Positions 1 through 64,000 of a stretch of 64,000 bases of DNA are shown piece after piece. Position numbers and translations under genes: made by a program. The stretch covers positions 248,001 to 312,000 of the forward strand of contig NZ_LXVX01000012.1 of NCBI RefSeq assembly GCF_001650725.1, written 5' to 3'. This stretch comes from Sphingobium sp. TCM1. GTDB taxonomy: Bacteria > Pseudomonadota > Alphaproteobacteria > Sphingomonadales > Sphingomonadaceae. The stretch's first letter is position 1. Every line of letters starts with the position of its first letter. Under the pieces are notes generated by a model. The model worked only from the letters and a program-made list of their open reading frames with translations. It searched no databases and was not told where the DNA came from.

Positions 1-640
1 CATGCATCTCGCCAGAGGTAATCCGGGTCATATCGGACGGAAAAAAGCCCGGCGCGATGCTGTTGACCGTGATATTTTCCGGCCCAAGCCGCTTGGCGAG
101 TGAGCCGCTGACATGGTGCAGACCGGCCTTGGCGGCAGCATAGGCATAGGTTTCGCGCGGGCCGATGCGCAGGCCGCCGACGGAGCCGATATTGATGACG
201 GTCGATGGCCGCTCGGAGGTCGCGCCCGCGCGCAACATCGGCAGCAGCTTCTGGGTCAGGAAGAAGCAGCTTTTGAGATTGAGATTGACCACATCGTCCC
301 AACCCTGTTCGGGATAGTCGTCGATCGGCGCGTCGCACAGTGTGCCGGCATTGTTGACGAGGATGTGGAGGGACGCTTCCTGCTTGGACAGCGCTGCGAC
401 AACAGCCTCTATCCCCGCAAGTGTCGATATGTCGCCGGGCAGGGCAATGCACCGTCCGCCCGTTTCCGTCACGATCGCATGCGCTGCGTCCGTCAGTCGC
501 TCTGCGTTGCGGGCGCAGGCATAGACGGTGACGCCCGCTGCGGCTAGGCCGGTCGCGATCATGCGGCCGATGCCGCTGCTTGCGCCAGTAACCAACGCCG
601 TCCGCTCGGCAACGGAGAAGAGCTGTGCAGGATCGATCAT
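1..640 (-). CDS. SDR-family oxidoreductase, C-terminus cut by window edge
   Basis: Classical short-chain dehydrogenase/reductase, expected to oxidise or reduce a hydroxyl/keto group with NAD(P). Translating the minus strand from the ATG at 638-640 gives 213 residues before the window ends. The cofactor motif TGASSGIG is at residues 18-25, NNAG at 96-99, and the catalytic Ser153, Tyr167 and Lys171 (YAAAK) are all present. About 40 C-terminal residues are missing. The start codon overlaps the stop of the upstream hydrolase (ATGA), so the two genes are probably translationally coupled. It resembles the SDR at 12599-13378, with the same APGFFPSDMT-type loop after the active site. The substrate is unknown. 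Confidence 0.9.
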   Translation of the reverse strand, partial: MIDPAQLFSVAERTALVTGASSGIGRMIATGLAAAGVTVYACARNAERLTDAAHAIVTETGGRCIALPGDISTLAGIEAVVAALSKQEASLHILVNNAGTLCDAPIDDYPEQGWDDVVNLNLKSCFFLTQKLLPMLRAGATSERPSTVINIGSVGGLRIGPRETYAYAAAKAGLHHVSGSLAKRLGPENITVNSIAPGFFPSDMTRITSGEMH

Positions 641-1362
641 GCAGAGATGTCCAGCAGCAGTCTGGCAACGCCTTCGGGATCGCCCACCAGCAGCGCATGA
701 TCGCCAGGATGTTGGTGCATCGTCCAGCCCAGTTCCCGCGCTCGGTCGTGCATGATGGTCATGATCGTATGTTGCGCTGCAATATAGTCGACAGGGATGG
801 TCAACGTTTCCGCGCCGGTCTCGATCGGACTGATCGTGCAGCGTAGCGGCATGTCGGAAAGATGGCGCAGCAACCAGGCTTCCCGTTCGCTATCCATCAT
901 ATGCGGATTGTCCTTGGCCATTGCGCGCTGCTGTTCATCCACGCCCGACCCAATCGGGCCATCGCCGGCCGCCAGCATGGCATCAAGGCCCGCCGCCTGC
1001 TCTTCGGGCACCATGCCCATGGCGGTAGCGACCCGCTCGCCCGACCGCGCGACGATCGCGTCTAGAAATATGGCGCGCCGGACCGCATTCGGATGTGCCT
1101 TCACCACGCCGGGGATCACGGTGCCTGAATAGCTGTGGCCGACCAGGACGACATCCTGCATGTCTTCGCACGCGATCAGGGAGGATATGTCCTGCACATG
1201 CACGCCATGCGTCGTATCGCGGCGCATGAGATGCGCATGTTCGGCAAAGCCGGTGAAACTGGGCGAAAATACCTCATGCCCGGCCGCCCGCAGCAGGGGG
1301 CGGACATATTTCCAGGTCCAGCCACCCATGCCGCCGCCATGCATCAGAAGAAATGTGGTCAT
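637..1362 (-). CDS. alpha/beta hydrolase
   Basis: Alpha/beta-hydrolase fold protein of 241 residues. The N-terminal HGGGMGG supplies the oxyanion-hole region. The nucleophile elbow GHSYSG (75-80) gives Ser77, and a late His near residue 222 (PGDHALL) completes the likely triad. There is no signal peptide, so it is cytoplasmic. It sits 25 bp downstream of the extradiol dioxygenase gene. Hydrolases in that position often cleave meta-cleavage products or (thio)esters, but this protein is closer in look to short esterase/salicylate-esterase-like proteins than to BphD. The reaction is therefore open. Confidence 0.85.
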   Translation of the reverse strand: MTTFLLMHGGGMGGWTWKYVRPLLRAAGHEVFSPSFTGFAEHAHLMRRDTTHGVHVQDISSLIACEDMQDVVLVGHSYSGTVIPGVVKAHPNAVRRAIFLDAIVARSGERVATAMGMVPEEQAAGLDAMLAAGDGPIGSGVDEQQRAMAKDNPHMMDSEREAWLLRHLSDMPLRCTISPIETGAETLTIPVDYIAAQHTIMTIMHDRARELGWTMHQHPGDHALLVGDPEGVARLLLDISA

Positions 1363-1387
1363 GTCTCTTTATCCTCTCCCCGGCGCT

Positions 1388-2329
1388 TCAGGCCGGTTCC
1401 GTATTCTGGATGAATTCTTCCGACGGATTGGGTCCCCACAGGAACATGCTGTCTTCGGGCGGATGATCGCTCGCCTGCCAGTCGCAGGTGGAGGGGATGA
1501 AATCGATGTCGGCCGAATATTCCGAGTAGCTGCCCCACGGATCGCGGACGTAATAGAAATAATTGGCGCCCAGCACATGCTGCCCCATGCCCCAGCCGCG
1601 ATCAAATCCCGCCTTTGCCATCGTTGTTCCGCCCAGTCCCACTTCCTGGACCGATCCCACGTCCCAGCTATTATGATGCATGCCCCGCCGGTCAGACAGG
1701 ACAAGCGCCAGCAGATGATGATCGCTACCGTGCGCGCCGTGCAGGAAGGCGACTACTGGACCGCTTCGGTCCGACAGGCGCAGGCCAAGGGTGCGCTCGT
1801 AAAAGCCAATGGCCGCATCCACATCGGTCGTGAACAACGCGAAATGCGACAGACGGCGCGGATGCACGCTGGGCGCGCGGGAATTCGGGATCGCGCCCGA
1901 CACCCCTGGCGCAGCGCTGGCAAAATGAAACTGGCTCTTTTCATCGGGAGCCGATTTTTCGGCGGCGCGGACATTGACGGGTAGACCGTCTGTGCCGGCA
2001 AACCAGATACCATCACGTTCGGCGTGGGCGGGCGGATCGATGAAAGTCACGCCCTGATCGCGCAGATGCGCGGCGAAGGCGTCCACCTCATCGGCGAAGA
2101 TCCCGAAGCTCAGATAGCGCAGGCGTTTTGCGCTGCTGCCGCCAGTGATGATCGCCCAGCGATGGGGATGGCCCCTGGCATAAAGCTCCAGCGCGCCGTC
2201 CCGGTCCTGCACATCCAGACCGAACAGCGTGTAGAAATGCCGCGCCTCTTCCAGGTCTGGCACTTCTATCGCGAAATGGTCGATCGAATGGGCCGCCAAT
2301 GTGCCGGGCCGCCTGATTGTCTCGCCCAT
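1388..2329 (-). CDS. VOC-family extradiol ring-cleavage dioxygenase
   Basis: Two-module vicinal-oxygen-chelate protein of 313 residues, the architecture of type I extradiol dioxygenases such as BphC/HsaC. The N-terminal module begins at about residue 14 (HSIDHFAIEV) and the catalytic module at about 158. Candidate Fe(II) ligands are His162 (LSHFAL), His218 or His219 (GMHHNSWDV) and Glu270 (SYSEYSAD), spaced much as in BphC. It would cleave a catechol-like ring next to its hydroxyls. It lies between a hydrolase and an FAH-family gene, a usual meta-cleavage arrangement. The C-terminal tail after residue 280 looks specific to a subfamily. The substrate is not predictable. Confidence 0.88.
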   Translation of the reverse strand: MGETIRRPGTLAAHSIDHFAIEVPDLEEARHFYTLFGLDVQDRDGALELYARGHPHRWAIITGGSSAKRLRYLSFGIFADEVDAFAAHLRDQGVTFIDPPAHAERDGIWFAGTDGLPVNVRAAEKSAPDEKSQFHFASAAPGVSGAIPNSRAPSVHPRRLSHFALFTTDVDAAIGFYERTLGLRLSDRSGPVVAFLHGAHGSDHHLLALVLSDRRGMHHNSWDVGSVQEVGLGGTTMAKAGFDRGWGMGQHVLGANYFYYVRDPWGSYSEYSADIDFIPSTCDWQASDHPPEDSMFLWGPNPSEEFIQNTEPA

Positions 2330-2356
2330 GGCCTTTCTCCTTTCCCGGTCAAGCCT

Positions 2357-3199
2357 TCATGCTGCCCCGATAGGGTTGCGCAGCAGGCCGATACCTTCGA
2401 TCTCCACCTCGACCGTATCGCCCGGTTTCATGAATACAGGTGGTGTGCGTGCCAGCCCGATGCCCGATGGCGTTCCCATGACGAGCACGTCGCCGACTTC
2501 CAGAGTCAGGAAAGTCGACAGCAGGGCGACCGTATCCTCGACGTCGAAGATCATCTGGCTGGTATTGGCCGACTGCATGACATTCCCGTTGAGGCGGGTT
2601 TCGATCTTCAGATTCTTGCCACCAGCGGGAACGGCGTCGGCGGTGACGAGCCAGGGGCCGAAAGCGCCAGTATCGTCGAAATTCTTGCCGGCAGTCCATT
2701 GCGGGGTCTTGAGCTGATAATCGCGTACTGACCCGTCGTTGAACACCGAATAGGCGATCACATGATCGAGCGCCTTGTCCTTGGCGATGTTGCGTCCGCG
2801 TTTTCCGATCACCGCGACCATTTCGCCCTCATAATCGAGTTGCTCGGACGTCGTCGGTTTCAGGATCGGCGCGCCATGACCGATTAAGTTGGATGCGAAG
2901 CGGGCAAAGATCGTCGGAAATTCGGGCACCGCAAAGCCGCCCTCGGCCGCATGATCGGCATAGTTCAGCCCCAGGCAAATGACCTTACCTGGACGTGCCA
3001 GCACCGGCAGGAACGTCAAATCGGATTCCGCAACGGTTGGCTCAGCCGCGATCGCGGCGAACGCCTCGGCCAGCGCTGCCTCGCCGCCCGCGACCAGAGC
3101 GTCGAGATCGTCATTGCCGTCCAGGCGGGCATGGACGGCCTTGCCATTCTGGATAGCAATGCCGGACAGGCCATTTTTTGAAACGCGCGCAAATTTCAT
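2357..3199 (-). CDS. FAH-family hydrolase
   Basis: Fumarylacetoacetate-hydrolase-family protein of 280 residues. Enzymes of this family hydrolyse or decarboxylate acylpyruvate-type products made after extradiol cleavage. The metal-site signature is visible as DYEGEM (two Glu ligands) followed by FNDGSVRDYQ (Asp ligand). The ATG at 3197-3199 is chosen over upstream in-frame codons because GAAGGTG lies six bases before it and the protein then begins MKFARVS, as family members do. It follows an SDR gene and precedes the VOC dioxygenase on the same strand, so it probably acts in the same ring-cleavage route. Confidence 0.9.
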   Translation of the reverse strand: MKFARVSKNGLSGIAIQNGKAVHARLDGNDDLDALVAGGEAALAEAFAAIAAEPTVAESDLTFLPVLARPGKVICLGLNYADHAAEGGFAVPEFPTIFARFASNLIGHGAPILKPTTSEQLDYEGEMVAVIGKRGRNIAKDKALDHVIAYSVFNDGSVRDYQLKTPQWTAGKNFDDTGAFGPWLVTADAVPAGGKNLKIETRLNGNVMQSANTSQMIFDVEDTVALLSTFLTLEVGDVLVMGTPSGIGLARTPPVFMKPGDTVEVEIEGIGLLRNPIGAA

Positions 3200-3209
3200 G
3201 ATATCACCT

Positions 3210-3992
3210 TCATTTCTTTCCCTGGCCCAATCCGGCACCGGTTGCCGTCATCAGGGTTGTGCTGAGGCCGCCATCGACCAATATGTCGACGCCGTTGATT
3301 TGGCGGGCCCGGTTGCTGAGCAGGAAGATGATGGCCTCTGCCACATCCTCCGGCTCGCCGATCCGGCGCGTGGGAATCCCTGCGATCCGCGCATCCCGCA
3401 TCTGCTGATCGGCATAGCCGGCCGATGTCATGTTTGTCAGGGTCGGGCCGGGGGATACGCTGTTCACCCTGATGCCATCTGGGCCCCATTCGTTCGCCAG
3501 TTGCTTGACGATCATGTGCAGGGCGGCCTTGCTGGGCGCATAGGCACCGAGCGGTGGGGTCGCATGATGGGCCGACATGGATGCCGTTGCCACCATGCTA
3601 CCGCCGCCGCCCTCTTTCATTATGGGATATAGCGCCTTGGCGATCAGCCAGGTTGCGCGGGTATTGATGGCGAAGGCCTTGTCGAACGCCTCCGGATCGA
3701 TCTGGGACAATGAGCCCGCGAGAATGAACCCGGCGTTGCTGACCAGCCCGTCGACACCGTCCATATGCGCGATCGCGGCGGCAGCGATCCTGTCGCCGCA
3801 ATCGGTCATACCGACATCGGTCACCATCGCGGCAACGCCCGGTCCGTGGCGTGCGACAAGCGACTCTATGCCTGCACGGTCCCGATCGACCAGCAGCAAT
3901 TTATGGGGGCCTGCAATCTGACGCTCGGCCATGAGTTCCGATACGACGGCCCGGCCGATGCCGCTGGACGCTCCTGTTATCACTATGCGCAT
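3210..3992 (-). CDS. SDR-family oxidoreductase
   Basis: Short-chain dehydrogenase of 260 residues with TGASSGIG near the N-terminus, a SNAG variant of the NNAG motif, a Ser in TASMSA, and the YAPSK catalytic Tyr/Lys motif. The start at 3990-3992 has GGAGGGG just upstream and begins one base after the acyl-CoA synthetase stop, so the pair is co-transcribed. The C-terminus (NGVDILVDGG) is the usual SDR ending. It would interconvert a hydroxy and a keto intermediate, possibly a 3-hydroxyacyl-CoA or a ring alcohol. Confidence 0.9.
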   Translation of the reverse strand: MRIVITGASSGIGRAVVSELMAERQIAGPHKLLLVDRDRAGIESLVARHGPGVAAMVTDVGMTDCGDRIAAAAIAHMDGVDGLVSNAGFILAGSLSQIDPEAFDKAFAINTRATWLIAKALYPIMKEGGGGSMVATASMSAHHATPPLGAYAPSKAALHMIVKQLANEWGPDGIRVNSVSPGPTLTNMTSAGYADQQMRDARIAGIPTRRIGEPEDVAEAIIFLLSNRARQINGVDILVDGGLSTTLMTATGAGLGQGKK

Positions 3993-3993
3993 C

Positions 3994-5658
3994 TTACCCC
4001 TCCGCCACGATGCCAAGTTCGTCCATCAGCTTCTGCCTCAATTTGAATTTCTGGATTTTCGAGGCTGACATCGGCCACTCGTCGACAAAACGGATGTGGC
4101 GCGGAACCTTGAAGGAGGACAGGCGGTCGCGGGTAAAGGCGATCAGCTCCTCGGAGGTTGCGGCTGCCGGGTCGCCCTCTATGAAGGCCGCCGGAATCTC
4201 GACGAGCCGATCGTCGGGTATGCCCACGACCTGCGCCAGCTTGACGGCCGGATGCATGGCAAGCACGGCCTCAACCTCGGCGGCGGCGACATTCTCGCCC
4301 CCGACCTTGAGCATATCCTTGAACCGCCCACGGTACATCAGGTGGCCGTCGGCATCGACCGATCCGATGTCGCCGCTATGATACCAGCCGTCCGCATCCA
4401 GGGCGGCGGCCGTTTTTTCGGCATCTCGATAATAGCCGTCGAACATGCCAAAGCCACGGATCAGCACCTCGCCATGGGCGTCGACGCCCAGGTCGTTGCC
4501 GGTTTCGGCGTCGATGATCCGCACTTCGATACCTGGCAGCGGATAGCCAAGAGTATGGAAGCCGGTTTCCGGGTCCATACCTTCGCCGCCGGTTGTCACC
4601 ACGCCGAAGGCCTCGGTCATTCCAAACGTCCCCACATGCAGGATATGGGGTGCCTTCTCGCGCCAGGTCCGTCCGACTTTTTCCGGCTGGGCGGCGAAGC
4701 AACTGTTGATGTGACGGACATGGGAGAGATCGACAGAGGCGAATTCGGGCGCGTACATCATGCCCTGCAAAAAGGTTACGAAGGGTACGAAGAGCGAGGT
4801 CGCCTTTTCCCGTTCGATCATCCTGAGGCTCTCGCCGGGATCGAAATGTGGCATTCCGACGAATGTGCCGCACCGGTCGAGCACCGACAGCATTCCGAGC
4901 ATGGCGGCGACGTGGAACAGCGGCAATGGGCTCCACACCCGGTCCTGCGCCGTGTAGGACCAGCGCGTCGCCAGCATCCGGGCCTCGCGCGTGATCGCTT
5001 CATGGCTGATCAGGCACCCCTTGGGATTCGATGAGGTGCCCGATGTATAGAGGATCATCGCCGGATCGCGCACACGCACACAAATCCGCGCCTGGTGAAT
5101 GTCGGCCTCTTCCACGGCATCGACATTCAGATCCGAGATGCTGGTGAAACCTGTCGGGGAATTATCCTCCATCAGCAGGATATGGCGCAATTTCGGTGCG
5201 GTGGCGATGGAAAGACCGGCGTTGCCTGACCGCTCCGCAAGGTCGGGGAAGGCCTTTTCTATACGACCGACAAAGTCGCTATGCTCTTGCGCTTTGCGGG
5301 TTGTCACGATCGCCTTCAGGTCGGCATTGTTCGTGACGTAAGCGATTTCCATCGGTTTGTAGCGTGCATTGAGCATCACGCTGGTCGCCCCGCAAAAGGC
5401 GACGCCGAACAGGGTTTCGACAAAATCGACCGATGTGGGCAGCAGGATGCCGACATGATCGCGCGGGCGGATGCCGGCGGCCCACAATTGCCGGGCGCGG
5501 AGCATAGCGCGACGGACCAGGTTGTCATAACTCAGTCGCGCGTCCGGGAAAACCAAAGCCTCCGCATCTGGCGCTTTGTCCCAGGCCATCAAGAGCAGGT
5601 CGCCCAGCGACGTCGCCTCGATCCGCAGCCGCGCGGGGTCCTCCATTCCTTCGATCAC
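3994..5658 (-). CDS. Acyl-CoA synthetase (AMP-forming)
   Basis: ANL-superfamily ligase of 554 residues that activates a carboxylic acid to its CoA thioester with ATP. The P-loop is ILYTSGTSSNPKG and the A5 motif is FGMTEAFG. A7/A8 motifs are YHSGDIG and GRFKDMLKVGGENV, and the A10 lysine region is PMSASKIQKFKL near the C-terminus, so every functional motif is intact. It is the first gene of a minus-strand run ending at the window edge: ligase, SDR, FAH, VOC dioxygenase, hydrolase, SDR. Transcription probably starts in the 142-bp region shared with the divergent thiolase gene. Confidence 0.93.
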   Translation of the reverse strand: MIEGMEDPARLRIEATSLGDLLLMAWDKAPDAEALVFPDARLSYDNLVRRAMLRARQLWAAGIRPRDHVGILLPTSVDFVETLFGVAFCGATSVMLNARYKPMEIAYVTNNADLKAIVTTRKAQEHSDFVGRIEKAFPDLAERSGNAGLSIATAPKLRHILLMEDNSPTGFTSISDLNVDAVEEADIHQARICVRVRDPAMILYTSGTSSNPKGCLISHEAITREARMLATRWSYTAQDRVWSPLPLFHVAAMLGMLSVLDRCGTFVGMPHFDPGESLRMIEREKATSLFVPFVTFLQGMMYAPEFASVDLSHVRHINSCFAAQPEKVGRTWREKAPHILHVGTFGMTEAFGVVTTGGEGMDPETGFHTLGYPLPGIEVRIIDAETGNDLGVDAHGEVLIRGFGMFDGYYRDAEKTAAALDADGWYHSGDIGSVDADGHLMYRGRFKDMLKVGGENVAAAEVEAVLAMHPAVKLAQVVGIPDDRLVEIPAAFIEGDPAAATSEELIAFTRDRLSSFKVPRHIRFVDEWPMSASKIQKFKLRQKLMDELGIVAEG

Positions 5659-5800
5659 CGTTTATCCGCTCCCACAGCGTCCGCTTGTTCGCTGTCCCTT
5701 CTGCTGTCGGAAAGCGCGCCGCCATCCTGTCCTTTGGTAGGTGAAGATGCGCCGGGCGGGTTCGATGGGACATTATCGAAGGCTAATTTCCGGGATGGGG
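5659..5800. promoter_or_regulatory. Divergent promoter region, ligase / thiolase
   Basis: This 142-bp gap separates the minus-strand ligase operon from the plus-strand thiolase operon. It holds CCCTTCTGCT at 5696-5705 and CCTTTGGTAGGTG at 5731-5743. Close matches to both occur in the other divergent gap of this cluster (15580-15753). No clear sigma-70 promoter stands out. The shared words are a candidate site for the local MalT/LuxR-type regulator. Confidence 0.35.
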
Positions 5801-7009
5801 ATGATGACGGACGTTTTTATCTATGATCATGCGCGCACGCCGCGCGGCCGGGGGCGCCCCGATGGCGCGCTGCATGAAATTCCCGCCGTTCAACTGGCGA
5901 CGCAGGTCCTAGAGGCGTTGCGGGACCGCAACGGGCTGGATACCGCCCTGCTGGACGACGTGGTGATCGGGTGCGCGCAGCCGGTGGCGGAGCAGGGGGG
6001 CGTTCTGGCCCGCGCCGCGGTACTGAATGCGGGCTATGCCCAGAGCGTCGCCGGGCAGCAGGTTCACCGCTTCTGCGCATCGGGGCTGGAGGCGGTGAAC
6101 AACGTCGCCGGCCAGATCATGAGCGGCATGAGCCAGGCGGGCATCGGCGGCGGGGTGGAGTCGATGAGCCGGGTCATTATGGGCTATGACAGTGGTGCAT
6201 GGTCCGCCGACCCGCGCGTTGCATGGCATAATTATTTCGCGCCACAGGGAATCGGCGCGGACCTGATCGCGACGCTTGACGGCTATACCCGCTCGGACGT
6301 CGATGGCTATGCAGCAGAGAGCCAGCGGCGCGCGGCCCTGGCTTGGGACGAAGGCCGCTTCGACAAATCAGTCATCCCCGTGCGCGACGTGTTGGGCGAA
6401 GTTGTGTTGACGCATGACGAACATAGGCGGCCTGGCACGACCGTGGAAAGCCTGGCCGGCCTGAAGCCCGCCTTTCCAGGCATGGCCGCAATGGGTTTCG
6501 AGCGGGTCGCGCGCGAACGCTATCCGCAGATCGAGGCACTGGATTTCGTACACACCGGCGGCAACAGCTCGGGCATCGTCGATGGATCGGGCGGCGTACT
6601 TTTGGGCAATGCCGATTTCGGCAAGGCGGCAGGTCTCAAGCCCCGCGCCAGAATCCGCGCCTGGGCCTCAATCGGCTCGGAGCCCACGATCATGCTGACC
6701 GCTCCGGCCGACGTCGCCAACAAGGCGCTGCGCAATGCGGGCATGACGAAGAATGACATCGATCTGTACGAACTCAACGAAGCCTTCGCCAGCGTCGTCA
6801 TGCGGTTCATGAACCGTATGGACATCGACCATGGCAAGGTGAACGTGAACGGCGGTGCGATCGCGCTGGGCCATCCGCTCGGCGCGACCGGCGCCATGAT
6901 CCTGGGCACCGTACTCGATGAACTGGAACGCACCGGCCAGAACACCGCCATGACCCTGCTCTGTGCGGGCAACGGTCTTGGCACTGCGACCATCATCGAA
7001 CGCGTCTGA
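5801..7009 (+). CDS. Thiolase (acetyl-CoA acetyltransferase family)
   Basis: Thiolase of about 402 residues that cleaves a 3-ketoacyl-CoA with CoA, the last step of a beta-oxidation turn. The nucleophilic Cys lies in HRFCASGLEAV. The C-terminal signatures NEAFAS, GGAIALGHPLGATG (catalytic His) and CAGNGLG (second Cys) are all present. Two adjacent ATG codons (5801, 5804) follow a GGGG box; an upstream ATG at 5741 would add residues that do not look thiolase-like. The following fadB-like gene starts 26 bp after the stop, giving a thiolase-fadB-acyl-CoA dehydrogenase-SDR operon. Confidence 0.93.
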   Translation: MMTDVFIYDHARTPRGRGRPDGALHEIPAVQLATQVLEALRDRNGLDTALLDDVVIGCAQPVAEQGGVLARAAVLNAGYAQSVAGQQVHRFCASGLEAVNNVAGQIMSGMSQAGIGGGVESMSRVIMGYDSGAWSADPRVAWHNYFAPQGIGADLIATLDGYTRSDVDGYAAESQRRAALAWDEGRFDKSVIPVRDVLGEVVLTHDEHRRPGTTVESLAGLKPAFPGMAAMGFERVARERYPQIEALDFVHTGGNSSGIVDGSGGVLLGNADFGKAAGLKPRARIRAWASIGSEPTIMLTAPADVANKALRNAGMTKNDIDLYELNEAFASVVMRFMNRMDIDHGKVNVNGGAIALGHPLGATGAMILGTVLDELERTGQNTAMTLLCAGNGLGTATIIERV

Positions 7010-7035
7010 ACTCCATAAAGATAGAGCAAATCGAC

Positions 7036-9213
7036 ATGCGCCACATCACAATCGAAACCGGCGATGATGGTATCGCCATCCTGACGCTGGACAATGCCGA
7101 CGAAAGCATGAACGTCGTTTCGGAAGCATGGCTATCGGAAATGACCGCGGCCATTGCGACGATCAAAGCCGACGACGCCATCAAGGGACTGGTCATCACT
7201 TCGGCCAAGAAAGCGTTCATGGCGGGCGCTGACCTGAAACTGCTGGTCGACGGTTATGGAACGCTGACGCGGGCGGAGGCCTATGCGTTCAGCCAGTCGG
7301 CCACCGCCATGCATCGCGCGCTGGAAACGATGGGCAAGCCCGTCGCCGCCGCACTGAACGGCCTGTGCCTGGGCGGCGGTTTCGAATTGGCGCTGGCCTG
7401 CCATTATCGCGTGCTGGTGGACGATCCCAAGGCCGTCGTCGGCCTGCCGGAGGTGAATGTCGGCCTGCTTCCCGGCTCGGGCGGCACGCAGCGGCTGCCG
7501 CGCATCGCTGGCGTCAAAACGGCGCTCGATCTGCTACTGTCAGGCCGTTCGGTGAAGCCCGCCGATGCGTTGAAGCTGCGGATCGTCGATGCCGTGGTGC
7601 CGGCGGAACAATTGATCGAAAAGGCCAAGGCATTGGTCGCCGCGGCCCCGGATGTCGAACGCGTCTGGGACAAGAAAGGCTTCGCCCTGCCCGAATCGCG
7701 TGGGATGGTCCTGCCCGAATCCGCCGCGATGTTCACCGCGGCGACAGCGGGCGCCATCGGCAAGGCTGGCTATAATCTGCCCGCACCTGCGGCCATCCTG
7801 TCCTGCGTGTTCGAGGGCGTGCAATTGCCGTTCGATCGGGCGCTGTCGGTCGAAAGTAAATATTTCGCGCTGCTGCTGACCGATCCGGTTGCCCGCAACA
7901 TCATCCGCACCAGTTTCATTTCCAAGCAGGCTGCGGAAAAGGGCGCCCGCCGTCCCAAGGGGATCGACAAAAGTTCGGTGCGCAAGATCGGTGTGCTGGG
8001 CGCAGGCATGATGGGGGCGGGCATCGCCTTGGTCGCAGCGCAGGCCGGCATCGAGGTCGTGCTGATCGACCGCGACATCCCGTCGGCGCAGAAGGGCAAG
8101 GACTATGCCGTCAAAATATTGGGCAAGGCGGTCGAGAAGGGCGGCATGGCACAGGATGCGTGCGACGTCATACTCGCGCGCATCCTGGCCACCGACGACT
8201 ATGCGCCGCTGTCGGATGTCGACCTGATCGTCGAGGCGGTGTTCGAGGATGTCGCGATCAAGGCGGAAGTCACCAAGCGGGCCGAGGCGGTCATGCCGTC
8301 GTCCGCGATCTTCGCGACCAATACATCGACCCTGCCGATCACCAATCTGGCTCAGGCGTCGGACCGTCCGGATCAGTTCATCGGCTTGCATTTCTTCTCG
8401 CCGGTCGATCGGATGGGGCTGGTCGAAGTCATCATGGGCAAGCAGACCAGCCCGGAGACGCTCGCCAAAAGCCTGGATTTCATCGCGCAGATCCGCAAGA
8501 CGCCGATCGTCGTCAATGACAGCCGCGGCTTTTACACGAGCCGGGTGTTCCAAATGCTGATTAACGAAGGCGCCGCGATGCTGGCCGATGGCGTCGAGCC
8601 GGCACGGATCGAAAATGCGGCGAAATCGGCCGGCTTCCCGGTCGGTCCGCTCGCTTTGCTTGATGAGGTTACGCTGGACCTGCCGATCAAGATCGTGGAT
8701 CAGGCTATCGCGCAGGAGGGGACGTCTTTCGTGCCGCCCGCCGGCATGCCTGCGATGTACCGGATGCGCGACGCCGGTCGCACCAGCCGCAAGGCGGGCG
8801 GCGCCTTCTACGACTATCCCGAAGGGGGTACGAAGCATCTGTGGCCCGGCCTGGCTGAGTTGTTTCCGCCAAAAGCGGAGCAGCCGGACCTCGCAGAACT
8901 CAAGCAACGCCTGCTCTATGCGCAGGCGATGGAGACGATCCGCTGCCTCGAAGAAGGCGTGCTGGAAACGCCCGAAGATGCCGATCTGGGCGCCGCCTTC
9001 GGCTGGGGATTCCCGATGTGGACAGGCGGGACGATCAGCTATGTCGACACCATTGGAATCGCCCGGTTCGTGGCAGAATCCGACCGGATGGCGCAGCTGT
9101 ACGGGCCGCGCTTCGCGCCGTCTTCCTGGCTGCGTGACAAGGCGGCGAGGGGTGAGCCCTTCTACCCCGCCAAGGACGTCGCCGCGACGAAGGAAGCCGA
9201 ATGCGCCGCCTGA
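7036..9213 (+). CDS. Bifunctional enoyl-CoA hydratase / 3-hydroxyacyl-CoA dehydrogenase
   Basis: FadB/FadJ-type protein of 725 residues. The N-terminal crotonase domain carries an oxyanion-hole glycine run (GLCLGGGFELALA) and a second Glu in LPEVNVGLLPG, matching the two catalytic glutamates of hydratases. The NAD-binding start GVLGAGMMGAGIA near residue 320 opens the dehydrogenase half, with HFFSPVDRMGLVEV following. It performs hydration and oxidation in beta-oxidation and would feed the thiolase upstream. It overlaps the next gene by 13 bp. Confidence 0.94.
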   Translation: MRHITIETGDDGIAILTLDNADESMNVVSEAWLSEMTAAIATIKADDAIKGLVITSAKKAFMAGADLKLLVDGYGTLTRAEAYAFSQSATAMHRALETMGKPVAAALNGLCLGGGFELALACHYRVLVDDPKAVVGLPEVNVGLLPGSGGTQRLPRIAGVKTALDLLLSGRSVKPADALKLRIVDAVVPAEQLIEKAKALVAAAPDVERVWDKKGFALPESRGMVLPESAAMFTAATAGAIGKAGYNLPAPAAILSCVFEGVQLPFDRALSVESKYFALLLTDPVARNIIRTSFISKQAAEKGARRPKGIDKSSVRKIGVLGAGMMGAGIALVAAQAGIEVVLIDRDIPSAQKGKDYAVKILGKAVEKGGMAQDACDVILARILATDDYAPLSDVDLIVEAVFEDVAIKAEVTKRAEAVMPSSAIFATNTSTLPITNLAQASDRPDQFIGLHFFSPVDRMGLVEVIMGKQTSPETLAKSLDFIAQIRKTPIVVNDSRGFYTSRVFQMLINEGAAMLADGVEPARIENAAKSAGFPVGPLALLDEVTLDLPIKIVDQAIAQEGTSFVPPAGMPAMYRMRDAGRTSRKAGGAFYDYPEGGTKHLWPGLAELFPPKAEQPDLAELKQRLLYAQAMETIRCLEEGVLETPEDADLGAAFGWGFPMWTGGTISYVDTIGIARFVAESDRMAQLYGPRFAPSSWLRDKAARGEPFYPAKDVAATKEAECAA

Positions 9214-10358
9214 TCTTCGAACCAGAGCACGAACAGTTCCGCGACAGCGTCCGGCGTTTCATGGAAACCGAAATCGGTCCCCATGCCGAGCGCTGGCGCG
9301 AGGCGGGACAGGTCGATCGGGAGGCCTATACGAAGGCCGGCGCGCAAGGTTTCCTTTGCACCTGGGCGGACGAGACTTATGGCGGCGCCGGCATTGACGA
9401 TTTCCGCTTTGAACAGATCATCATCGAGGAGAATATGCGCCACGGCGACATAGGCTTCTATATCAATCTGCACAGCGATCTCGTCGCGCCCTACATCGCC
9501 AAGCTCGGATCCGATGCCCAGAAAAGGCGCTTCATGCCGGGCATCGTCAGCGGGGAGACGATCCTGGCGGTCGCGATGACCGAACCATCGACCGGCAGCG
9601 ACCTCGCGGGCATGAAGACACGGGCCGAGGACAAGGGCGATCACTGGCTGCTGAACGGCGCCAAGACCTACATTTCCAACGGCATATTGGCCGACCTGGT
9701 GATCGTGGCGGCGCGTACCGACCCCCATTCGCGCCATGGTCTCGGGCTGTTTCTGATCGAGCGGGGGATGGAAGGGTTTGAGCGCGGGCGCAAGCTCGCC
9801 AAGATGGGCCTGAAGTCGCAGGATACCGCCGAACTGTTCTTTACCGACGTCAAAGTGCCGAAGGAAAACATCCTGGGCGATCCGACGCAAGGCTTCCGAT
9901 ATCTGGCGCGTTTGTTGGCGCAAGAACGGCTGGTAGCGGCCATCGGGTTCATGGCGACCGCGCAGACAGCTTTCGACCTGACGCTGGACTATGTGAAGGA
10001 TCGCAAGGCATTTGGAAAGCCGATCGGCGCGTTCCAGAACAGCCGGTTCAAGATGGCGCAGATGCGCGCCGAACTGGATGCGATCCAGACCTATGTCGAC
10101 CAGTGCGTGGTGCTTCTCAATGCGGGCGAACTGACGGCGGAGGACGCTTCGGCGGCGAAACTGCTGGCGAGCGAGCTGGAAGGCCGGGTGATGGACGACT
10201 GTGTCCAGCTGCATGGCGGGGCGGGCTATATGGACGAATATCGCATCAGCCGCATGTATAGCGACGCGCGGATCAGCCGGATATTCGCCGGGACAAGCGA
10301 GATCATGCTTGAGATCATCGGACGCGGCCTTGGCCTAGACGAACGCAAGCTGGGTTAG
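9201..10358 (+). CDS. Acyl-CoA dehydrogenase
   Basis: FAD-dependent acyl-CoA dehydrogenase of 385 residues. The middle-domain motif AMTEPSTGSDLAGM and the C-terminal signatures DRKAFGKPIGAFQ and QLHGGAGYMDEY are clear. At the position where medium-chain enzymes carry the catalytic Glu (YEGTS) this protein has FAGTS, so the base must lie elsewhere, as in the long-chain and isovaleryl-type enzymes. The start overlaps the fadB-like gene end and AAGGAAG precedes it. It probably introduces the alpha-beta double bond of the side-chain cycle. Confidence 0.93.
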   Translation: MRRLIFEPEHEQFRDSVRRFMETEIGPHAERWREAGQVDREAYTKAGAQGFLCTWADETYGGAGIDDFRFEQIIIEENMRHGDIGFYINLHSDLVAPYIAKLGSDAQKRRFMPGIVSGETILAVAMTEPSTGSDLAGMKTRAEDKGDHWLLNGAKTYISNGILADLVIVAARTDPHSRHGLGLFLIERGMEGFERGRKLAKMGLKSQDTAELFFTDVKVPKENILGDPTQGFRYLARLLAQERLVAAIGFMATAQTAFDLTLDYVKDRKAFGKPIGAFQNSRFKMAQMRAELDAIQTYVDQCVVLLNAGELTAEDASAAKLLASELEGRVMDDCVQLHGGAGYMDEYRISRMYSDARISRIFAGTSEIMLEIIGRGLGLDERKLG

Positions 10359-10397
10359 GCCCGCCAGATACCCAGGTAATTTCATGGAGAAAGAAAA

Positions 10398-11225
10398 ATG
10401 TCAGTTCTGACGGGCAAGACCGCGCTGGTTTCGGGGTCCGGCAGGGGCATCGGCAAGGCGATCGCCCTGAAACTTGCCAGAGCGGGCGCCAATATAGTCG
10501 TAAACGACCTGGACGAGGATGTGGCACAGCAAAGTGCCGAAGCAATCCGGGCGCTGGGCGTTGAAGCGGCCGTTCTTTCGGGCGATGTCACAGCCCCCGA
10601 TTTTGGCGATCGTTTCGTACAGGCTGCGGTCGATACTTTCGGCGGCATCGACATCATCGTCAATAATGCGGGCTATGCCTGGGACAGCGTGATCCAGAAG
10701 ACGACCGACGAACAATGGGCGGCGATGATCGATGTCCATCTGAATGCGCCCTTCCGCATCCTGCGCGCGGCTCAGCCGATCATCGCCGCCGCAGCAAAGG
10801 CGGAAATGGCGGCGGGCGGAAGGGCGCGGCGGCGAACCATCGTGAATATCTCTTCCGTGGCCGGGCTGGGCGGTAATCCGGGGCAGGCGGGCTATGCGGC
10901 GGGCAAGGCGGCGATCGTGGGCCTAACCAAGACGCTGTGCAAGGAATGGGGTCGCTATAATGTGACGGCGAACGCCATCGCCTTCGGCGCCATCATGACC
11001 CGCATGACGGCTGGCGAAGCCGGCAAGTCGACCATCACCATGAAGGGGCAGGAGATCAAGGCGGGCGTCAGCCAGGAGATTTTGGAGAGCATGGAGCGGG
11101 GCATACCGCTCGGCCGCGCGGGCACCCCGGATGAAGCCGCAGGGGCCATCTATCTGCTCTGCCTGCCGGAAGCGGACTATATTTCCGGGCAGGTCATCAC
11201 CGTCGGCGGTGGCTGGACGCTTTAG
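10398..11225 (+). CDS. SDR-family oxidoreductase (multifunctional-protein-2-like)
   Basis: Short-chain dehydrogenase of 275 residues. The cofactor motif is SGSGRGIG rather than TGxxxGIG, followed by NNAG, ISSVAG with the catalytic Ser, and YAAGK. The loop around residue 130, rich in Ala/Arg, is the kind seen in 3-hydroxyacyl-CoA dehydrogenase-type SDRs acting on bulky CoA esters. GGAG lies upstream of the ATG. It is the last gene of the plus-strand beta-oxidation operon and converges on the SnoaL-like gene 13 bp away. Confidence 0.9.
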   Translation: MSVLTGKTALVSGSGRGIGKAIALKLARAGANIVVNDLDEDVAQQSAEAIRALGVEAAVLSGDVTAPDFGDRFVQAAVDTFGGIDIIVNNAGYAWDSVIQKTTDEQWAAMIDVHLNAPFRILRAAQPIIAAAAKAEMAAGGRARRRTIVNISSVAGLGGNPGQAGYAAGKAAIVGLTKTLCKEWGRYNVTANAIAFGAIMTRMTAGEAGKSTITMKGQEIKAGVSQEILESMERGIPLGRAGTPDEAAGAIYLLCLPEADYISGQVITVGGGWTL

Positions 11226-11238
11226 CGGTACGCGCGCG

Positions 11239-11745
11239 TTATTCCGGCCATTGCGGGCGCCGTCCCCACATGCCCTGGAATATGGGCTTCATCGGATCCG
11301 GGACGATGCCGACACCGACGCCCGTCCCGAAATTGAGACCGCGCCGCTCGTGGATGCGCCAGACGCCTGCGACGCGGCGCAGCCGGTCTTCATAGCCACC
11401 CACCGCCAGCAGATCGGTTTGTCCATAAGGATCGGCATCGGGCTGGTTCAGCCAGTGCCAGGCCATGACACGGGATGATGTCCGCGCCTCGTCCCCATCG
11501 ACGGCGATGATGATGTTCGAGATATTGTGCGAGCAGCCCTGCAACGCATCCTTATAGCCCATGACCTGCGCATGGATGGCGTCGCGCCCTTTCACGTTGG
11601 CGCCACCGAAATCGACATTGGCGTCCAGGGTGAAAATCTCGCTCGCGACCCGCTCAAACTGCCCGGAGTCGAGATAATGGGCGTAGAGCAGCAGCCGTTC
11701 CTCGATGGCGATCCGATCGGCGAGCAACTGTATGTCGAGCGTCAT
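11239..11745 (-). CDS. SnoaL-like / NTF2-fold protein
   Basis: Protein of 168 residues that looks like the SnoaL-like (NTF2) fold: an N-terminal helix (ADRIAIEERLLLYAHYLDSGQ) leads into the cone-shaped fold, and the sequence ends with a basic RGLNFG segment. Members include ketosteroid-isomerase-like enzymes, ring-hydroxylase small subunits and dehydratases, so the role may be an isomerase or a hydratase on a polycyclic intermediate. The ATG at 11743-11745 overlaps the preceding stop (ATGA), showing coupling to the SDR-like gene upstream. No catalytic Asp/Tyr pair can be assigned with certainty. Confidence 0.8.
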   Translation of the reverse strand: MTLDIQLLADRIAIEERLLLYAHYLDSGQFERVASEIFTLDANVDFGGANVKGRDAIHAQVMGYKDALQGCSHNISNIIIAVDGDEARTSSRVMAWHWLNQPDADPYGQTDLLAVGGYEDRLRRVAGVWRIHERRGLNFGTGVGVGIVPDPMKPIFQGMWGRRPQWPE

Positions 11746-12599
11746 GGAAGGATCACGCCGTGCCGGGCCGAAAGCGCGGTGGTGATGTCCCACAGCGCTG
11801 CCGCTTCTGCTGCCGGTACGTCCATTGGTTCAGGTGTGAACCTGTCCGGCTTGGGCAGGATCGCCACCTTGAGGGCTGGTGGCTCGGCGTCTAGCAACAG
11901 GCGGATGGCGTTGCGCGCGGACTTGTCCGGGGTCGTCCCGAAGCGGGCCATGATCCGCATGATCAGCGGCATGTCCGGATCCTGCATCGCCTTGGTCTTG
12001 GTCGACCCCACACCGGTCGCGTAAAGCCGCACGGGCAGATCGGCCCATTGCCGCGCCGCCTCGTCCAGAAATTCGAAACCTTGGACATGGGTAGTCAAAA
12101 TGGCTTTGAAAAAGGACCATTTGCGCCGCTCGAATTGCAAGTCGTCCAACACCGGACGCGCCATCTTATAGGGCACCGCGCCCGCAATATGGACGATCCT
12201 GCCGTCCCCCGACGCAGCCAGTTGCGCGACGCACAACCGGTTAATGATCGCGCGGGCCAGATACTGGATGGCAAAGGCGAATTCCAGCCCGTCGGGTGTC
12301 ACGATCTTGTGACCGAATGCGCTCATCGCGCTGTGTGTCAGCCCATGGAGTTGCGGCTTCCAGGCCATGATCCCGTCGGCCGCCGCCTTCATGCCCGCGA
12401 CGGTCGACAGGTCCGCGGCCAGGAATTGCGCCTCACGCGCGCCCGCAACGATCATGTCCCGGACGGCCGCATCCCCGGCATCCTTGTTGCGCGCCACCAG
12501 CAAGATCGCCGATCCACCGCGCGCCGTAGCCATTGCGGCCGCGCGGCCGATCCCGTGCGTACCGCCGACAAAGACGAAATTGCCCTTACGCTGCTGCAT
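11742..12599 (-). CDS. SDR-like protein with altered active site
   Basis: Rossmann-fold protein of 285 residues starting MQQRKGNFVFVGGTHGIG; the start overlaps the preceding stop by one base (TGATG). The dinucleotide motif is present, but the Tyr-x-x-x-Lys motif is not. In the expected place, after HIAGAVPYK and about 20 residues on, the sequence reads KWSFFKAIL, so a Trp occupies the Tyr position before the conserved Lys. The protein resembles the atypical SDR/retinol-dehydrogenase-like branch. It may bind NAD(P) without classical chemistry or use another residue. It belongs to the minus-strand run 15579-11239. Confidence 0.8.
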   Translation of the reverse strand: MQQRKGNFVFVGGTHGIGRAAAMATARGGSAILLVARNKDAGDAAVRDMIVAGAREAQFLAADLSTVAGMKAAADGIMAWKPQLHGLTHSAMSAFGHKIVTPDGLEFAFAIQYLARAIINRLCVAQLAASGDGRIVHIAGAVPYKMARPVLDDLQFERRKWSFFKAILTTHVQGFEFLDEAARQWADLPVRLYATGVGSTKTKAMQDPDMPLIMRIMARFGTTPDKSARNAIRLLLDAEPPALKVAILPKPDRFTPEPMDVPAAEAAALWDITTALSARHGVILP

Positions 12600-13378
12600 C
12601 ACCCACACCCCACCAGGCCGCCATCGATTGGCAATTGCGCTCCGGTAACATACCCCCCGGCGCGCGAGCACAGGAATATGACTGCGCCGGCAATATCGTC
12701 CGGGGCGCCCAACCGCTTCATCGGGATATGCGTGAGCAGGGAAGGATCAACCTTGTCCTCGTCCCGCATATGGGCGGTCATCTTCGTCGGGAAGAAGCCC
12801 GGAACAATGGCATTGACGGTGATATTGTCGTGGGCGAGATCCCCGGCAAGGTCGCGCGTCAGCATGTGAATCGCCGCCTTGCTGGCGGCATAACTGTACG
12901 CCTGGAGCCGCTCGACCTTGACGCCCGCAACCGACCCGATGTTGATGATGCGCGCGGGGTCGCCGCCCGATCCGCTGGCACGCAGCAGGGGCAGCAACTC
13001 GCGAACCATGGTAAAAGGCGTCTGGACATTAACGGCCATCACGCCGGGCCACGCCTTGTCGGGAAAGCTGTCGATCGGCCCGCCCCAGGTCTTGCCCGCA
13101 TTATTGACCAATATGTCGCATTTGCCGACGTCGCTGGTGTAGCGCCGCACCAGTTCGACGGCCGCCTCGGGTGTCGACAGGTCTGCGGCATAGGCCGTGC
13201 ACGGACCGATCGCGCGCATTTGCGCGGCCGAATCCTCGGCGATCTGTGCATTGCGCGAGGTGATGGCGACAGCGGCGCCGGCGCGCAGCAGGCCCTCGGC
13301 GATCATCCGCCCCAGGCCCTGCGCGCCGCCAGTCACCAGCGCATATTTGCCTGTCAGGTCGAACAGGCCCTCGCTCAT
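12599..13378 (-). CDS. SDR-family oxidoreductase
   Basis: Short-chain dehydrogenase of 259 residues with TGGAQGLG, NNAG, a Ser in IGSVAG and the YSYAASK active site, so all catalytic residues are present. The PGFFPTKMT loop is close to that of the partial SDR at the left edge, which suggests paralogues working on related substrates. Its ATG overlaps the stop of the MDR gene (ATGA) and its stop overlaps the start of the next gene, so this is a tightly coupled stretch. Confidence 0.92.
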   Translation of the reverse strand: MSEGLFDLTGKYALVTGGAQGLGRMIAEGLLRAGAAVAITSRNAQIAEDSAAQMRAIGPCTAYAADLSTPEAAVELVRRYTSDVGKCDILVNNAGKTWGGPIDSFPDKAWPGVMAVNVQTPFTMVRELLPLLRASGSGGDPARIINIGSVAGVKVERLQAYSYAASKAAIHMLTRDLAGDLAHDNITVNAIVPGFFPTKMTAHMRDEDKVDPSLLTHIPMKRLGAPDDIAGAVIFLCSRAGGYVTGAQLPIDGGLVGCG

Positions 13379-14376
13379 ACTGTCACCACGATCTTGCCGA
13401 AATGATGATTGTCGCGCAGGTGCAGCAGCGCTTCCTTCGCCTGATCCAGCGGGAAAGTCTTTTCGATCACCGGCTTGATCTGATGTTTCTCGGCAAACAG
13501 CAGCATGTCGCGGAAGTCCTGTGGATCGCCCACCTGACTGCCCACAATGCTGGCGCTTTTCAGGAAGATGTCGGTCGCGTTGAACTTCACTTCATTGCCG
13601 GCGGTCGAACCGTAAATCACGATCCGCGCGCCCGGGTTGATCGCGCGGACATAATTGGCGAAGCTGGGGGATGGAGCGCCGTCCAGCACTACGTCCACAC
13701 CACCCGTCAGCTTGCCCACCTTCTTGCGCCAGTCCGCGTCGGTGTAGAGCAGCCCGCCCTTGGCGCCCATCGCGATGGCGCGGTCGATCACGTCCTGGCT
13801 TTCGCCTGTCACATAGACATTGGCGCCCTTTGCCACGGCGAAGGACAAGCCAAAGGTCGCCACGCCGCCACCTACGCCGCTGATCAGGACCGTTTCGCCC
13901 GCTTCCAGTTTCCCTTTGAACATCAACGCTCGCCAGGATGTCAGTGCGGTCAACGGCATGGCGCCGGCTTCTTCAAAGCTCATGAAGGCAGGCTTGGGCG
14001 CCAGATTATCAGCGGGCACGCATACATATTGCGCGATGGTGCCGGGAAAGGGCATGCCCAGCAATCCGAAATCAGCGGCAGGGGCATGGCGGTTCGCGCC
14101 CCAGTTTCGGCCCGGATAGAGCACCACCGCGTCGCCTACAGACACGCCGGTCACGCCAGCGCCCACCATGTCGACGACACCAGCGCCGTCACATCCCAGC
14201 GTCGCGGGCACGGTCATGCCGGGGTAGAGCCCCTGGGTGATGAACAGTTCGCGATGGTTGACCGAAGCGGCCTTCACCGCAACGCGGACCTCGCCGGCTT
14301 GCGGCGTGGGTGTGTCGATCTCTGCCACGCGCACACTGTCGGGGCCATCCGCCGATGCAAGAAAAAGTGCCTTCAT
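13375..14376 (-). CDS. Zinc-type / quinone oxidoreductase-like MDR dehydrogenase
   Basis: Medium-chain dehydrogenase/reductase of 333 residues. The GroES-like domain has the LGCDGAGVVDMVGAGV segment. The Rossmann part begins near VLISGVGGGVATF and the C-terminus ends with HFGKIVV, typical of the enoyl reductase/quinone oxidoreductase branch. Structural-zinc cysteines are not evident, so it is probably a zinc-free or catalytic-zinc-poor NADPH enoyl or quinone reductase. It starts 39 bp after the acyl-CoA dehydrogenase stop in the same operon. Confidence 0.88.
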   Translation of the reverse strand: MKALFLASADGPDSVRVAEIDTPTPQAGEVRVAVKAASVNHRELFITQGLYPGMTVPATLGCDGAGVVDMVGAGVTGVSVGDAVVLYPGRNWGANRHAPAADFGLLGMPFPGTIAQYVCVPADNLAPKPAFMSFEEAGAMPLTALTSWRALMFKGKLEAGETVLISGVGGGVATFGLSFAVAKGANVYVTGESQDVIDRAIAMGAKGGLLYTDADWRKKVGKLTGGVDVVLDGAPSPSFANYVRAINPGARIVIYGSTAGNEVKFNATDIFLKSASIVGSQVGDPQDFRDMLLFAEKHQIKPVIEKTFPLDQAKEALLHLRDNHHFGKIVVTV

Positions 14377-14415
14377 TATCCTATCCCTCCCGGAACTGCC
14401 GTTGCATTGCTGCGC

Positions 14416-15579
14416 TCAGAAAGAGCGCGGCAAGCCAAGCGTCTCGGCGATGCCGTTGCGAACCATTTCATTGGTAATCGGGCCGATCCGCCACAGGCGG
14501 GAATCGCGCCAGTAACGCTGCATGTCGGTTTCCGCCGAATAGCCCATGCCGCCCAGTATCTGGATGCCCAGATCCGCCGCCTTGTTGGCATTTTCCGATG
14601 CGACCAGCTTCACCATGTTGGATTCCAGCCCGCAATCTTGCCCGGTCGTCATTTTCCACGCGGCATAGTTGACCAGCAGTTCGGTGGTCGTCTGCATCGT
14701 GGCGATGTCGGCGACATAATGCTGGAGCGCCTGAAACTCGCCGATCAATTTTCCGAAGGCCTTGCGCTGCTTCATATAATCGAGCGCATCTTCCAGCACG
14801 CCGTCAATGACGCCCAAGCAGAAGGAGCCGACCATGATCCGCTCATTGTTGAGCGTGGGCAAGAGCATGTACCAGGCTTTGTCGGGCTCACCGAGGACAT
14901 ATTCATCGGCGACGAAAGCATCCTCGAAATGAATGGAACAACTGCCCATCGACCGCATACCCAGCTTGGACAGCGGCGTAATCTTTACGCCCGGCGTATT
15001 GGTGGGCACCCAAAACAGGGTCAGGCCCTGATGCTTCTTCTGGACATCCTTGTTGGTGCGCGCGATCACCAGCAGATAGTCGGCGACATGGGCGGAAGAT
15101 GACCAGATTTTTTCGCCGTTCAGCTTCCAGCCGCCCTCCACGCGATCGGCCGTGCTGCGCATGCCACCCAGCAGGTCGGTGCCACCGCTAGGTTCCGTGA
15201 ACGCGATCGCGGCCTTGAGCTTTCCCGATGCGATGAGCGGAAGATATTTACGCTTCTGTTCTTCGCTGCCGTAAATGCCAATGGACTTGGACCCTGCAAA
15301 GGAGGTTATGCCCCATATCCAGGCTAGGCCACCCAGCGATCGCGCCAGTTCACGCGCCAGCACCATCTGCATGATGACGTCGCCACCCTGACCGCCATAT
15401 TCTTCGGAAATGCCGACGCCGTGGAACCCCGCTTCGGTAAACTTGTCCCACAGGGCGAACGGATAATTATGCTCGTCCTTTTCCAGGTCCCGCGCCCAGC
15501 TCTTTGGAACTTCCGCATCGACCCAGCGATGCACCATGTCCTTGAAGGACACATATTCTTCAGGCAGTCCGAAATCCAT
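14416..15579 (-). CDS. Acyl-CoA dehydrogenase
   Basis: Acyl-CoA dehydrogenase of 387 residues. The ATG at 15577-15579 has GGAG six bases upstream, which is better than the TTG at 15589-15591. Signatures are AFTEPSGGTDLLGGM, the QRKAFGKLIGEFQ helix and LGGMGYSAETDMQRYWRD. The medium-chain catalytic Glu position reads RIGPITNEM, so the usual C-terminal Glu is absent. It is the first gene of a five-gene minus-strand operon (dehydrogenase, MDR, SDR, SDR-like, SnoaL-like) divergent from the LuxR-type regulator. Confidence 0.93.
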   Translation of the reverse strand: MDFGLPEEYVSFKDMVHRWVDAEVPKSWARDLEKDEHNYPFALWDKFTEAGFHGVGISEEYGGQGGDVIMQMVLARELARSLGGLAWIWGITSFAGSKSIGIYGSEEQKRKYLPLIASGKLKAAIAFTEPSGGTDLLGGMRSTADRVEGGWKLNGEKIWSSSAHVADYLLVIARTNKDVQKKHQGLTLFWVPTNTPGVKITPLSKLGMRSMGSCSIHFEDAFVADEYVLGEPDKAWYMLLPTLNNERIMVGSFCLGVIDGVLEDALDYMKQRKAFGKLIGEFQALQHYVADIATMQTTTELLVNYAAWKMTTGQDCGLESNMVKLVASENANKAADLGIQILGGMGYSAETDMQRYWRDSRLWRIGPITNEMVRNGIAETLGLPRSF

Positions 15580-15753
15580 TGTCTTCTCCAATTGCCGTGC
15601 AGCCGGGCGTCACGTGTCGTGTGTCCTTCTGATTGGCTATGGCCCTTCTGCTCACCTGCCTTTAGATAGGTGGAGAGCGCAGCCGTTCGTGATCGACTTC
15701 ACCGGCTGAACATAAGCTCGCCCGCACGAGGCGAGACGGCAAGGAGAGCATCG
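15580..15753. promoter_or_regulatory. Divergent promoter region, acyl-CoA dehydrogenase / LuxR regulator
   Basis: This 174-bp gap contains CCCTTCTGCT at 15643-15652 followed by CACCTGCC and TTTAGATAGGTGG. The CACCT/AGGTG arms form an inverted repeat around 15653-15672. The words CCCTTCTGCT and CCTTTnnnTAGGTG recur in the divergent gap at 5659-5800, although the spacing between the two words differs by 19 bp. Binding by the adjacent regulator is inferred from position only. Confidence 0.35.
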
Positions 15754-18432
15754 GTGAACGTCATTCCGTCGTCCGTGATACCCCCGCGCGAAAATTTCAT
15801 ACCTGTCGAACGGCAGGGGCTGCGTGCTCTGACTCAATCTGTTGGCGGATCGCGGGTAACCAGCGTTTGCGCTCCAGCCGGATATGGCAAAACGACAGCG
15901 ATAAGACATTGGGTGAACGCTTTTCGGGAAGAAGGGCGACCAGTCTTGTGGATTGCCTGCCGGTCGGCCTTTGCAAGTGTTGTACAATTTCAGGAAACGT
16001 TGCGTGAGGCCGGCATTTCGACGGGATTTGAATGGCGTGGGGTACCCTTCGCCGATCTTCAATCTCATATGATGACGGATTTCGCAGCGCTGAAGCAGCG
16101 TCCGGTTCTGGTGATAGAAGACGCGCAATATCTACCGCCCGATGCGATCGAGTATTTGACCATGATCATCGGCAATGCCCGCGACAGTCTGACCACGATC
16201 CTGTCCAGCCGAAACCAGACCGCTATTCCTGTCGCGCGCTTGCGTTCCCTTGGCTATCTGACCGAAGTCGGCGTGGATGAACTGCGTTTTTCAAGTGAGG
16301 AAACCGCAGGATTGATAGCGGCCATGGCGCGCGAGCCTGTCGACGTGCAATGGAGCCATATCGTTCATCATTCGATGGCTGGTTGGCCCGCGGGCACGAT
16401 GATGGTTGCTTGCTTTCCCGTTCCCCGCGATATTCCCAAGCTTCGCAATGACGCCGGCCTGGTGCGGCTGCGCGAGAATGTCCGTGCCTATTTCGAGGAA
16501 GAAGTGCTCTTGCCGATGCAGGGCGAAATGCGTCAGTTCCTCACGGATATCTCGATACTGGATCGGATCGATCGCCATGAGGCAATGGCCATTACGACGC
16601 GCGGAGATGCGGGCGCCTTTCTGACCGCAGCAGTTCGGCAGGGCCTGTTCATCGATATTGTCGATGGCGAAGCGGGCATCCATGCGATGCACCCGCTGTT
16701 TCGCGAGTTGATGCATGATCGGCTGCTGGATCGCGATGCGGCACGCGCCAGCCTGCTTCACAAGCGCGCAGCGAATTATTATCTGTCGCGGGGCCAACGG
16801 TTGGCGGCGGTCGAACAGGCTGACGCGAGCGGCGACCTCAACTTCCTCGCCGAAACACTGGAGGATGCCTGCGAGGCGCTGACTTATGAAGGTCATTTGC
16901 CCAAGATCGTGACGCTGGCGGAAAAGTTGCCTTGGACCCTGCTGTCGCGACGTCCGGGCATCATGCTCTGCGTGGCGTGGCGCAAGATTCGGGCATTGGC
17001 CTTTCCGTCGGCGGAATATCTATTAGCGGCGGTGGAAACTCAATTGGATCGCATGCGGAAGGGGGCCGATTGCGACGCGCCCGGAATCGCCCGACTCGAT
17101 CTTTTACTGCGCCACCGCCGTTCGCTGCTGGCCGCAGCGCGCGACGACATGCCGCTGGTCGAAAGGCTGAGCGAGGAACTGCTTGGCGAATTTGGCGACG
17201 ACAATGGTTATATCAGTTGCACCTTGCTGGCCCAGCTCATGGCGGCACGACGGGAATTGTTCCATTTCCATGACACGCTGAAGCTTGAAGCGGAGACGCG
17301 GCGCGCCCTAGGTCGGCCGGGTTCCAGATTCGCCTCGATTGCGCTTAAGGCGGCGGTCGCGCCAACGCTGGCGGTGCAGGGCAAGACCGCCGCTGCGCGG
17401 GAACTGCTCGAACAATCCCTGGAAATGGCCAGGGCTCATGACGGCATTGGTTCGGGGCTTGCCGCCTTGCCGGCATTGCCGCTCGCGGAATTGCATTACG
17501 ACATGGGCGATCTGGCCCGTGCGCGTGATCTGGTGGATCATCATCTGAGTGCCGCGCGCGAATTGGGTTATACCGATCAGCTATGTGCCGGCCACCTGGT
17601 CAGGGCCCGCCTGCTGGCGGCGGAAGGCAATGTGTCAGCGGCCTTGGCGGTGTTGGAGGAAGCCCATCTGGTCGCCCTGGAATGCGGCCTGGATCGCCTG
17701 CGCAGTTTCGCCATGGGACTGCAGGTTCAGATATTGCTGCGCGAGGGACATCGGGAGGCTGCGGCCATGGCCTACCGCGCGGCGGGGTTCGATCAGGATG
17801 TCGAGCCGGTGCCGACCATGACGCCAAGCCGGTGTCAGGAGGCCGGAGCGATTGCGTGGGTCAGGCTGGAAATACGTCAGCACCGGCTGGTGCGAGCGCG
17901 GCGGATCGCGCGGCGCTGGCAGGAACTGGCCAAGCGCAGTGGGGCGATACGCTCCGTCGTGCTGTTCGACCTGCTGCTCGCGGAAATCGCTGTGCTCGGC
18001 GGTGAGGCCAGTGAGGCTCGGCGCCATATTCGCAGCGCAGCGGCGGCAGCGGCGGAGCCGGGCTGGGTCCGCATATTCATCGATGCAGGGGAAGTCGTGG
18101 GCAAGCTGCTGCTAGAAGCCTATGGTGACAGTCCGCAGGTCGACAATGTCGTAGACAGGTTCGCTGCTGGTCTATTGGAACGGTTCGGTTTGAAGCAGCC
18201 GGTCGAGGCGGATGACGAGTCCGAAAGCGGCCTTGGCGACCGGATTGCGGGCCGCGAGATAGAGATATTGTCTCTGGTGAGCGGAGGCCTGCGCAATCGG
18301 GAAATCGGCAATCGGTTGGGTCTGACCGAAGGCACGGTCAAATGGTACATGCAGCAGATATACGACAAACTCGGGGTCCGGCGTCGGCCACAGGCTGTCC
18401 TGCGCGCCAGGGCATTGGGGCTGTTGGGCTGA
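15754..18432 (+). CDS. MalT-type LuxR-family transcriptional activator
   Basis: Large regulator of 892 residues in the STAND/MalT style. Walker A is APAGYGKTT at about residues 41-49 and a Walker-B-like VLVIEDAQYLP follows. A long TPR-like helical middle leads to a C-terminal LuxR helix-turn-helix (GLRNREIGNRLGLTEGTVK). Such proteins are ATP-dependent activators that sense a catabolite. The GTG at 15754-15756 is chosen because AAGGAG lies seven bases upstream; the in-frame GTG at 15670 has no comparable site. It divides two operons of the cluster and is its best candidate pathway activator. Confidence 0.9.
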   Translation: MNVIPSSVIPPRENFIPVERQGLRALTQSVGGSRVTSVCAPAGYGKTTAIRHWVNAFREEGRPVLWIACRSAFASVVQFQETLREAGISTGFEWRGVPFADLQSHMMTDFAALKQRPVLVIEDAQYLPPDAIEYLTMIIGNARDSLTTILSSRNQTAIPVARLRSLGYLTEVGVDELRFSSEETAGLIAAMAREPVDVQWSHIVHHSMAGWPAGTMMVACFPVPRDIPKLRNDAGLVRLRENVRAYFEEEVLLPMQGEMRQFLTDISILDRIDRHEAMAITTRGDAGAFLTAAVRQGLFIDIVDGEAGIHAMHPLFRELMHDRLLDRDAARASLLHKRAANYYLSRGQRLAAVEQADASGDLNFLAETLEDACEALTYEGHLPKIVTLAEKLPWTLLSRRPGIMLCVAWRKIRALAFPSAEYLLAAVETQLDRMRKGADCDAPGIARLDLLLRHRRSLLAAARDDMPLVERLSEELLGEFGDDNGYISCTLLAQLMAARRELFHFHDTLKLEAETRRALGRPGSRFASIALKAAVAPTLAVQGKTAAARELLEQSLEMARAHDGIGSGLAALPALPLAELHYDMGDLARARDLVDHHLSAARELGYTDQLCAGHLVRARLLAAEGNVSAALAVLEEAHLVALECGLDRLRSFAMGLQVQILLREGHREAAAMAYRAAGFDQDVEPVPTMTPSRCQEAGAIAWVRLEIRQHRLVRARRIARRWQELAKRSGAIRSVVLFDLLLAEIAVLGGEASEARRHIRSAAAAAAEPGWVRIFIDAGEVVGKLLLEAYGDSPQVDNVVDRFAAGLLERFGLKQPVEADDESESGLGDRIAGREIEILSLVSGGLRNREIGNRLGLTEGTVKWYMQQIYDKLGVRRRPQAVLRARALGLLG

Positions 18433-18433
18433 T

Positions 18434-18453
18434 ACCCTGCCGCTTGGCAGGGT
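18434..18453 (+). terminator. Hairpin after the LuxR-type gene
   Basis: Perfect 8-bp stem ACCCTGCC/GGCAGGGT with a GCTT loop, just after the regulator stop. No T-run follows, so it may slow transcription or protect the transcript end rather than terminate. The next gene starts 57 bp on. Confidence 0.35.
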
Positions 18454-18510
18454 GGTGATTCGATGGACTCGTCCACGGCACCAATGAACCAAAAAGGACA
18501 TCGCCATAAC

Positions 18511-19440
18511 ATGAGCAAGGGCAAGGTCATCATCAGTTGCGCCGTGACGGGGGCGATCCATACGCCGTCCATGTCGCCCCACCTGCCGATCACTGCCGAT
18601 GAGATTGCACAATCGGCGATCTGCGCGGCACAAGCGGGGGCGGCGATCATTCATCTCCATGCCCGCAATCCCAATGACGGGCGCCCGGACCAGAATCCCG
18701 ACCTGTTCGAACCCTTCCTCAAAGTCATTCGCCAACAGAGTGATGCGGTGCTGAACCTTACTACCGGAGGGCATCCATCGATGCCGGTGGAGGAGCGTAT
18801 CCGACCCGCGCAAAGGTTTGCGCCTGAAGTCGCGTCGCTCAACATGGGGACGATGGGCTTTGGCCTGTTTCCGATGCTCAAACGCTATACTGACTGGAAA
18901 TATGACTGGGAGCCGACAGCATTGGCGGCGTCGAAAGATTTGGTATTCAAGAATACATATGCCGACATCGAGCATATTCTGGCTATCCTGTCGCCAAAGG
19001 ACACCCGGTTCGAGTTCGAATGCTACGACACCAGTCACCTTTATAATCTCAAATATTTTCTCGATGCCGGCCTCGTGAAGGCACCGCTGTTCATCCAGAC
19101 CTGTTTTGGCATCCTGGGCGGTATCGGCAGCCATCCTGACGACGTAATGCACATGAAGCGCACGGCCGACCGCCTGTTTGGCGATCAATATCAATGGTCG
19201 GTGCTGGGTGCGGGCGCGCGGCAGATGAGCATCGTCGCCATGGCGGCGTCCATGGGGGGCAATGTGCGCGTGGGGTTGGAGGATTCACTCTGGGCCGGGC
19301 GCGGAAAGCTGGCGACGACCAACGCCCAGCAGGTGACGCTGGCCCGTACGATCATTGAGGGGATGGGGTTGGAAGTCGCGACCCCGGATGAGGCGCGGGC
19401 GATGCTCGACCTTAAGGGCGGCGATCGGGTGAATTTCTGA
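18511..19440 (+). CDS. Beta-keto acid cleavage enzyme (BKACE, DUF849)
   Basis: Protein of 309 residues of the BKACE family. Characterised members condense a beta-keto acid with acetyl-CoA and release acetoacetate and a shortened acyl-CoA, using a divalent metal. The opening CAVTGAIHTPSMSP and the metal-binding HLHARNP are textbook for the family, and the C-terminal LGAGARQMSI and VRVGLEDSLW segments also fit. The ATG at 18511 gives the usual N-terminus. The next gene begins one base after its stop, so the two are co-translated. In this cluster it could replace a thiolase for a free keto acid. Confidence 0.9.
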   Translation: MSKGKVIISCAVTGAIHTPSMSPHLPITADEIAQSAICAAQAGAAIIHLHARNPNDGRPDQNPDLFEPFLKVIRQQSDAVLNLTTGGHPSMPVEERIRPAQRFAPEVASLNMGTMGFGLFPMLKRYTDWKYDWEPTALAASKDLVFKNTYADIEHILAILSPKDTRFEFECYDTSHLYNLKYFLDAGLVKAPLFIQTCFGILGGIGSHPDDVMHMKRTADRLFGDQYQWSVLGAGARQMSIVAMAASMGGNVRVGLEDSLWAGRGKLATTNAQQVTLARTIIEGMGLEVATPDEARAMLDLKGGDRVNF

Positions 19441-19441
19441 C

Positions 19442-20518
19442 ATGGCGGGACCATTATCGGGCGTCAGGCTGGTCGAAATGGATGCCATCGGCCCGGTGCC
19501 GCTGGCGGGGATGCTCTTGTCCGGGCTGGGGGCGGATATTGTTCGTGTTGGTCGGCCGGGGCAGGGGGCGTGGGCCGATGTGGGCGCGGCGGTGCTGCAT
19601 CGCGGACGCAGCCATGTTGCGCTCGACCTTAAACAGGCGGCCGACCGCGATCGCCTGCTCGACCTGCTCGATCATGCCGATGGCCTGATCGAGGGATCGC
19701 GGCCAGGCGTGATGGAGCGACTGGGCCTTTGTCCCGATGTCTGTCTCGCGCGCAATCCCCGGCTGGTCTATGGCCGGGTTACGGGCTGGGGCCAGACCGG
19801 GCCGCTGGCGCAGGCCGCGGGGCATGACATCAACTATATCGCGCTGACGGGCGCGCTCCATGCGATGGGAGACAAGGGCGGGCGTCCTTTCGTCCCTCTC
19901 AATCTGGTGGGCGACTATGCGGGGGGCACGATGTTTCTCGCGCTGGGCATGGTATCGGCAATCCTGTCGGCGCGCGCGACCGGTATTGGCCAGGTCGTGG
20001 ATGCCGCGATGGTGGATGGTGTCGCCAATCTGATGAGCCTGTTCCAGGCCTTCCTCTCGACCGGGCAATGGCGGGACGAACGCGGCGTCAATCTGCTCGA
20101 TGGCAGCGCGCCCTTCTATCGTTGCTATGCCTGCGCGGATGGCGGCTATGTGGCAGTTGGCGCGCTGGAGCCGCAATTTTTTGCGAAACTGCTCGCGGGC
20201 TTGGATCTCGATCCAGCTGATTTTGTCCAGAATGAAAAGGCGTGCTGGCCTGAAATGGAGCGACGTTTTGCCACTGTCTTTGCTGCTCGGACGCGCGATC
20301 ATTGGGAGGCGCATTTTGCCGATACCGACGCCTGCGTCACGCCGGTCCTGTCGATGCGCGAGGCAGTCGGCCATCCTGCCAACACCGCACGGCACATGTT
20401 CGTGCGGCACAACGATGTCGATCAGGCAGCGCCGGCACCGCGCTTGTCCGCAACGCCCGGCGCCATCGAGCCCTCGATCGCGATCGACATGGATGCCGCG
20501 ATTGCCCGCTGGTCCTGA
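19442..20518 (+). CDS. Class III CoA transferase, alpha-methylacyl-CoA-racemase-like
   Basis: CaiB/BaiF-family protein of 358 residues. The segment GHDINYIALTGALHAMG and the following LVGDYAGGTMFLALGM carry the His and Asp that act as acid and base in alpha-methylacyl-CoA racemase; class III CoA transferases also use this Asp. The GQVVDAAMVDG stretch is likewise shared with the racemases. If it is a racemase it would epimerise a 2-methyl-branched acyl-CoA so that a stereospecific acyl-CoA dehydrogenase can use it, pointing to an isoprenoid-, steroid- or branched-alkyl side chain. A true CoA transferase role is not excluded. Confidence 0.87.
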   Translation: MAGPLSGVRLVEMDAIGPVPLAGMLLSGLGADIVRVGRPGQGAWADVGAAVLHRGRSHVALDLKQAADRDRLLDLLDHADGLIEGSRPGVMERLGLCPDVCLARNPRLVYGRVTGWGQTGPLAQAAGHDINYIALTGALHAMGDKGGRPFVPLNLVGDYAGGTMFLALGMVSAILSARATGIGQVVDAAMVDGVANLMSLFQAFLSTGQWRDERGVNLLDGSAPFYRCYACADGGYVAVGALEPQFFAKLLAGLDLDPADFVQNEKACWPEMERRFATVFAARTRDHWEAHFADTDACVTPVLSMREAVGHPANTARHMFVRHNDVDQAAPAPRLSATPGAIEPSIAIDMDAAIARWS

Positions 20519-20524
20519 TTTCGA

Positions 20525-20839
20525 TCAGGCGTTGGGGCGCACGAAGAGGTAGGGCGCAAGGTCGCCTTGCCTGGGCGTCGACTGCAACAGTCTGCCCAGT
20601 GGCGGCAAAGCAGCAAGAAACGCCCGAAAGGTCGGTCCGCTCGCGTGCGCCATCAGCGCGGCCTCGTTTCGCCATAGCTCGATCAGGTGAAAGCGGTTGA
20701 CCGCATCCAGATCGCGCGTGAAGCGATACTGGATGCAGCCATCCTCGACCTGTGTGGCGACCATGGTTCGGCGCAGGAGGGACGCCATCTCTTCCTCCCG
20801 GCCTGGCAACGCTTCCAGGCTGACGTCGAACAGGATCAC
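20525..20839 (-). CDS. Antibiotic-biosynthesis-monooxygenase (ABM) fold protein
   Basis: Dimeric alpha-beta-barrel protein of about 104 residues with the pattern ILFDVSLEALPG...CIQYRFTRD...FHLIELWRNEAALMAH that marks ABM/YgiN-like proteins. Members are cofactor-free quinol oxygenases, isomerases or partners of flavoenzymes. The start is taken as the GTG at 20837-20839; upstream codons would run into the neighbouring gene. It lies 10 bp after the flavin-monooxygenase gene on the same strand, so a functional pairing is plausible. Confidence 0.8.
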   Translation of the reverse strand: MILFDVSLEALPGREEEMASLLRRTMVATQVEDGCIQYRFTRDLDAVNRFHLIELWRNEAALMAHASGPTFRAFLAALPPLGRLLQSTPRQGDLAPYLFVRPNA

Positions 20840-20849
20840 CGCGCCGCGC

Positions 20850-22076
20850 TCAATAGGCGCCCGGTGGCGTGATGTTGGGCAGGGCGCCCAGATTGTCGCG
20901 GCCGTAAATCTCATAGCCGATCATCGGGTTGTTCTGGATATGGCGCAGTCCGACATGGACGTCCCGCCAGTAACGCTGCAGCGGGTTGCTGAGCGCAAAG
21001 GCCGACGACCCGGAAATGAACATGATCTGCTCCACCGCGGCATGGATCAGGCCGATCACCTGCGCTCCCTGGGCGCGTTGGCGGCTGCACACGGCGAGGG
21101 GCGGCTTTTCCCCCTGCAAGGCTAGGGCATCCAGTTCGGCGAGGCAGGCGAACAGCAATGTTTCGGCGCTGTCGAGTTGCGCGGCGACCCGACCAAGCTC
21201 GTGGATCACCACTGCGGACTCGGTCCGGGCCTTGAACATGGTCGTCACGACGGGTTTTGTCTTCGATTCCGCCTCGCAGATTTGCTGCATCCGCCGGGCG
21301 GCGCCCAGTAACTGGGCTATGCCAGTCGCGCGCACGCTGGGCACCGGCGACATCCAGTCCGATGCTGCGCCGAAATGACGCTTGCCCGGAACGATGGTGC
21401 CATAGGGCTTGTCCATCGTGACGATCATATGGTCGGGCACGAACACGTCCGTCGCGACGCTGGTATCGGAACCGGTGCCCTGCATGCCGGTCACGTACCA
21501 GCTATCCTTCATTTCGATCTGGCTCATGGGAATATAAGCCATGCTGATGCCCGGCGCGGTAGGGACATTGTCCCCTTCGAACAGGATGCCGCATTGCGCC
21601 CAGTCGGCCTGGCGGGAGCCGGACGTATAGGGCCATGCGCCGGTGACGATAAAGCCGCCGTCCACCTTTCGCGCCTTGCCCGGCGGGTTATAGGCGCCGC
21701 AGATCAGAGTCGGACCATTCTTGAACAACTCATCCTGAAGCGCGTCGGCGGTCAGCGACCCGATCCAGCTGGTGCCGTTGATGATCTGCACCACCCAGGA
21801 CATGGACGGATCGCCCTTGGCAATTTCTATCTGGACGCGGGCGAAGGCTGAGAGGGAAAGGCCCACCCCTCCGACCCGTTCGGGCAGCAGCAGCGAAAAT
21901 GCGTCCATCGCGCGCAGCGCCTGCTCGGCTTCCTTGGTGGGCGACCGCAGCCTTTCGGCCTCCGGGGCCTTTTCCTGCAACAAGGGCTGGATGGCGCGCG
22001 CCTGCTCGATCAGGCCCGGCAGCTTATGATCCGCAAAGGGCGTAATCCTATCATCAGTCTTGAGCAGGGTAGCCAT
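20850..22076 (-). CDS. Acyl-CoA-dehydrogenase-fold flavin monooxygenase (group D type)
   Basis: Protein of 408 residues with the acyl-CoA dehydrogenase fold, closest in layout to group D flavin-dependent hydroxylases (HsaA, HpaB-related, naphthocyclinone hydroxylase). It opens with a helical N-domain ending in LLPERVGGVGLSLSAFARVQIEIAKG, continues with a middle beta-domain (GAWPYTSGSRQADWAQCG), and ends in a helical domain with LQRYWRDVHVGLRH. No acyl-CoA catalytic Glu segment is seen. These enzymes hydroxylate phenols using FADH2 from a separate reductase. An HsaA-like phenol hydroxylation ahead of the extradiol dioxygenase would be logical. AGGAAAGG precedes the ATG. Confidence 0.8.
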   Translation of the reverse strand: MATLLKTDDRITPFADHKLPGLIEQARAIQPLLQEKAPEAERLRSPTKEAEQALRAMDAFSLLLPERVGGVGLSLSAFARVQIEIAKGDPSMSWVVQIINGTSWIGSLTADALQDELFKNGPTLICGAYNPPGKARKVDGGFIVTGAWPYTSGSRQADWAQCGILFEGDNVPTAPGISMAYIPMSQIEMKDSWYVTGMQGTGSDTSVATDVFVPDHMIVTMDKPYGTIVPGKRHFGAASDWMSPVPSVRATGIAQLLGAARRMQQICEAESKTKPVVTTMFKARTESAVVIHELGRVAAQLDSAETLLFACLAELDALALQGEKPPLAVCSRQRAQGAQVIGLIHAAVEQIMFISGSSAFALSNPLQRYWRDVHVGLRHIQNNPMIGYEIYGRDNLGALPNITPPGAY

Positions 22077-22099
22077 GCTTATATCCTTTCCTAAGATTG

Positions 22100-22747
22100 T
22101 CAGGCTGGCGGCGGAATGCGGATCGTCGGGTCGCGCAAGGCGGCCTCGATCAGATTGGCATGTTCCTGCCAGCGAATGGGCCAGAGAGGGTCGGTAGGCA
22201 GGATCAGTCGGCTGACCTGCAAACGGATCATCATTTCGACAATCCCGTCGCGATCGATCGGTGAGCGACGCTTCGCCTCGAAATGATCGAACACCGGGTC
22301 AAGCGCGTCGCGCATCGCGGCGCGATGCCGGACAAAATGGCTGCGGAAAAACTCCACCACGAACGCGGGCTCGACGAGCAGCGTCTTGTCCGATTCCTGC
22401 AAGGTGCTGTAGTCGTTATGATAGCGCAGCACGGCGTTTAGCCGCTCAACCGGATCCGCGATATCGCGGGCGACATCGCGGATGCCGTTCTCGAACGTCA
22501 GGGAAATATAGTCGCTGACTGCCGCCAGCACGTCTTCCTTCGTAGCGAAATAGCGATAGAGCGTCCCGCGTGACACGCCGGACACGTGGCAGATGTCACT
22601 CATCGACAGACGGTTGGCGCCGCGCTCGCCCAGCGCCTGCAACGCGCCCTTCAGGATTCTGAGAACGCTGGCAGGGGGGCTTTCCAGGGAAACGGCATTG
22701 TCCCTGATCCGATGCCCGTCTTCGGGCGCTCGTTCGCTATCTTCCAT
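22100..22747 (-). CDS. TetR-family transcriptional regulator
   Basis: TetR regulator of about 215 residues with the DNA-binding helix-turn-helix SMSDICHVSGVSRGTLYRYF and the usual ATKEDVLAAV connection. The start at 22745-22747 has GGAG eight bases upstream; longer versions would overlap the preceding reductase gene. It sits 23 bp before the flavin-monooxygenase gene and 22 bp after the ferredoxin-reductase gene on one strand, so it probably autoregulates that operon through the palindromic region at 23991-24020. Confidence 0.88.
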   Translation of the reverse strand: MEDSERAPEDGHRIRDNAVSLESPPASVLRILKGALQALGERGANRLSMSDICHVSGVSRGTLYRYFATKEDVLAAVSDYISLTFENGIRDVARDIADPVERLNAVLRYHNDYSTLQESDKTLLVEPAFVVEFFRSHFVRHRAAMRDALDPVFDHFEAKRRSPIDRDGIVEMMIRLQVSRLILPTDPLWPIRWQEHANLIEAALRDPTIRIPPPA

Positions 22748-22769
22748 CTTGCCAGCTCCATTGTTGCGT

Positions 22770-23963
22770 TCACGCCACATGGCGCAAGCTTTCGGAGGTG
22801 CCAATGACTGATGCGTGAATGGCCTTGTCCATGTCCATGCGCTCGTCGCAAAAGCGGCCTGTCATGGCATAGCCTCGCACAGCGCCGTCGCCGTCGACGA
22901 ACAGATATTTGAGCGCGTCTTCATGCTCTTCGATGCATCGCCAGTCGCCCGAGAGACCGGCCGGTGGTGGCAGCAGGACCAGCGGGCAGGCACTGGTCTT
23001 TACCTGAACCGACAAGGGTGGGAATTGCATGGATGACGGCGTGCCCGTCGCGGTCGCGGCAATGGCGCGCGCCGCCGTCATGATCGGCGTGACATAGGCG
23101 GACAGGCCGTGGGGATATTGGGCGCAATCCCCGATTGCATAGACATCGGGGGCGCTTGTGCGGCCGTGATCGTCCACGATAATCCCGCGCCCGACCGTGA
23201 TCCCCGCCGCTTGGGCAAGGGCGGTATCGGGACGCAGGCCGATCGCGGATATGACGATGTCGGCCTCGACCGTTGCTCCATCCGACAAGGTGAGACGATA
23301 GCCTGTCACCGCATGATCGATGGCCGTAACACTCATGCCGAGGCGCCAATCCACACCTTGTCCCGTCAGGGCATCGCGAACTGCCCGCCCGACCTGCGTT
23401 GGCACCAACTGACCCAGCGGGCCTGCCAGCGGGTCCATGACCGTGACGCGGTGGCCGACATGGGAAAGGTCATTGGCAAATTCGGTACCGACCAATCCGG
23501 CGCCGATGATGGCGACATGCATGTCTGCTGCCAATGCAGCGCGAAAGGCGACATAATCGTCCAGCGCATTGATGCAAAAAGGCGCTTCGGCGGCATTTCC
23601 ATCCAGCCGCATCCGCACAGGCTGCGCGCCCGTCGCCAGTGTCAGCGTATCATAGTTCAAGTTCTCACCACCGACCGATATGGTGTGTGCTGCCGTATCG
23701 ATCGCGGTGACCCGCATATTCGCGCGCAGGCAGATCTTCTGGGTAGCCACCATCCGTTCGGCTGGCATCGTCACCAGCGCGTCGGGCGATTTCTGCTTGG
23801 CCAAAGCCGTGGACAGCGCCGGCTTGGAATAGAAATGGCCCGCGTCCCGGGTCATGACCATGATGGTCGCGTTCGGATCGTTACGGCGCAATTCGCGCAC
23901 GACGCCATATCCGGCCAGACCACTGCCGATAATGATATGGGTTCTGAACGCTTCGCCCGACAC
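22770..23963 (-). CDS. FAD-dependent NAD(P)H:ferredoxin/rubredoxin reductase
   Basis: Pyridine-nucleotide-disulfide-oxidoreductase-type flavoprotein of 397 residues. It has an N-terminal FAD motif IIIGSGLAGYGVVRELR, a central NAD(P)H motif IIGAGLVGTEFAN, and a late FAD contact VYAIGDCAQYP, the layout of rubredoxin and P450-ferredoxin reductases. The start is a GTG at 23961-23963 with GAGGA upstream. It is divergent from a [Fe-S] ferredoxin gene 107 bp away. It would pass electrons from NAD(P)H to that ferredoxin and on to the P450. Confidence 0.9.
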   Translation of the reverse strand: MSGEAFRTHIIIGSGLAGYGVVRELRRNDPNATIMVMTRDAGHFYSKPALSTALAKQKSPDALVTMPAERMVATQKICLRANMRVTAIDTAAHTISVGGENLNYDTLTLATGAQPVRMRLDGNAAEAPFCINALDDYVAFRAALAADMHVAIIGAGLVGTEFANDLSHVGHRVTVMDPLAGPLGQLVPTQVGRAVRDALTGQGVDWRLGMSVTAIDHAVTGYRLTLSDGATVEADIVISAIGLRPDTALAQAAGITVGRGIIVDDHGRTSAPDVYAIGDCAQYPHGLSAYVTPIMTAARAIAATATGTPSSMQFPPLSVQVKTSACPLVLLPPPAGLSGDWRCIEEHEDALKYLFVDGDGAVRGYAMTGRFCDERMDMDKAIHASVIGTSESLRHVA

Positions 23964-23990
23964 TTTTACGTCCTCATCCTCATTTGCTTG

Positions 23991-24020
23991 TGCGCAATAT
24001 ACAGATTGCGCAATATCTGT
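23991..24020. promoter_or_regulatory. Palindromic operator candidate, reductase / ferredoxin
   Basis: The divergent gap holds TGCGCAATAT twice in direct orientation (23991-24000 and 24007-24016). A palindrome ACAGAT...ATCTGT at 24001-24020 encloses ATTGCGCAAT, itself a perfect 10-bp palindrome. TetR-type regulators bind such sites, and the nearby TetR gene is the obvious candidate partner. Confidence 0.5.
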
Positions 24021-24070
24021 GCAAGATGTAAAACGTACTCAGCGTTTAACGGAAGGATCAGGAGAGCGTC

Positions 24071-24283
24071 ATGTCGAGCCCACGGCTCAAGATCGTCATC
24101 GATAAGGCCGCCTGCTGCGGCTATGGCGTCTGTGCGGAAATATGCCCGGACGTGTACAAATTGGATGCCAACGGTATCGTCTATGTGGACGATCCGATCG
24201 TGCCCGAGGGTATGGAAGATCTGGCGCGGGAGGGGTGTGATGCCTGCCCGCAATCGGCGTTGGCGATCGAGGAAGTCGATTGA
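24071..24283 (+). CDS. P450-type [Fe-S] ferredoxin with Tyr in the second-Cys position
   Basis: Ferredoxin of 70 residues. The cluster motif is C15-x2-Y18-x2-C21-x3-C25-P with a distal Cys59-Pro pair, so a Tyr replaces the second ligand of a 4Fe-4S site. That is the pattern of ferredoxins serving bacterial P450s, which carry 3Fe-4S or an unusually liganded 4Fe-4S centre. CAGGAG lies six bases before the ATG. Its divergent neighbour is the matching reductase, and the P450 gene lies 5.4 kb away. Soluble and cytoplasmic. Confidence 0.92.
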   Translation: MSSPRLKIVIDKAACCGYGVCAEICPDVYKLDANGIVYVDDPIVPEGMEDLAREGCDACPQSALAIEEVD

Positions 24284-24301
24284 TTGATGGCGACCGGGCG
24301 G

Positions 24302-25108
24302 TCATCGGGTGATGGCCGCCAGATCGGGCGGCCGGGAATCATAGCGCGGCAGGTGCTGGCCGCCATCGGCATGGATGGTCTCGCCATTGACGTAACGCGC
24401 CATATCGGAAACCAGGAACAGCACGACGGGCGCGATATCGGTTTCCGGATCGCCGACGCGGCCCAACGGATTGCCAGCGGCGGCCATCGCGCCAAACCCA
24501 GGATTGTCCCGCTCCAGCGCCTCGAACACCGTGCCCGCCGCAGCTGGCGCTATGATATTGGTGCGAATGCCATAACGCGCCCATTCGACCGCCGCCGACC
24601 GGCTGAGGCCAAGGATCGCCGACTTGCTCATATTATAGTCGGCATGCAGCCAGGCGGCGGCTTCGGCATCGATGGAATAGAAGTTCACGAAAGCGCCACC
24701 GCCACGCGCCTGCATATGCGGCAGAGCTGCGTGCATGAACCACCATGTTCCCCATGCGCCCGCGCCCATCGTACGGCCCAGCATATCGTCGGTCTTCTGT
24801 TCCAGCAGGACATTGGGGGTCAGCGCCGACGCATTGTTGATGACGATGTCGAGGCCGCCAAAATGTGCGACCGTCCGCGCGACGGCATCGTACACCTGCC
24901 GCTTGTCCGATACGTCGGTATGCTGGAATATGGCCGTGCCGGGATAGGTCGCATTGATTTCGTCTGCGGCCGCCTGCCCATGATCCTCGCTGATCTCTGC
25001 AATCGTCAGTCGGATACCTGCGCGCGCCAGGCATCGAACGATGCCCCGGCCTATGCCTTGTCCACCGCCGGTTACGATAGCGATCTTGCCGGCTACGCCC
25101 ATGTCCAT
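24302..25108 (-). CDS. SDR-family oxidoreductase
   Basis: Short-chain dehydrogenase of 268 residues with TGGGQGIG, NNAS in place of NNAG, and a YNMSK active-site motif; a Ser in NFYSIDA could be the catalytic serine. The start at 25106-25108 follows GGAAGGGAG and begins MDMGVAGKIAIVTGG. Longer in-frame readings run through the divergent promoter and are not used. It faces the ferredoxin gene tail to tail and is divergent from the metallo-beta-lactamase gene. Confidence 0.9.
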   Translation of the reverse strand: MDMGVAGKIAIVTGGGQGIGRGIVRCLARAGIRLTIAEISEDHGQAAADEINATYPGTAIFQHTDVSDKRQVYDAVARTVAHFGGLDIVINNASALTPNVLLEQKTDDMLGRTMGAGAWGTWWFMHAALPHMQARGGGAFVNFYSIDAEAAAWLHADYNMSKSAILGLSRSAAVEWARYGIRTNIIAPAAAGTVFEALERDNPGFGAMAAAGNPLGRVGDPETDIAPVVLFLVSDMARYVNGETIHADGGQHLPRYDSRPPDLAAITR

Positions 25109-25178
25109 TCTGCTCTCCCTTCCTCCGCCCAGCGGGGGTATCGGCGCGCAGAATATTCCCTCGATGGCCGCCGCTACA

Positions 25179-25194
25179 CCTGTCTGGGGACAGG
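25179..25194. promoter_or_regulatory. Inverted repeat in divergent SDR / MBL gap
   Basis: CCTGTC-TGGG-GACAGG, perfect 6-bp arms, in the 151-bp gap between the SDR and metallo-beta-lactamase genes. It could be an operator or a short hairpin; nothing links it to a named regulator. Confidence 0.3.
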
Positions 25195-25259
25195 CAACAA
25201 TGCCGTATCGCCAGGATATGATCTGGTCGGCAAATGTCTTGAAGATCAGGAGTCCGTCC

Positions 25260-26528
25260 ATGCCGCGATACAGCAGCGCCGATCATCCTCTTATCCAGGC
25301 CGTGGCGTGGGAACCGGAAAAGCCGGCCGAGCGCGTCAATGACCATATCCTGTATTCGCGGGGAACATCCAATGCCCATCTCGTGACGACGACGGCGGGC
25401 GACATCGTCATCAATAGCGGCATGTCCTACCAGGGGCCGCGGCACCGCGAACGGTTCGAGCAGTTGCTGGGGCGCCCGCTGGATGTCCGGACGATCATCC
25501 TGACACAAAGCCACCCGGACCATCTGGGGGGATGGGCCGATTTCGCGGACGACCGCACCGAAACCATCGTGACTCGGCTCTTCCCGGACATTCAACGGGA
25601 ACGCGCCATGCTCAACCCGTTTTTCGGCCCGCGCGGCGCGCGGATCGTCGGCAATCTGATGCCCGATCCCAGGCATCTAAGCGCCTGGAAGCCCGAAGCC
25701 AATGTCGCGGCCTTCGAAGCGGCGACGCGCTTTGTCGACAGTCACGCCTTCACGCAGGGCGACACGCGGGTGCAACTCTACGCAACGCCCTCCGGTGAGA
25801 CGATCGATGCCCTGATCGTCTGGCTGCCCGATCACAGGACGGCATTTACCGGCAACTTCCTGGGCGCTCTCTATGGCGCGCTGCCGCATTTTTATACACC
25901 GCGCGGGGATCGCGATCGCAGCATCCCGCAGTTTCTACGCGATGTCCAGAAACTGATCGACCTGCAACCGGCACTCCTCATCACCGGCCACGGTGCGCCA
26001 ATAGAAGGGGCGGACAGGATTGCAGGCGATCTCACTCGATTGCGTGACGCGGTGCGTTTCCTGCATGACAACACCGTCGAGGGAATGAATGCGGGCAAGA
26101 GCCTGTATCAACTGATGCAGGCCATCCGCTTGCCCCCGGAACTGAAGACCGCGCCGGGCCGCGGCCCGGAACGCTGGTATGTGCGCGCCATATGGGAGGA
26201 ATATACCGGGTGGTTCCGCCAGGAATCGACGACGGAACTCTATGGCGTGGCGCCTGCCGCGATCTGGCCGGAACTTGCCGCCATGGCGGGCGGCGCGGAT
26301 ATGCTGGTCGCGGCGGCTCAGGCGCATCTGGCCGCCGGACGACCGGTCGAGGCGCTGCATATGCTGGACGTAGCCCAGGCGGCCGACCCCAGCCATGTCC
26401 GGGCGCGAAGGATCGAGATCGCCGCGCTCGAAGCGCTGATCGCGGCGAGCGGCGGCGAAAGTCACGATGAACTCACCTGGCTGGAATGGAAGATCGGACA
26501 GGCGAGGCAGATGATCGGCGAAATATAG
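25260..26528 (+). CDS. Metallo-beta-lactamase protein, alkylsulfatase-like
   Basis: Protein of 422 residues combining an MBL domain with the helical dimerisation part of SdsA1-type alkylsulfatases (WEEYTGWFRQES and an Ala-rich C-terminus). It uses the ATG at 25260, with AGGAG seven bases upstream. The zinc motif reads TQSHPDHLGG, so the first His of HxHxDH is Gln. Later ligand segments TGNFLGALYG and ITGHGAP also depart from the sulfatase pattern. No signal peptide is seen, unlike secreted SdsA1. It may hydrolyse a sulfate or another ester, a thioester or lactone, with a single metal or altered site. Confidence 0.82.
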   Translation: MPRYSSADHPLIQAVAWEPEKPAERVNDHILYSRGTSNAHLVTTTAGDIVINSGMSYQGPRHRERFEQLLGRPLDVRTIILTQSHPDHLGGWADFADDRTETIVTRLFPDIQRERAMLNPFFGPRGARIVGNLMPDPRHLSAWKPEANVAAFEAATRFVDSHAFTQGDTRVQLYATPSGETIDALIVWLPDHRTAFTGNFLGALYGALPHFYTPRGDRDRSIPQFLRDVQKLIDLQPALLITGHGAPIEGADRIAGDLTRLRDAVRFLHDNTVEGMNAGKSLYQLMQAIRLPPELKTAPGRGPERWYVRAIWEEYTGWFRQESTTELYGVAPAAIWPELAAMAGGADMLVAAAQAHLAAGRPVEALHMLDVAQAADPSHVRARRIEIAALEALIAASGGESHDELTWLEWKIGQARQMIGEI

Positions 26529-26567
26529 CCGGGCAGGCGATCCATATCCGCCCGGCCAAGAGCGAAC

Positions 26568-28760
26568 CTAAAATTCGGCGGTAAGGCGCACCCCATAGGT
26601 GCGGGGATCGCCGGGGAAGATATTCTGCCCTAAAGCGCCCAGAGACGAGCCCCAACTCGCATATTTCTGGTTGGTGAGGTTGCGGCTATAGGCGGAAATG
26701 GTCAGGCCGTTCTGTAGGCGATAATAGATGTTGGCATCGACCAGCCAATAGCCTTTTTGCGAAAGCAGATTGGGGTCGTCGTAGAAATATCTGCTCGAAT
26801 AGGCTGCGCCCAGATGGAAGCCGGCACGGTCACTGTTGGCGAGTTCCGTTTCATAGTCGGCGGCTACATTTCCGGTATGTTCGGGCACGCGCACGAAACG
26901 ACGGCTGGCCGGATCGGCAACGCCTAAAAAGCTTTTATAGCGGGCCCTGGTATAGCCATAGGTGGCGCTCAGGGTCAGACCCTCCACGGGAATGGCGCTG
27001 ATTTCGAATTCCGCGCCCTTGATCTCGGCATTGGCCGCGTTGAACACGGACTGGATGACCCCTAGGACCGGATCGGTAGCCAGTACCGTACGCTGGAGAT
27101 CCTTATATTTGTTGTAATAGGCCGAGATGTTGAGCCGCAGGCGGCGCTCGAACCAGTCGCTCTTGAACCCGGCTTCATAGGCGGTCACCTTTTCCGGATC
27201 ATAGGGCGATGCCAGCGCAGTCCCGCGCAGGGCAAAACCACCGCTGCGATAGCCCTTTGTCATGGACGCAAACAACAGCGGTCCCTGATCGATCTGATAG
27301 GAAATACCGACCTTGGGCGAGAAATTGTCGCCCTTATATCGGGCCGGCCCAGTGAAGGTGCAGGTAGCAAGATCGAAGGTGCACTTGCCGAAGGCCGCCG
27401 AACTGGCCACCTTCTTTTCCTTGGTGTAACGCCCACCCAGTGTCACTGTCAGGGCATCGAGGGGCTTCAAGTCGACCTCGCTGAAGACAGCAAAGCTATC
27501 ATTGTCCAGCATCGACCGGGTGGCCAGTCGATTTGCGTGATTGTTGAGGTCGCGGGTTTCGCCGAAAGAAAAGCTCTGGTCGAAATAATAGACGCCTGCG
27601 GTCATCGACAGCCAGTCGGCCAGGTCGGCAGCATAACGCAATTCGCTGCTCCACTGATGCTGGTCATTTTGAACTCCCTGCAGGAAGCCGTTGCTGGGGG
27701 TGCCGTCAAAGTCGGTCAATACGCGCGACCGTACCTTGCGATAGCCGGTGATCGACGTCAGTACGCCTGGACCAATGTTGATATTCGCTTCCAGCATGGC
27801 GAAATAGACCCTCACGTTGCTGAACCCATCATCGCCCGGCGAAACAGTGAAATAGTCCGATGGCGTGGAATAGCCTTCCCTTTCGGCGAGGGTCAGCGGG
27901 CCACCAGGAACGGTATTGGGTGCGACACCCCGCACCACGACGGGGTCTCCCGTCTGGACATAATATTCTCCCAGCAGGGTGACATCGATATCGGTGCTTG
28001 GCGTCCAGCGAATACTTGGCCGCGCGACAAAGGTCGAGGTCTGGCCATAGGAGCCTTCGGTCACGTCATTCCTGAACAGCCCTTCGTTCCGGCGTGTAAG
28101 TATCGCGACACGGGCAGCCAGTGTGTCGGCGACGACGGGCAGGTTGGCCACGGCCGACCCTTCCAGCATTAGGCCGTTGCCCACACCCAGCATCATCTTG
28201 GCCGACCTCTCCTGTGTGGGCCTGGCGGACCGGAACGTCACTGCGCCACCCGTTACGTTGCGGCCGAACAGCGTGCCCTGCGGACCGCGAAGGATTTCCA
28301 CGCTTTCAATGTCGAACAGTTCGTTCAAAGCGCCATAGTTGGACCCCCAATAGACGCCGTCCTGGAAGATGCCGACGGCGGGTTCATCCGAAGGCGTCGA
28401 GCCCGACACGCCCATGCCGCGAATGGCGAAATTCTGCACGCCGCGCTGGGCGGATGGCTGGAGCGATGCGTTAGGTGTCATGCGGCCGACATCGGTCAGG
28501 TCCTTGGCCACCGCCCGCTCCAATTGCGTGGATGTGAGCGCGGTGATGGATACCGGGGTTTCCTGCAAGGCTTCGCTGCGCGCGCGCTTGCGACCAGTAA
28601 CAACGATATCCTCCAGCGTTGATCCGACTGCATCTGTTGAGGAGGAAATTGCCGCGTCGCCCTGCTGGATCGTGGCATCCGCGGCCATTGCCGGCATGGA
28701 AATGGTGGCTATCGGCGCGCCGGCGGCCCCCGCGGCAAGAAAAATCGAAAGCGTTTTCAT
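26568..28760 (-). CDS. TonB-dependent outer-membrane receptor
   Basis: Receptor of 730 residues with a signal peptide ending near SMPAMAA. A TonB-box-like EDIVVTGRKR leads into the plug domain (ETPVSITALTSTQLER, GIFQDGVYWG, LRGPQGTLFGRN), followed by a 22-strand-type barrel ending in a terminal Phe (LTAEF). GGGGGAG stands upstream of the ATG. Sphingomonads carry many such receptors, often encoded with catabolic genes and suspected to import hydrophobic substrates. It has its own candidate operator at 28852-28869 and follows a TetR gene. Confidence 0.93.
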   Translation of the reverse strand: MKTLSIFLAAGAAGAPIATISMPAMAADATIQQGDAAISSSTDAVGSTLEDIVVTGRKRARSEALQETPVSITALTSTQLERAVAKDLTDVGRMTPNASLQPSAQRGVQNFAIRGMGVSGSTPSDEPAVGIFQDGVYWGSNYGALNELFDIESVEILRGPQGTLFGRNVTGGAVTFRSARPTQERSAKMMLGVGNGLMLEGSAVANLPVVADTLAARVAILTRRNEGLFRNDVTEGSYGQTSTFVARPSIRWTPSTDIDVTLLGEYYVQTGDPVVVRGVAPNTVPGGPLTLAEREGYSTPSDYFTVSPGDDGFSNVRVYFAMLEANINIGPGVLTSITGYRKVRSRVLTDFDGTPSNGFLQGVQNDQHQWSSELRYAADLADWLSMTAGVYYFDQSFSFGETRDLNNHANRLATRSMLDNDSFAVFSEVDLKPLDALTVTLGGRYTKEKKVASSAAFGKCTFDLATCTFTGPARYKGDNFSPKVGISYQIDQGPLLFASMTKGYRSGGFALRGTALASPYDPEKVTAYEAGFKSDWFERRLRLNISAYYNKYKDLQRTVLATDPVLGVIQSVFNAANAEIKGAEFEISAIPVEGLTLSATYGYTRARYKSFLGVADPASRRFVRVPEHTGNVAADYETELANSDRAGFHLGAAYSSRYFYDDPNLLSQKGYWLVDANIYYRLQNGLTISAYSRNLTNQKYASWGSSLGALGQNIFPGDPRTYGVRLTAEF

Positions 28761-28851
28761 GGCAATCTCCCCCAATTATGATGCGTTTTCGCATCTTGTC
28801 CGGGCCTGCGCGGCAAAGGTCGCGACCATATTTGCCGCATCGGCGAGCGCA

Positions 28852-28869
28852 ATCTACCATTTGTTTGAT
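28852..28869 (-). promoter_or_regulatory. Operator candidate upstream of the TonB receptor
   Basis: Imperfect 18-bp palindrome ATCTACCATTTGTTTGAT, 92 bp upstream of the receptor start. It matches 15 of 18 bases of the perfect palindrome upstream of the P450 gene (30981-30998). The TetR gene lies between the two sites. Confidence 0.6.
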
Positions 28870-28911
28870 TGATTGCAGACCCGCGCTAAGGACGATTAGC
28901 GCGGCTCGGTC

Positions 28912-29589
28912 CTATCGGACGGAAGGTAGTTTCGCTTCGATATGGGCAAGGCCCTTCGCGCTGGCCAGGCTGCGGAGGCTGCCTCGGACCAGGTGATCTA
29001 CCAGCAGGTCTCTGGGTCTGTCCTTGTCTGGGCGATACCATTGGTAGATTGCGTTCAGGCCGCTCAGCATCACTTGTGCGGTCAATTGGGAATCCAGGTC
29101 ATCGGCGATAAGGCCTTCCGACTGTCCAAGTTCGATCAGGACCTGGATTTCGTTTCGCAGGCTGTGGTCGCGCAAGATCCGGTTGCGATGAGCGAGCGGC
29201 AGGCGCTGCACTTCATGGATGTAGACGGCGCTCTTTGCCTGGTTGTCTATGATATAGGCGACATATCCGCGGATGACCGACGCCAGTTTGTCGAGCGCGT
29301 TGCCAGGCACGGCGGCCTGTACGCGCACCATCGCCAGCCCGTCTTCATGAACCTGCGTCAACAAGGCTTCCAGAAGGTCCGGCTTGGTCTTGATATAATA
29401 ATAGATGCTGCCTTTCAGGATGCCGACCCGGTTGGCGATGTCCTGAAGCGTGGCAGCGCTATATCCTTTTTCATGAAAGACGACGACGGCGGCCTCCAAT
29501 ATCTCGCGCCAGCGGTCATCACGTGGTTTGCGTACCATCTTGCCGCGAGAAGGCTGATTGGCAGGCGCTTCGTCATGCTGCTGCATCAT
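28912..29589 (-). CDS. TetR-family transcriptional regulator (KstR2-like)
   Basis: TetR regulator of 225 residues. The helix-turn-helix region, with TLQDIANRVGILKGSIYYY and the following IKTKPDLLEAL, resembles the lipid- and steroid-catabolism TetR group that includes KstR2; this is a resemblance by eye, not an orthology claim. It lies 68 bp downstream of the P450 stop on the same strand, so it is probably co-transcribed with the P450. Its likely targets are the near-identical palindromes in front of the P450 and the TonB receptor. Confidence 0.9.
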   Translation of the reverse strand: MMQQHDEAPANQPSRGKMVRKPRDDRWREILEAAVVVFHEKGYSAATLQDIANRVGILKGSIYYYIKTKPDLLEALLTQVHEDGLAMVRVQAAVPGNALDKLASVIRGYVAYIIDNQAKSAVYIHEVQRLPLAHRNRILRDHSLRNEIQVLIELGQSEGLIADDLDSQLTAQVMLSGLNAIYQWYRPDKDRPRDLLVDHLVRGSLRSLASAKGLAHIEAKLPSVR

Positions 29590-29657
29590 ATCGCAATTCC
29601 AGAAGGAGTTTCGTGGCTAAGCATGATGACTTAGATGCGAGCGTCGAATGGCGCAAA

Positions 29658-30899
29658 CTACCGTTGGGTTAGACGCACATGCAGTGGCGCCATCGACCGC
29701 ATGTAAAGCGCCTGGAACCGGGGCGGGGCTGCGTCTCGATCGAGTTTGATCTCGGAAAAGCGATCGAGCAGCGTTTCGATAGCCACGCGCATTTCGACCC
29801 GAGCCAGTTGCGACCCGACGCAGGACCGTGAGCCTTTTCCGAAAGCAAGGTGATCGGTGGGCGCACGGCGGCTGATATCCACGCTAGCCGGACAGCCAAA
29901 CTTCGCCGGATCGCGGTTCGCGGCTGCGTGGACCAGAATGACAGTCTCTCCCTTCGCGATCGGCACATCGCCGATGACGCTGTCGGCTATGCAGATGCGA
30001 TGGCGATACTGCACGACGTTGAGCAATCGCAACGATTCCTCGATCAAGGCCGACAACGGCTTGCCGCGGTCGATCCTGATCTGCGCCATCATGTCGGGAT
30101 CGGCCAGCAGCAGATATAGTGCGTTGGCTATCCCATGGACGGTCGTGTCCGACCCCGCAAAATAGAGTTCACGGCATAGGCCGAGCGCGGCATCTTCGTC
30201 CATCTCGATCCCCGCATCGGGGGCCTCCTTCCAGACCCGACTGATGAAATCATCACTTGGTGTGTCTCGGCGTGCCCGGATATAGGGGCGTAACGCGTCA
30301 TTCAGTTGAGTCGACGCGGCCAATGCGCGATCGCGCAAGGCGTCGCTTTTGTAGCCCGATGCAATGAAATTCACGATCTCTTCGTTGAGTTCGAGGATGC
30401 GCGCCATCATCGTGTCGTCCTCGAACGGCATCCCCAACAGCGAACATATGACGCGCGGGGGGATGCGGGTCGCATAGTCTTCGAACAGGTCCGCCTTGTG
30501 CTTGCCTCTCAAGCCAGTGGCGACGAAATCCACAATGGGCCGGATGTGACTGTCCCGAAAGCGGGTGACGTTGGCCGGCGACAGCAGTTTCAGGTGGAAC
30601 CGCCTCAGCCTGTCATGCTGCTCGTCCCGGCTCAACGTGATATTGGCGCCGCCACCCTTGATCTGCCGGGTCAGCTCGTCTGCGAAAATATAGGCGTTGG
30701 CGAACTGGCTTTCATCGCGCTCCACCTGGGCGCACTGATCGAAATCCAGGATGAGCCAAGCATTGGCGGATGTATCCCAGACCGGCGACCCGATCGCGCG
30801 CAACTGGTCATAGAATGAAAATGGGTCGCGATCGGCAAAAGCGTCGATCGTGGTCCCTTCGGGCACCAGTCGTGTGGCGCGATGCATGTCGATCGGCAT
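29658..30899 (-). CDS. Cytochrome P450
   Basis: Soluble class-I type P450 of 413 residues. Signatures are the I-helix oxygen-binding FAGSDTTVHG, the K-helix EESLRLL (ExxR), and the heme loop FGKGSRSCVGSQLA with the thiolate Cys. The start at 30897-30899 has AAGGAG upstream. Electrons probably come from the 3Fe-4S-type ferredoxin (24071) and its reductase (22770). It would hydroxylate a hydrophobic substrate, for example a side-chain carbon before CoA activation. The CYP family cannot be assigned by eye. Confidence 0.94.
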   Translation of the reverse strand: MPIDMHRATRLVPEGTTIDAFADRDPFSFYDQLRAIGSPVWDTSANAWLILDFDQCAQVERDESQFANAYIFADELTRQIKGGGANITLSRDEQHDRLRRFHLKLLSPANVTRFRDSHIRPIVDFVATGLRGKHKADLFEDYATRIPPRVICSLLGMPFEDDTMMARILELNEEIVNFIASGYKSDALRDRALAASTQLNDALRPYIRARRDTPSDDFISRVWKEAPDAGIEMDEDAALGLCRELYFAGSDTTVHGIANALYLLLADPDMMAQIRIDRGKPLSALIEESLRLLNVVQYRHRICIADSVIGDVPIAKGETVILVHAAANRDPAKFGCPASVDISRRAPTDHLAFGKGSRSCVGSQLARVEMRVAIETLLDRFSEIKLDRDAAPPRFQALYMRSMAPLHVRLTQR

Positions 30900-30980
30900 G
30901 GTCTCTCCTTGGAATAGGCCGTCCACAGCCGTTGCGGCGTCCCCGATGACGCCGGAAGGCTGGCAGCGGCCGGATTAACA

Positions 30981-30998
30981 ATCAACCAGTTGGTTGAT
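30981..30998 (-). promoter_or_regulatory. Operator candidate upstream of the P450
   Basis: Palindrome ATCAACCA-GT-TGGTTGAT with 8-bp perfect arms, 82 bp upstream of the P450 start. A close copy lies 92 bp upstream of the TonB receptor. The rest of the 257-bp stretch 30900-31156 shows no credible gene. Confidence 0.65.
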
Positions 30999-31229
30999 AA
31001 CGGGACATGGCATCTGAGCGCGGTCGAGTGAGCCTATCGATCGGCAGGTCGTGGACGGGGCGGGATGATGGACATGGTGGAGGCGGGCGAGAGGCCGATG
31101 CCGCACCCTGTCGATTATGCACCGACCACCACTGCACTGGAAAAGAGTAGTCCCTCAGAGCTGGCTTGGGTGGCTTGAACAGGGATCGGCACTTGATAAG
31201 TGGATCGCCTGCGGTCGTTAGCTCGCACT

Positions 31230-31290
31230 GCCGATATGGGGCGTCATGGAGAAAGGGTGTAGCCCGACCGGAGTGCCGCCCCATATCGGC
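31230..31290. repeat. 14-bp inverted repeat inside IS copy 1
   Basis: GCCGATATGGGGCG (31230-31243) and its exact complement (31277-31290) are separated by 33 bases, between the end of orfB and the left terminus of the IS. It could form a long stem that stops outside transcription entering the transposase, or be a nested remnant of another element. Confidence 0.5.
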
Positions 31291-31298
31291 GGCCAAAT

Positions 31299-32125
31299 TC
31301 ATGCTGCCATCGCCAGCGGCAGGTTGTCAAAATATGCCTGGTCCGGGGTCCGGGCACCAAGGCTCGAATGCGGCCTCCTTGCGTTGTAAAAGTTCAGATA
31401 ACGACCGATCGATACCCGGGCTTCGCTGACCGCGGCGTAGGCGCGGAGGTAAACCTCCTCATATTTCACCGATCGCCACAGGCGCTCGACCACTACATTG
31501 TCGCGCCATGCGCCCCGTCCGTCCAGGCTGATGGCGATTTCCTCCCGGTGCAGCACGCTGGTGAAGGCGAGCGAAGTGAACTGACTGCCCTGGTCGGTGT
31601 TGAAAATCTCCGGCTTCCCGTAGCGCGCAAGCGCCTCCTCCAGCGCCTCGATGCAGAAGTCGGCCTCCATCGTGATCGACACCCGCCAGGCCAGGACCTT
31701 CCGGCTGAACCAATCGACGATGGCCACAGATAGACGAACCCCCTCGCCATCGGAATGTAGCTGATGTCAGTTGCCCAGACCTGGTTGGGCCGCACAATCG
31801 GCAGTTTGCGCAGCAGGTAGGGGTAGATCTTGTGCCCTGGCGTCGGCTTCGATGTGTTCGGGCGACGGCAAATCGCCTCGATCGCCATCTTCTTCATCAG
31901 CGTGGCGACATGCTGGCGGCCGATCCCGATGCCTTCCTGCCGCAGCAGATCGCGCAGCATCCGGCTGCCTGCGAACGGAAATTCCAGGTGCAGTTCGTCG
32001 ATGCGCCGCATGATCCTCAGATCAGCCGCCGAAACCGGCTTGGCCAGGTAATAGACGCTGCCCCGGCTGATCCCCAGTTCCCGCGCCTGCCGTGCCAGCG
32101 GCAAACTGTGGGAACGGTCGATCAT
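31299..32125 (-). pseudogene. IS3-family transposase orfB, frameshifted
   Basis: DDE integrase-type transposase. The N-terminal helix-turn-helix part and first catalytic Asp (ATDISYIPM) are in one frame (32125 to about 31730). The rest, with the second Asp (NTDQGSQFT) and the Glu (VERLWRSVKYEE), is in another (31727 to 31299). The junction reads CTGTGGCC where the family expects CTGGTGGCC, so one G is missing near 31730. The start overlaps the orfA stop (ATGA). The product would be truncated and inactive unless a ribosome shifts frame. Confidence 0.85.
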
Positions 32126-32436
32126 CGTTTTGCGCTCGGCAACAGACCGGCCTTCCCGAGCGCGCCGGCCAAAAAATCATTCGCCAGCGTCAACTCGCCG
32201 ATCTTGGCGTGCAGCGTCTTCACGTCGACCGGCGGCTCGCCCGTTTCCGACGTGTTGTCCGAACCAAACACGCCTGCCGAGCCCTCCAGCAACTGGCTAC
32301 GCCACGTCGCGATCTGGTTCGGATGCACGTCAAACTGCTGCGCCAACTCGGCCAGCGTCTTCTCGCCCTTCACGGCAGCCAATGCCACCTACGCCTTGAA
32401 TGCCGGGCTGTGGTTCCGGCGGGGTCGTTTGCTCAT
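32122..32436 (-). pseudogene. IS3-family orfA with internal amber codon
   Basis: Helix-turn-helix protein of the IS3 orfA kind (LAELAQQFDVHPNQIATW) with a leucine-rich C-terminus. Translation from the ATG at 32434-32436 gives MSKRPRRNHSPAFKA and then TAG at 32389-32391, where homologues usually have Lys. A GTG right after the stop could restart synthesis but would drop the basic N-terminus. Confidence 0.8.
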
Positions 32437-32537
32437 CTCTGCTCCTGTCTCGCAGCCATCCTGGTCACCGTCAGGCAGAAAATCCACTTATCTCACTGTC
32501 CAGTTTTCCCAAGCCACCTCTGTTGAAGGAGGCTGAC

Positions 32538-33068
32538 ATGGCCCTTCGCATCACGTCGGTGGCTATGGAGATCAGTCGGGCGGAAGCCGGCATAGATCGA
32601 TCGGATTTTGTGGAGGTGGACATGGCCGCGCTCGTGCAGGATCTTGTTGATGCCTATGAGCCGGCTGCAGCATCGCAGGGCATAAGGCTCACATTTTCTG
32701 CCCGTGACGATGCCTCGATCGTCTTTGGGCACGAGCAGTTGCTTGGGCAGGTCGTGGCGAACCTGATCGACAACGTCTTCCGTCATGCAATGCATGGCGG
32801 CATCTGTGATCTGACCATCGATCGCATCGGGGGATATGTTCGGCTGCAGGTAGCGGACCGCGGCCACGGCGTGCCCGCAGAAGACCATGAACGAGCTTTA
32901 TGCCGTTTCGTGAAACTGAATGCTTCACGGTCAAGCCCAGGTGCTAGCCTCGGCTTGGCGCTGATCGACGCAGTGGTACGACTTCATGAGGGGGCCATTC
33001 GCCTCGAGGACAATAAGCCCGGCCTGCGTGTAATCATCGCACTCCCGACGTCGGATCAGTCCTCATAA
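32538..33068 (+). pseudogene. Histidine kinase, C-terminal fragment
   Basis: About 176 residues covering the end of the dimerisation helix (MEISRAEAG) and an HATPase domain: NLIDNVFRHA is the N-box, ADRGHGVP the G1 box, and GASLGLALIDAVVRLH the later glycine-rich segment. The frame continues upstream as kinase-like sequence (LLKEAD) up to the IS end, so the sensor part and phospho-acceptor His were lost to the insertion. GAAGGAGG happens to precede the ATG at 32538, so a soluble ATPase fragment might still be made. Confidence 0.8.
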
Positions 33069-34109
33069 TGTGGCAGACTGCACCGCATTGGATCGAAGGG
33101 CGTTGATGAAGGCTACCTTGTCGTCCAGTGCCATCGCGACATGGTGGACGGGTTCGCCTAGCCCAAGAGGCTTGGGCGATGGAATAGGGGGGGACACCTC
33201 TAGCATGATGTTGGGAAATGTCATCAGCGACGTCTTGATTGTCCCTGGCCGCTTCACATCCGATGAAGGGAAGGCGATGCTCGCATTTATGATCGACGCC
33301 AGTGGGACACGGAAATCATAAAGGATGCCGGCCCGTATGCGCACGTCTTGATCATCGATCGTGACCGGCATGCGCCGAAGCGAGCAGATCAGGCCGAGAA
33401 GATACAGCAGGCTGATGTCGCTTATGATGAAGATGACCCAACCTAGGGATGGCTTCCACAATCCCACAAGCAGGTGAACGCCGAGCGCTTCAACGACGGC
33501 AAGGCAAAAGAACGCCCATAAAATCGGTGCGACCAAGCGATGGTAGCTAAAGCTTTGGACACCGGTAGGCACATCGGGCGGAGACATCCAGAGGAAGGCG
33601 TTGGAGATGATCGTCAGTTCGGCGGCAGCCACGCGCGCAAGGGCTTCGGGCAGAAGCTGTCCCAAGGCATTCTGGAGGCGCTCGCGCGGGTTGGCGCTAT
33701 CGCCGCGGAACATGGCAATTGCACGCACCCCGCCCCACAACAGATGCAACAGGACCGGCACCGCAAGCAGCCATATACCCCAACCATCTATTAGGTATGC
33801 GCGCGCCTCACGCGGCATGACGACGACGGAGGAAATGCAGGTTGCAGCGAGAAGAGCATTGACGTGCCTCAGGCCGAACGAGGCGCGATTATAGAAATGG
33901 GCCATCAGGATTATGCATAAATTGGCGACGATGGCAGCCATGGCACCAGTTTCAGGAGACAGCCCCCCGATTGAAACGCGCATGATCTTCACATAGGCCG
34001 CAGCCACTATGAGCTTGAGCAGAAAAAGCGATATGCTTCCTACCATCTTCCCAGGGCCAACCTCAGACAGGTCATTACGCCCGCCTTCCGCTAAGGGTTT
34101 CCGCGACAT
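33063..34109 (-). CDS. Polytopic membrane protein of unknown function
   Basis: 348 residues with about six hydrophobic segments (near residues 25-45, 57-76, 83-100, 110-132, 190-215 and 222-245). A soluble C-terminal part of about 100 residues follows (VTIDDQDVRIRAGILYDFRVPL), looking like a bacterial-PH-type beta domain. I do not recognise the family. The start at 34107-34109 has AAGGG upstream; Met22 is an alternative. It overlaps the histidine kinase fragment tail to tail by 6 bp and lies 12 bp after the cupin-like fragment on the same strand. It seems intact though flanked by broken genes. Confidence 0.7.
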   Translation of the reverse strand: MSRKPLAEGGRNDLSEVGPGKMVGSISLFLLKLIVAAAYVKIMRVSIGGLSPETGAMAAIVANLCIILMAHFYNRASFGLRHVNALLAATCISSVVVMPREARAYLIDGWGIWLLAVPVLLHLLWGGVRAIAMFRGDSANPRERLQNALGQLLPEALARVAAAELTIISNAFLWMSPPDVPTGVQSFSYHRLVAPILWAFFCLAVVEALGVHLLVGLWKPSLGWVIFIISDISLLYLLGLICSLRRMPVTIDDQDVRIRAGILYDFRVPLASIINASIAFPSSDVKRPGTIKTSLMTFPNIMLEVSPPIPSPKPLGLGEPVHHVAMALDDKVAFINALRSNAVQSATL

Positions 34110-34121
34110 ATCTGCCCTTTG

Positions 34122-36050
<1,929 letters not shown>

Positions 36051-36076
36051 ATTGGCTCCACTTACTCAGAAGTTGG

Positions 36077-36103
36077 AGCCTCCGGCAAACCCGGGGCGGC
36101 TCA
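36077..36103 (-). repeat. Right terminal inverted repeat of IS copy 2
   Basis: 27 bp, complement starting TGAGCCGCCCCGGG. Its outermost TGA supplies an in-frame stop for the truncated integrase next to it. Confidence 0.92.
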
Positions 36104-36661
36104 CTCCGCGCGCGCCGTGGCGATGGCGTAGCGGAATATCTGGCTGCATGTGCTGCGTAGGCGTTTGGCCGTCTCGTAGCGGCCCTTGCCCTCCATCTTA
36201 CGCAGCATGGTCAACACCTCCTGCGCGGTGATGGCGGTGACAGGGCGCTTGCCCAGCGACGCATTGATGAACGCCAGCAGCCAGCGCAGCTTTTTCATCG
36301 TGACGGCGGAGCGGCCTTCGCGCTCGACTTTCACCAACCATTCGTCGGCAACCGCCTTAAAACTGTTGGACGCGGCTACGGTGGCGGCAATCCGATCCAG
36401 CTTGATCTTCTCGGCGGGATCATTCCCCTTCGCCAGCACTTTGCGGGCGGCGTCGCGCTGCTCACGGGCGTCGGCAAGGCCGATGTCGGGATAGACCCCG
36501 AAGGCCAACGTCTTCTGCTTGCCAAGGTGGCGGTAGTTCATGCGCCAGTAGCGCCCACCATTGGGCGTCACATAGAGGAAAAGGCCATCGCTATCGGTGA
36601 GTTTATAGGGCTTGGCTTTGCCCTTGGCGTTTTTGATCGCAGCGGCGGTGAGCGCCTTGAT
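36101..36661 (-). pseudogene. Truncated tyrosine integrase next to tRNA-Glu
   Basis: N-terminal half of a P4-type integrase. The arm-binding DUF4102 part is visible (DSDGLFLYVTPNGGRYWRMN, GVYPDIGLADARE), followed by the core-binding domain (FKAVADEWL). The catalytic domain is missing because IS copy 2 ends at 36103 and its TGA closes the frame. No ATG is found; an ATC at 36659-36661 stands where the start should be, after AAAAGGAGATACC, so the start codon may also be mutated. Its place between tRNA-Glu and the catabolic block marks the end of an integrative element. Confidence 0.85.
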
Positions 36662-36800
36662 GGTATCTCCTTTTCGAGGAGGGCCGCGCTACCATCAGAC
36701 ATACCATCAAGTTGCTGGTATCCGGTGGTCCGAGACCGCTCCGTATGGGATACCTATACCACGAAAAACCGCAGAATTCCGCCGTTCTCGGCACATTCTG

Positions 36801-36819
36801 ATACTCTCTGGGAGAGTAT
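36801..36819. repeat. Palindrome between tRNA-Glu and integrase
   Basis: ATACTCTC-TGG-GAGAGTAT, perfect 8-bp arms, directly past the CCA end of the tRNA. It may be a core or accessory recombination site of the lost integrase, or a hairpin ending the tRNA transcript. Confidence 0.45.
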
Positions 36820-36821
36820 TC

Positions 36822-36896
36822 TGGTGACCCCTACGGGAATCGAACCCGTGTTTCAGCCGTGAGAGGGCCGCGTCCTGACCGCTAGACGAAGGGGCC
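36822..36896 (-). tRNA. tRNA-Glu (anticodon CTC)
   Basis: 75 nt including an encoded CCA. The acceptor strands GGCCCCT and AGGGGTC pair with one G-U. The D-arm CGTCTAGCGGTCAGGACG, anticodon loop with CTC, and T-arm CGGGTTCGATTCCCG are all regular. Its 3' end faces the truncated integrase, the normal target arrangement for tRNA-integrating elements. Confidence 0.95.
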
Positions 36897-36984
36897 ACAT
36901 GGCCGCATGGCGGCCGGGCAGGGGGAGCGCTTTAGCAGGCCGATCCGCCGCGTCAAGAGAAAGCGCGTGCGCCATTATCGCTGG

Positions 36985-37101
36985 ATAATAAAAAACCACC
37001 CCATGCAAGCATGGGGTGGCCAAGGTTCAGGGAGGAGACGCCTCCAAAGGGGGGAGGCGCCCATACGACACACCCGAAAGGGGGGCAGGTGCGCCGTATG
37101 T
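36985..37101 (-). ncRNA. Candidate small RNA with two C-rich hairpin loops and a terminator
   Basis: About 115 nt on the minus strand. Hairpin 1 (37101-37063) pairs CATACG with CGTATG and exposes a CCCCCC loop. Hairpin 2 (37060-37040) pairs CGCCTCC with GGAGGCG around another C-rich loop. Hairpin 3 (37020-36997) is a strong terminator followed by TTTTTTATT. A good promoter ends six bases before the first hairpin. C-rich loops that can pair with Shine-Dalgarno sequences are a known feature of several alphaproteobacterial trans-acting sRNAs. No Rfam family was identified. Confidence 0.65.
36990..37020 (-). terminator. Rho-independent terminator of the small RNA
   Basis: 10-bp perfect stem CCACCCCATG/CATGGGGTGG with a 4-nt loop, followed on the minus strand by six T and TATT. 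It could also end transcripts reading through from the SapC gene. Confidence 0.85.
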
Positions 37102-37106
37102 TCAAG

Positions 37107-37135
37107 AGATAGGCCAGGTCGCACTGCCTTTCAAG
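37107..37135 (-). promoter_or_regulatory. Promoter of the small RNA
   Basis: On the minus strand, TTGAAA (37135-37130), 17-bp spacer, TATCTC (37112-37107). The predicted start falls at about 37101-37100, the first base of hairpin 1. Confidence 0.6.
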
Positions 37136-37191
37136 AGGGATGCGCCCTGGCTTCCATCAATTATTTGAGCCGGTTCGGGTTAACTTGCCGT

Positions 37192-37980
37192 TCAGGCTTC
37201 TACGGGGACCGGGGTTTCGGGCATGGCGATCGGCCCCTTGCCCTGGGCGATCTGCGCCTCGAAAATCTCGCGCATCAATTGCAACGAGAAGAGATGGGCG
37301 TGGATCAGCGGCAGCATCCCGCTCTGATTGATCTTGCGCAGCTGGTCGCCGCGCAGGTCGCGCAGCTTTTCCTCATTGATCATGCGGAAACCACGGTAGA
37401 CGAAGGGCTGGTCTGCGATCGGGGTCTGGATCGACACTTCGCCATCCATCAGCAGGCCCAGTTCCTGAAGCTCGCGGACGAACTGGCCGGTGCGGGCCGC
37501 TGCCTGCTCGAAATCCTCGCAGAACTTCAGCACACCCTGGGTCAGTTCGCTGGGCTTGCCGTCCTCGAACAGGGCATTGCCTTCCTCGAACGCGCCGATT
37601 GCAGGGCTTGTGGGGTCGAAGCAGAGCGACAATTCCTCGCTGTCGGGACGCAGCTTGGCCAGCATCCAGGGATAGCGACGGACATAGGCGGGGACATAGG
37701 CCGGACCGCGCAGCTTGCCTTCATCATCGACGAAGATGTTGACGCCTTCATTGAGGCCCATCAGCAGCAGCGGCACGGAGTCCGCGCCGGCCGAGAAGAT
37801 GATCGGCGCAAAGCGCTGCGCGTTGACGAATTCATCGACGGTCAGCGGCACGGCATGTTGCGTCGTGAGGAAGGGTGCCGTTTCCACGCTGCGGCTCTTG
37901 AAATCCGCATGATCCACGGTGCTGAGCGGGAGCAGGTCGTTATAGAAGATCGGCAGGTTGTTCGCGGGCGCACTGGCCAT
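37192..37980 (-). CDS. SapC-family protein
   Basis: Protein of about 262 residues matching the SapC family (named after a Campylobacter S-layer-associated gene). It starts with a FYNDLLPLSTVDH segment and includes FAPIIFSAGADSVPLLLMGL and YVPAYVRRYPWML, which are family hallmarks. In sphingomonads SapC genes often accompany TonB receptors and hydroxylases; here none is adjacent. The ATG at 37978-37980 is preferred, with 37992 (MDLIM) as an alternative. The molecular function is unknown. Confidence 0.85.
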   Translation of the reverse strand: MASAPANNLPIFYNDLLPLSTVDHADFKSRSVETAPFLTTQHAVPLTVDEFVNAQRFAPIIFSAGADSVPLLLMGLNEGVNIFVDDEGKLRGPAYVPAYVRRYPWMLAKLRPDSEELSLCFDPTSPAIGAFEEGNALFEDGKPSELTQGVLKFCEDFEQAAARTGQFVRELQELGLLMDGEVSIQTPIADQPFVYRGFRMINEEKLRDLRGDQLRKINQSGMLPLIHAHLFSLQLMREIFEAQIAQGKGPIAMPETPVPVEA

Positions 37981-38098
37981 GATCAGGTCCATTCTCTCAA
38001 TGATGCGACGCGTTGACCTGCGCCGCGGGTCCGTAGATTGGGGCAGGGCGATATAGGCCTTGCGGGTCGGGTGCAATCGCTTTGTCGGTGGCCCGCGC

Positions 38099-39538
38099 TC
38101 AGCCTTCGCCGGGCAGCGGGATCAGCTTGCCGGGATTGAACAGGCCCTTGGGGTCGAAGGCCGCCTTGATCGCGCGCAGCGCGCTGATCCGGGCAGGGCT
38201 GGCGAGGCGGCCCAACTCCGCCCGCTTCATCTGGCCGATGCCATGTTCGGCAGAAATGGAGCCCCCGGCTGCGACCACGGCATCGTGGACGAAGGCGTTG
38301 ATGACCTGACCCTGTGCGGCGATCCACGCCGGGCCGTCGCTCGTTCCCCTGGGAGCGCGGACATGGAAATGGACATTGCCGTCGCCCAGATGGCCGAAGG
38401 ACGAGGCAGTCGTACCGGGAAAGGTCGCTTCCGCCGCCGACGCCGCCTCGATCATGAAGGCGGGCATCTTCGCAACCGGCACACTGATATCATATTGCAG
38501 CGCCGGCCCCTGCGCCCGCTCCGATTCCGAGAGGGATTCGCGAATCCGCCAGAAGGCCTCGGCCTGGGCCTCGTTCGCGGCGATCGCGGCGTCCATGGCG
38601 ATGCCGCGATCGAAGGCTTCTGCCAGCGCCCCTTCCAGCCGTTCCGACGGACCAGGTTCCGACAGGTCGGCATGGTCCACCTCGATCAATACATGCCATG
38701 GGGTGCGAGGTTCGATCGGCGAGCGGGTGCCGGGTACATGGCCGAGGACGAAGCCCAGCGTATCGTTCGCGATCACCTCGAAGCCTTCCACGCTGTCGCC
38801 GAGCTTTTCCTCGGTCAGGCGCAGCAGGCGGAGGGCATCGGCGGGGCTCTTGACGCCGACCCAGCCCACCGCCCGCGCCGCGATGGCGGGTACCAGCCGC
38901 AAGGATGCCGCCGTGACCACGCCCAGCGTTCCTTCGGCGCCGATCAGCAACTGCTTTATGTCGTAGCCGCGATTGTCCTTCTTGAGCGCGTCCAGCCCGT
39001 CAAAGATGCTGCCATCGGGCAGAACCGCCTCGATCCCTTCGACGAGCGCGCGCATCGTGCCATGGCGCAGCACCTGCGTGCCTCCGGCATTGGTGGATAC
39101 GAGGCCGCCGATCGTGGCCGATCCCTTGGCTCCCAGGCTGAGGGGAAAGCGGCGGCCGGCGGCTTCCGCTGCGTCGTGCAACACGCTCAGGATAACCCCA
39201 GCCTCGCAAACCGCCAGATTGTCCTCGGGCGACAGGCTGCGGATGCGGTTCATCCGACGCAGCGAGAGGATGAGGGCGGAACCATCCGCCGGCGGGGTGG
39301 CGCCGCCCACCATCGACGTATTGCCGCCCTGGGGCACCAAAGCGACGCCCAGTTCCGCCGCCAGCTTCACCGCGGCGGCGACTTCCGCCGTCGACGCGGG
39401 CGACAAGATCGCTGCTGCAGCGCCATGGTAGCGGCCACGCCAGTCGCTGACCCAAGGAACGATATCGTCGGGTTCGTCGGTGACGCCCTTGGGGCCAAGC
39501 AGGGCGGCGAAGCGGTCGATGATGTCCTGTCCGATCAT
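38099..39538 (-). CDS. FAD-linked oxidase, GlcD / D-2-hydroxyacid dehydrogenase type
   Basis: Flavoprotein of 479 residues. The PP-loop FAD-binding half contains VPQGGNTSMVGGATPP, GLVSTNAGGTQVLRHG and LLIGAEGTLGVVT. The C-terminal FAD-oxidase domain contains the metal/substrate segments FGHLGDGNVHFH and SAEHGIGQMKR. This is the layout of D-lactate, glycolate and D-2-hydroxyglutarate dehydrogenases, which pass electrons to quinone or an electron-transfer flavoprotein. The exact hydroxyacid cannot be told. It is divergent from the small hypothetical gene at 39616. Confidence 0.9.
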   Translation of the reverse strand: MIGQDIIDRFAALLGPKGVTDEPDDIVPWVSDWRGRYHGAAAAILSPASTAEVAAAVKLAAELGVALVPQGGNTSMVGGATPPADGSALILSLRRMNRIRSLSPEDNLAVCEAGVILSVLHDAAEAAGRRFPLSLGAKGSATIGGLVSTNAGGTQVLRHGTMRALVEGIEAVLPDGSIFDGLDALKKDNRGYDIKQLLIGAEGTLGVVTAASLRLVPAIAARAVGWVGVKSPADALRLLRLTEEKLGDSVEGFEVIANDTLGFVLGHVPGTRSPIEPRTPWHVLIEVDHADLSEPGPSERLEGALAEAFDRGIAMDAAIAANEAQAEAFWRIRESLSESERAQGPALQYDISVPVAKMPAFMIEAASAAEATFPGTTASSFGHLGDGNVHFHVRAPRGTSDGPAWIAAQGQVINAFVHDAVVAAGGSISAEHGIGQMKRAELGRLASPARISALRAIKAAFDPKGLFNPGKLIPLPGEG

Positions 39539-39615
39539 GGACGCACCTATGCCCCGGAATTCATCGACTGTTCAACCGTTGGTCGATAGCGTGGGATCGC
39601 AAGAAGGGGTCCATT

Positions 39616-40050
39616 TTGTTTCATTCCGTTCTGCTGCTCCTTGCCGCGCCTGCCGGAGAGCCTGTGCAATTGGCGCAGCTGACGATTCAGCAGCGCGTCA
39701 TCATTCGCGTGCCGATGCCCCGCAAGGGCAAGGCGCCGCCGCGAATCGCGCCGGAAGCCGGGGATGCCTGGGAAGAGAAGAAAGGACCGCGCTGCATCGC
39801 GCTCCGTTCCATTCGTGGGGCCAACATCCTGGTGCGCAATGGCGTGGACCTGTTGCTTGCGGATGAGCATCGCTATCGCGCCCGGTTGGAACGGGGCTGC
39901 GATTCGACCGGCTTCTATTCGGGTTTCTATGTGGAACCGCATGAGGACGGGTCGCTCTGTTCGGGGCGGGACGAGTTGCACGCGCGTAGCGGCCTGAGCT
40001 GCGCGATCGACAGCTTTCGTCGCCTGATTGCCGCAGAGTCGGACGATTAA
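39616..40050 (+). CDS. Small hypothetical, probably exported protein
   Basis: 144 residues with a short hydrophobic N-terminus (FHSVLLLLAAPAG) that may be a signal peptide. A basic Pro/Lys-rich linker (PRKGKAPPRIAP) follows, then a C-terminal domain with four Cys (CIAL, GCDS, SLCSG, LSCAI) that could form two disulfides in the periplasm. I do not recognise the family. Codon use looks native. It stands alone between divergent and downstream genes. Confidence 0.65.
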   Translation: MFHSVLLLLAAPAGEPVQLAQLTIQQRVIIRVPMPRKGKAPPRIAPEAGDAWEEKKGPRCIALRSIRGANILVRNGVDLLLADEHRYRARLERGCDSTGFYSGFYVEPHEDGSLCSGRDELHARSGLSCAIDSFRRLIAAESDD

Positions 40051-40171
40051 GCGAATTGATGGCGGGCAATGACGCGATTTTCTTGACAAGAGGCCGATAT
40101 TTCCGCAAGTCGCGGCCGATTTCTGTCCCGCGGACGCGCAGGGCAGGCCACCTCCTGTCCCGGACCATTGA

Positions 40172-41554
40172 ATGACTTTCGCCGATCTCGGCCTTTCCGA
40201 CGAATTGCTCAAGGCCGTAACCGAGTCCGGTTATGACACGCCGACGCCCATCCAGGCGCAGGCTATCCCCTCCGTGCTGATGATGAAGGACATTATCGGC
40301 ATCGCGCAGACGGGGACGGGCAAGACCGCCAGCTTCGTGCTGCCGATGATCGATATCCTCGCCCATGGTCGCGCTCGTGCGCTCATGCCGCGCAGCCTGA
40401 TTTTGGAGCCGACGCGCGAACTCGCCGCCCAGGTGGCCGAGAATTTCGAGAAGTACGGCAAATATCACAAGCTCTCCATGGCGCTGCTGATCGGTGGCGT
40501 GCAGATGGGCGATCAGATCAAGGCTCTGGAACGCGGCGTCGACGTGCTGATCGCCACGCCCGGCCGGCTGATGGATTTGTTCCAGCGCGGCAAGATATTG
40601 CTGAACGGCTGCTCGATGCTCGTCATCGACGAAGCCGATCGAATGCTGGACATGGGCTTCATCCCGGACATCGAGGAAATCTGCACCAAGCTGCCGGCGC
40701 AGCGCCAGACGCTCCTTTTCTCGGCGACCATGCCTCCGGTCATCAAGAAACTCGCCGACCGCTTCCTCAGCAACCCCAAGTCGATCGAGGTGGCCCGGCC
40801 GGCCACTGCCTCCACCAACATCACCCAGCATCTGGTGAAAGTCGATTCGCGCAAGAAGCGCGAGGCCCTCCGCGCCATGTTGAACGTCGAGGATGTCACC
40901 AGCGCGGTGATCTTCTGCAATCGCAAGACCACGGTGCGCGAACTCAACAAGAGCCTGCAACGCTATGGCTTCAAGTCGGGCGAGATCCATGGCGACATCG
41001 ACCAAGCGTCGCGCATCGCCGAACTGGAGCGGTTCCGCGAGGGCAGGGTCAATATCCTCGTCGCGTCGGATGTCGCAGCCCGCGGGCTGGACATCAAGGG
41101 CGTAAGTCACGTCTTCAACTTCGATGCGCCTTGGCACCCCGACGATTATGTCCACCGCATCGGCCGCACGGGTCGCGCCGGTGCGACCGGCGTCGCCTAT
41201 ACCTTCGTCAGTGAAGCGGACGCCGAGGCAATCGACAATATCCAGAAGCTGATCGGTACCAAGATCGCCTATGCCGATCTGCCGGCCGGTGCGACCGGTG
41301 CCGAAGCTCCGCACGAAGATCAGCGTGCCGAGGGCCGGGATCGCCAGGATGACCGTCCACGGGGCGAAAAGCGCGATGCGCGCCCTCGCAGCGAACGGCG
41401 CGAGGAGCGTCCCCGCGACGACCGCCGCGACGACCGCAAGGATCGCGCCGCCGTCCCGCAGCGCCAGCGTCGCCACGACGCGGCCGACGAGGGGCCGGAT
41501 GACGGCTGGAACGGTCCGGTGCCTGCCTTCCTCTCGGTCGGCTTTGCCGGCTGA
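40172..41554 (+). CDS. DEAD-box ATP-dependent RNA helicase (RhlE-like)
   Basis: 460 residues with all helicase motifs: Q-motif near the N-terminus (YDTPTPIQAQA), AQTGTGKT, PTRELA, DEAD, SAT, and HRIGRTGR. The C-terminal 90 residues form a disordered Arg/Asp/Glu-rich tail, typical of RhlE-type helicases, which remodel ribosomal or degradosome RNA. The ATG at 40172 directly follows a long leader (40051-40171) that may carry cold-shock control. Confidence 0.94.
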   Translation: MTFADLGLSDELLKAVTESGYDTPTPIQAQAIPSVLMMKDIIGIAQTGTGKTASFVLPMIDILAHGRARALMPRSLILEPTRELAAQVAENFEKYGKYHKLSMALLIGGVQMGDQIKALERGVDVLIATPGRLMDLFQRGKILLNGCSMLVIDEADRMLDMGFIPDIEEICTKLPAQRQTLLFSATMPPVIKKLADRFLSNPKSIEVARPATASTNITQHLVKVDSRKKREALRAMLNVEDVTSAVIFCNRKTTVRELNKSLQRYGFKSGEIHGDIDQASRIAELERFREGRVNILVASDVAARGLDIKGVSHVFNFDAPWHPDDYVHRIGRTGRAGATGVAYTFVSEADAEAIDNIQKLIGTKIAYADLPAGATGAEAPHEDQRAEGRDRQDDRPRGEKRDARPRSERREERPRDDRRDDRKDRAAVPQRQRRHDAADEGPDDGWNGPVPAFLSVGFAG

Positions 41555-41629
41555 CCGGTATCGCAACGGTGACGGCGATTGTTTTCTTCCGGAACATGGC
41601 CCTGTTACCCCGCAACTAACCTATCGGCT

Positions 41630-42033
41630 TTATCTAAGTGCTTGAATGATCGTATCGGCGGCGTCGGACGCCGTGGTGGCGTCGACGTCGATCGGAAAGT
41701 GCGGCGGTGGCATGGGCCGGTCTGAGTTCGTGCAGGAGCGTCAGGCAGCTCCGCGTCCCATATGCGGCACGATCCGTTGCCACCTGCGCGGCATACCTCC
41801 TCGAAAAGACGCGCGGGAAAGTTGCTCGCAACGCTGGGCTCAGGCGCGACGGTGAATAGGAGCGATCGGGCCGGGTCGCGCAGCCTGCGAAATCGCGGGC
41901 ATCCACAAGCTTTCGCGCAGGCTGTCCCACGATCAAATGATTGTGGGACAGCGTAGGTAGATGCGTTCGACGATGATGCGGCCGATGTCAGCTTGCCCGA
42001 GGCGAGCGGGCTGTAAATGAACACGAGGCGCAT
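41630..42033 (-). pseudogene. Decayed P-loop kinase (shikimate-kinase-like / AAA)
   Basis: Starts MRLVFIYSPLASGKLT, a P-loop opening of small nucleotide kinases of the 'LVFIYGP..GKLT' type. After a frameshift the next frame continues with IGRIIVERIYL, then LLFTVAPEPSVASNFPARL in a third stretch, LLHELRPAH in another, and finally MPPPHFPIDVDATTASDAAD to the TAA at 41630-41632. Homologous pieces in successive frames and a length of 404 bp against about 540 expected show several indels. It fills most of the otherwise gene-free stretch 41555-42180. Confidence 0.7.
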
Positions 42034-42118
42034 CGCGGCGTTCTGATGCGAGCAGCTGTCTATCCGAATGAGTGTAGAGACCAGGCAAGCCCGCAGCGTC
42101 TGGCGGTGGGCGGCCAAA

Positions 42119-42158
42119 CGAAAAGGGCCGGTGCGACGATGCGCATCGGCCCTTTTCG
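42119..42158 (-). terminator. Terminator of the F0 ATP synthase operon
   Basis: Perfect 12-bp inverted repeat CGAAAAGGGCCG/CGGCCCTTTTCG with a 16-nt loop, 23 bp past the atpF stop. The T-stretch inside the arm makes it usable from either strand. Confidence 0.75.
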
Positions 42159-42180
42159 TTTCCGCCTCAGTGCGGGCTGC

Positions 42181-42795
42181 TCAATTAATCGTGCCGAGAT
42201 TCCTGATAGCGCCTTCGACCAGTTCCTTGTCCGCCTTGGCATCGTGGCCTTGGGCGATCAGGGTGGCGGCGGCGGCAGTTGCCGCGCTCACCGCCTTGGC
42301 CCGGATGCCGGCGATCGCAGCACGCTCCGCGGCCCCGATCTTGTCCTCTGCCATCTTCTGGCGACGGGCGACCAGGGCTTCGGCGTTGATCTTGGCGTCG
42401 GCGATCAGCCCTTCGGCCTCATGCTCCGCAGCCTTGCGCATCGCTTCCGCTTCACCGGCGGCGGCCGCCAGCTTGGCTTCATACTCGCCTTTGAGCGCTT
42501 CAGCCTCAGCGCGAAGCTTCGAGGCCTCGGCGAGTTGTTCCTTGATCTGAGCGATCCGGCCGTCCAGCGCCTTGCCGATCAGGGCAGGCACCTTCTTGAC
42601 AAGCAGGATAGCGATGAACACCGCCATCGCCAGGCTGACCCAGGCGGTGGCGTCCATGCCGATCGCCTTGGGATCGGTGTGGGGAACCGCGCCTTCATGG
42701 GCGACGGTGCCGACCGGCTCCATGCCTTCGGCATGAATGGCCTGATCGAGCGTGGGGGGCGTTTCCGCCGAATGCTGTGCTGCTGCCTCAGCCAT
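42181..42795 (-). CDS. atpF: F0 ATP synthase subunit b
   Basis: 204 residues: an N-terminal extension of about 45 residues, one membrane helix (WVSLAMAVFIAILLV), then a long charged coiled coil that forms the peripheral stalk. It is the last gene of the F0 operon and overlaps the b' gene by 8 bp. The F1 genes are not in this window, as is usual in alphaproteobacteria where the F0 and F1 operons are separate. Confidence 0.93.
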   Translation of the reverse strand: MAEAAAQHSAETPPTLDQAIHAEGMEPVGTVAHEGAVPHTDPKAIGMDATAWVSLAMAVFIAILLVKKVPALIGKALDGRIAQIKEQLAEASKLRAEAEALKGEYEAKLAAAAGEAEAMRKAAEHEAEGLIADAKINAEALVARRQKMAEDKIGAAERAAIAGIRAKAVSAATAAAATLIAQGHDAKADKELVEGAIRNLGTIN

Positions 42796-43282
42796 GGGCC
42801 AGTGCCGCCTTTACTGCGTTGCGGGCTGCTTCTTCCGACGCTTCGACGCCGGCAATGCGAGCCACCATGTCGCGCGCCGCATCGGCGGCGACGGTTTCGA
42901 TTTCTCCCAGCGCCGCGTCGCTCGCAGCCTGGATACGGCCTTCGGCCGCAGCGATCCTGTTCGCCACCTCGGCATCCGCGGCGGCGAGCTTCGTTTCCGA
43001 AGACTTGGCCGCTTCCGCCTTCGCCTTGGCCATAACGGCCTGGGCAGCGGCGCGGTTCTCTGCGTCGCGAAGGCGATAGTCCGCCTCGGCTTCGTCGGCA
43101 CGGGCGAAAGCCGCCTTGGCCGCATCCAGATCGCCGCTGATCTTCGCGTCGCGCGCGTCCGCCGTGCCCTGGACTTTGGGAACCATGCCCAGGCCAATGA
43201 CGAAGAAGACGAAGCCGAACGTCACCAGCAGCCAGAAGATCTGACTGGAATAGGTTTCGGCGATTTGCGCGATTTGAGGCAT
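42788..43282 (-). CDS. atpF': F0 ATP synthase subunit b' (second stalk subunit)
   Basis: 164 residues: short N-terminus, membrane helix (IFWLLVTFGFVFFVIGLGM), then an Ala/Glu/Lys-rich coiled coil. Paired b and b' subunits instead of a b homodimer are the rule in photosynthetic bacteria and alphaproteobacteria. The gene is sometimes called atpG or atpX. Confidence 0.92.
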   Translation of the reverse strand: MPQIAQIAETYSSQIFWLLVTFGFVFFVIGLGMVPKVQGTADARDAKISGDLDAAKAAFARADEAEADYRLRDAENRAAAQAVMAKAKAEAAKSSETKLAAADAEVANRIAAAEGRIQAASDAALGEIETVAADAARDMVARIAGVEASEEAARNAVKAALAHG

Positions 43283-43369
43283 GTTACGGTCCGTCCGATC
43301 AGAGGGCGGTCAATAAGGGAAGCGGGCAGGGCCGGCGATCACGCCGCACTGCCCGCTCCGGATTCGTGA

Positions 43370-43597
43370 TCAGGCCACGAACACCAGGATCATGGCGATG
43401 ACGAACGCCAGCAGACCCAGAAGTTCCGCCGCGGCGAAACCGATGAACAGGCGGCCCTGCTGACCGTCAGCGGCGCCCGGGTTGCGCAGCGCGCCTTCCA
43501 GGAACGAGCTGAAGACGTTGCCCACACCGAGGGCGGCGATGCCCGCACCGATCGCGGCCAGGCCAGCACCGAGCAGCTTTGCGGCTTCTGCGTCCAT
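43370..43597 (-). CDS. atpE: F0 ATP synthase subunit c
   Basis: 75 residues forming a two-helix hairpin: an N-terminal Gly/Ala-rich helix (GAGLAAIGAGIAALGVG), a polar loop with RNPGA, and a second helix with the proton-carrying Glu in FAAAELLGLLAF. It makes the rotating c-ring in the inner membrane. Spacing to atpB upstream (54 bp) and to b' downstream (87 bp) fits a single transcript. Confidence 0.96.
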   Translation of the reverse strand: MDAEAAKLLGAGLAAIGAGIAALGVGNVFSSFLEGALRNPGAADGQQGRLFIGFAAAELLGLLAFVIAMILVFVA

Positions 43598-43651
43598 GTC
43601 GTAAACTCCCTTGTTAAATCTGTCTAAACGTTGAGGAAAATCAATCGAAAC

Positions 43652-44437
43652 TCAGTGCAGGTTCTCGGCATCGTTGAGATAGACCGAGGTCAGCAGCGCG
43701 AACACATAGGCCTGGATGACCGCGACCAGCATTTCCAGCGCGCTGATGCCGACCATCAGGACGAAGCTGGCGGTGCCAACGGTCAGGCCCAATGCTGGCG
43801 AAGCATTGGCGCTGTTGATGACGAAGCCCGCAAGCACCTTCAGCAGGACGTGTCCGGCGGTCATCGCGACGAACAGTCGCAGGCCCAGGCTGAACGGACG
43901 CACCATGAAGGAGACGAGTTCGATGAAGAAGAGCGGTACCACCATCAGCGCCGGGGTGCCGTGCGGCACGAACAGCGAGAAGAAGTGGAAGCCATGCTTG
44001 GCGAAGCCGACGATCAGGACGATCGAGAAGCTCATGATCGCGAGGACGCCGGTTGCGGTGAAATGGCTGGTGAAGGTGAAGGGGTGAAGCCCGAAAAGCC
44101 CCAGCGGCAGCATACCCAGAAGGTTCGCCAGCAAGATGAACATGAAGAGCGAAAAGACGTAGGGAATATACTTCCGCCCCTTGTCGCCGATGTTGGCGAT
44201 CAGCAGGTTCTTGATGAAGCCGGTCATATATTCGACCGCCATCTGCCACCGGCCGGGCACCAGTTCCCGCTTCATCCCGCCAATCACGAACACCCACAGC
44301 ACCACGGCTGCGAGCACCATGTAAAGCGCACTGTTGGTGAAAGCGATGTTGAAGCCGCCGAGCGACAGATGATCCGTCCCGAACAGCGGTTCGATCGCAA
44401 ACTGGTGCATCGGATCGATTTTGCCGGATTCTGCCAC
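43652..44437 (-). CDS. atpB: F0 ATP synthase subunit a
   Basis: 261 residues, five to six membrane helices. The essential Arg lies in the segment RPFSLGLRLFVAM, followed by GHVLLKVLAGF. The C-terminus (VAVIQAYVFALLTSVYL) is the classical ending. It forms the proton half-channels against the c-ring. The start is a GTG at 44435-44437 after AGGGG. Confidence 0.95.
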   Translation of the reverse strand: MAESGKIDPMHQFAIEPLFGTDHLSLGGFNIAFTNSALYMVLAAVVLWVFVIGGMKRELVPGRWQMAVEYMTGFIKNLLIANIGDKGRKYIPYVFSLFMFILLANLLGMLPLGLFGLHPFTFTSHFTATGVLAIMSFSIVLIVGFAKHGFHFFSLFVPHGTPALMVVPLFFIELVSFMVRPFSLGLRLFVAMTAGHVLLKVLAGFVINSANASPALGLTVGTASFVLMVGISALEMLVAVIQAYVFALLTSVYLNDAENLH

Positions 44438-44484
44438 GTTGACCCCTGTAACGTCTAAGCCTTCGGACTATGACAAAAGCGTCC

Positions 44485-44808
44485 CTATTGGTCGGGACGC
44501 TTCGCCGTCGTCAATCTGATGATGTTCCTGAACGCCGCCACGATCCCGAGACCGAGGAACACGAGCAGGAGCCATGGGGATGTGCCGAACAGCCGGTCGA
44601 GAACCCAGCCGATCAACGCACCACCGACAAGACCGCCGATCAGTTCAGCCAGAACCCGGTTGCCCAGACGTGACCCATCGTCCGCCTGCTGCTCCGTAGC
44701 CCCCTGCCTGACCTTTTCGACATGCTCGGCCTTTGCGATCCGCTCCTCAAGGGAAGCGATCCGCGAGTCCTCGCCCGCCGGGTCCTGTCCGGGTGTATCC
44801 GCTGCCAT
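44485..44808 (-). CDS. atpI: AtpI/AtpZ-type ATP synthase accessory protein
   Basis: 107 residues: a charged N-terminal coiled region (IASLEERIAKAEHV) and two membrane helices (ELIGGLVGGALIGWVLDRLF and LLLVFLGLGIVAAF). Proteins at this position assist c-ring assembly or Mg/Ca handling. It is the first gene of the F0 operon. Confidence 0.88.
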   Translation of the reverse strand: MAADTPGQDPAGEDSRIASLEERIAKAEHVEKVRQGATEQQADDGSRLGNRVLAELIGGLVGGALIGWVLDRLFGTSPWLLLVFLGLGIVAAFRNIIRLTTAKRPDQ

Positions 44809-44978
44809 GCGCCTCCTCCATCGGGTATTTCACCCCATGGCGGTCGGCATGGCGCTTGCGGCTGCACCCGTCAAGGCGCGGCCCGTTTAGAAAGGCGATT
44901 GCGGATAGTCAACCATGGTTGCGGCAGAGAATATCCGTGCGGTACGAAGGGATGAGAAAAGTCCGCTACCGCGGAATA

Positions 44979-45377
44979 TCATCCCGCATTGGCGCAGTAG
45001 GACGGCAGGGCGACCGGCCCGGCACCCTTGGTCTGCCATGCGCCGGCGCCGATCCGGTACACCTGGCCGGGCTTCACGCGATTGCTGAGCGTCTGGCATC
45101 CGGTGGCGGCGGCCACGTCCTGGACGGTCACGCCGCGTTGTCCTGCAAGCTGTGTATAAGCCGCGCGGCGCTTGATGTTGATCGATTCGACTTCGGAACG
45201 AACTTCGGCACCCACCGTCCCTGCGATGCCGAGATAGCCGTCGGCCTGCTCGCCCACGGTGCCCGCATTCATCGCGGCGGCGACGGCGCCCGACTGGGCG
45301 CGCGCGGGCGCGGTGATCACAAGGCAGCTTGCCAGCGCAACAGCGGCGCCTGCGGCGATGAGCATCCTGCGTGTCAT
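44979..45377 (-). CDS. ydbL: YdbL-like periplasmic protein (DUF1318)
   Basis: 132 residues with a signal peptide ending near APARAQ. The mature part holds NIKRRAAYTQLAGQRGVTVQDVAA, the DUF1318 signature also found in E. coli YdbL. In E. coli YdbL is a periplasmic partner that modulates the YdbH-YnbE bridge. Its start overlaps the ynbE stop (ATGA), so the three genes form one coupled operon. Confidence 0.88.
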   Translation of the reverse strand: MTRRMLIAAGAAVALASCLVITAPARAQSGAVAAAMNAGTVGEQADGYLGIAGTVGAEVRSEVESINIKRRAAYTQLAGQRGVTVQDVAAATGCQTLSNRVKPGQVYRIGAGAWQTKGAGPVALPSYCANAG

Positions 45378-45562
45378 TGCGGAAACAACTCCGGGTTATT
45401 TTGGATGAGATTCTGGGCGTCGCGTTGCAGCTTGACGACGACCTCCTGCTGCACCTTCACGTTCAGGTTGATCTCGATCGGCCTGTCGGGGGCTTTCACC
45501 TGAATACATCCCCCCAGCGCAAGGCCGGCGAAACCGGCGGTCATGATTGCTCGTGTCTTCAT
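45374..45562 (-). CDS. ynbE: YnbE-like outer-membrane lipoprotein
   Basis: 62 residues with a lipobox LGGC ending the signal peptide, then a short beta-rich stretch (IEINLNVKVQQEVVVKL). E. coli YnbE is a lipoprotein whose beta-strands extend the YdbH groove toward the outer membrane. It overlaps both neighbours by four bases. An ORF this short is credible because of the exact synteny and the lipobox. Confidence 0.88.
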   Translation of the reverse strand: MKTRAIMTAGFAGLALGGCIQVKAPDRPIEINLNVKVQQEVVVKLQRDAQNLIQNNPELFPQ

Positions 45563-48500
45563 TTCTGCTCCCCGTCTGGCACAGTCTCGCTTTCGCGAGG
45601 CTGAACCGCAAGTTCTTGTTGCGAGGCCGCCCGCATTTCATCCTGCACCTGGTCGCCTATGCTGTTCTGGATCAGCTGGGAAGGGTCGATGAAGGACTGG
45701 GCCGTACCCAGCAATCCGCGGAAGGGCGCGGCGATCCGCACGTTGAAGATGAAGGGGAGGCCGATGAAGTTGCGCGCGATCCCGCCCGGCACATCGCCCA
45801 GCCTGCCCCGGTTGACGCCATTGAAGACAACGTTCGTCACCATCTCGCCATCCAGCGCGCCGTCCATCAGGATTGTCAGACATTTATACTGGAGATCCTT
45901 GAGCGCGTCGAAGGCCATGCGCCCCATTGCGCCCAGTTGCTCGTTGGATACCGGTCCGACATAGGACAATATGCCGGACTGGCGGGCAGGGTCGCAGGGA
46001 ATGCTGGGCAGCACGCCTTCGGGCATCATCAGCGGCGGCATCCCCTGCTGCCGCGCCACCAGTACGCCGCCCGCGACGCGCCCGCCTTGGGCATTGAATA
46101 TCAGCGGCATGATGCCGTCGAACGTGCCGGTGGCGGAGACGTTGTCGAGTTGCATCGCCTGGATGAACGCGCCTGCGTCCAGGCCGATGACGCGGAAGGT
46201 CAGGTAACGGTCGACGTCGGCCGAAAAATCCATAGTCGTCGGCAGCAGGACGAGCTGTCCGCCGGAAAAAGGCCAGCCCCCGCCTTCGATCCGCACCTTC
46301 TGCCCCGCTTCCAGGCGATAGCGCACCACGCCGTCATGCACCTCGACGCCCGGATTGACGGTCCGGATACGCGCTTCCTGTCCCGGCGCCGTGACCAGAT
46401 TGATCAGGTCCTTGAAGCGTATCTCGCCCGACAGCCCTTCCACCGGGCCGAAGGCGGCTGCCAGATCGGCATCGTCGGTGCGAAATGTGCCATTGCTGGT
46501 GACGGTAGAGCCGTTCCAGTCGATTCGACCCTGGCCCGTGACCGTGGCGGTCACATTGGCGACGACGCCGAGCGCCAGCGGCGTCACATCCTCTGGCTGG
46601 AGACCCGAGCCGAATGTCAGGCCGGGGACGCCCAGGTCGGCATGACCCCGGCCGCTGGCCAGATCATGCGCAATGTCTGCCTTGGCGACCGTTGCGCCAT
46701 TGCGCTGTGCGGCCATCGTGCCTGCAGCGGCGATGCGGCCATCGTTCAGGGTGAGGGTGAAATCCGGCACCGTCAGCGGGGTGAAGCGCGGCGCTGGCTG
46801 CGAATCGCGCAGTGTCATGGTGGAGCGCAGCCCGAACAGACCCTTGGCAAAGCGCCAGTCGCCCGCGCCCTGTTCCACGATCAACGGCACCGAACCGATC
46901 TGCCCGCCCATGCCGCTCAGCTTCCCTGCAAAGCCATCTTTCGTCATCGCGCCCGTCATCGACGCGGCGGACAGGCGCACAGGGGCATCCTGCGGGCCGA
47001 TCGTGAGGGCGGGATTGGCGAGCGCGAAGCCTGTCTTGCCCAGCACAACGCGCGCATGGTCGGCCGTAAGGCGCAGGGGGCTGTCGGCGGTGTGGCCATC
47101 GAGCGCCAGATCGCGAATCGCCGCGCCTCCGCGAATCCCGTCCGGTCCCACAGCGACCATCGCGCCGCCATCGACCGGGCACAAAGTCTGGCGGGTCCGG
47201 CCCAGCGCGAAATTGCCGTAACGCGCTTCCAGCAGCGACACGGGCACGCAATCGGGATTGATCGCCACCCTTCCGCCGGCCGCGATCCGTCCGTTGATGG
47301 GCAGGGTCAACCCGCGCAGGCGGCCGTCAGGCAGTGGTCCGTCCAGCCGCATGGCGGTCGTGAAACGGGTGGCGCCATTACGATCCGCGGTGAAGCGCAC
47401 CCGGTCCAGTGCGAGCCGCGCTTCGCCCGCCGCATAGGGATCGGAGAACAACTCGCCGCCAAAGCCGCCTCCTGGCCGCCGCGCGAGGCGCAGCGCGGCC
47501 TGGGGCAGGCCGCCGCCCTGCGTGGTGATGGCGCCATTGAGCGCCCAATCCAGTCCCGCAGCCTTGCCCGGCCAGGCCAGCGTCAACTGACCGCCCTGTG
47601 CGATCCCGACGCGTGCGCCGTTTTGCGCATCCAGACCAGTGTCGGTCAGGACGAGGCTCCCGCGGCCCGGCTTCTGCACGAGGGCGAAGGTGGTGCGGAG
47701 CCGGTTGCGGCGTCCCGCCTTCTCGACAGCGTCGGCCAGCTTCACCGCGAGGGGGGAGACCGGAGTCCCCGCGGTCGCCGCGCGCAGCGCGGTCAGCGGA
47801 GCGCGTCCGGCCAGATGCAGATCCTGGCCCGACAACAGACCCTGAAGGCTGTTGCCGTCCTGGTCCAGCACCCAGTCGCCCGAAAGCGCGGCATCACGTA
47901 AAACCGCGCCGCGCCCGGTCAGCGCGGTCGCGACTATGCGCAGCTTGCCGCCGGTCCGCGTTGTGTTGCCATCGAAGTCGATACGGCCGTCAGGTGAGGC
48001 CAGCACCAGGCCGCCACCCTTGAGCGCCTGGCCCGATAGGTCGACATGTCCGCTCCAGTGATCGAGCGCCTTGTCCAAGGAGATGTCGACGACGGCCGCC
48101 GGCCTGGCGATCGCTGCGCCGGCGTCGCGACAGGCGAGCGCGTCGGCGCGCACCGGGCCCGATAGCTGCGGGTTGCCCTGCTGCATCGCGATCGTCATCA
48201 TAGCGGTCGTGTGCGACAGGCTGCAGCCCGCGATCGCGGCGCGCGGCATTGCGGCTGCCAGCCGGCCCCTGAAACCGGACCGGAGATGGCCGTTGCCGTC
48301 GATCTGCATCCCGATCCGCCCGGCATCGGTGTCCAGCGTCACCCGGGCGTCGCTCAGCGTGACGCGAATATCGGGCAGGCTGAAGGGCGCTGTCGAATCG
48401 GGATCGCGAAACCGGTCCAACTCGCCCAGCCGCATCGCTCCGTCATGCCAGGAACCGCGCATCCGCACGCCGCCTGCACGCACGGCGGCGACCTGCGGCG

Positions 48501-48843
48501 TCAGCCCTGCAAAGGCGATGTCGACTTCTACCCAGCGGGCGGTGAGGTCCGGCCTCGCGGGGTCGCCCAACACGATATTCTCGATCCGCTGGGTGCGCAG
48601 GCCCACATCGATCAGGTCATAGCTGGCCTGGACGCCGCGCCGATTGAGTTCCCGGCTCACGAAATTCTCGGCGATCGGCGCACGCTGGGTCCACAGACCG
48701 ACCAGCACCAGCGCCAGCGAGCCTGTTCCCACGCCAAGCCAGCGCAGCCATGCCCGGCGAATCGCCTCTTCGCCGTCTTCTTCTTTCATGCCTATGGCCA
48801 ACCCCGGCTCTCGCTTGACGCTGATGGTCCGTAACGGGACCAT
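45559..48843 (-). CDS. ydbH: YdbH-like AsmA-family intermembrane phospholipid transport protein
   Basis: 1094 residues: an N-terminal membrane anchor (WLGVGTGSLALVLVGLW, near residue 35) and then a long series of beta repeats of the AsmA/DUF3971 kind. The C-terminal YdbH signature is visible as GGVLVARQQGMPPLMM and IGLPFIFNVRIAAPFRGL. In E. coli YdbH, TamB and YhdP are redundant bridges that carry phospholipid to the outer membrane. The start at 48841-48843 has AGGGGGG upstream; Met19 at 48789 is an alternative. It is the first gene of ydbH-ynbE-ydbL. Confidence 0.88.
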   Translation of the reverse strand: MVPLRTISVKREPGLAIGMKEEDGEEAIRRAWLRWLGVGTGSLALVLVGLWTQRAPIAENFVSRELNRRGVQASYDLIDVGLRTQRIENIVLGDPARPDLTARWVEVDIAFAGLTPQVAAVRAGGVRMRGSWHDGAMRLGELDRFRDPDSTAPFSLPDIRVTLSDARVTLDTDAGRIGMQIDGNGHLRSGFRGRLAAAMPRAAIAGCSLSHTTAMMTIAMQQGNPQLSGPVRADALACRDAGAAIARPAAVVDISLDKALDHWSGHVDLSGQALKGGGLVLASPDGRIDFDGNTTRTGGKLRIVATALTGRGAVLRDAALSGDWVLDQDGNSLQGLLSGQDLHLAGRAPLTALRAATAGTPVSPLAVKLADAVEKAGRRNRLRTTFALVQKPGRGSLVLTDTGLDAQNGARVGIAQGGQLTLAWPGKAAGLDWALNGAITTQGGGLPQAALRLARRPGGGFGGELFSDPYAAGEARLALDRVRFTADRNGATRFTTAMRLDGPLPDGRLRGLTLPINGRIAAGGRVAINPDCVPVSLLEARYGNFALGRTRQTLCPVDGGAMVAVGPDGIRGGAAIRDLALDGHTADSPLRLTADHARVVLGKTGFALANPALTIGPQDAPVRLSAASMTGAMTKDGFAGKLSGMGGQIGSVPLIVEQGAGDWRFAKGLFGLRSTMTLRDSQPAPRFTPLTVPDFTLTLNDGRIAAAGTMAAQRNGATVAKADIAHDLASGRGHADLGVPGLTFGSGLQPEDVTPLALGVVANVTATVTGQGRIDWNGSTVTSNGTFRTDDADLAAAFGPVEGLSGEIRFKDLINLVTAPGQEARIRTVNPGVEVHDGVVRYRLEAGQKVRIEGGGWPFSGGQLVLLPTTMDFSADVDRYLTFRVIGLDAGAFIQAMQLDNVSATGTFDGIMPLIFNAQGGRVAGGVLVARQQGMPPLMMPEGVLPSIPCDPARQSGILSYVGPVSNEQLGAMGRMAFDALKDLQYKCLTILMDGALDGEMVTNVVFNGVNRGRLGDVPGGIARNFIGLPFIFNVRIAAPFRGLLGTAQSFIDPSQLIQNSIGDQVQDEMRAASQQELAVQPRESETVPDGEQK

Positions 48844-48926
48844 AACGTCTGTGCCCCCCTAAATATCCTTGCCCGGCGATTTCGCAACGCATAGCGTCAC
48901 TTGGCGTCGACGAAGGGGACGGAAGA

Positions 48927-49622
48927 TTGGCCGAACAGGACGCGAAAGCCATGCATGACGGCGCGGGGCATCGCGCGCGATTGCGACAGAAACTAGCGGA
49001 TAGCGGGGGCGATGCGCTGCACGACCATGAACTGGTCGAATATCTGCTGGCGCTCGCCATCCGCCGACGCGACACCAAGCCGCTGGCCAAGGAATTGCTG
49101 CGGACCTTTGGCGGCATCGGTGAGCTGATGACGGCCGACTGGCAAGCTATCGCCCGCGTGCCCGGCATGGGCGACACCAGCGTCGCCGCGATCAAGATCG
49201 TTCAGGCTACAGCGCTGCGGATGCTCCGCAACGAAGTCGCCGCGCGGCCGGTGCTGGGCAGCTGGCAGGCGCTGCTCGACTATCTGCGCGCCGACATGGC
49301 CTGGCTGGGCGTCGAGCGCGTCCGGGTGCTGCACCTCAACAGCCGCAATATGTTGATCCGCGACGACCATATGGGCGACGGGTCGATCGACCAGGCAGCG
49401 ATCTACACGCGCGAGGTTATCAGGCGCGCCATCGACTTCGGCTCGGCGGCGCTGATCCTGGTCCACAACCATCCCAGCGGGTCGCCCGAGCCTAGTCGGC
49501 AGGACATCGACATTACCCGCCAGATCATCGACGCCGGCAAACGCCTCGGGATCAGCGTCCACGATCATATCATCATCGGGGCCCAGGGGCATGTCAGCCT
49601 GCGGGCGAAGGGACTGTTGTAG
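48927..49622 (+). CDS. radC: RadC-family JAB-domain protein
   Basis: 231 residues with an N-terminal helix-hairpin-helix part (GHRARLRQKL, ARVPGMGDTSVAAIKI) and a C-terminal JAB1/MPN-type metal site HNHPSGSPEPSRQD, preceded by an upstream Glu. Despite its name RadC has no proven repair role. The TTG at 48927 gives the usual N-terminal length; the ATG at 48951 is possible. Divergent from ydbH. Confidence 0.93.
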   Translation: MAEQDAKAMHDGAGHRARLRQKLADSGGDALHDHELVEYLLALAIRRRDTKPLAKELLRTFGGIGELMTADWQAIARVPGMGDTSVAAIKIVQATALRMLRNEVAARPVLGSWQALLDYLRADMAWLGVERVRVLHLNSRNMLIRDDHMGDGSIDQAAIYTREVIRRAIDFGSAALILVHNHPSGSPEPSRQDIDITRQIIDAGKRLGISVHDHIIIGAQGHVSLRAKGLL

Positions 49623-49692
49623 GGCGAGAGCGGCAATAGGGCCGGATGGTCCGCGCATGTCGCACGGCTACCACCCGGCCGTCGCGCGGCCA

Positions 49693-50751
49693 TCAGGCAA
49701 CGGCGCGGTCCAGATAGGGGAGGCGATCGGTCAATGCCGGCGGCAGCCCGTTGACGACCAGCGCCCGCGCATGGTGCCACAGCGCTGACAGCAGCAGCAG
49801 CGCCGATCCGATCACAAGGGCGGTAAAGGCGGCCGACAGTTCGACCGCGCCCGCTTGCTTGAACAGGGCATAGAGGGCGAACAACACATAAGCGAGGCTG
49901 GACACAAGCAGCGCGCGCCGGTCGATCGCCAGCGCCACCAGTCCGAAGGCGATGTAGAGCGCGATCACCATCAGCGCCTTCGCGACGCTGATCTCGTCGC
50001 CATCGAACACGCCCAGCAGGTGGAACAGCGAGTGGGCAATCATCGGAGCGGCGGCAAGATGTAGCCAGAATGCGACATCGGAACGGCGTGTGGTGCGCGC
50101 CCGGTCGCTCATGTCCCATCGCATCGCGAGGATGAAAATCGCAAGGCCCGATGCCAGCAATAGCAGATAGGGGAGCTGCACGCTGGTGGGAAAGGCGGAA
50201 ATGATGAGGCTGGCGATCACGCCAGCAGCCGCAGCGGCGCCGACCGCAACGGTGATCGGCACCATGAAGCGCTGCCAGTGCGCCCAGGCGGCGACGGCGC
50301 TCAGGGCGGCCACGCCGGAAAAGATCAACGCGGCCTGCCGTTCGCCGGCATCCGGGAATATCTGCGCCGCGAGTGAGCCGAGCGCGAAGGCGACACCGCC
50401 GACAAAACCGCACAGCAGCAGGATGGACGGCAGCGCCATGCGCCGCTGCCGCGTGAAATATTCGGCCAGCCCCCAACTCGCCGCAGCGACCAGCAGGCCG
50501 GACATGAAGGCCGGATGATGCTCTTCCGCCCCGAATCGCAGGCTGTTACCGAGCCAGCCGACCGCCACGAGCATGATCACGCTGGCTATCGCCACGAAGA
50601 TATCGTTGAACCCGGTCAGCAGCCGGAAATGTTCTTCATCGACCATGGGTGAGGCGCGTAGTTTGGCCACATGGTCGCGAAATGCCTGAGCGGCCTCGGG
50701 CGTCATCGCGCCGGCCGCTACGGCATCCTGTAGGTCGCTCTCGCTATACAT
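49693..50751 (-). CDS. DUF2157-like multispanning membrane protein
   Basis: 352 residues: a soluble N-terminal helical part (YSESDLQDAVAAGAMTPEAAQAFR) and then about nine hydrophobic segments. It matches the DUF2157/DUF4401-like group, whose function is unknown. The N-terminal repeat-like helix pair is typical. Convergent with radC and monocistronic, with a 138-bp gap to the next gene. Confidence 0.8.
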   Translation of the reverse strand: MYSESDLQDAVAAGAMTPEAAQAFRDHVAKLRASPMVDEEHFRLLTGFNDIFVAIASVIMLVAVGWLGNSLRFGAEEHHPAFMSGLLVAAASWGLAEYFTRQRRMALPSILLLCGFVGGVAFALGSLAAQIFPDAGERQAALIFSGVAALSAVAAWAHWQRFMVPITVAVGAAAAAGVIASLIISAFPTSVQLPYLLLLASGLAIFILAMRWDMSDRARTTRRSDVAFWLHLAAAPMIAHSLFHLLGVFDGDEISVAKALMVIALYIAFGLVALAIDRRALLVSSLAYVLFALYALFKQAGAVELSAAFTALVIGSALLLLSALWHHARALVVNGLPPALTDRLPYLDRAVA

Positions 50752-50889
50752 CGGTCCTGCTCCTGGGACATTTGGGCCACGTCATCCTATCATCACTGTA
50801 TTATATCATCAATACAGCTATTTTCGCCTTTTTCCGCGGCTGGAGCGGTGTTAGCGCGGGGATAAGTTGAAGAGAGAGGATTTTCCTGC

Positions 50890-51822
50890 ATGAGCCTGCC
50901 GCCGCTGCTCCGTGACCGCCTGTCGCTGCCGCTGATCGGTTCGCCGATGTTCATCGTGTCGCAGCCCGACCTGGTCATCGCGCAGTGCCGCAGCGGCATC
51001 GTCGGCGCCTTTCCCTCGCTCAACGCGCGGCCTTCGGGAGTGTTCGAGGCCTGGCTCCAGCAACTGGGCGCGGCACTGACCGACCAGGATGCGCCCTTCG
51101 CCGTCAACCTGATCGTCCATCGCACCAATGCGCGGCTGGAGGAGGATTTGAAACTGTGCGTCCAGTATAGGGTGCCGATCGTCATCACGTCGCTCGGCGC
51201 CCGGGAGGATGTGAACCAGGCGATCCACAGCTATGGCGGTATCGTCCTGCATGACGTCATCGATAATGTCTTCGCGCGCAAGGCGATCGAAAAGGGCGCA
51301 GATGGCCTGATCGCGGTCGCCGCCGGCGCAGGCGGCCATGCCGGCACGCTGTCGCCCTTCGCGCTGGTTCAGGAGATCCGTCAGTGGTTTGACGGACCGC
51401 TGGCGCTTTCCGGCGCGATCGCGACCGGGCGGGTGATCGCGGCGGCGCGGATGATGGGCGCGGATCTCGCCTATATGGGCTCGCCTTTCATCGCCACGGC
51501 GGAGGCCAATGCCGATGCCGCCTACAAGCAGATGATCGTCGAAGGCGGGGCGGCAGACATCGTATATTCCGACGTGTTCACCGGCGTCCATGGCAATTAT
51601 CTGCGCCCCAGCATCGTCGCGTCGGGGCTGGACCCCGATAGTCTGCCGGAGGCGAAGGACATGGACTTTGCATCGCTGACTGGCGGCGATAAGAAGGCAT
51701 GGCGCGACGTCTGGGGGGCGGGACAGGGCATCGGCGCGATTGCCAAGGTTCAGCCGGCTGCCGACTTCATTGCCCAGTTGCAGGCGGAGTATCGGGCGGC
51801 CGTGGCGGACTTCACGGCCTGA
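50890..51822 (+). CDS. Nitronate monooxygenase (2-nitropropane-dioxygenase-like)
   Basis: FMN-dependent TIM-barrel protein of 310 residues. SPMFIVSQPDLVIAQC is the N-terminal signature, AVAAGAGGHAG carries the active-site His, and LSGAIATGRVIAAARMMGADLAYMGS holds the FMN phosphate site. Family members oxidise alkyl nitronates and may detoxify propionate-3-nitronate; related proteins act in enoyl reduction. It has its own promoter region and converges with the hydrolase gene. Confidence 0.92.
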   Translation: MSLPPLLRDRLSLPLIGSPMFIVSQPDLVIAQCRSGIVGAFPSLNARPSGVFEAWLQQLGAALTDQDAPFAVNLIVHRTNARLEEDLKLCVQYRVPIVITSLGAREDVNQAIHSYGGIVLHDVIDNVFARKAIEKGADGLIAVAAGAGGHAGTLSPFALVQEIRQWFDGPLALSGAIATGRVIAAARMMGADLAYMGSPFIATAEANADAAYKQMIVEGGAADIVYSDVFTGVHGNYLRPSIVASGLDPDSLPEAKDMDFASLTGGDKKAWRDVWGAGQGIGAIAKVQPAADFIAQLQAEYRAAVADFTA

Positions 51823-51849
51823 ACGCGGCGGGGGCGCATTGCCCGCCGG

Positions 51850-52728
51850 TCACAGGAACGCGCGCAACTCCGCGATGAAACGGTCGAACTGGTCATGGTG
51901 CAGCCAGTGCCCGGCATCGGCGAACTCGACCAGTCGCGCGTCGCGGAAGTGCGCCATGCGTCCGTCCCGTTCGGGATTGGAGGCCCAGCTGTCCTTGCCC
52001 AGGCAAAGCAATGTCGGGCAGGCGATGCGCGCCCAGAATTCCGGAAGGTCCGCATCGGTGCCCGCTTGGGGCGCGGCGTTGTTCAGATAGGGGTCGAATT
52101 TCCAGCTATAGCTGCCATCCTCGTTACGGTTGACGCCGTGCTGGGTCAGGTGCAGCGCCTGTTCGACCGAGAGATGCTCGTTGCGTTCGCGCATACGGCC
52201 GATCGCGGCTTCGATCGTGGGATAGCGTCGTCCGGCGCGAGCTGCGCTGGCGCGCCGGCCGTCGATCCACAGACGCCAGGCATCGGGGACATTTTCCTCC
52301 GCCTTCTGCTTCAACCGATCGGGCGACAGGCCCAATCCTTCGATCGCGACGATCTTGCGCACCTTGTCGGGGAAAAGCCCGGCATAGCGCAAGCTGATCG
52401 ATCCGCCGAGCGAATGGCCGACGATGGTTACTGGCGCGCGGTCGAGCAGATCGACCAGCAGCCCCAGGTCATAGACGAAATTGGCCATCATGTACGAACC
52501 TTCGGCCGACCAGGCGCTGTCGCCGTGGCCGCGCAGGTCCGGTGCGATGACATGATAGTCCTTCGCCAGCAACCGCGCCGTCCAGTCCCAGCTCCGAGCA
52601 TGGTCGAAGCCACCGTGGAGCAGGATCAGCAGCGGGGCGGAAGGATTGCCCCAGTCCAGATAGTGCAGCCGGGACCGCAGCGACGTGAAGAAATGGGAAG
52701 TCGGGGTCGGCACGGTCGGCATGTCCAT
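51850..52728 (-). CDS. Alpha/beta hydrolase
   Basis: 292 residues with an oxyanion-hole HGGFDHARSW, the nucleophile elbow GHSLGG, Asp in a late loop (LGKDSW) and His in ADAGHWLHHDQF, so the full triad is visible. The layout is that of epoxide-hydrolase/haloalkane-dehalogenase-like or ester hydrolases. The ATG at 52726-52728 is preferred because AGGA lies five bases upstream and longer readings have no conserved residues. No clear operon partner. Confidence 0.88.
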   Translation of the reverse strand: MDMPTVPTPTSHFFTSLRSRLHYLDWGNPSAPLLILLHGGFDHARSWDWTARLLAKDYHVIAPDLRGHGDSAWSAEGSYMMANFVYDLGLLVDLLDRAPVTIVGHSLGGSISLRYAGLFPDKVRKIVAIEGLGLSPDRLKQKAEENVPDAWRLWIDGRRASAARAGRRYPTIEAAIGRMRERNEHLSVEQALHLTQHGVNRNEDGSYSWKFDPYLNNAAPQAGTDADLPEFWARIACPTLLCLGKDSWASNPERDGRMAHFRDARLVEFADAGHWLHHDQFDRFIAELRAFL

Positions 52729-52879
52729 TCGGTCCTGCGGCGGCTGGAGGGGATGGCTGTCCGGCCCCCATTGGCCAACTGGCCCATGCTTGCAAGCGCG
52801 AAAGAATGAAAAGGACGTTTTTTCTTGTATTTCGGCAACGCGTTTCAAATGAATTGCTGCTTCGCGGCGAAGGGAATGA

Positions 52880-54841
52880 TCAGTCGTGATCGAACGGCGC
52901 GGTGAACCGGATCAGTCGGCCGGAGGAAGCGTCATGGCTCGCTTCCATCACTGCCCTGGCCAGCTCCGCTTGTTTGAACGGCTTGTCGAGCCGGAGGCGG
53001 CGGCTGGCGTGGGGGGGCAGTTCGGCGAAACCCGTAATGATGATGACGGGCAGGCCCGGATGATTTTGCTCGATCATATCGGCCAGTTGCGCGCCGGTCA
53101 TGCCGGGCATGGCATGATCGGTCACGACCAGATCGACATTGGCTTCCTCCAGCATCCGCAATGCGTCGGCGGCATTGCTGGCCTGGAACACGGTATGGCC
53201 CAGGTCTTCCAGCATTCCCGCCGTGTTCATCAGTACCAGATTGTCGTCGTCCACCGCCAGGATGACGAGAGGCACCGGCGCGCTGTCCCGCAGGTCCAGG
53301 CTGGGGATATGCTCCTCTGCCGGCTGGGCCTGGGATACGGGAAGCCATAGGGAGACGGTCGTGCCGAGGCCGGGCGCGCTGATGATGTCGAGAGCGCCGC
53401 CGCATTGTTGCGCAAAGCCATGCACCATCGAGAGGCCAAGGCCCGTACCCTTGCCGACGCCCTTGGTCGTGAAAAAGGGCTCGCGCGCCCGCTCCAGCGT
53501 CGCGGCGTCCATGCCTTCGCCTTCATCGACCACGGACAGGCATATATAGCGTCCGGGAGAAAGGCCCGGCGGGGCTTCCTCGGCGACGAATATTTCGCTC
53601 GCTTCGATGCTGATCCTGCCGCCATCGGGCATGGCGTCGCGCGCATTGACCGCCAGGTTGAGCAGCGCAAGTTCCAGCTGCGCGGGATCGGCGTGGGCGG
53701 GCGCGAGCGCCAGGGGAAAGCGCGTTTCGATCGCCACGCTGGCGCCGATGGTGCTCTGGAGCAGTTCCGCCATGCCGCGGACAAGGCCGATGCAGTCCAC
53801 GCTCTGGAGCTTCAGCTCCTGCCGCCGCGCAAAGGCGAGCATACGCTGGGTCAGGGTCGCGCCCCGTTCGGCTGCCGCCATGGCATTGTCGAGATAGCGG
53901 CTGATGTCCGCGCCATTCGCCATCCTTTGGCGCGCCAGATCCAGGCTGCCGACGATGACGGCGAGCAGATTGTTGAAATCATGGGCGACGCCGCCGGTCA
54001 GCTTGCCGATCGCATCCATCTTCTGCGACTGGATGATGGCGTCGCGGGCGTCGTCGAGCGCCCGCTGCGCCTCGCGCCGCTCGGTGAGGTCGCGGGTGAT
54101 TTTCGCAAAGCCCAGCAGTTGGCCATGGTCGGGGTCGCGGATGGGATCGATCACGACATTGGCCCAGAAGCGCGACCCGTCCTTGCGGATGCGCCACCCC
54201 TCGGCCTCGAACCGTCCCTCGCGCTCGGCGGTGTGCAGCGCACGGGAGGGGAGGCCGGCCAGCCGGTCCTCGTCCGAATAGAAGCGCGCGAAATTCTCTC
54301 CCAATATCTCGTGCGCTTTATAGCCCTTGAACCGTTCGGCGCCCGGATTCCAGCTGGTGATGGTGCCGACCGGGTCCAGCATGTAGATCGCATAGTCGCT
54401 GATGCTCTCGACCAGCAGGCGAAAACGCTCTTCGCTCTTGCGCAGCGCTTCCTGTGCAGCGCGTCTTTCGGTGAGATCCTTTGTGACCTTGGCGAAGCCC
54501 AGCAGTCGCCCTTGGGGATCGCGGATCGGGTCTATGACGACATTGGCCCAGAAACAGGTGCCATCCTTGCGCACGCGCCAGCCCTCGGCCTCGAAGCGTC
54601 CCTCCCTTTCGGCGGTCGCCAGGGCGCGGGCGGGCATTCCCTTCGCCTGGTCCTCCGGTGTGTAGAACCGGGAAAAATGCTGGCCGATGATTTCGTCGGC
54701 TTCATAGCCCTTGAACCGGCAGGCGCCGGCGTTCCAGCTGATGACTAACCCGCTGGGGTCGAGCATGTAGATGGCATAGTCCGTGACGCTCTGCACCAGC
54801 AGTTCAAAGCGATTGCCACTGTCCGACGTTAGGCTGGTCAT
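52880..54841 (-). CDS. Hybrid PAS-PAS histidine kinase with receiver domain
   Basis: 653 residues: two PAS domains (starting FELLVQSVTDYAIYMLDP and FRLLVESISDYAIYMLDP) that are clear tandem duplicates. An H-box VAHDFNNLLAVI and HATPase boxes (NLAVNARDAMP, GTGLGLSMVHG) follow, and a C-terminal receiver has the phospho-acceptor Asp in VVTDHAMPG. No membrane segment, so it senses a cytoplasmic cue. The ATG at 54839-54841 with GGGG upstream is chosen; the extended frame would overlap the sugar kinase gene. No separate output regulator is adjacent. Confidence 0.9.
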   Translation of the reverse strand: MTSLTSDSGNRFELLVQSVTDYAIYMLDPSGLVISWNAGACRFKGYEADEIIGQHFSRFYTPEDQAKGMPARALATAEREGRFEAEGWRVRKDGTCFWANVVIDPIRDPQGRLLGFAKVTKDLTERRAAQEALRKSEERFRLLVESISDYAIYMLDPVGTITSWNPGAERFKGYKAHEILGENFARFYSDEDRLAGLPSRALHTAEREGRFEAEGWRIRKDGSRFWANVVIDPIRDPDHGQLLGFAKITRDLTERREAQRALDDARDAIIQSQKMDAIGKLTGGVAHDFNNLLAVIVGSLDLARQRMANGADISRYLDNAMAAAERGATLTQRMLAFARRQELKLQSVDCIGLVRGMAELLQSTIGASVAIETRFPLALAPAHADPAQLELALLNLAVNARDAMPDGGRISIEASEIFVAEEAPPGLSPGRYICLSVVDEGEGMDAATLERAREPFFTTKGVGKGTGLGLSMVHGFAQQCGGALDIISAPGLGTTVSLWLPVSQAQPAEEHIPSLDLRDSAPVPLVILAVDDDNLVLMNTAGMLEDLGHTVFQASNAADALRMLEEANVDLVVTDHAMPGMTGAQLADMIEQNHPGLPVIIITGFAELPPHASRRLRLDKPFKQAELARAVMEASHDASSGRLIRFTAPFDHD

Positions 54842-55016
54842 GAGTTCCCCGATCAGGGCGCAGTGAAAGAAGCGCGCCCTTTTGCCATGGGCAAAACGCA
54901 AGGCAGTGACGAACGTTCCTCTCATCCGCAAGCGGATATGTACGCGGACGACTTGACTTGCGGGAACGGTCTGCCCACCACGCAGCGCAGCAATCAGCAC
55001 GGGACGAGGGAAGAGC

Positions 55017-55925
55017 ATGGGTGCAGGCGCGACGATCACGGTCATTGGCGAGGCGATGCTGGAACTGAGCCGCGGGCAGGGGGACAGTTGGAACCTGCGT
55101 TATGGCGGCGACGTGATCAACACGGCCGTACACCTGGCCCGTTCCGGCGATACGGTTCGGCTAGCGAGCGCGCTGGGCGCTGACGCGATGAGCGCGGACT
55201 TGCGCGCGCAGTGGGAAGCCGAGGGCGTCGATACCGGGCTGGTGCTCGCCGCGGCCGATCGTCTTCCGGGTCTCTATGCCATCGAGACCGACGCGACCGG
55301 CGAGCGGACCTTCCATTACTGGCGCAGCGAAGCCGCCGCACGGCGTATGTTTGCGCTCCCCGACAGCGAGGCGATGGTGGAGGCGGCGGCCCAATCGGAT
55401 CTGCTCTACTTCTCGCTCATCACGCTGGCCATTCTGCCTGACGAAGGGCGTGAAGCGCTGCTGGCCCTGTGCGCGGCGGTCAAGGCGCGCGGCGGAAAGG
55501 TGGCCTTCGACGGCAATTATCGCGCGCGGCTCTGGCCCGACGCGACGACGGCTTGCCATTGGCGCGACCGGGCGATCGCGCTGGCCGACATCGGCCTGCC
55601 GACGCTGGCCGATGAGGTCGAGATGGGCGAGGTGGACGATGCACGCGATGCGGCGGCGCGCTGGGGCGCGGGAGAAGGGCGGGAGATCATCGTCAAGCTG
55701 GGCGGAGAGGGCTGCCTCGTCGGCGACCAATTGGTCGCACCGCCCCGCCGGATCGACGTGGTCGATTCGAGTGGCGCGGGCGACGCCTTCAATGCGGGCT
55801 ATCTCCACGCAAGGCTCGCGGGCGCGGCGCCTGTCGAAGCGGCGCTGGCGGGCCACCGGCTTGCGGGATGGAATATCGGCCGGCGCGGGGCCATTCCGGC
55901 CCGGGATGCTGACTCGCCCTATTAA
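55017..55925 (+). CDS. kdgK: PfkB-family sugar kinase, 2-keto-3-deoxygluconate kinase type
   Basis: 302 residues. The N-terminal GGDVINTAVHLARSG, substrate residues in FDGNYRARLW and the C-terminal anion-hole motif SSGAGDAFNAGYL mark KDG kinases of the PfkB family. It would phosphorylate 2-keto-3-deoxygluconate for entry into the Entner-Doudoroff pathway. GAGGGAAG precedes the ATG. It is the last core gene before tRNA-Gly and the island. Confidence 0.88.
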   Translation: MGAGATITVIGEAMLELSRGQGDSWNLRYGGDVINTAVHLARSGDTVRLASALGADAMSADLRAQWEAEGVDTGLVLAAADRLPGLYAIETDATGERTFHYWRSEAAARRMFALPDSEAMVEAAAQSDLLYFSLITLAILPDEGREALLALCAAVKARGGKVAFDGNYRARLWPDATTACHWRDRAIALADIGLPTLADEVEMGEVDDARDAAARWGAGEGREIIVKLGGEGCLVGDQLVAPPRRIDVVDSSGAGDAFNAGYLHARLAGAAPVEAALAGHRLAGWNIGRRGAIPARDADSPY

Positions 55926-55972
55926 GTTCCGTTGACAGCGCCCCATGGCTTGGGCCATGGACGCTGGGCTTC

Positions 55973-56046
55973 GCGGGTGTAGCTCAATGGTAGAGCAGCA
56001 GCTTCCCAAGCTGACGACGGGGGTTCGATTCCCCTCACCCGCTCCA
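55973..56046 (+). tRNA. tRNA-Gly (anticodon CCC), island integration target
   Basis: 74 nt including encoded CCA. GCGGGTG pairs with CACCCGC, the anticodon loop is TTCCCAA, and the T-arm loop is TTCGATT. A TTGACA box lies at 55932-55937. The last 18 bases are repeated at 61734-61751, so the tRNA 3' end is the attachment site of the adjacent island and was rebuilt on integration. Confidence 0.95.
56029..56046 (+). repeat. Left attachment site (attL core)
   Basis: TTCCCCTCACCCGCTCCA, the 3' end of tRNA-Gly including CCA. Confidence 0.9.
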
Positions 56047-56158
56047 ATCCCCTGTCCGCAGACGTTCGCATTCGTCTAGACAAACCCCAAAAATCCAAGG
56101 TATTTAGCGGCTATCAGGCCGCAAGCGTTCACCCGCGTTCGTGTTCAGCCACCAGCCG

Positions 56159-56236
56159 CTGGGGGTACGATTGGGGGGTATTTGCAAAATGGCCGAATCG
56201 ATACCCCCAGCGTTGGGGGTATCTTTGGGGGGAAAC
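56159..56236 (+). repeat. Left arm-type repeats of the island
   Basis: A cluster of GGGGGTA units: 56161-56167, 56174-56180, an inverted copy at about 56202, 56214-56220, and a degenerate copy at about 56226. They lie between the attL core and the integrase gene, the usual place for integrase arm sites, and may also regulate the integrase promoter. Confidence 0.6.
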
Positions 56237-56255
56237 CCCGGAAAGGCTGGCGAAT

Positions 56256-57488
56256 ATGGCTCTGACTGACATCACAATCCGCAATGCTAAGCCCGGCGCA
56301 AAGGCGATCAAGTTGGCGGACGGCGGCGGCATGTTCCTGCTGATCACCCCGGCAGGTGGCAAGCTATGGCGGTTGAAATATCGCGTCGATGGAAGCGAGA
56401 AGCTGCTGGCTATCGGAGCCTATCCCGAAATCGGGCTTGGGGAAGCGCGCAGGCGTCGGGAGGAAGCGCGAGAACTGATCGCCCTTGGCAAAGACCCGTC
56501 ACGCGAGAAGCAACGTGACAAGGTGCGGGCGCGCATACAGGCAGCGGACACGTTCAAGGCAATCTGCGATGAGTTTTGCGAAAAGCGCAGGCGCGACGGT
56601 ACAAAAGGCTGGGCACCCGCCACGGCAATTCGCAGCGAATATCTGCTATCACTGGTTTGCGGCTCCATCGGCAAGTTACCGATAGGCGAGATTGAACCCG
56701 CAGATGTGCTGGCGGCCATTCGGCGCATTGAAGGCAAAGGTAAGCTGGAAAGCGCGCGGCGCAGCCTACAACTGGCTGGCGCGGTATTTCGATATGCGGT
56801 GGCGACGGCGCGGCTGGCATCGGACCCTACCCGCGATTTGCGCGGCGCACTGACTGCCCCAACCGTAACCCATTATGGCGCGATCACAGACGCAAAGAAG
56901 GTTGGCCAATTATTGCGGGCAATAGATGACTATGAGGGCAGCGGCATAACCAAGCTGGCCTTGCAGATTGCGCCCCATGTTTTCGTCCGCCCCGGCGAAC
57001 TGCGCCATGCCGAATGGAGCGAGTTTGATCTGGACGGCGCACTCTGGATCATTCCGGCGGGCAAGATGAAAATGCGCAAGGCGCACCACGTTCCGCTTTC
57101 ACGCCAAGCCATCGCCCTGTTCCGCGAAGTGCAAGGCGTTACCGGCCCTTCGGGTTATGTGTTCCCTTCCATCCGGTCCCGCGCGCGCCCGATGAGCGAA
57201 AACACTATCAATGCCAGTTTGCGGCGATTGGGATATGCCAGCGATGAAATGACGGGGCATGGGTTTCGCGCCATGGCTTCAACGCTACTTAATGAAAGCG
57301 GCAAGTGGCATCCAGACGCCATCGAACGTGCGCTGGCCCATGGAGACAGCGACAAGGTGCGCGCGGCCTATCATCGGGGGGCGCACTGGAACGAGCGCGT
57401 GGACATGGCGCAATGGTGGTCGGACTATCTCGACCAGCTACGGAAAGGGGCGGACATTGTGGCCTTCCCTAACCGTGAAGCCGTTTGA
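56256..57488 (+). CDS. int: Tyrosine integrase (DUF4102 / P4 type)
   Basis: 410 residues, complete. The N-terminal DUF4102 arm-binding domain (DGGGMFLLITPAGGKLWRLK, IGAYPEIGLGEARR) is followed by a core-binding domain and the catalytic domain: Arg in RPGELRHAEW near residue 250, HxxR in GHGFRAMA, a later His, and Tyr in AAYHR near 372. It integrates and excises the island at tRNA-Gly. GGAAAGG precedes the ATG. It is related to the truncated integrase by tRNA-Glu but clearly a separate lineage. Confidence 0.94.
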   Translation: MALTDITIRNAKPGAKAIKLADGGGMFLLITPAGGKLWRLKYRVDGSEKLLAIGAYPEIGLGEARRRREEARELIALGKDPSREKQRDKVRARIQAADTFKAICDEFCEKRRRDGTKGWAPATAIRSEYLLSLVCGSIGKLPIGEIEPADVLAAIRRIEGKGKLESARRSLQLAGAVFRYAVATARLASDPTRDLRGALTAPTVTHYGAITDAKKVGQLLRAIDDYEGSGITKLALQIAPHVFVRPGELRHAEWSEFDLDGALWIIPAGKMKMRKAHHVPLSRQAIALFREVQGVTGPSGYVFPSIRSRARPMSENTINASLRRLGYASDEMTGHGFRAMASTLLNESGKWHPDAIERALAHGDSDKVRAAYHRGAHWNERVDMAQWWSDYLDQLRKGADIVAFPNREAV

Positions 57489-57555
57489 TCCGCTTGGCGA
57501 TGCGGACGACTGGCGTTAAGCCCCCCAATCGAATGTGTGAGGGGCAACAGCGTAA

Positions 57556-60396
57556 ATGGATATTCAAGGCTATCTGAGTGAAATACGCGCGCTTTACGGC
57601 AGCGGCCAGACAACCGAACATAGTTTTCGCCCCGCCCTAGCCAAGCTGTTTGCTTCCATCGACGTCGCACTCACTGTCATCAATGAGCCAAAGCACCTCA
57701 CCGATGTTGGCGCGCCTGATTTCGTGTTCAACCGGGCTGCCGTGGCCATCGGCTGGTGCGAGGCCAAGGATATTGGCAAGGACGTGCGAAAATTCGCCGC
57801 CACCGATTACAGCAAAGCCCAGAAAGAGCGCTACAAAAAGGGGCTGCCCAACCTGATCTACACCAACGGGCTGGACTTTGAATTCATCCGCGATGGCGAG
57901 GCGGTGGATTTCATCAGCATCGCCGATGCCGCCCCGACGCTGCCCGCGCACCCCGCCAATTTCACCGCGCTGGAAAACCGACTGCGCGACTTCGCGCATG
58001 TTACCCCGCTTAGCGTCACCTCATCGGCAAAGCTGGCCGCGATGATGGCGGGCAAGGCAGCAATCATAAAGGACATAATGGGCCGCGCCCTCGTGGCGGA
58101 TATGAAGGCCCAGGATTCCACCGGCACGGCAACCGACCTGATCGGCCAGTATGAGGCCTTCAAGGCCAGCCTGATCCACGACATCACCGTTGAGGAATTT
58201 GCCGACATCTATGCCGAAACCATCGCTTATGGCCTGTTCGCCGCGCGCCTGCATGATGAGACGCCCGACAGCTTCACCCGTGCCGAGGCGCTGGACCTGT
58301 TGCCCAAGACTAACCCGTTCCTGCGCGAACTGTTCATCTACATCGCAGGCCCCAATCTGGACGAACGCCTGCGCCGCGTGATCGATGAGCTTTGTAATGT
58401 GTTCTGCGCCACCGACATGGACAAGGTGCTGCGCAATTTCGGCAAGATCACGGCACGGCAAGACCCCTTCCTTCATTTTTATGAGGATTTTCTGGCCGAA
58501 TATAACCCCGCCAAGCGCAAGGCGCGCGGTGTGTGGTATACGCCCGAACCCGTAGTGAATTTCATCGTGCGCGCGGTGGACGAGGTGCTGAAAACCGAAT
58601 TTGGCCTGCCAGACGGCTTGGCCGACACCTCCAAAATCACCATCGATTGGGACACCGGCCAGAACGATCCCAAGACCGGCAAGCCCGCGTATATCAAGAA
58701 GGAAGTCCACCGCGTCCAGATTCTGGACCCCGCCACCGGCACCGGCACTTTTCTGGCCGAAGTGGTAAAGCTGGTTTCCGAACGGATCAAGGGCGTCGCA
58801 CCGGGGCAGCTATCGGCCTATATCGAGCGTGACCTAATCCCGCGCCTGCATGGATTCGAGCTGCTGATGGCCAGCTATGCCATGTGCCACATGAAGCTGG
58901 ACATGATCCTGACCCGGCTGGGCTACAAGCCATCAGCCAAGCCGCCGCGCCTTGGGGTTTACCTCACCAACAGCCTTGAGGAAGGCGAGCGGGTGGAACA
59001 GACCCTGTTCGGCCTGTCCCGCGCCATTGCCAACGAGGCGAAAGCCGCAAGCGACATCAAGCGCCAGACCCCCATCATGTGCGTGATCGGCAACCCGCCC
59101 TATTCGGGCATCAGCCAGAACAACGGCAAATGGATCGCCGACAAGATCGAGGATTACAAATATGTCGATGGCGTTCACTTCGGCGAGCGCAAGCACTGGT
59201 TACAAGATGATTATGTGAAGTTCCTGCGTCTTGCCGAACACATGATTGAACAGAACGGTGAAGGTGTGCTGGGGTTCATCACTAACCACGGCTATCTTGA
59301 TAACCCCACCTTTCGCGGGATGCGCTGGCATCTGATGCAGACCTTTGATCGCATCCATGTGCTGGACCTGCACGGCAATTCCAACAAAAAGGAAGTCTGC
59401 CCCGACGGCTCGCCAGACAAAAATGTGTTCGACATCATGCAGGGCGTGGCGATCATCATTGCCGTGAAACACCGGCGCAATGGCAAGGCACCCAAGCCGC
59501 TGGCAGAGGTGCGCCACGGCGAACTATGGGGCACCCGCGATGGCAAATACGCCCGGCTTTGGGATGGCACTACCGCCAGCCTTGCCGCCACTGCTCTGCC
59601 TCACAAGGCCCCGCACCACCCTTTCGTGTTGCGTGATTATGATGTGGAGGCCGCATACGCCAAGGGCTTCTCGGTGGCGGAACTGATGCCTGCTAATGTC
59701 ACCGGGATTGTCACTATGGGCGACGGTTTCATCATTGCTGACACCCCTGCCCAACTGAAGGCGAACATTGACTACCTGCTCAATTCCGGATGCAGCGCCG
59801 CCGAATTGAAAGTACGTTATGGGCTGGGCAAAAATTACGCCGATTGGGCAGTGAATGGACGATCAAAACTGACCTTGGATGAGGCCCTGATCGTCCCAAT
59901 TTCCTACCGGCCATTCGACTCGCGCTGGACGTATTTCGACAACCGCCTGCTCTGGAGATGGCGTGAAAGTGTGATGCGGCACCTCACAAAGTCTAGCAAT
60001 TTTAACCTCATGATGACGCGCCAAACAAAGGACGAAATTGGCGCACTGGTCGGCGATAGCATCGCGGCCCACAAGGCATTTAGCGCGTACGACATCACCT
60101 ATAACATGCCTCTCTACCTCTATCCCGAGGAAGGCACGCTAGATCAGACCATCCGCGTCAATTTCGACCTCAAGCTATTCGCCCAAATCCGCAAGGCGGC
60201 TGGACTGACCGGGACGCCAGCCGTGCCCGATGGCACCGATGCCTTCCGCGAGGCCACAGCCGAGGCCCGCCCCGATGAGGTCAAGGTGTTCGATTACATC
60301 TATGGCGTGCTGCACAGTCCAGCCTACCGCGCCACCTATGTCGAGTTCCTGAAAATCGACTTTATAGGAGCGCACCGCCTCTTCCCTGAATTGTGA
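57556..60396 (+). CDS. Single-chain restriction-modification enzyme (type IIG / ISP-like without helicase)
   Basis: 946 residues. An N-terminal PD-(D/E)xK nuclease site is visible as P54-D55 and E69-A70-K71. A helical coupler leads to the gamma-class adenine methylase, starting RKARGVWYTPEPVVNFIVR, with SAM motif DPATGTGTF near residue 391 and catalytic NPPY at 513-516. The C-terminal third (from about 700) resembles the LlaBIII/ISP-type specificity domain. Type ISP enzymes have a helicase between nuclease and methylase; it is absent here, so this is a shorter IIG-like form. It would both methylate and cut DNA, protecting the cell from phage. Confidence 0.88.
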   Translation: MDIQGYLSEIRALYGSGQTTEHSFRPALAKLFASIDVALTVINEPKHLTDVGAPDFVFNRAAVAIGWCEAKDIGKDVRKFAATDYSKAQKERYKKGLPNLIYTNGLDFEFIRDGEAVDFISIADAAPTLPAHPANFTALENRLRDFAHVTPLSVTSSAKLAAMMAGKAAIIKDIMGRALVADMKAQDSTGTATDLIGQYEAFKASLIHDITVEEFADIYAETIAYGLFAARLHDETPDSFTRAEALDLLPKTNPFLRELFIYIAGPNLDERLRRVIDELCNVFCATDMDKVLRNFGKITARQDPFLHFYEDFLAEYNPAKRKARGVWYTPEPVVNFIVRAVDEVLKTEFGLPDGLADTSKITIDWDTGQNDPKTGKPAYIKKEVHRVQILDPATGTGTFLAEVVKLVSERIKGVAPGQLSAYIERDLIPRLHGFELLMASYAMCHMKLDMILTRLGYKPSAKPPRLGVYLTNSLEEGERVEQTLFGLSRAIANEAKAASDIKRQTPIMCVIGNPPYSGISQNNGKWIADKIEDYKYVDGVHFGERKHWLQDDYVKFLRLAEHMIEQNGEGVLGFITNHGYLDNPTFRGMRWHLMQTFDRIHVLDLHGNSNKKEVCPDGSPDKNVFDIMQGVAIIIAVKHRRNGKAPKPLAEVRHGELWGTRDGKYARLWDGTTASLAATALPHKAPHHPFVLRDYDVEAAYAKGFSVAELMPANVTGIVTMGDGFIIADTPAQLKANIDYLLNSGCSAAELKVRYGLGKNYADWAVNGRSKLTLDEALIVPISYRPFDSRWTYFDNRLLWRWRESVMRHLTKSSNFNLMMTRQTKDEIGALVGDSIAAHKAFSAYDITYNMPLYLYPEEGTLDQTIRVNFDLKLFAQIRKAAGLTGTPAVPDGTDAFREATAEARPDEVKVFDYIYGVLHSPAYRATYVEFLKIDFIGAHRLFPEL

Positions 60397-60417
60397 CAAT
60401 CGAAAGGACCGATAGCC

Positions 60418-61542
60418 ATGGCAAAACACAATGCCGCAAACGCCCGAATCAAGCGGGAATACTTCACCTACCTGAAGGAAGCGAAGCGCCGGGATGAAGC
60501 ATCGATCGATGCCGTTGCCAAGGCGCTGGCGCGCTTTGAAGAGGCGAACGCGCGCAAGGACTTCAAGACATTTCACCGGGCGCAGGCGGTAGCCTTCAAG
60601 CACAAGCTGGACAAGCAACCGGCGGTCCGCACCGGCAAGCCGCTGAGCCGGGCAACGGTCAATTCCACCCTGTCCGCCTTGCGCGCGTTCTTTGTCTGGC
60701 TGGCGGGGCAACCCGGTTACAAATCCCGCCTGTCCTATGCCGATGCCGACTATTTCAACCTGGCCGAAAAGGACGTGCGGATTGCCAAGGCGGTGCGGCA
60801 CAAGGCATTTCCCACGCTGGAGCAGGTCCACCATGTCATAGCCGCCATACCAGCGGGGTCCGCGATTGAATTGCGCAACCGGGCGCTGGTGGCCTTCGCG
60901 CTGTTGACTGGCGCGCGCGACGGGGCGCTGGCATCGTTCCGGCTCAAGCACGTTGATCTGGTGCAGGGCTGTGTCAATCAGGATGCCCGCGACGTTAAAA
61001 CCAAGGCCAGCAAAACGTTTTCAACGTGGTTTTTCCCAGTTGGCGGCGACGCGCTCAAGATTGTGCAAGACTGGTGCTACTATCTGCGCACCGTCTTGCT
61101 CTGGGGCGATGACGACCCGCTGTTTCCACCGACGCAAATCGGACTTGGCGAAAATGGGGGTTTTGCGCCGGTAGGGCTTCGCCGGGGCGAATGCTGGCAA
61201 GGGGCCGGACCGATCCGCGACATTTTCCGAAAGGCATTCGAGGCGGCTGGACTGCCCTATTTCAACCCCCATTCGTTCCGCGATACGCTCGTGCAGCACG
61301 GGGAGCGGGTTTGCACGACGATCGAAGCGTTCAAGGCGTGGTCGCAGAATCTAGGGCATGAACGGGTGATGACGACGCTTACCAGCTACGGCACCGTTGC
61401 CCCGCACCGACAGGCAGAATTAATCCGGGGCATGGGGGCAGGAATCGGCGCGGCTGGCAAAGTGGCCGCGAGCATAGACCCGTCCATGGTCGCACAAGTC
61501 ATGGCAGCCATGCAGACGCTGACAGGTGACGGGCTTGGGTGA
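60418..61542 (+). CDS. Second tyrosine recombinase of the island
   Basis: 374 residues: an N-terminal SAM-like core-binding domain (AVAKALARFEEANARKDF, LSALRAFFVWLAG) and a catalytic domain. Arg is in LTGARDGAL near 166, HxxR in NPHSFRDTL near 284, His in NLGHERVMTTL, and Tyr in SYGTV near 323, so the active site is complete. It lacks DUF4102 and is not like the first integrase. It starts 21 bp after the restriction enzyme stop and is probably co-transcribed. Its role is unknown: it could assist excision or act on other sites. Confidence 0.88.
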   Translation: MAKHNAANARIKREYFTYLKEAKRRDEASIDAVAKALARFEEANARKDFKTFHRAQAVAFKHKLDKQPAVRTGKPLSRATVNSTLSALRAFFVWLAGQPGYKSRLSYADADYFNLAEKDVRIAKAVRHKAFPTLEQVHHVIAAIPAGSAIELRNRALVAFALLTGARDGALASFRLKHVDLVQGCVNQDARDVKTKASKTFSTWFFPVGGDALKIVQDWCYYLRTVLLWGDDDPLFPPTQIGLGENGGFAPVGLRRGECWQGAGPIRDIFRKAFEAAGLPYFNPHSFRDTLVQHGERVCTTIEAFKAWSQNLGHERVMTTLTSYGTVAPHRQAELIRGMGAGIGAAGKVAASIDPSMVAQVMAAMQTLTGDGLG

Positions 61543-61652
61543 TCAATTGGGTCCATTCCCGAATCAGACCGTCGAGCCTGCGCTTCTGTGCGGCTTGGAA
61601 TTGGCAGTTCGGCTGCGCTCTGACCGCCACCATTCACCTCTAGCCAGCGCGT

Positions 61653-61673
61653 CTGGGGGTATGATTGGGGGTA
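61653..61673 (+). repeat. Right arm-type repeat of the island
   Basis: CTGGGGGTATGATTGGGGG and then TA, the direct counterpart of the left arm at 56159-56180 with one substitution and one base fewer. The rest of 61543-61733 shows no gene. Confidence 0.65.
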
Positions 61674-61733
61674 CTTTGAAAAATAAAGGCCGAAGAAATG
61701 GCTAAATACCGACATTAACTGGACATTTCGCGG

Positions 61734-61751
61734 TTCCCCTCACCCGCTCCA
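61734..61751 (+). repeat. Right attachment site (attR core)
   Basis: Exact second copy of the 18-bp core. Here it is not followed or preceded by tRNA sequence, so it marks the island end. Confidence 0.9.
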
Positions 61752-61815
61752 CAGGCCGAAATCACCCATCTTCCTGCTCGACCGCGCGCATGGGTGCAGG
61801 TAGGGCTGGCCTTGC

Positions 61816-62538
61816 CTAATAGCGCTCGCCACCGCACAGGATGCGCCCTGTGCCGCGATTGTCGACGGTGCAGGCGGGCTTGCCGCCGACCGTCACATCG
61901 CCCGATCCGGTCGCCACGATTTTCGCTGTCACCTCCGTCGTCAGGATGACGCTGCCGGGGCCATCATTGCTGATGCTGGCCTGTCGGACGCGCAGTGGTT
62001 CCGCAGCGACCGCTCCGGGGCCGTTGACGCGAATATTCGCCACGCCGGCCCGGCCCGTCAGAGTCGCGCGTCCGCCACCCGCCAGCATCAGGTCGATCCG
62101 GTCGAGCTGAACATCCCCCACTCTCACATCGCCATTGCCGCCGAGGATGATCTGTCCCGCCAGCCCCTTCATCCGGTTGACGGCAATGGAGCCGCCTCCG
62201 GTCAGCACCACGCGCTCGATCATGCCCGTCGACAGCCGCAACGTGGCTGCGCCACCGCTTTTCTCACCGGGACGGGGACGGTCCATGGTCACCGTGAGCA
62301 GTCGTCCCGACACGTCGACTTTCAGCCGGTCGAGCGCACCTTGATCGCCTTCCGCCCGCGCCGACGCGCCGGTCCCGGTAGTGAGCACTACGATGACGGG
62401 CGCGTCCACGCGGATCGCGTCGAAACTCGTGATGGTGAAACCCCGCGTCGCCGCGCCCGCAGGAGCGGCGATCGCCAGGCTCGCCGTAATCAGGGTATGC
62501 AGCGCGCTTCGCCCGGTCCCACGCCGTTGGTCGTGCAT
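61816..62538 (-). CDS. DUF2807 (head GIN domain) exported protein
   Basis: 240 residues with a signal peptide ending near APAGAA. Right-handed beta-helix-like repeats follow (VVLTGGGSIAVNRM, IDLMLAGGGRATLTG, NDGPGSVILT), the pattern of DUF2807. It ends with a two-Cys segment (PACTVDNRGTGRILCGG). It overlaps the preceding paralogue by 49 bp. The function of this envelope family is unknown. Confidence 0.85.
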   Translation of the reverse strand: MHDQRRGTGRSALHTLITASLAIAAPAGAATRGFTITSFDAIRVDAPVIVVLTTGTGASARAEGDQGALDRLKVDVSGRLLTVTMDRPRPGEKSGGAATLRLSTGMIERVVLTGGGSIAVNRMKGLAGQIILGGNGDVRVGDVQLDRIDLMLAGGGRATLTGRAGVANIRVNGPGAVAAEPLRVRQASISNDGPGSVILTTEVTAKIVATGSGDVTVGGKPACTVDNRGTGRILCGGERY

Positions 62539-63239
62539 TGCGCCTTGCCTTTCACCGTCACGTCGCCTGGTCCCATGATGCTGATAGCAACCTTCCCGTC
62601 GGAGGCAAAGTCGATGTCGCCCGCGCCCAGTATCGAAACGTCGGCGCTGCCGACCTTCAGCGCTTCGCCGTCAATGTCGCCGGCGCCGGTGATCGACAGC
62701 TTCGCCGTGTCCGCCGTGCCGGAGATTTTCACCGATCCCGCGCCGGTGATATCGGCCGACAGCGACTTGAGCCTCACCATGCCGATGCGGAAGTCACCGG
62801 CGCCGGTCAGCGACAGGTCCAGCCTTTCGCCCTCCGCCTTGTCTAGGTCGAAATCGCCTGCCCCGGTCAGGTCGGCGGCCCGGATGGCAGGCATGGTGAT
62901 GCGGATTGTCGCGCCCTTGTCGCCATTCCTGCGCCCCCAGTTCCAGTCACCCTTGGATTTGCGACCGATCACCAGCTTGTCGTCCTTGACGCTGATGGCG
63001 AGGTCCGCCACCGACTTGGGATCGCCCTCCGCCTTGATCGAGAAATCGGGCGCGATGGTCACGGCGACATTGTCGGGACCGGTCGCTTCGATGGCGGTGA
63101 AGTCCTTGAGGGCGGACCAGTCCTGCGCGGTGCGCGCGACATCCTCGGCGGAGGGTGACTTTTCGGTGCGCGAGCAGGCGCTGGTCGACAGGCTCAGTCC
63201 GGCAATGACAAGCGCGAAAAGCGGAAGGGGGAGCGGCAT
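62490..63239 (-). CDS. DUF2807 protein, probable lipoprotein
   Basis: 249 residues. The N-terminus MPLPLPLFALVIAGLSL with Cys in STSAC suggests lipid attachment, although the lipobox is weak. Repeats of the form TGAGDF/DL appear at least five times (LTGAGDFDL, LTGAGDFRI, ITGAGSVKI, ITGAGDIDG, LGAGDIDF), each one turn of a beta-helix. It ends with the same two-Cys TTNGVGPGEARC segment as its neighbour, showing a tandem duplication. Confidence 0.87.
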   Translation of the reverse strand: MPLPLPLFALVIAGLSLSTSACSRTEKSPSAEDVARTAQDWSALKDFTAIEATGPDNVAVTIAPDFSIKAEGDPKSVADLAISVKDDKLVIGRKSKGDWNWGRRNGDKGATIRITMPAIRAADLTGAGDFDLDKAEGERLDLSLTGAGDFRIGMVRLKSLSADITGAGSVKISGTADTAKLSITGAGDIDGEALKVGSADVSILGAGDIDFASDGKVAISIMGPGDVTVKGKAQCTTNGVGPGEARCIP

Positions 63240-63357
63240 CGTTATCTCCTAAGTGTGTTGTCGCAACAATACACATTGGCAGTGGTGGTTCCAAGCCCCT
63301 TGTTCGTCGGACTTTTCCGGCCAAGATAGTCTACCGAACACGCGGAGTCCCAAACCC

Positions 63358-64000
63358 ATGCGCCTGTCTCATCTCGCTCTTCCGCTTCTTTCGCTGATTG
63401 CTGCCGGCGCGGCCCGTGCAGAGGACGCGGGCGACGGCGGCGCACGCTGGTGGAGCCATGTCCAGTCGCTTGCCAATGACGGCATGGAGGGGCGCGGCAC
63501 AGGCACGCCGGGCTATGACCGCGCGGCCGACTATGTCATCGGGCAGTTCCGGGCGCTTGGCCTCAAGCCGATGGGAACGGAAGGATACAAGCAGCCCGTG
63601 TCCTTCGTCGAACAGGTGATCCTCTCCGACCGGAGCAGTGCCGCGCTGGTCGGTCCGGCTGGCGAAAAGGCGCTGGCAGTGCCGGGCGACCTCATCGTTT
63701 CGGGCAGCGGCGGGCCGGTTCCGGAAAGTATCGACGCGCCGATGGTCTTTGCGGGCTATGGCCTGCATCTGCCGGAGGTCGGGCATGATGATTTCGCCGG
63801 GCTGGACCTCAAGGGCAAGATCGTGGTCGTCCTGTCGGGCGGGCCCGCCACCATCTCCGGCGCATTGAAGTCGCACGCCCGTTCAGAGCGCGCGCACTGG
63901 CTTGCGGCGCGGGGCGCGCTCGGCCTCATTACATTGGTGACGCCCAAGCAGGTCGAAATTCCCTGGACGCGGCGGATTGCGCTGGCCGGCGCGCCGGCCC
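63358..64000 (+). CDS. M28-family peptidase, N-terminal part (cut by window edge)
   Basis: 214 residues visible from the ATG at 63358. A signal peptide ends near GAARA. The mature start (SLANDGMEGRGTGTPGYDRAADYV) is the typical opening of M28 zinc aminopeptidases, and the following FAGYGLHLPEVGHDDFAGLDLKGK belongs to a PA domain insert. The metal-binding catalytic part lies beyond the window. Divergent from the DUF2807 pair. Confidence 0.88.
   Translation, partial: MRLSHLALPLLSLIAAGAARAEDAGDGGARWWSHVQSLANDGMEGRGTGTPGYDRAADYVIGQFRALGLKPMGTEGYKQPVSFVEQVILSDRSSAALVGPAGEKALAVPGDLIVSGSGGPVPESIDAPMVFAGYGLHLPEVGHDDFAGLDLKGKIVVVLSGGPATISGALKSHARSERAHWLAARGALGLITLVTPKQVEIPWTRRIALAGAPA

Follow-up and report, generated by a model that had tools for sequence, protein, structure and literature searches.

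A small tRNA-Gly island of Sphingobium sp. TCM1, very probably shortened by an internal deletion, and its widespread family of tRNA-integrated islands often carrying restriction-modification systems

The short island at a tRNA-Gly gene in the 64,000-nucleotide stretch of Sphingobium sp. TCM1 DNA analyzed here (the window) very probably belongs, as a copy with an internal deletion, to a family of small islands that is widespread, sits in tRNA genes, and often carries restriction-modification (R-M) systems. An earlier note, made from the sequence alone, had described the island as a complete and self-contained defense island, possibly a standalone mobile anti-phage module, whose only cargo was one R-M polypeptide and a second recombinase. 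The three open reading frames were as that note had them, an integrase (int1), the R-M polypeptide and a second tyrosine recombinase (rec2), and they are listed here with the other features of the locus.

55973..56046, plus strand: tRNA-Gly(CCC), the integration target, still intact (ARAGORN)
56029..56046, plus strand: left 18-bp repeat, the attL core, at the tRNA 3' end
56161..56180, plus strand: left GGGGGTA pair, arm-type sites 13 bp apart (motif search; relatives)
56202..56221, strand not assigned: single GGGGGTA sites before int1, inverted at 56202 and direct at 56215
56256..57488, plus strand: int1, P4-type tyrosine integrase, 410 aa (Pfam Arm-DNA-bind_3, Phage_int_M, Phage_integrase)
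57556..60396, plus strand: type IIG-like R-M polypeptide, 946 aa, truncated (Pfam, PADLOC, alignment to relatives)
60363..60368, strand not assigned: junction of the deletion, which takes out about 1.83 kb compared with L076
60368..60417, plus strand: remnant of the 3' end of an HTH gene (DNA alignment to L069, L073, L076 and L124)
60418..61542, plus strand: rec2, XerC/D-like tyrosine recombinase, 374 aa, catalytic residues conserved
61655..61673, plus strand: right GGGGGTA pair, arm-type sites 12 bp apart (motif search; relatives)
61734..61751, plus strand: right 18-bp repeat, the attR core

The island is a genuine insertion, and both of its ends are known. The exact 18-bp repeat that had been noted at both ends, one copy being the 3' end of the tRNA gene, lies at 56029-56046 and 61734-61751, and it forms part of a 21-nt repeat with one mismatch whose second copy spans 61731-61751. 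An empty site, proposed at the time as the check to make, is present in a genome of the same species (G044), in which the tRNA-Gly 3' end is joined directly to window position 61752; this genome matches the window flanks over 5320 bp upstream and 2270 bp downstream with 99.5% identity, and the 324 and 400 bp around the join are identical to the window. The arm repeats reported inside each end also held up, as GGGGGTA-N5/6-GGGGGTA matches the 64-kb window at two places, 56161 and 61655, and gave no match in 100 dinucleotide-preserving shuffles. Both ends could be seen in five tRNA-Gly islands (the window, L069 from Sphingomonas turrisvirgatae, L073, L076, and L124), and in each the pairs are 13 bp apart at the left and 12 bp apart at the right. 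Islands at tRNA-Phe have a similar arm layout with GGGGGCC at both ends, the left end having been viewed in L077 only. With direct repeats of the tRNA 3' end, a matching empty site, and arm-binding, core-binding and catalytic domains in the integrase that adjoins the tRNA, the element is a tRNA-integrated island of the P4-type integrase kind. Among its three open reading frames there are none of the replication, packaging or capsid-redirecting genes of a phage satellite, nor the relaxase or conjugation genes of an integrative mobilizable or conjugative element.

A search of genome contigs with rec2 returned 53 loci, and these, together with the window and the loci in G040, G051, and G076, made up the 57 that we examined. 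The 53 loci are mostly from Sphingomonadales, with others from Rhizobiales and Rhodobacterales and two from Gammaproteobacteria (orders taken from organism names); rec2 islands are found mainly in Alphaproteobacteria, at many tRNA genes. Targets adjoining the integrase include tRNA-Gly, Leu, Phe, Thr, Tyr, Ser, and Met, to which the class sample described below adds tRNA-SeC, tRNA-Asn, and tmRNA. The fuller layout of these islands is tRNA, int1, variable gene, small HTH_17 gene, HTH gene, rec2, cargo, arm sites, and attR. Among the 51 loci with enough upstream sequence, the HTH gene (about 158 aa, with five cysteines invariant in all 10 proteins aligned) lies directly 5' of rec2 in 46, and the small HTH gene (about 55 aa, excisionase-like) is present in 45. 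The variable gene of about 310 aa is present in at most 34 of the 51, an upper figure because query genes chosen by position match themselves (the queries included genes picked by position, several for the variable gene and one each for the small HTH gene, in L097, L099, L101, L104, and L107). A tyrosine integrase lies within 7 kb of rec2 in 41 of 46 loci, with L089 and L093 included on partial matches only; the integrases of L084, L086, and L112 were missed by the int1 profile, those of the latter two being Phage_integrase by Pfam. The HTH gene is absent before rec2 in five loci (the window, L105, L108, L115, and L126). In L105, int1 and rec2 are fused into one reading frame.

All 15 aligned rec2 proteins conserve R167, K196, K199, H285, R288, H314, and Y324, and the R, K, H-xx-R, H, Y set comprises the residues expected of an active tyrosine recombinase. 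A profile of 15 rec2 proteins matched a single solved chain at E <= 0.001, that of the tyrosine recombinase XerA (E 0.00098). The role of the small HTH gene is assigned from its HTH_17 match only, and this gene had no PDB match at E <= 1. The variable gene matched nothing in Pfam or PHROG in either of the members scanned, and its model, though confident (pLDDT 86), had no PDB match at E <= 0.001. The HTH protein of L124 has as its best PHROG match a terminase small subunit (E 4.5e-7), over the DNA-binding part only. We also looked for a phage or plasmid that might serve as a transfer helper and could name none: none of 50,697 phage records (E <= 1e-10) contained a rec2 relative, and the four plasmid records that did, out of 72,556 (E <= 1e-20), all had <60% identity. 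Among the open-licence papers listed in our searches, none describes this island family.

Cargo is exchanged between otherwise conserved parts of these islands. In the pairs of Gly-group and Phe-group islands compared, the left (tRNA to int1), middle (HTH genes and rec2) and right (arm sites and attR) blocks are conserved, and the DNA between the blocks does not align. The R-M genes adjoining rec2, as identified by PADLOC and Pfam, are of type IIG, type I, type III, GmrSD (type IV), type II, and MmeI-like kinds. Of 74 rec2 loci, 46 have an R-M match no more than 7.5 kb away from rec2, comprising 33 of the first 57 (the window included) and 13 of 17 from a class sample, several of the class-sample matches being weak (25-30% identity). 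The queries were 30 R-M genes from the first 57 loci (two of them, L078 9174 and L088 11748, labeled from their neighbors), and the class sample is therefore only partly independent. It came from 385 genomes drawn evenly, among which 22 had rec2 at E <= 1e-30; outside the window genome there were 24 places, of which we used 17, and the seven dropped (G293, the second in G264, G417, two in G095, G226, and G229) were left out partly for short contigs or low identity. Matches to these queries in the control stretches, which are shorter than the 1129 kb of the 74 rec2 loci, numbered 0 in 30 host flanks upstream of the tRNA (144 kb), one in 60 other loci of the genus (199 kb), namely G056 at the same tRNA-Gly, and one in seven int1 islands without rec2 (101 kb). 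No R-M match was found in 28 of the 74 rec2 loci, some of which are cut by a contig end.

This association raises the alternative that the two HTH genes and rec2 form a dedicated R-M vehicle, in which rec2 swaps R-M cassettes or, with the HTH protein, times their expression after entry; if true, the family would be an integron-like platform for R-M systems entering new hosts. The module does stay beside R-M systems of types I, II/IIG, III, and IV while the integrases and tRNA targets vary, and in 37 of the 74 loci a same-strand R-M gene begins no more than 3 kb after rec2 stops, at a median distance of 76 bp, and in 28 of them the distance is at most 300 bp. On the other hand, the cargo is not R-M throughout, as it includes rhamnose-pathway genes (L073), a CoA-transferase (L107), a pentapeptide-repeat gene (L096), and HmaC (L091), and cargo is also located between int1 and the variable gene (L076 and L124). 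Nor did comparison of close pairs show a repeated site flanking the cargo, on which rec2 could act. The box CTTGGCG-N-GCTAAGC, located after rec2 and resembling an inverted repeat, was considered as an integron-like rec2 site and set aside; it fits the consensus of the Caulobacter-type housekeeping promoter, and a similar box precedes the solitary R-M gene of G056. We read it as a putative cargo promoter. On balance the vehicle seems to us rather unlikely, and an auxiliary role of rec2 on the element itself appears more likely than a role in cargo exchange or in the timing of R-M expression, though no site for rec2 was found.

The window island keeps int1 and rec2 in the family order at the tRNA, and has lost the small HTH_17 gene and the HTH gene of about 158 aa apart from a 3' remnant. 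The DNA from 60368 to the start of rec2 aligns with the end of the HTH gene in L069, L073, L076, and L124. In L076 (Novosphingobium olei), the two pieces that match the window sit 1.83 kb apart, and between them are the rest of the R-M gene, a 236-aa gene, the small HTH gene, and most of the HTH gene. The genes deleted near 60363-60368 are the variable gene, the small HTH_17 gene, and the HTH gene except for its 3' end. Consistent with this, a whole-genome HTH_17 search matched both small genes at the same tRNA-Gly in G040 and G051, whereas the window genome, its island included, gave no match to either. One internal deletion would explain the compact layout, and the window copy appears to be a deletion derivative rather than an intact int1-HTH-HTH-rec2 member of the family; its compactness looks like decay. 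Since the R-M reading frame runs into the deletion, with about 1.8 kb lost relative to relatives, the word "complete" in the earlier title was wrong.

The R-M protein has the Pfam domains Type_ISP_C, N6_Mtase and Eco57I, its best PADLOC match is REase_MTase_IIG PDLC03610 (E 5e-241), and the closest solved chains by sequence are LlaBIII (4xqk) and the type IIG chain 7lo5. It has 946 aa, while 117 of its 119 best relatives have at least 1000 (median 1075). Homology to these relatives stops at residue 936 (60363), and the last 10 residues are the remnant of another gene translated in a different frame. Although the N-6 methyltransferase domain and Type_ISP_C of a type IIG/ISP enzyme were both found, the latter is matched only over profile positions 1-217 of 342, and it reaches position 340 or 341 in the longer relatives P0002, P0003, P0049, and P0075. 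The deletion has removed 126 residues of the specificity domain, about a third, and with it restriction and methylation at the original site have most likely been lost; the enzyme is probably inactive or altered. The window genome holds one full match to this protein, the remaining matches falling in a single 1180-aa open reading frame on another contig.

It is nevertheless conceivable that selection maintains the shortened enzyme because it remains functional, either with a specificity that is altered or relaxed or purely as a methyltransferase. The 946-codon frame is free of stops, so expression of the shortened protein is still possible, and the nuclease-like and methyltransferase motifs are retained. 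Short forms, whether intact or not, do occur among the relatives (P0062, 940 aa, and P0086, 893 aa), and both of these are missing the end of the domain too. However, a C-terminal motif conserved in 108 of the 119 relatives is missing from the window protein, and the part lost is the best-predicted region of a family model whose overall pLDDT is only 59.5. We consider continued function of the enzyme unlikely for these reasons.

A minimal but fully functional standalone anti-phage module with two recombinases, the view closest to the earlier note, would sit well with the intact att and arm sites, the three open frames, and the apparently intact catalytic residues of int1 and rec2, but the specificity domain is cut at position 217 of 342 of its profile, both HTH genes are missing, and the remnant of one of them lies at the junction, which together leave this reading very improbable. 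The descriptions "self-contained" and "standalone module" are not supported, given the loss of 126 specificity-domain codons, the variable gene, and both HTH genes bar the remnant. Least credible, and to be given hardly any weight, is that the deletion is an assembly error: it is known from one draft assembly of 41 contigs, but the junction lies in unique coding DNA within a 519-kb contig and both sides of the island match the family layout exactly.

The same tRNA-Gly is occupied in various ways within the genus. The exact tRNA end is present in 45 of 94 genus genomes; among the 30 loci listed, an int1 homolog lies downstream in five (G000, G019, G040, G043, and G051), and the other 25 have no int1 within 1.5 kb or to the contig end. 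Together with the empty site in G044, this means that the island is not fixed core, and the suggested search of related genomes turned up alternative cargo as well, an MmeI-like enzyme in G051 (the G040 element is cut by a contig end). Because rec2 was found in only 4 of the 94 genomes, most int1 islands of the genus are without it. Siblings at this tRNA are decaying too: int1 is broken in G043 and G019, and G056 has no int1 and only an R-M gene, MmeI-like and in two frames, directly after the tRNA-Gly.

We propose the following history for the window island as an internally deleted member of the family. Int1 would have recombined an attP core with the tRNA-Gly 3' end by way of the arm sites at the two ends. 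The small HTH protein, lost here, may have helped excision; with its gene gone, the island is probably fixed, locked in at this site. The enzyme would keep its nuclease-like and methyltransferase parts, minus about a third of the specificity domain, and most likely would neither restrict nor methylate at its original site. In what is the weakest step, rec2 may be active as an auxiliary recombinase whose substrate is the element, perhaps in a circular form, and would not choose the chromosomal site, because it is found with different integrases and many tRNA targets.

The family offers a concrete, testable carrier of R-M systems that is small, tRNA-targeted, and often has a single R-M system following a conserved recombinase module. 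How such carriers may decay to remnants, which resemble compact modules if seen alone, is suggested by the window copy, by L105 and L115, and by G056 with its lone R-M gene.

Among known systems, the R-M polypeptide is like the single-polypeptide type IIG or "type ISP" enzymes (LlaBIII, 4xqk, and 7lo5), to which its methyltransferase and specificity regions match by sequence, except that the window copy is without the end of the specificity domain; the PDB match to LlaBIII covers residues 387-639 (1578-aa chain) and leaves the helicase part unmatched. P4-like satellites with defense hotspots reportedly combine a P4-type integrase with variable defense genes, as here, whereas none of the three genes of the window island is for replication, packaging or capsids. 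As with recombinase-in-trio (RIT) elements, there is more than one tyrosine recombinase per element, but the two recombinases here differ from that arrangement in having different domains and other genes between them, in insertion at a tRNA end, and in arm sites (PMC8138268). How R-M systems move, though rare in known mobile elements, is a question put in PMC4176335.

The closest described kind is that of the Pseudomonas tmRNA islands I23, I44, and I55, together with the "phage defense elements" cited in the same source (PMC12595487). These tmRNA islands carry IntY, AlpA, and defense genes; a jumbo phage is reported to move one of them, which confers fitness via its type II R-M system (PMC12595487). 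The present islands have in common with I23, I44, and I55 a terminal tyrosine integrase, a repeat of the tRNA or tmRNA 3' end, a small DNA-binding regulator (AlpA in Pseudomonas), defense cargo that includes R-M systems, and no autonomous transfer genes. The Pseudomonas islands differ in their shared region of about 18 kb at the 3' end and their single target, the tmRNA, whereas the present islands are mostly smaller, use many tRNAs, and have a second tyrosine recombinase with an HTH partner before the cargo. Defense islands at tRNA and tmRNA genes are thus a known kind, to which the rec2 island family adds a variant.

The locus L105, targeting tRNA-Gly, contains a single 403-aa ORF (7596-8807) in which residues 22-166 of int1, the P4-type tyrosine integrase of these islands, are fused to the second, XerC/D-like recombinase, rec2, from its residue 61. 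With this fusion the genes in the middle of the island have been lost a second time, independently of the loss in the window island. The fused ORF is adjoined by a type I R-M system. In the genome G056, an MmeI-like R-M gene that is split between two frames (locus L170, 1413-4414) is situated immediately 3' of tRNA-Gly; neither an integrase nor an HTH gene was found at this locus, nor were rec2 or a further copy of att, and the lone gene is possibly an end stage of island decay.

In an island of another genome, G076, the HTH gene and rec2 are separated by two minus-strand ORFs of 242 and 504 aa (L126, 6604-8833). This pair is probably an insertion sequence, given that L138, another G076 island, also has ORFs of these sizes.

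The island in the window is flanked by two tandem paralogous minus-strand genes (61816-63239), the first of which has a match in 87 of the 94 genus genomes, usually adjoining a second copy that is ~30% identical.

The right ends of tRNA-Phe islands (L077, L078, L119 and L075) have GGGGGCC arm pairs, whereas tRNA-Gly islands have GGGGGTA, with similar spacing in both. Arm sequence and integrase may have changed jointly between the two.

The variable ~310-aa protein encoded in Sphingomonas turrisvirgatae (L069, 6286-7218) and its relatives was modeled confidently (pLDDT 86), although the model had no PDB match at E <= 0.001; the protein's sequence resembles a tandem duplication. In Novosphingobium olei (L076), a 251-aa ORF 3' of rec2 (9789-10544) has matches among the defence-system models for reverse transcriptases, the best being RT_IX (E 2.3e-17).
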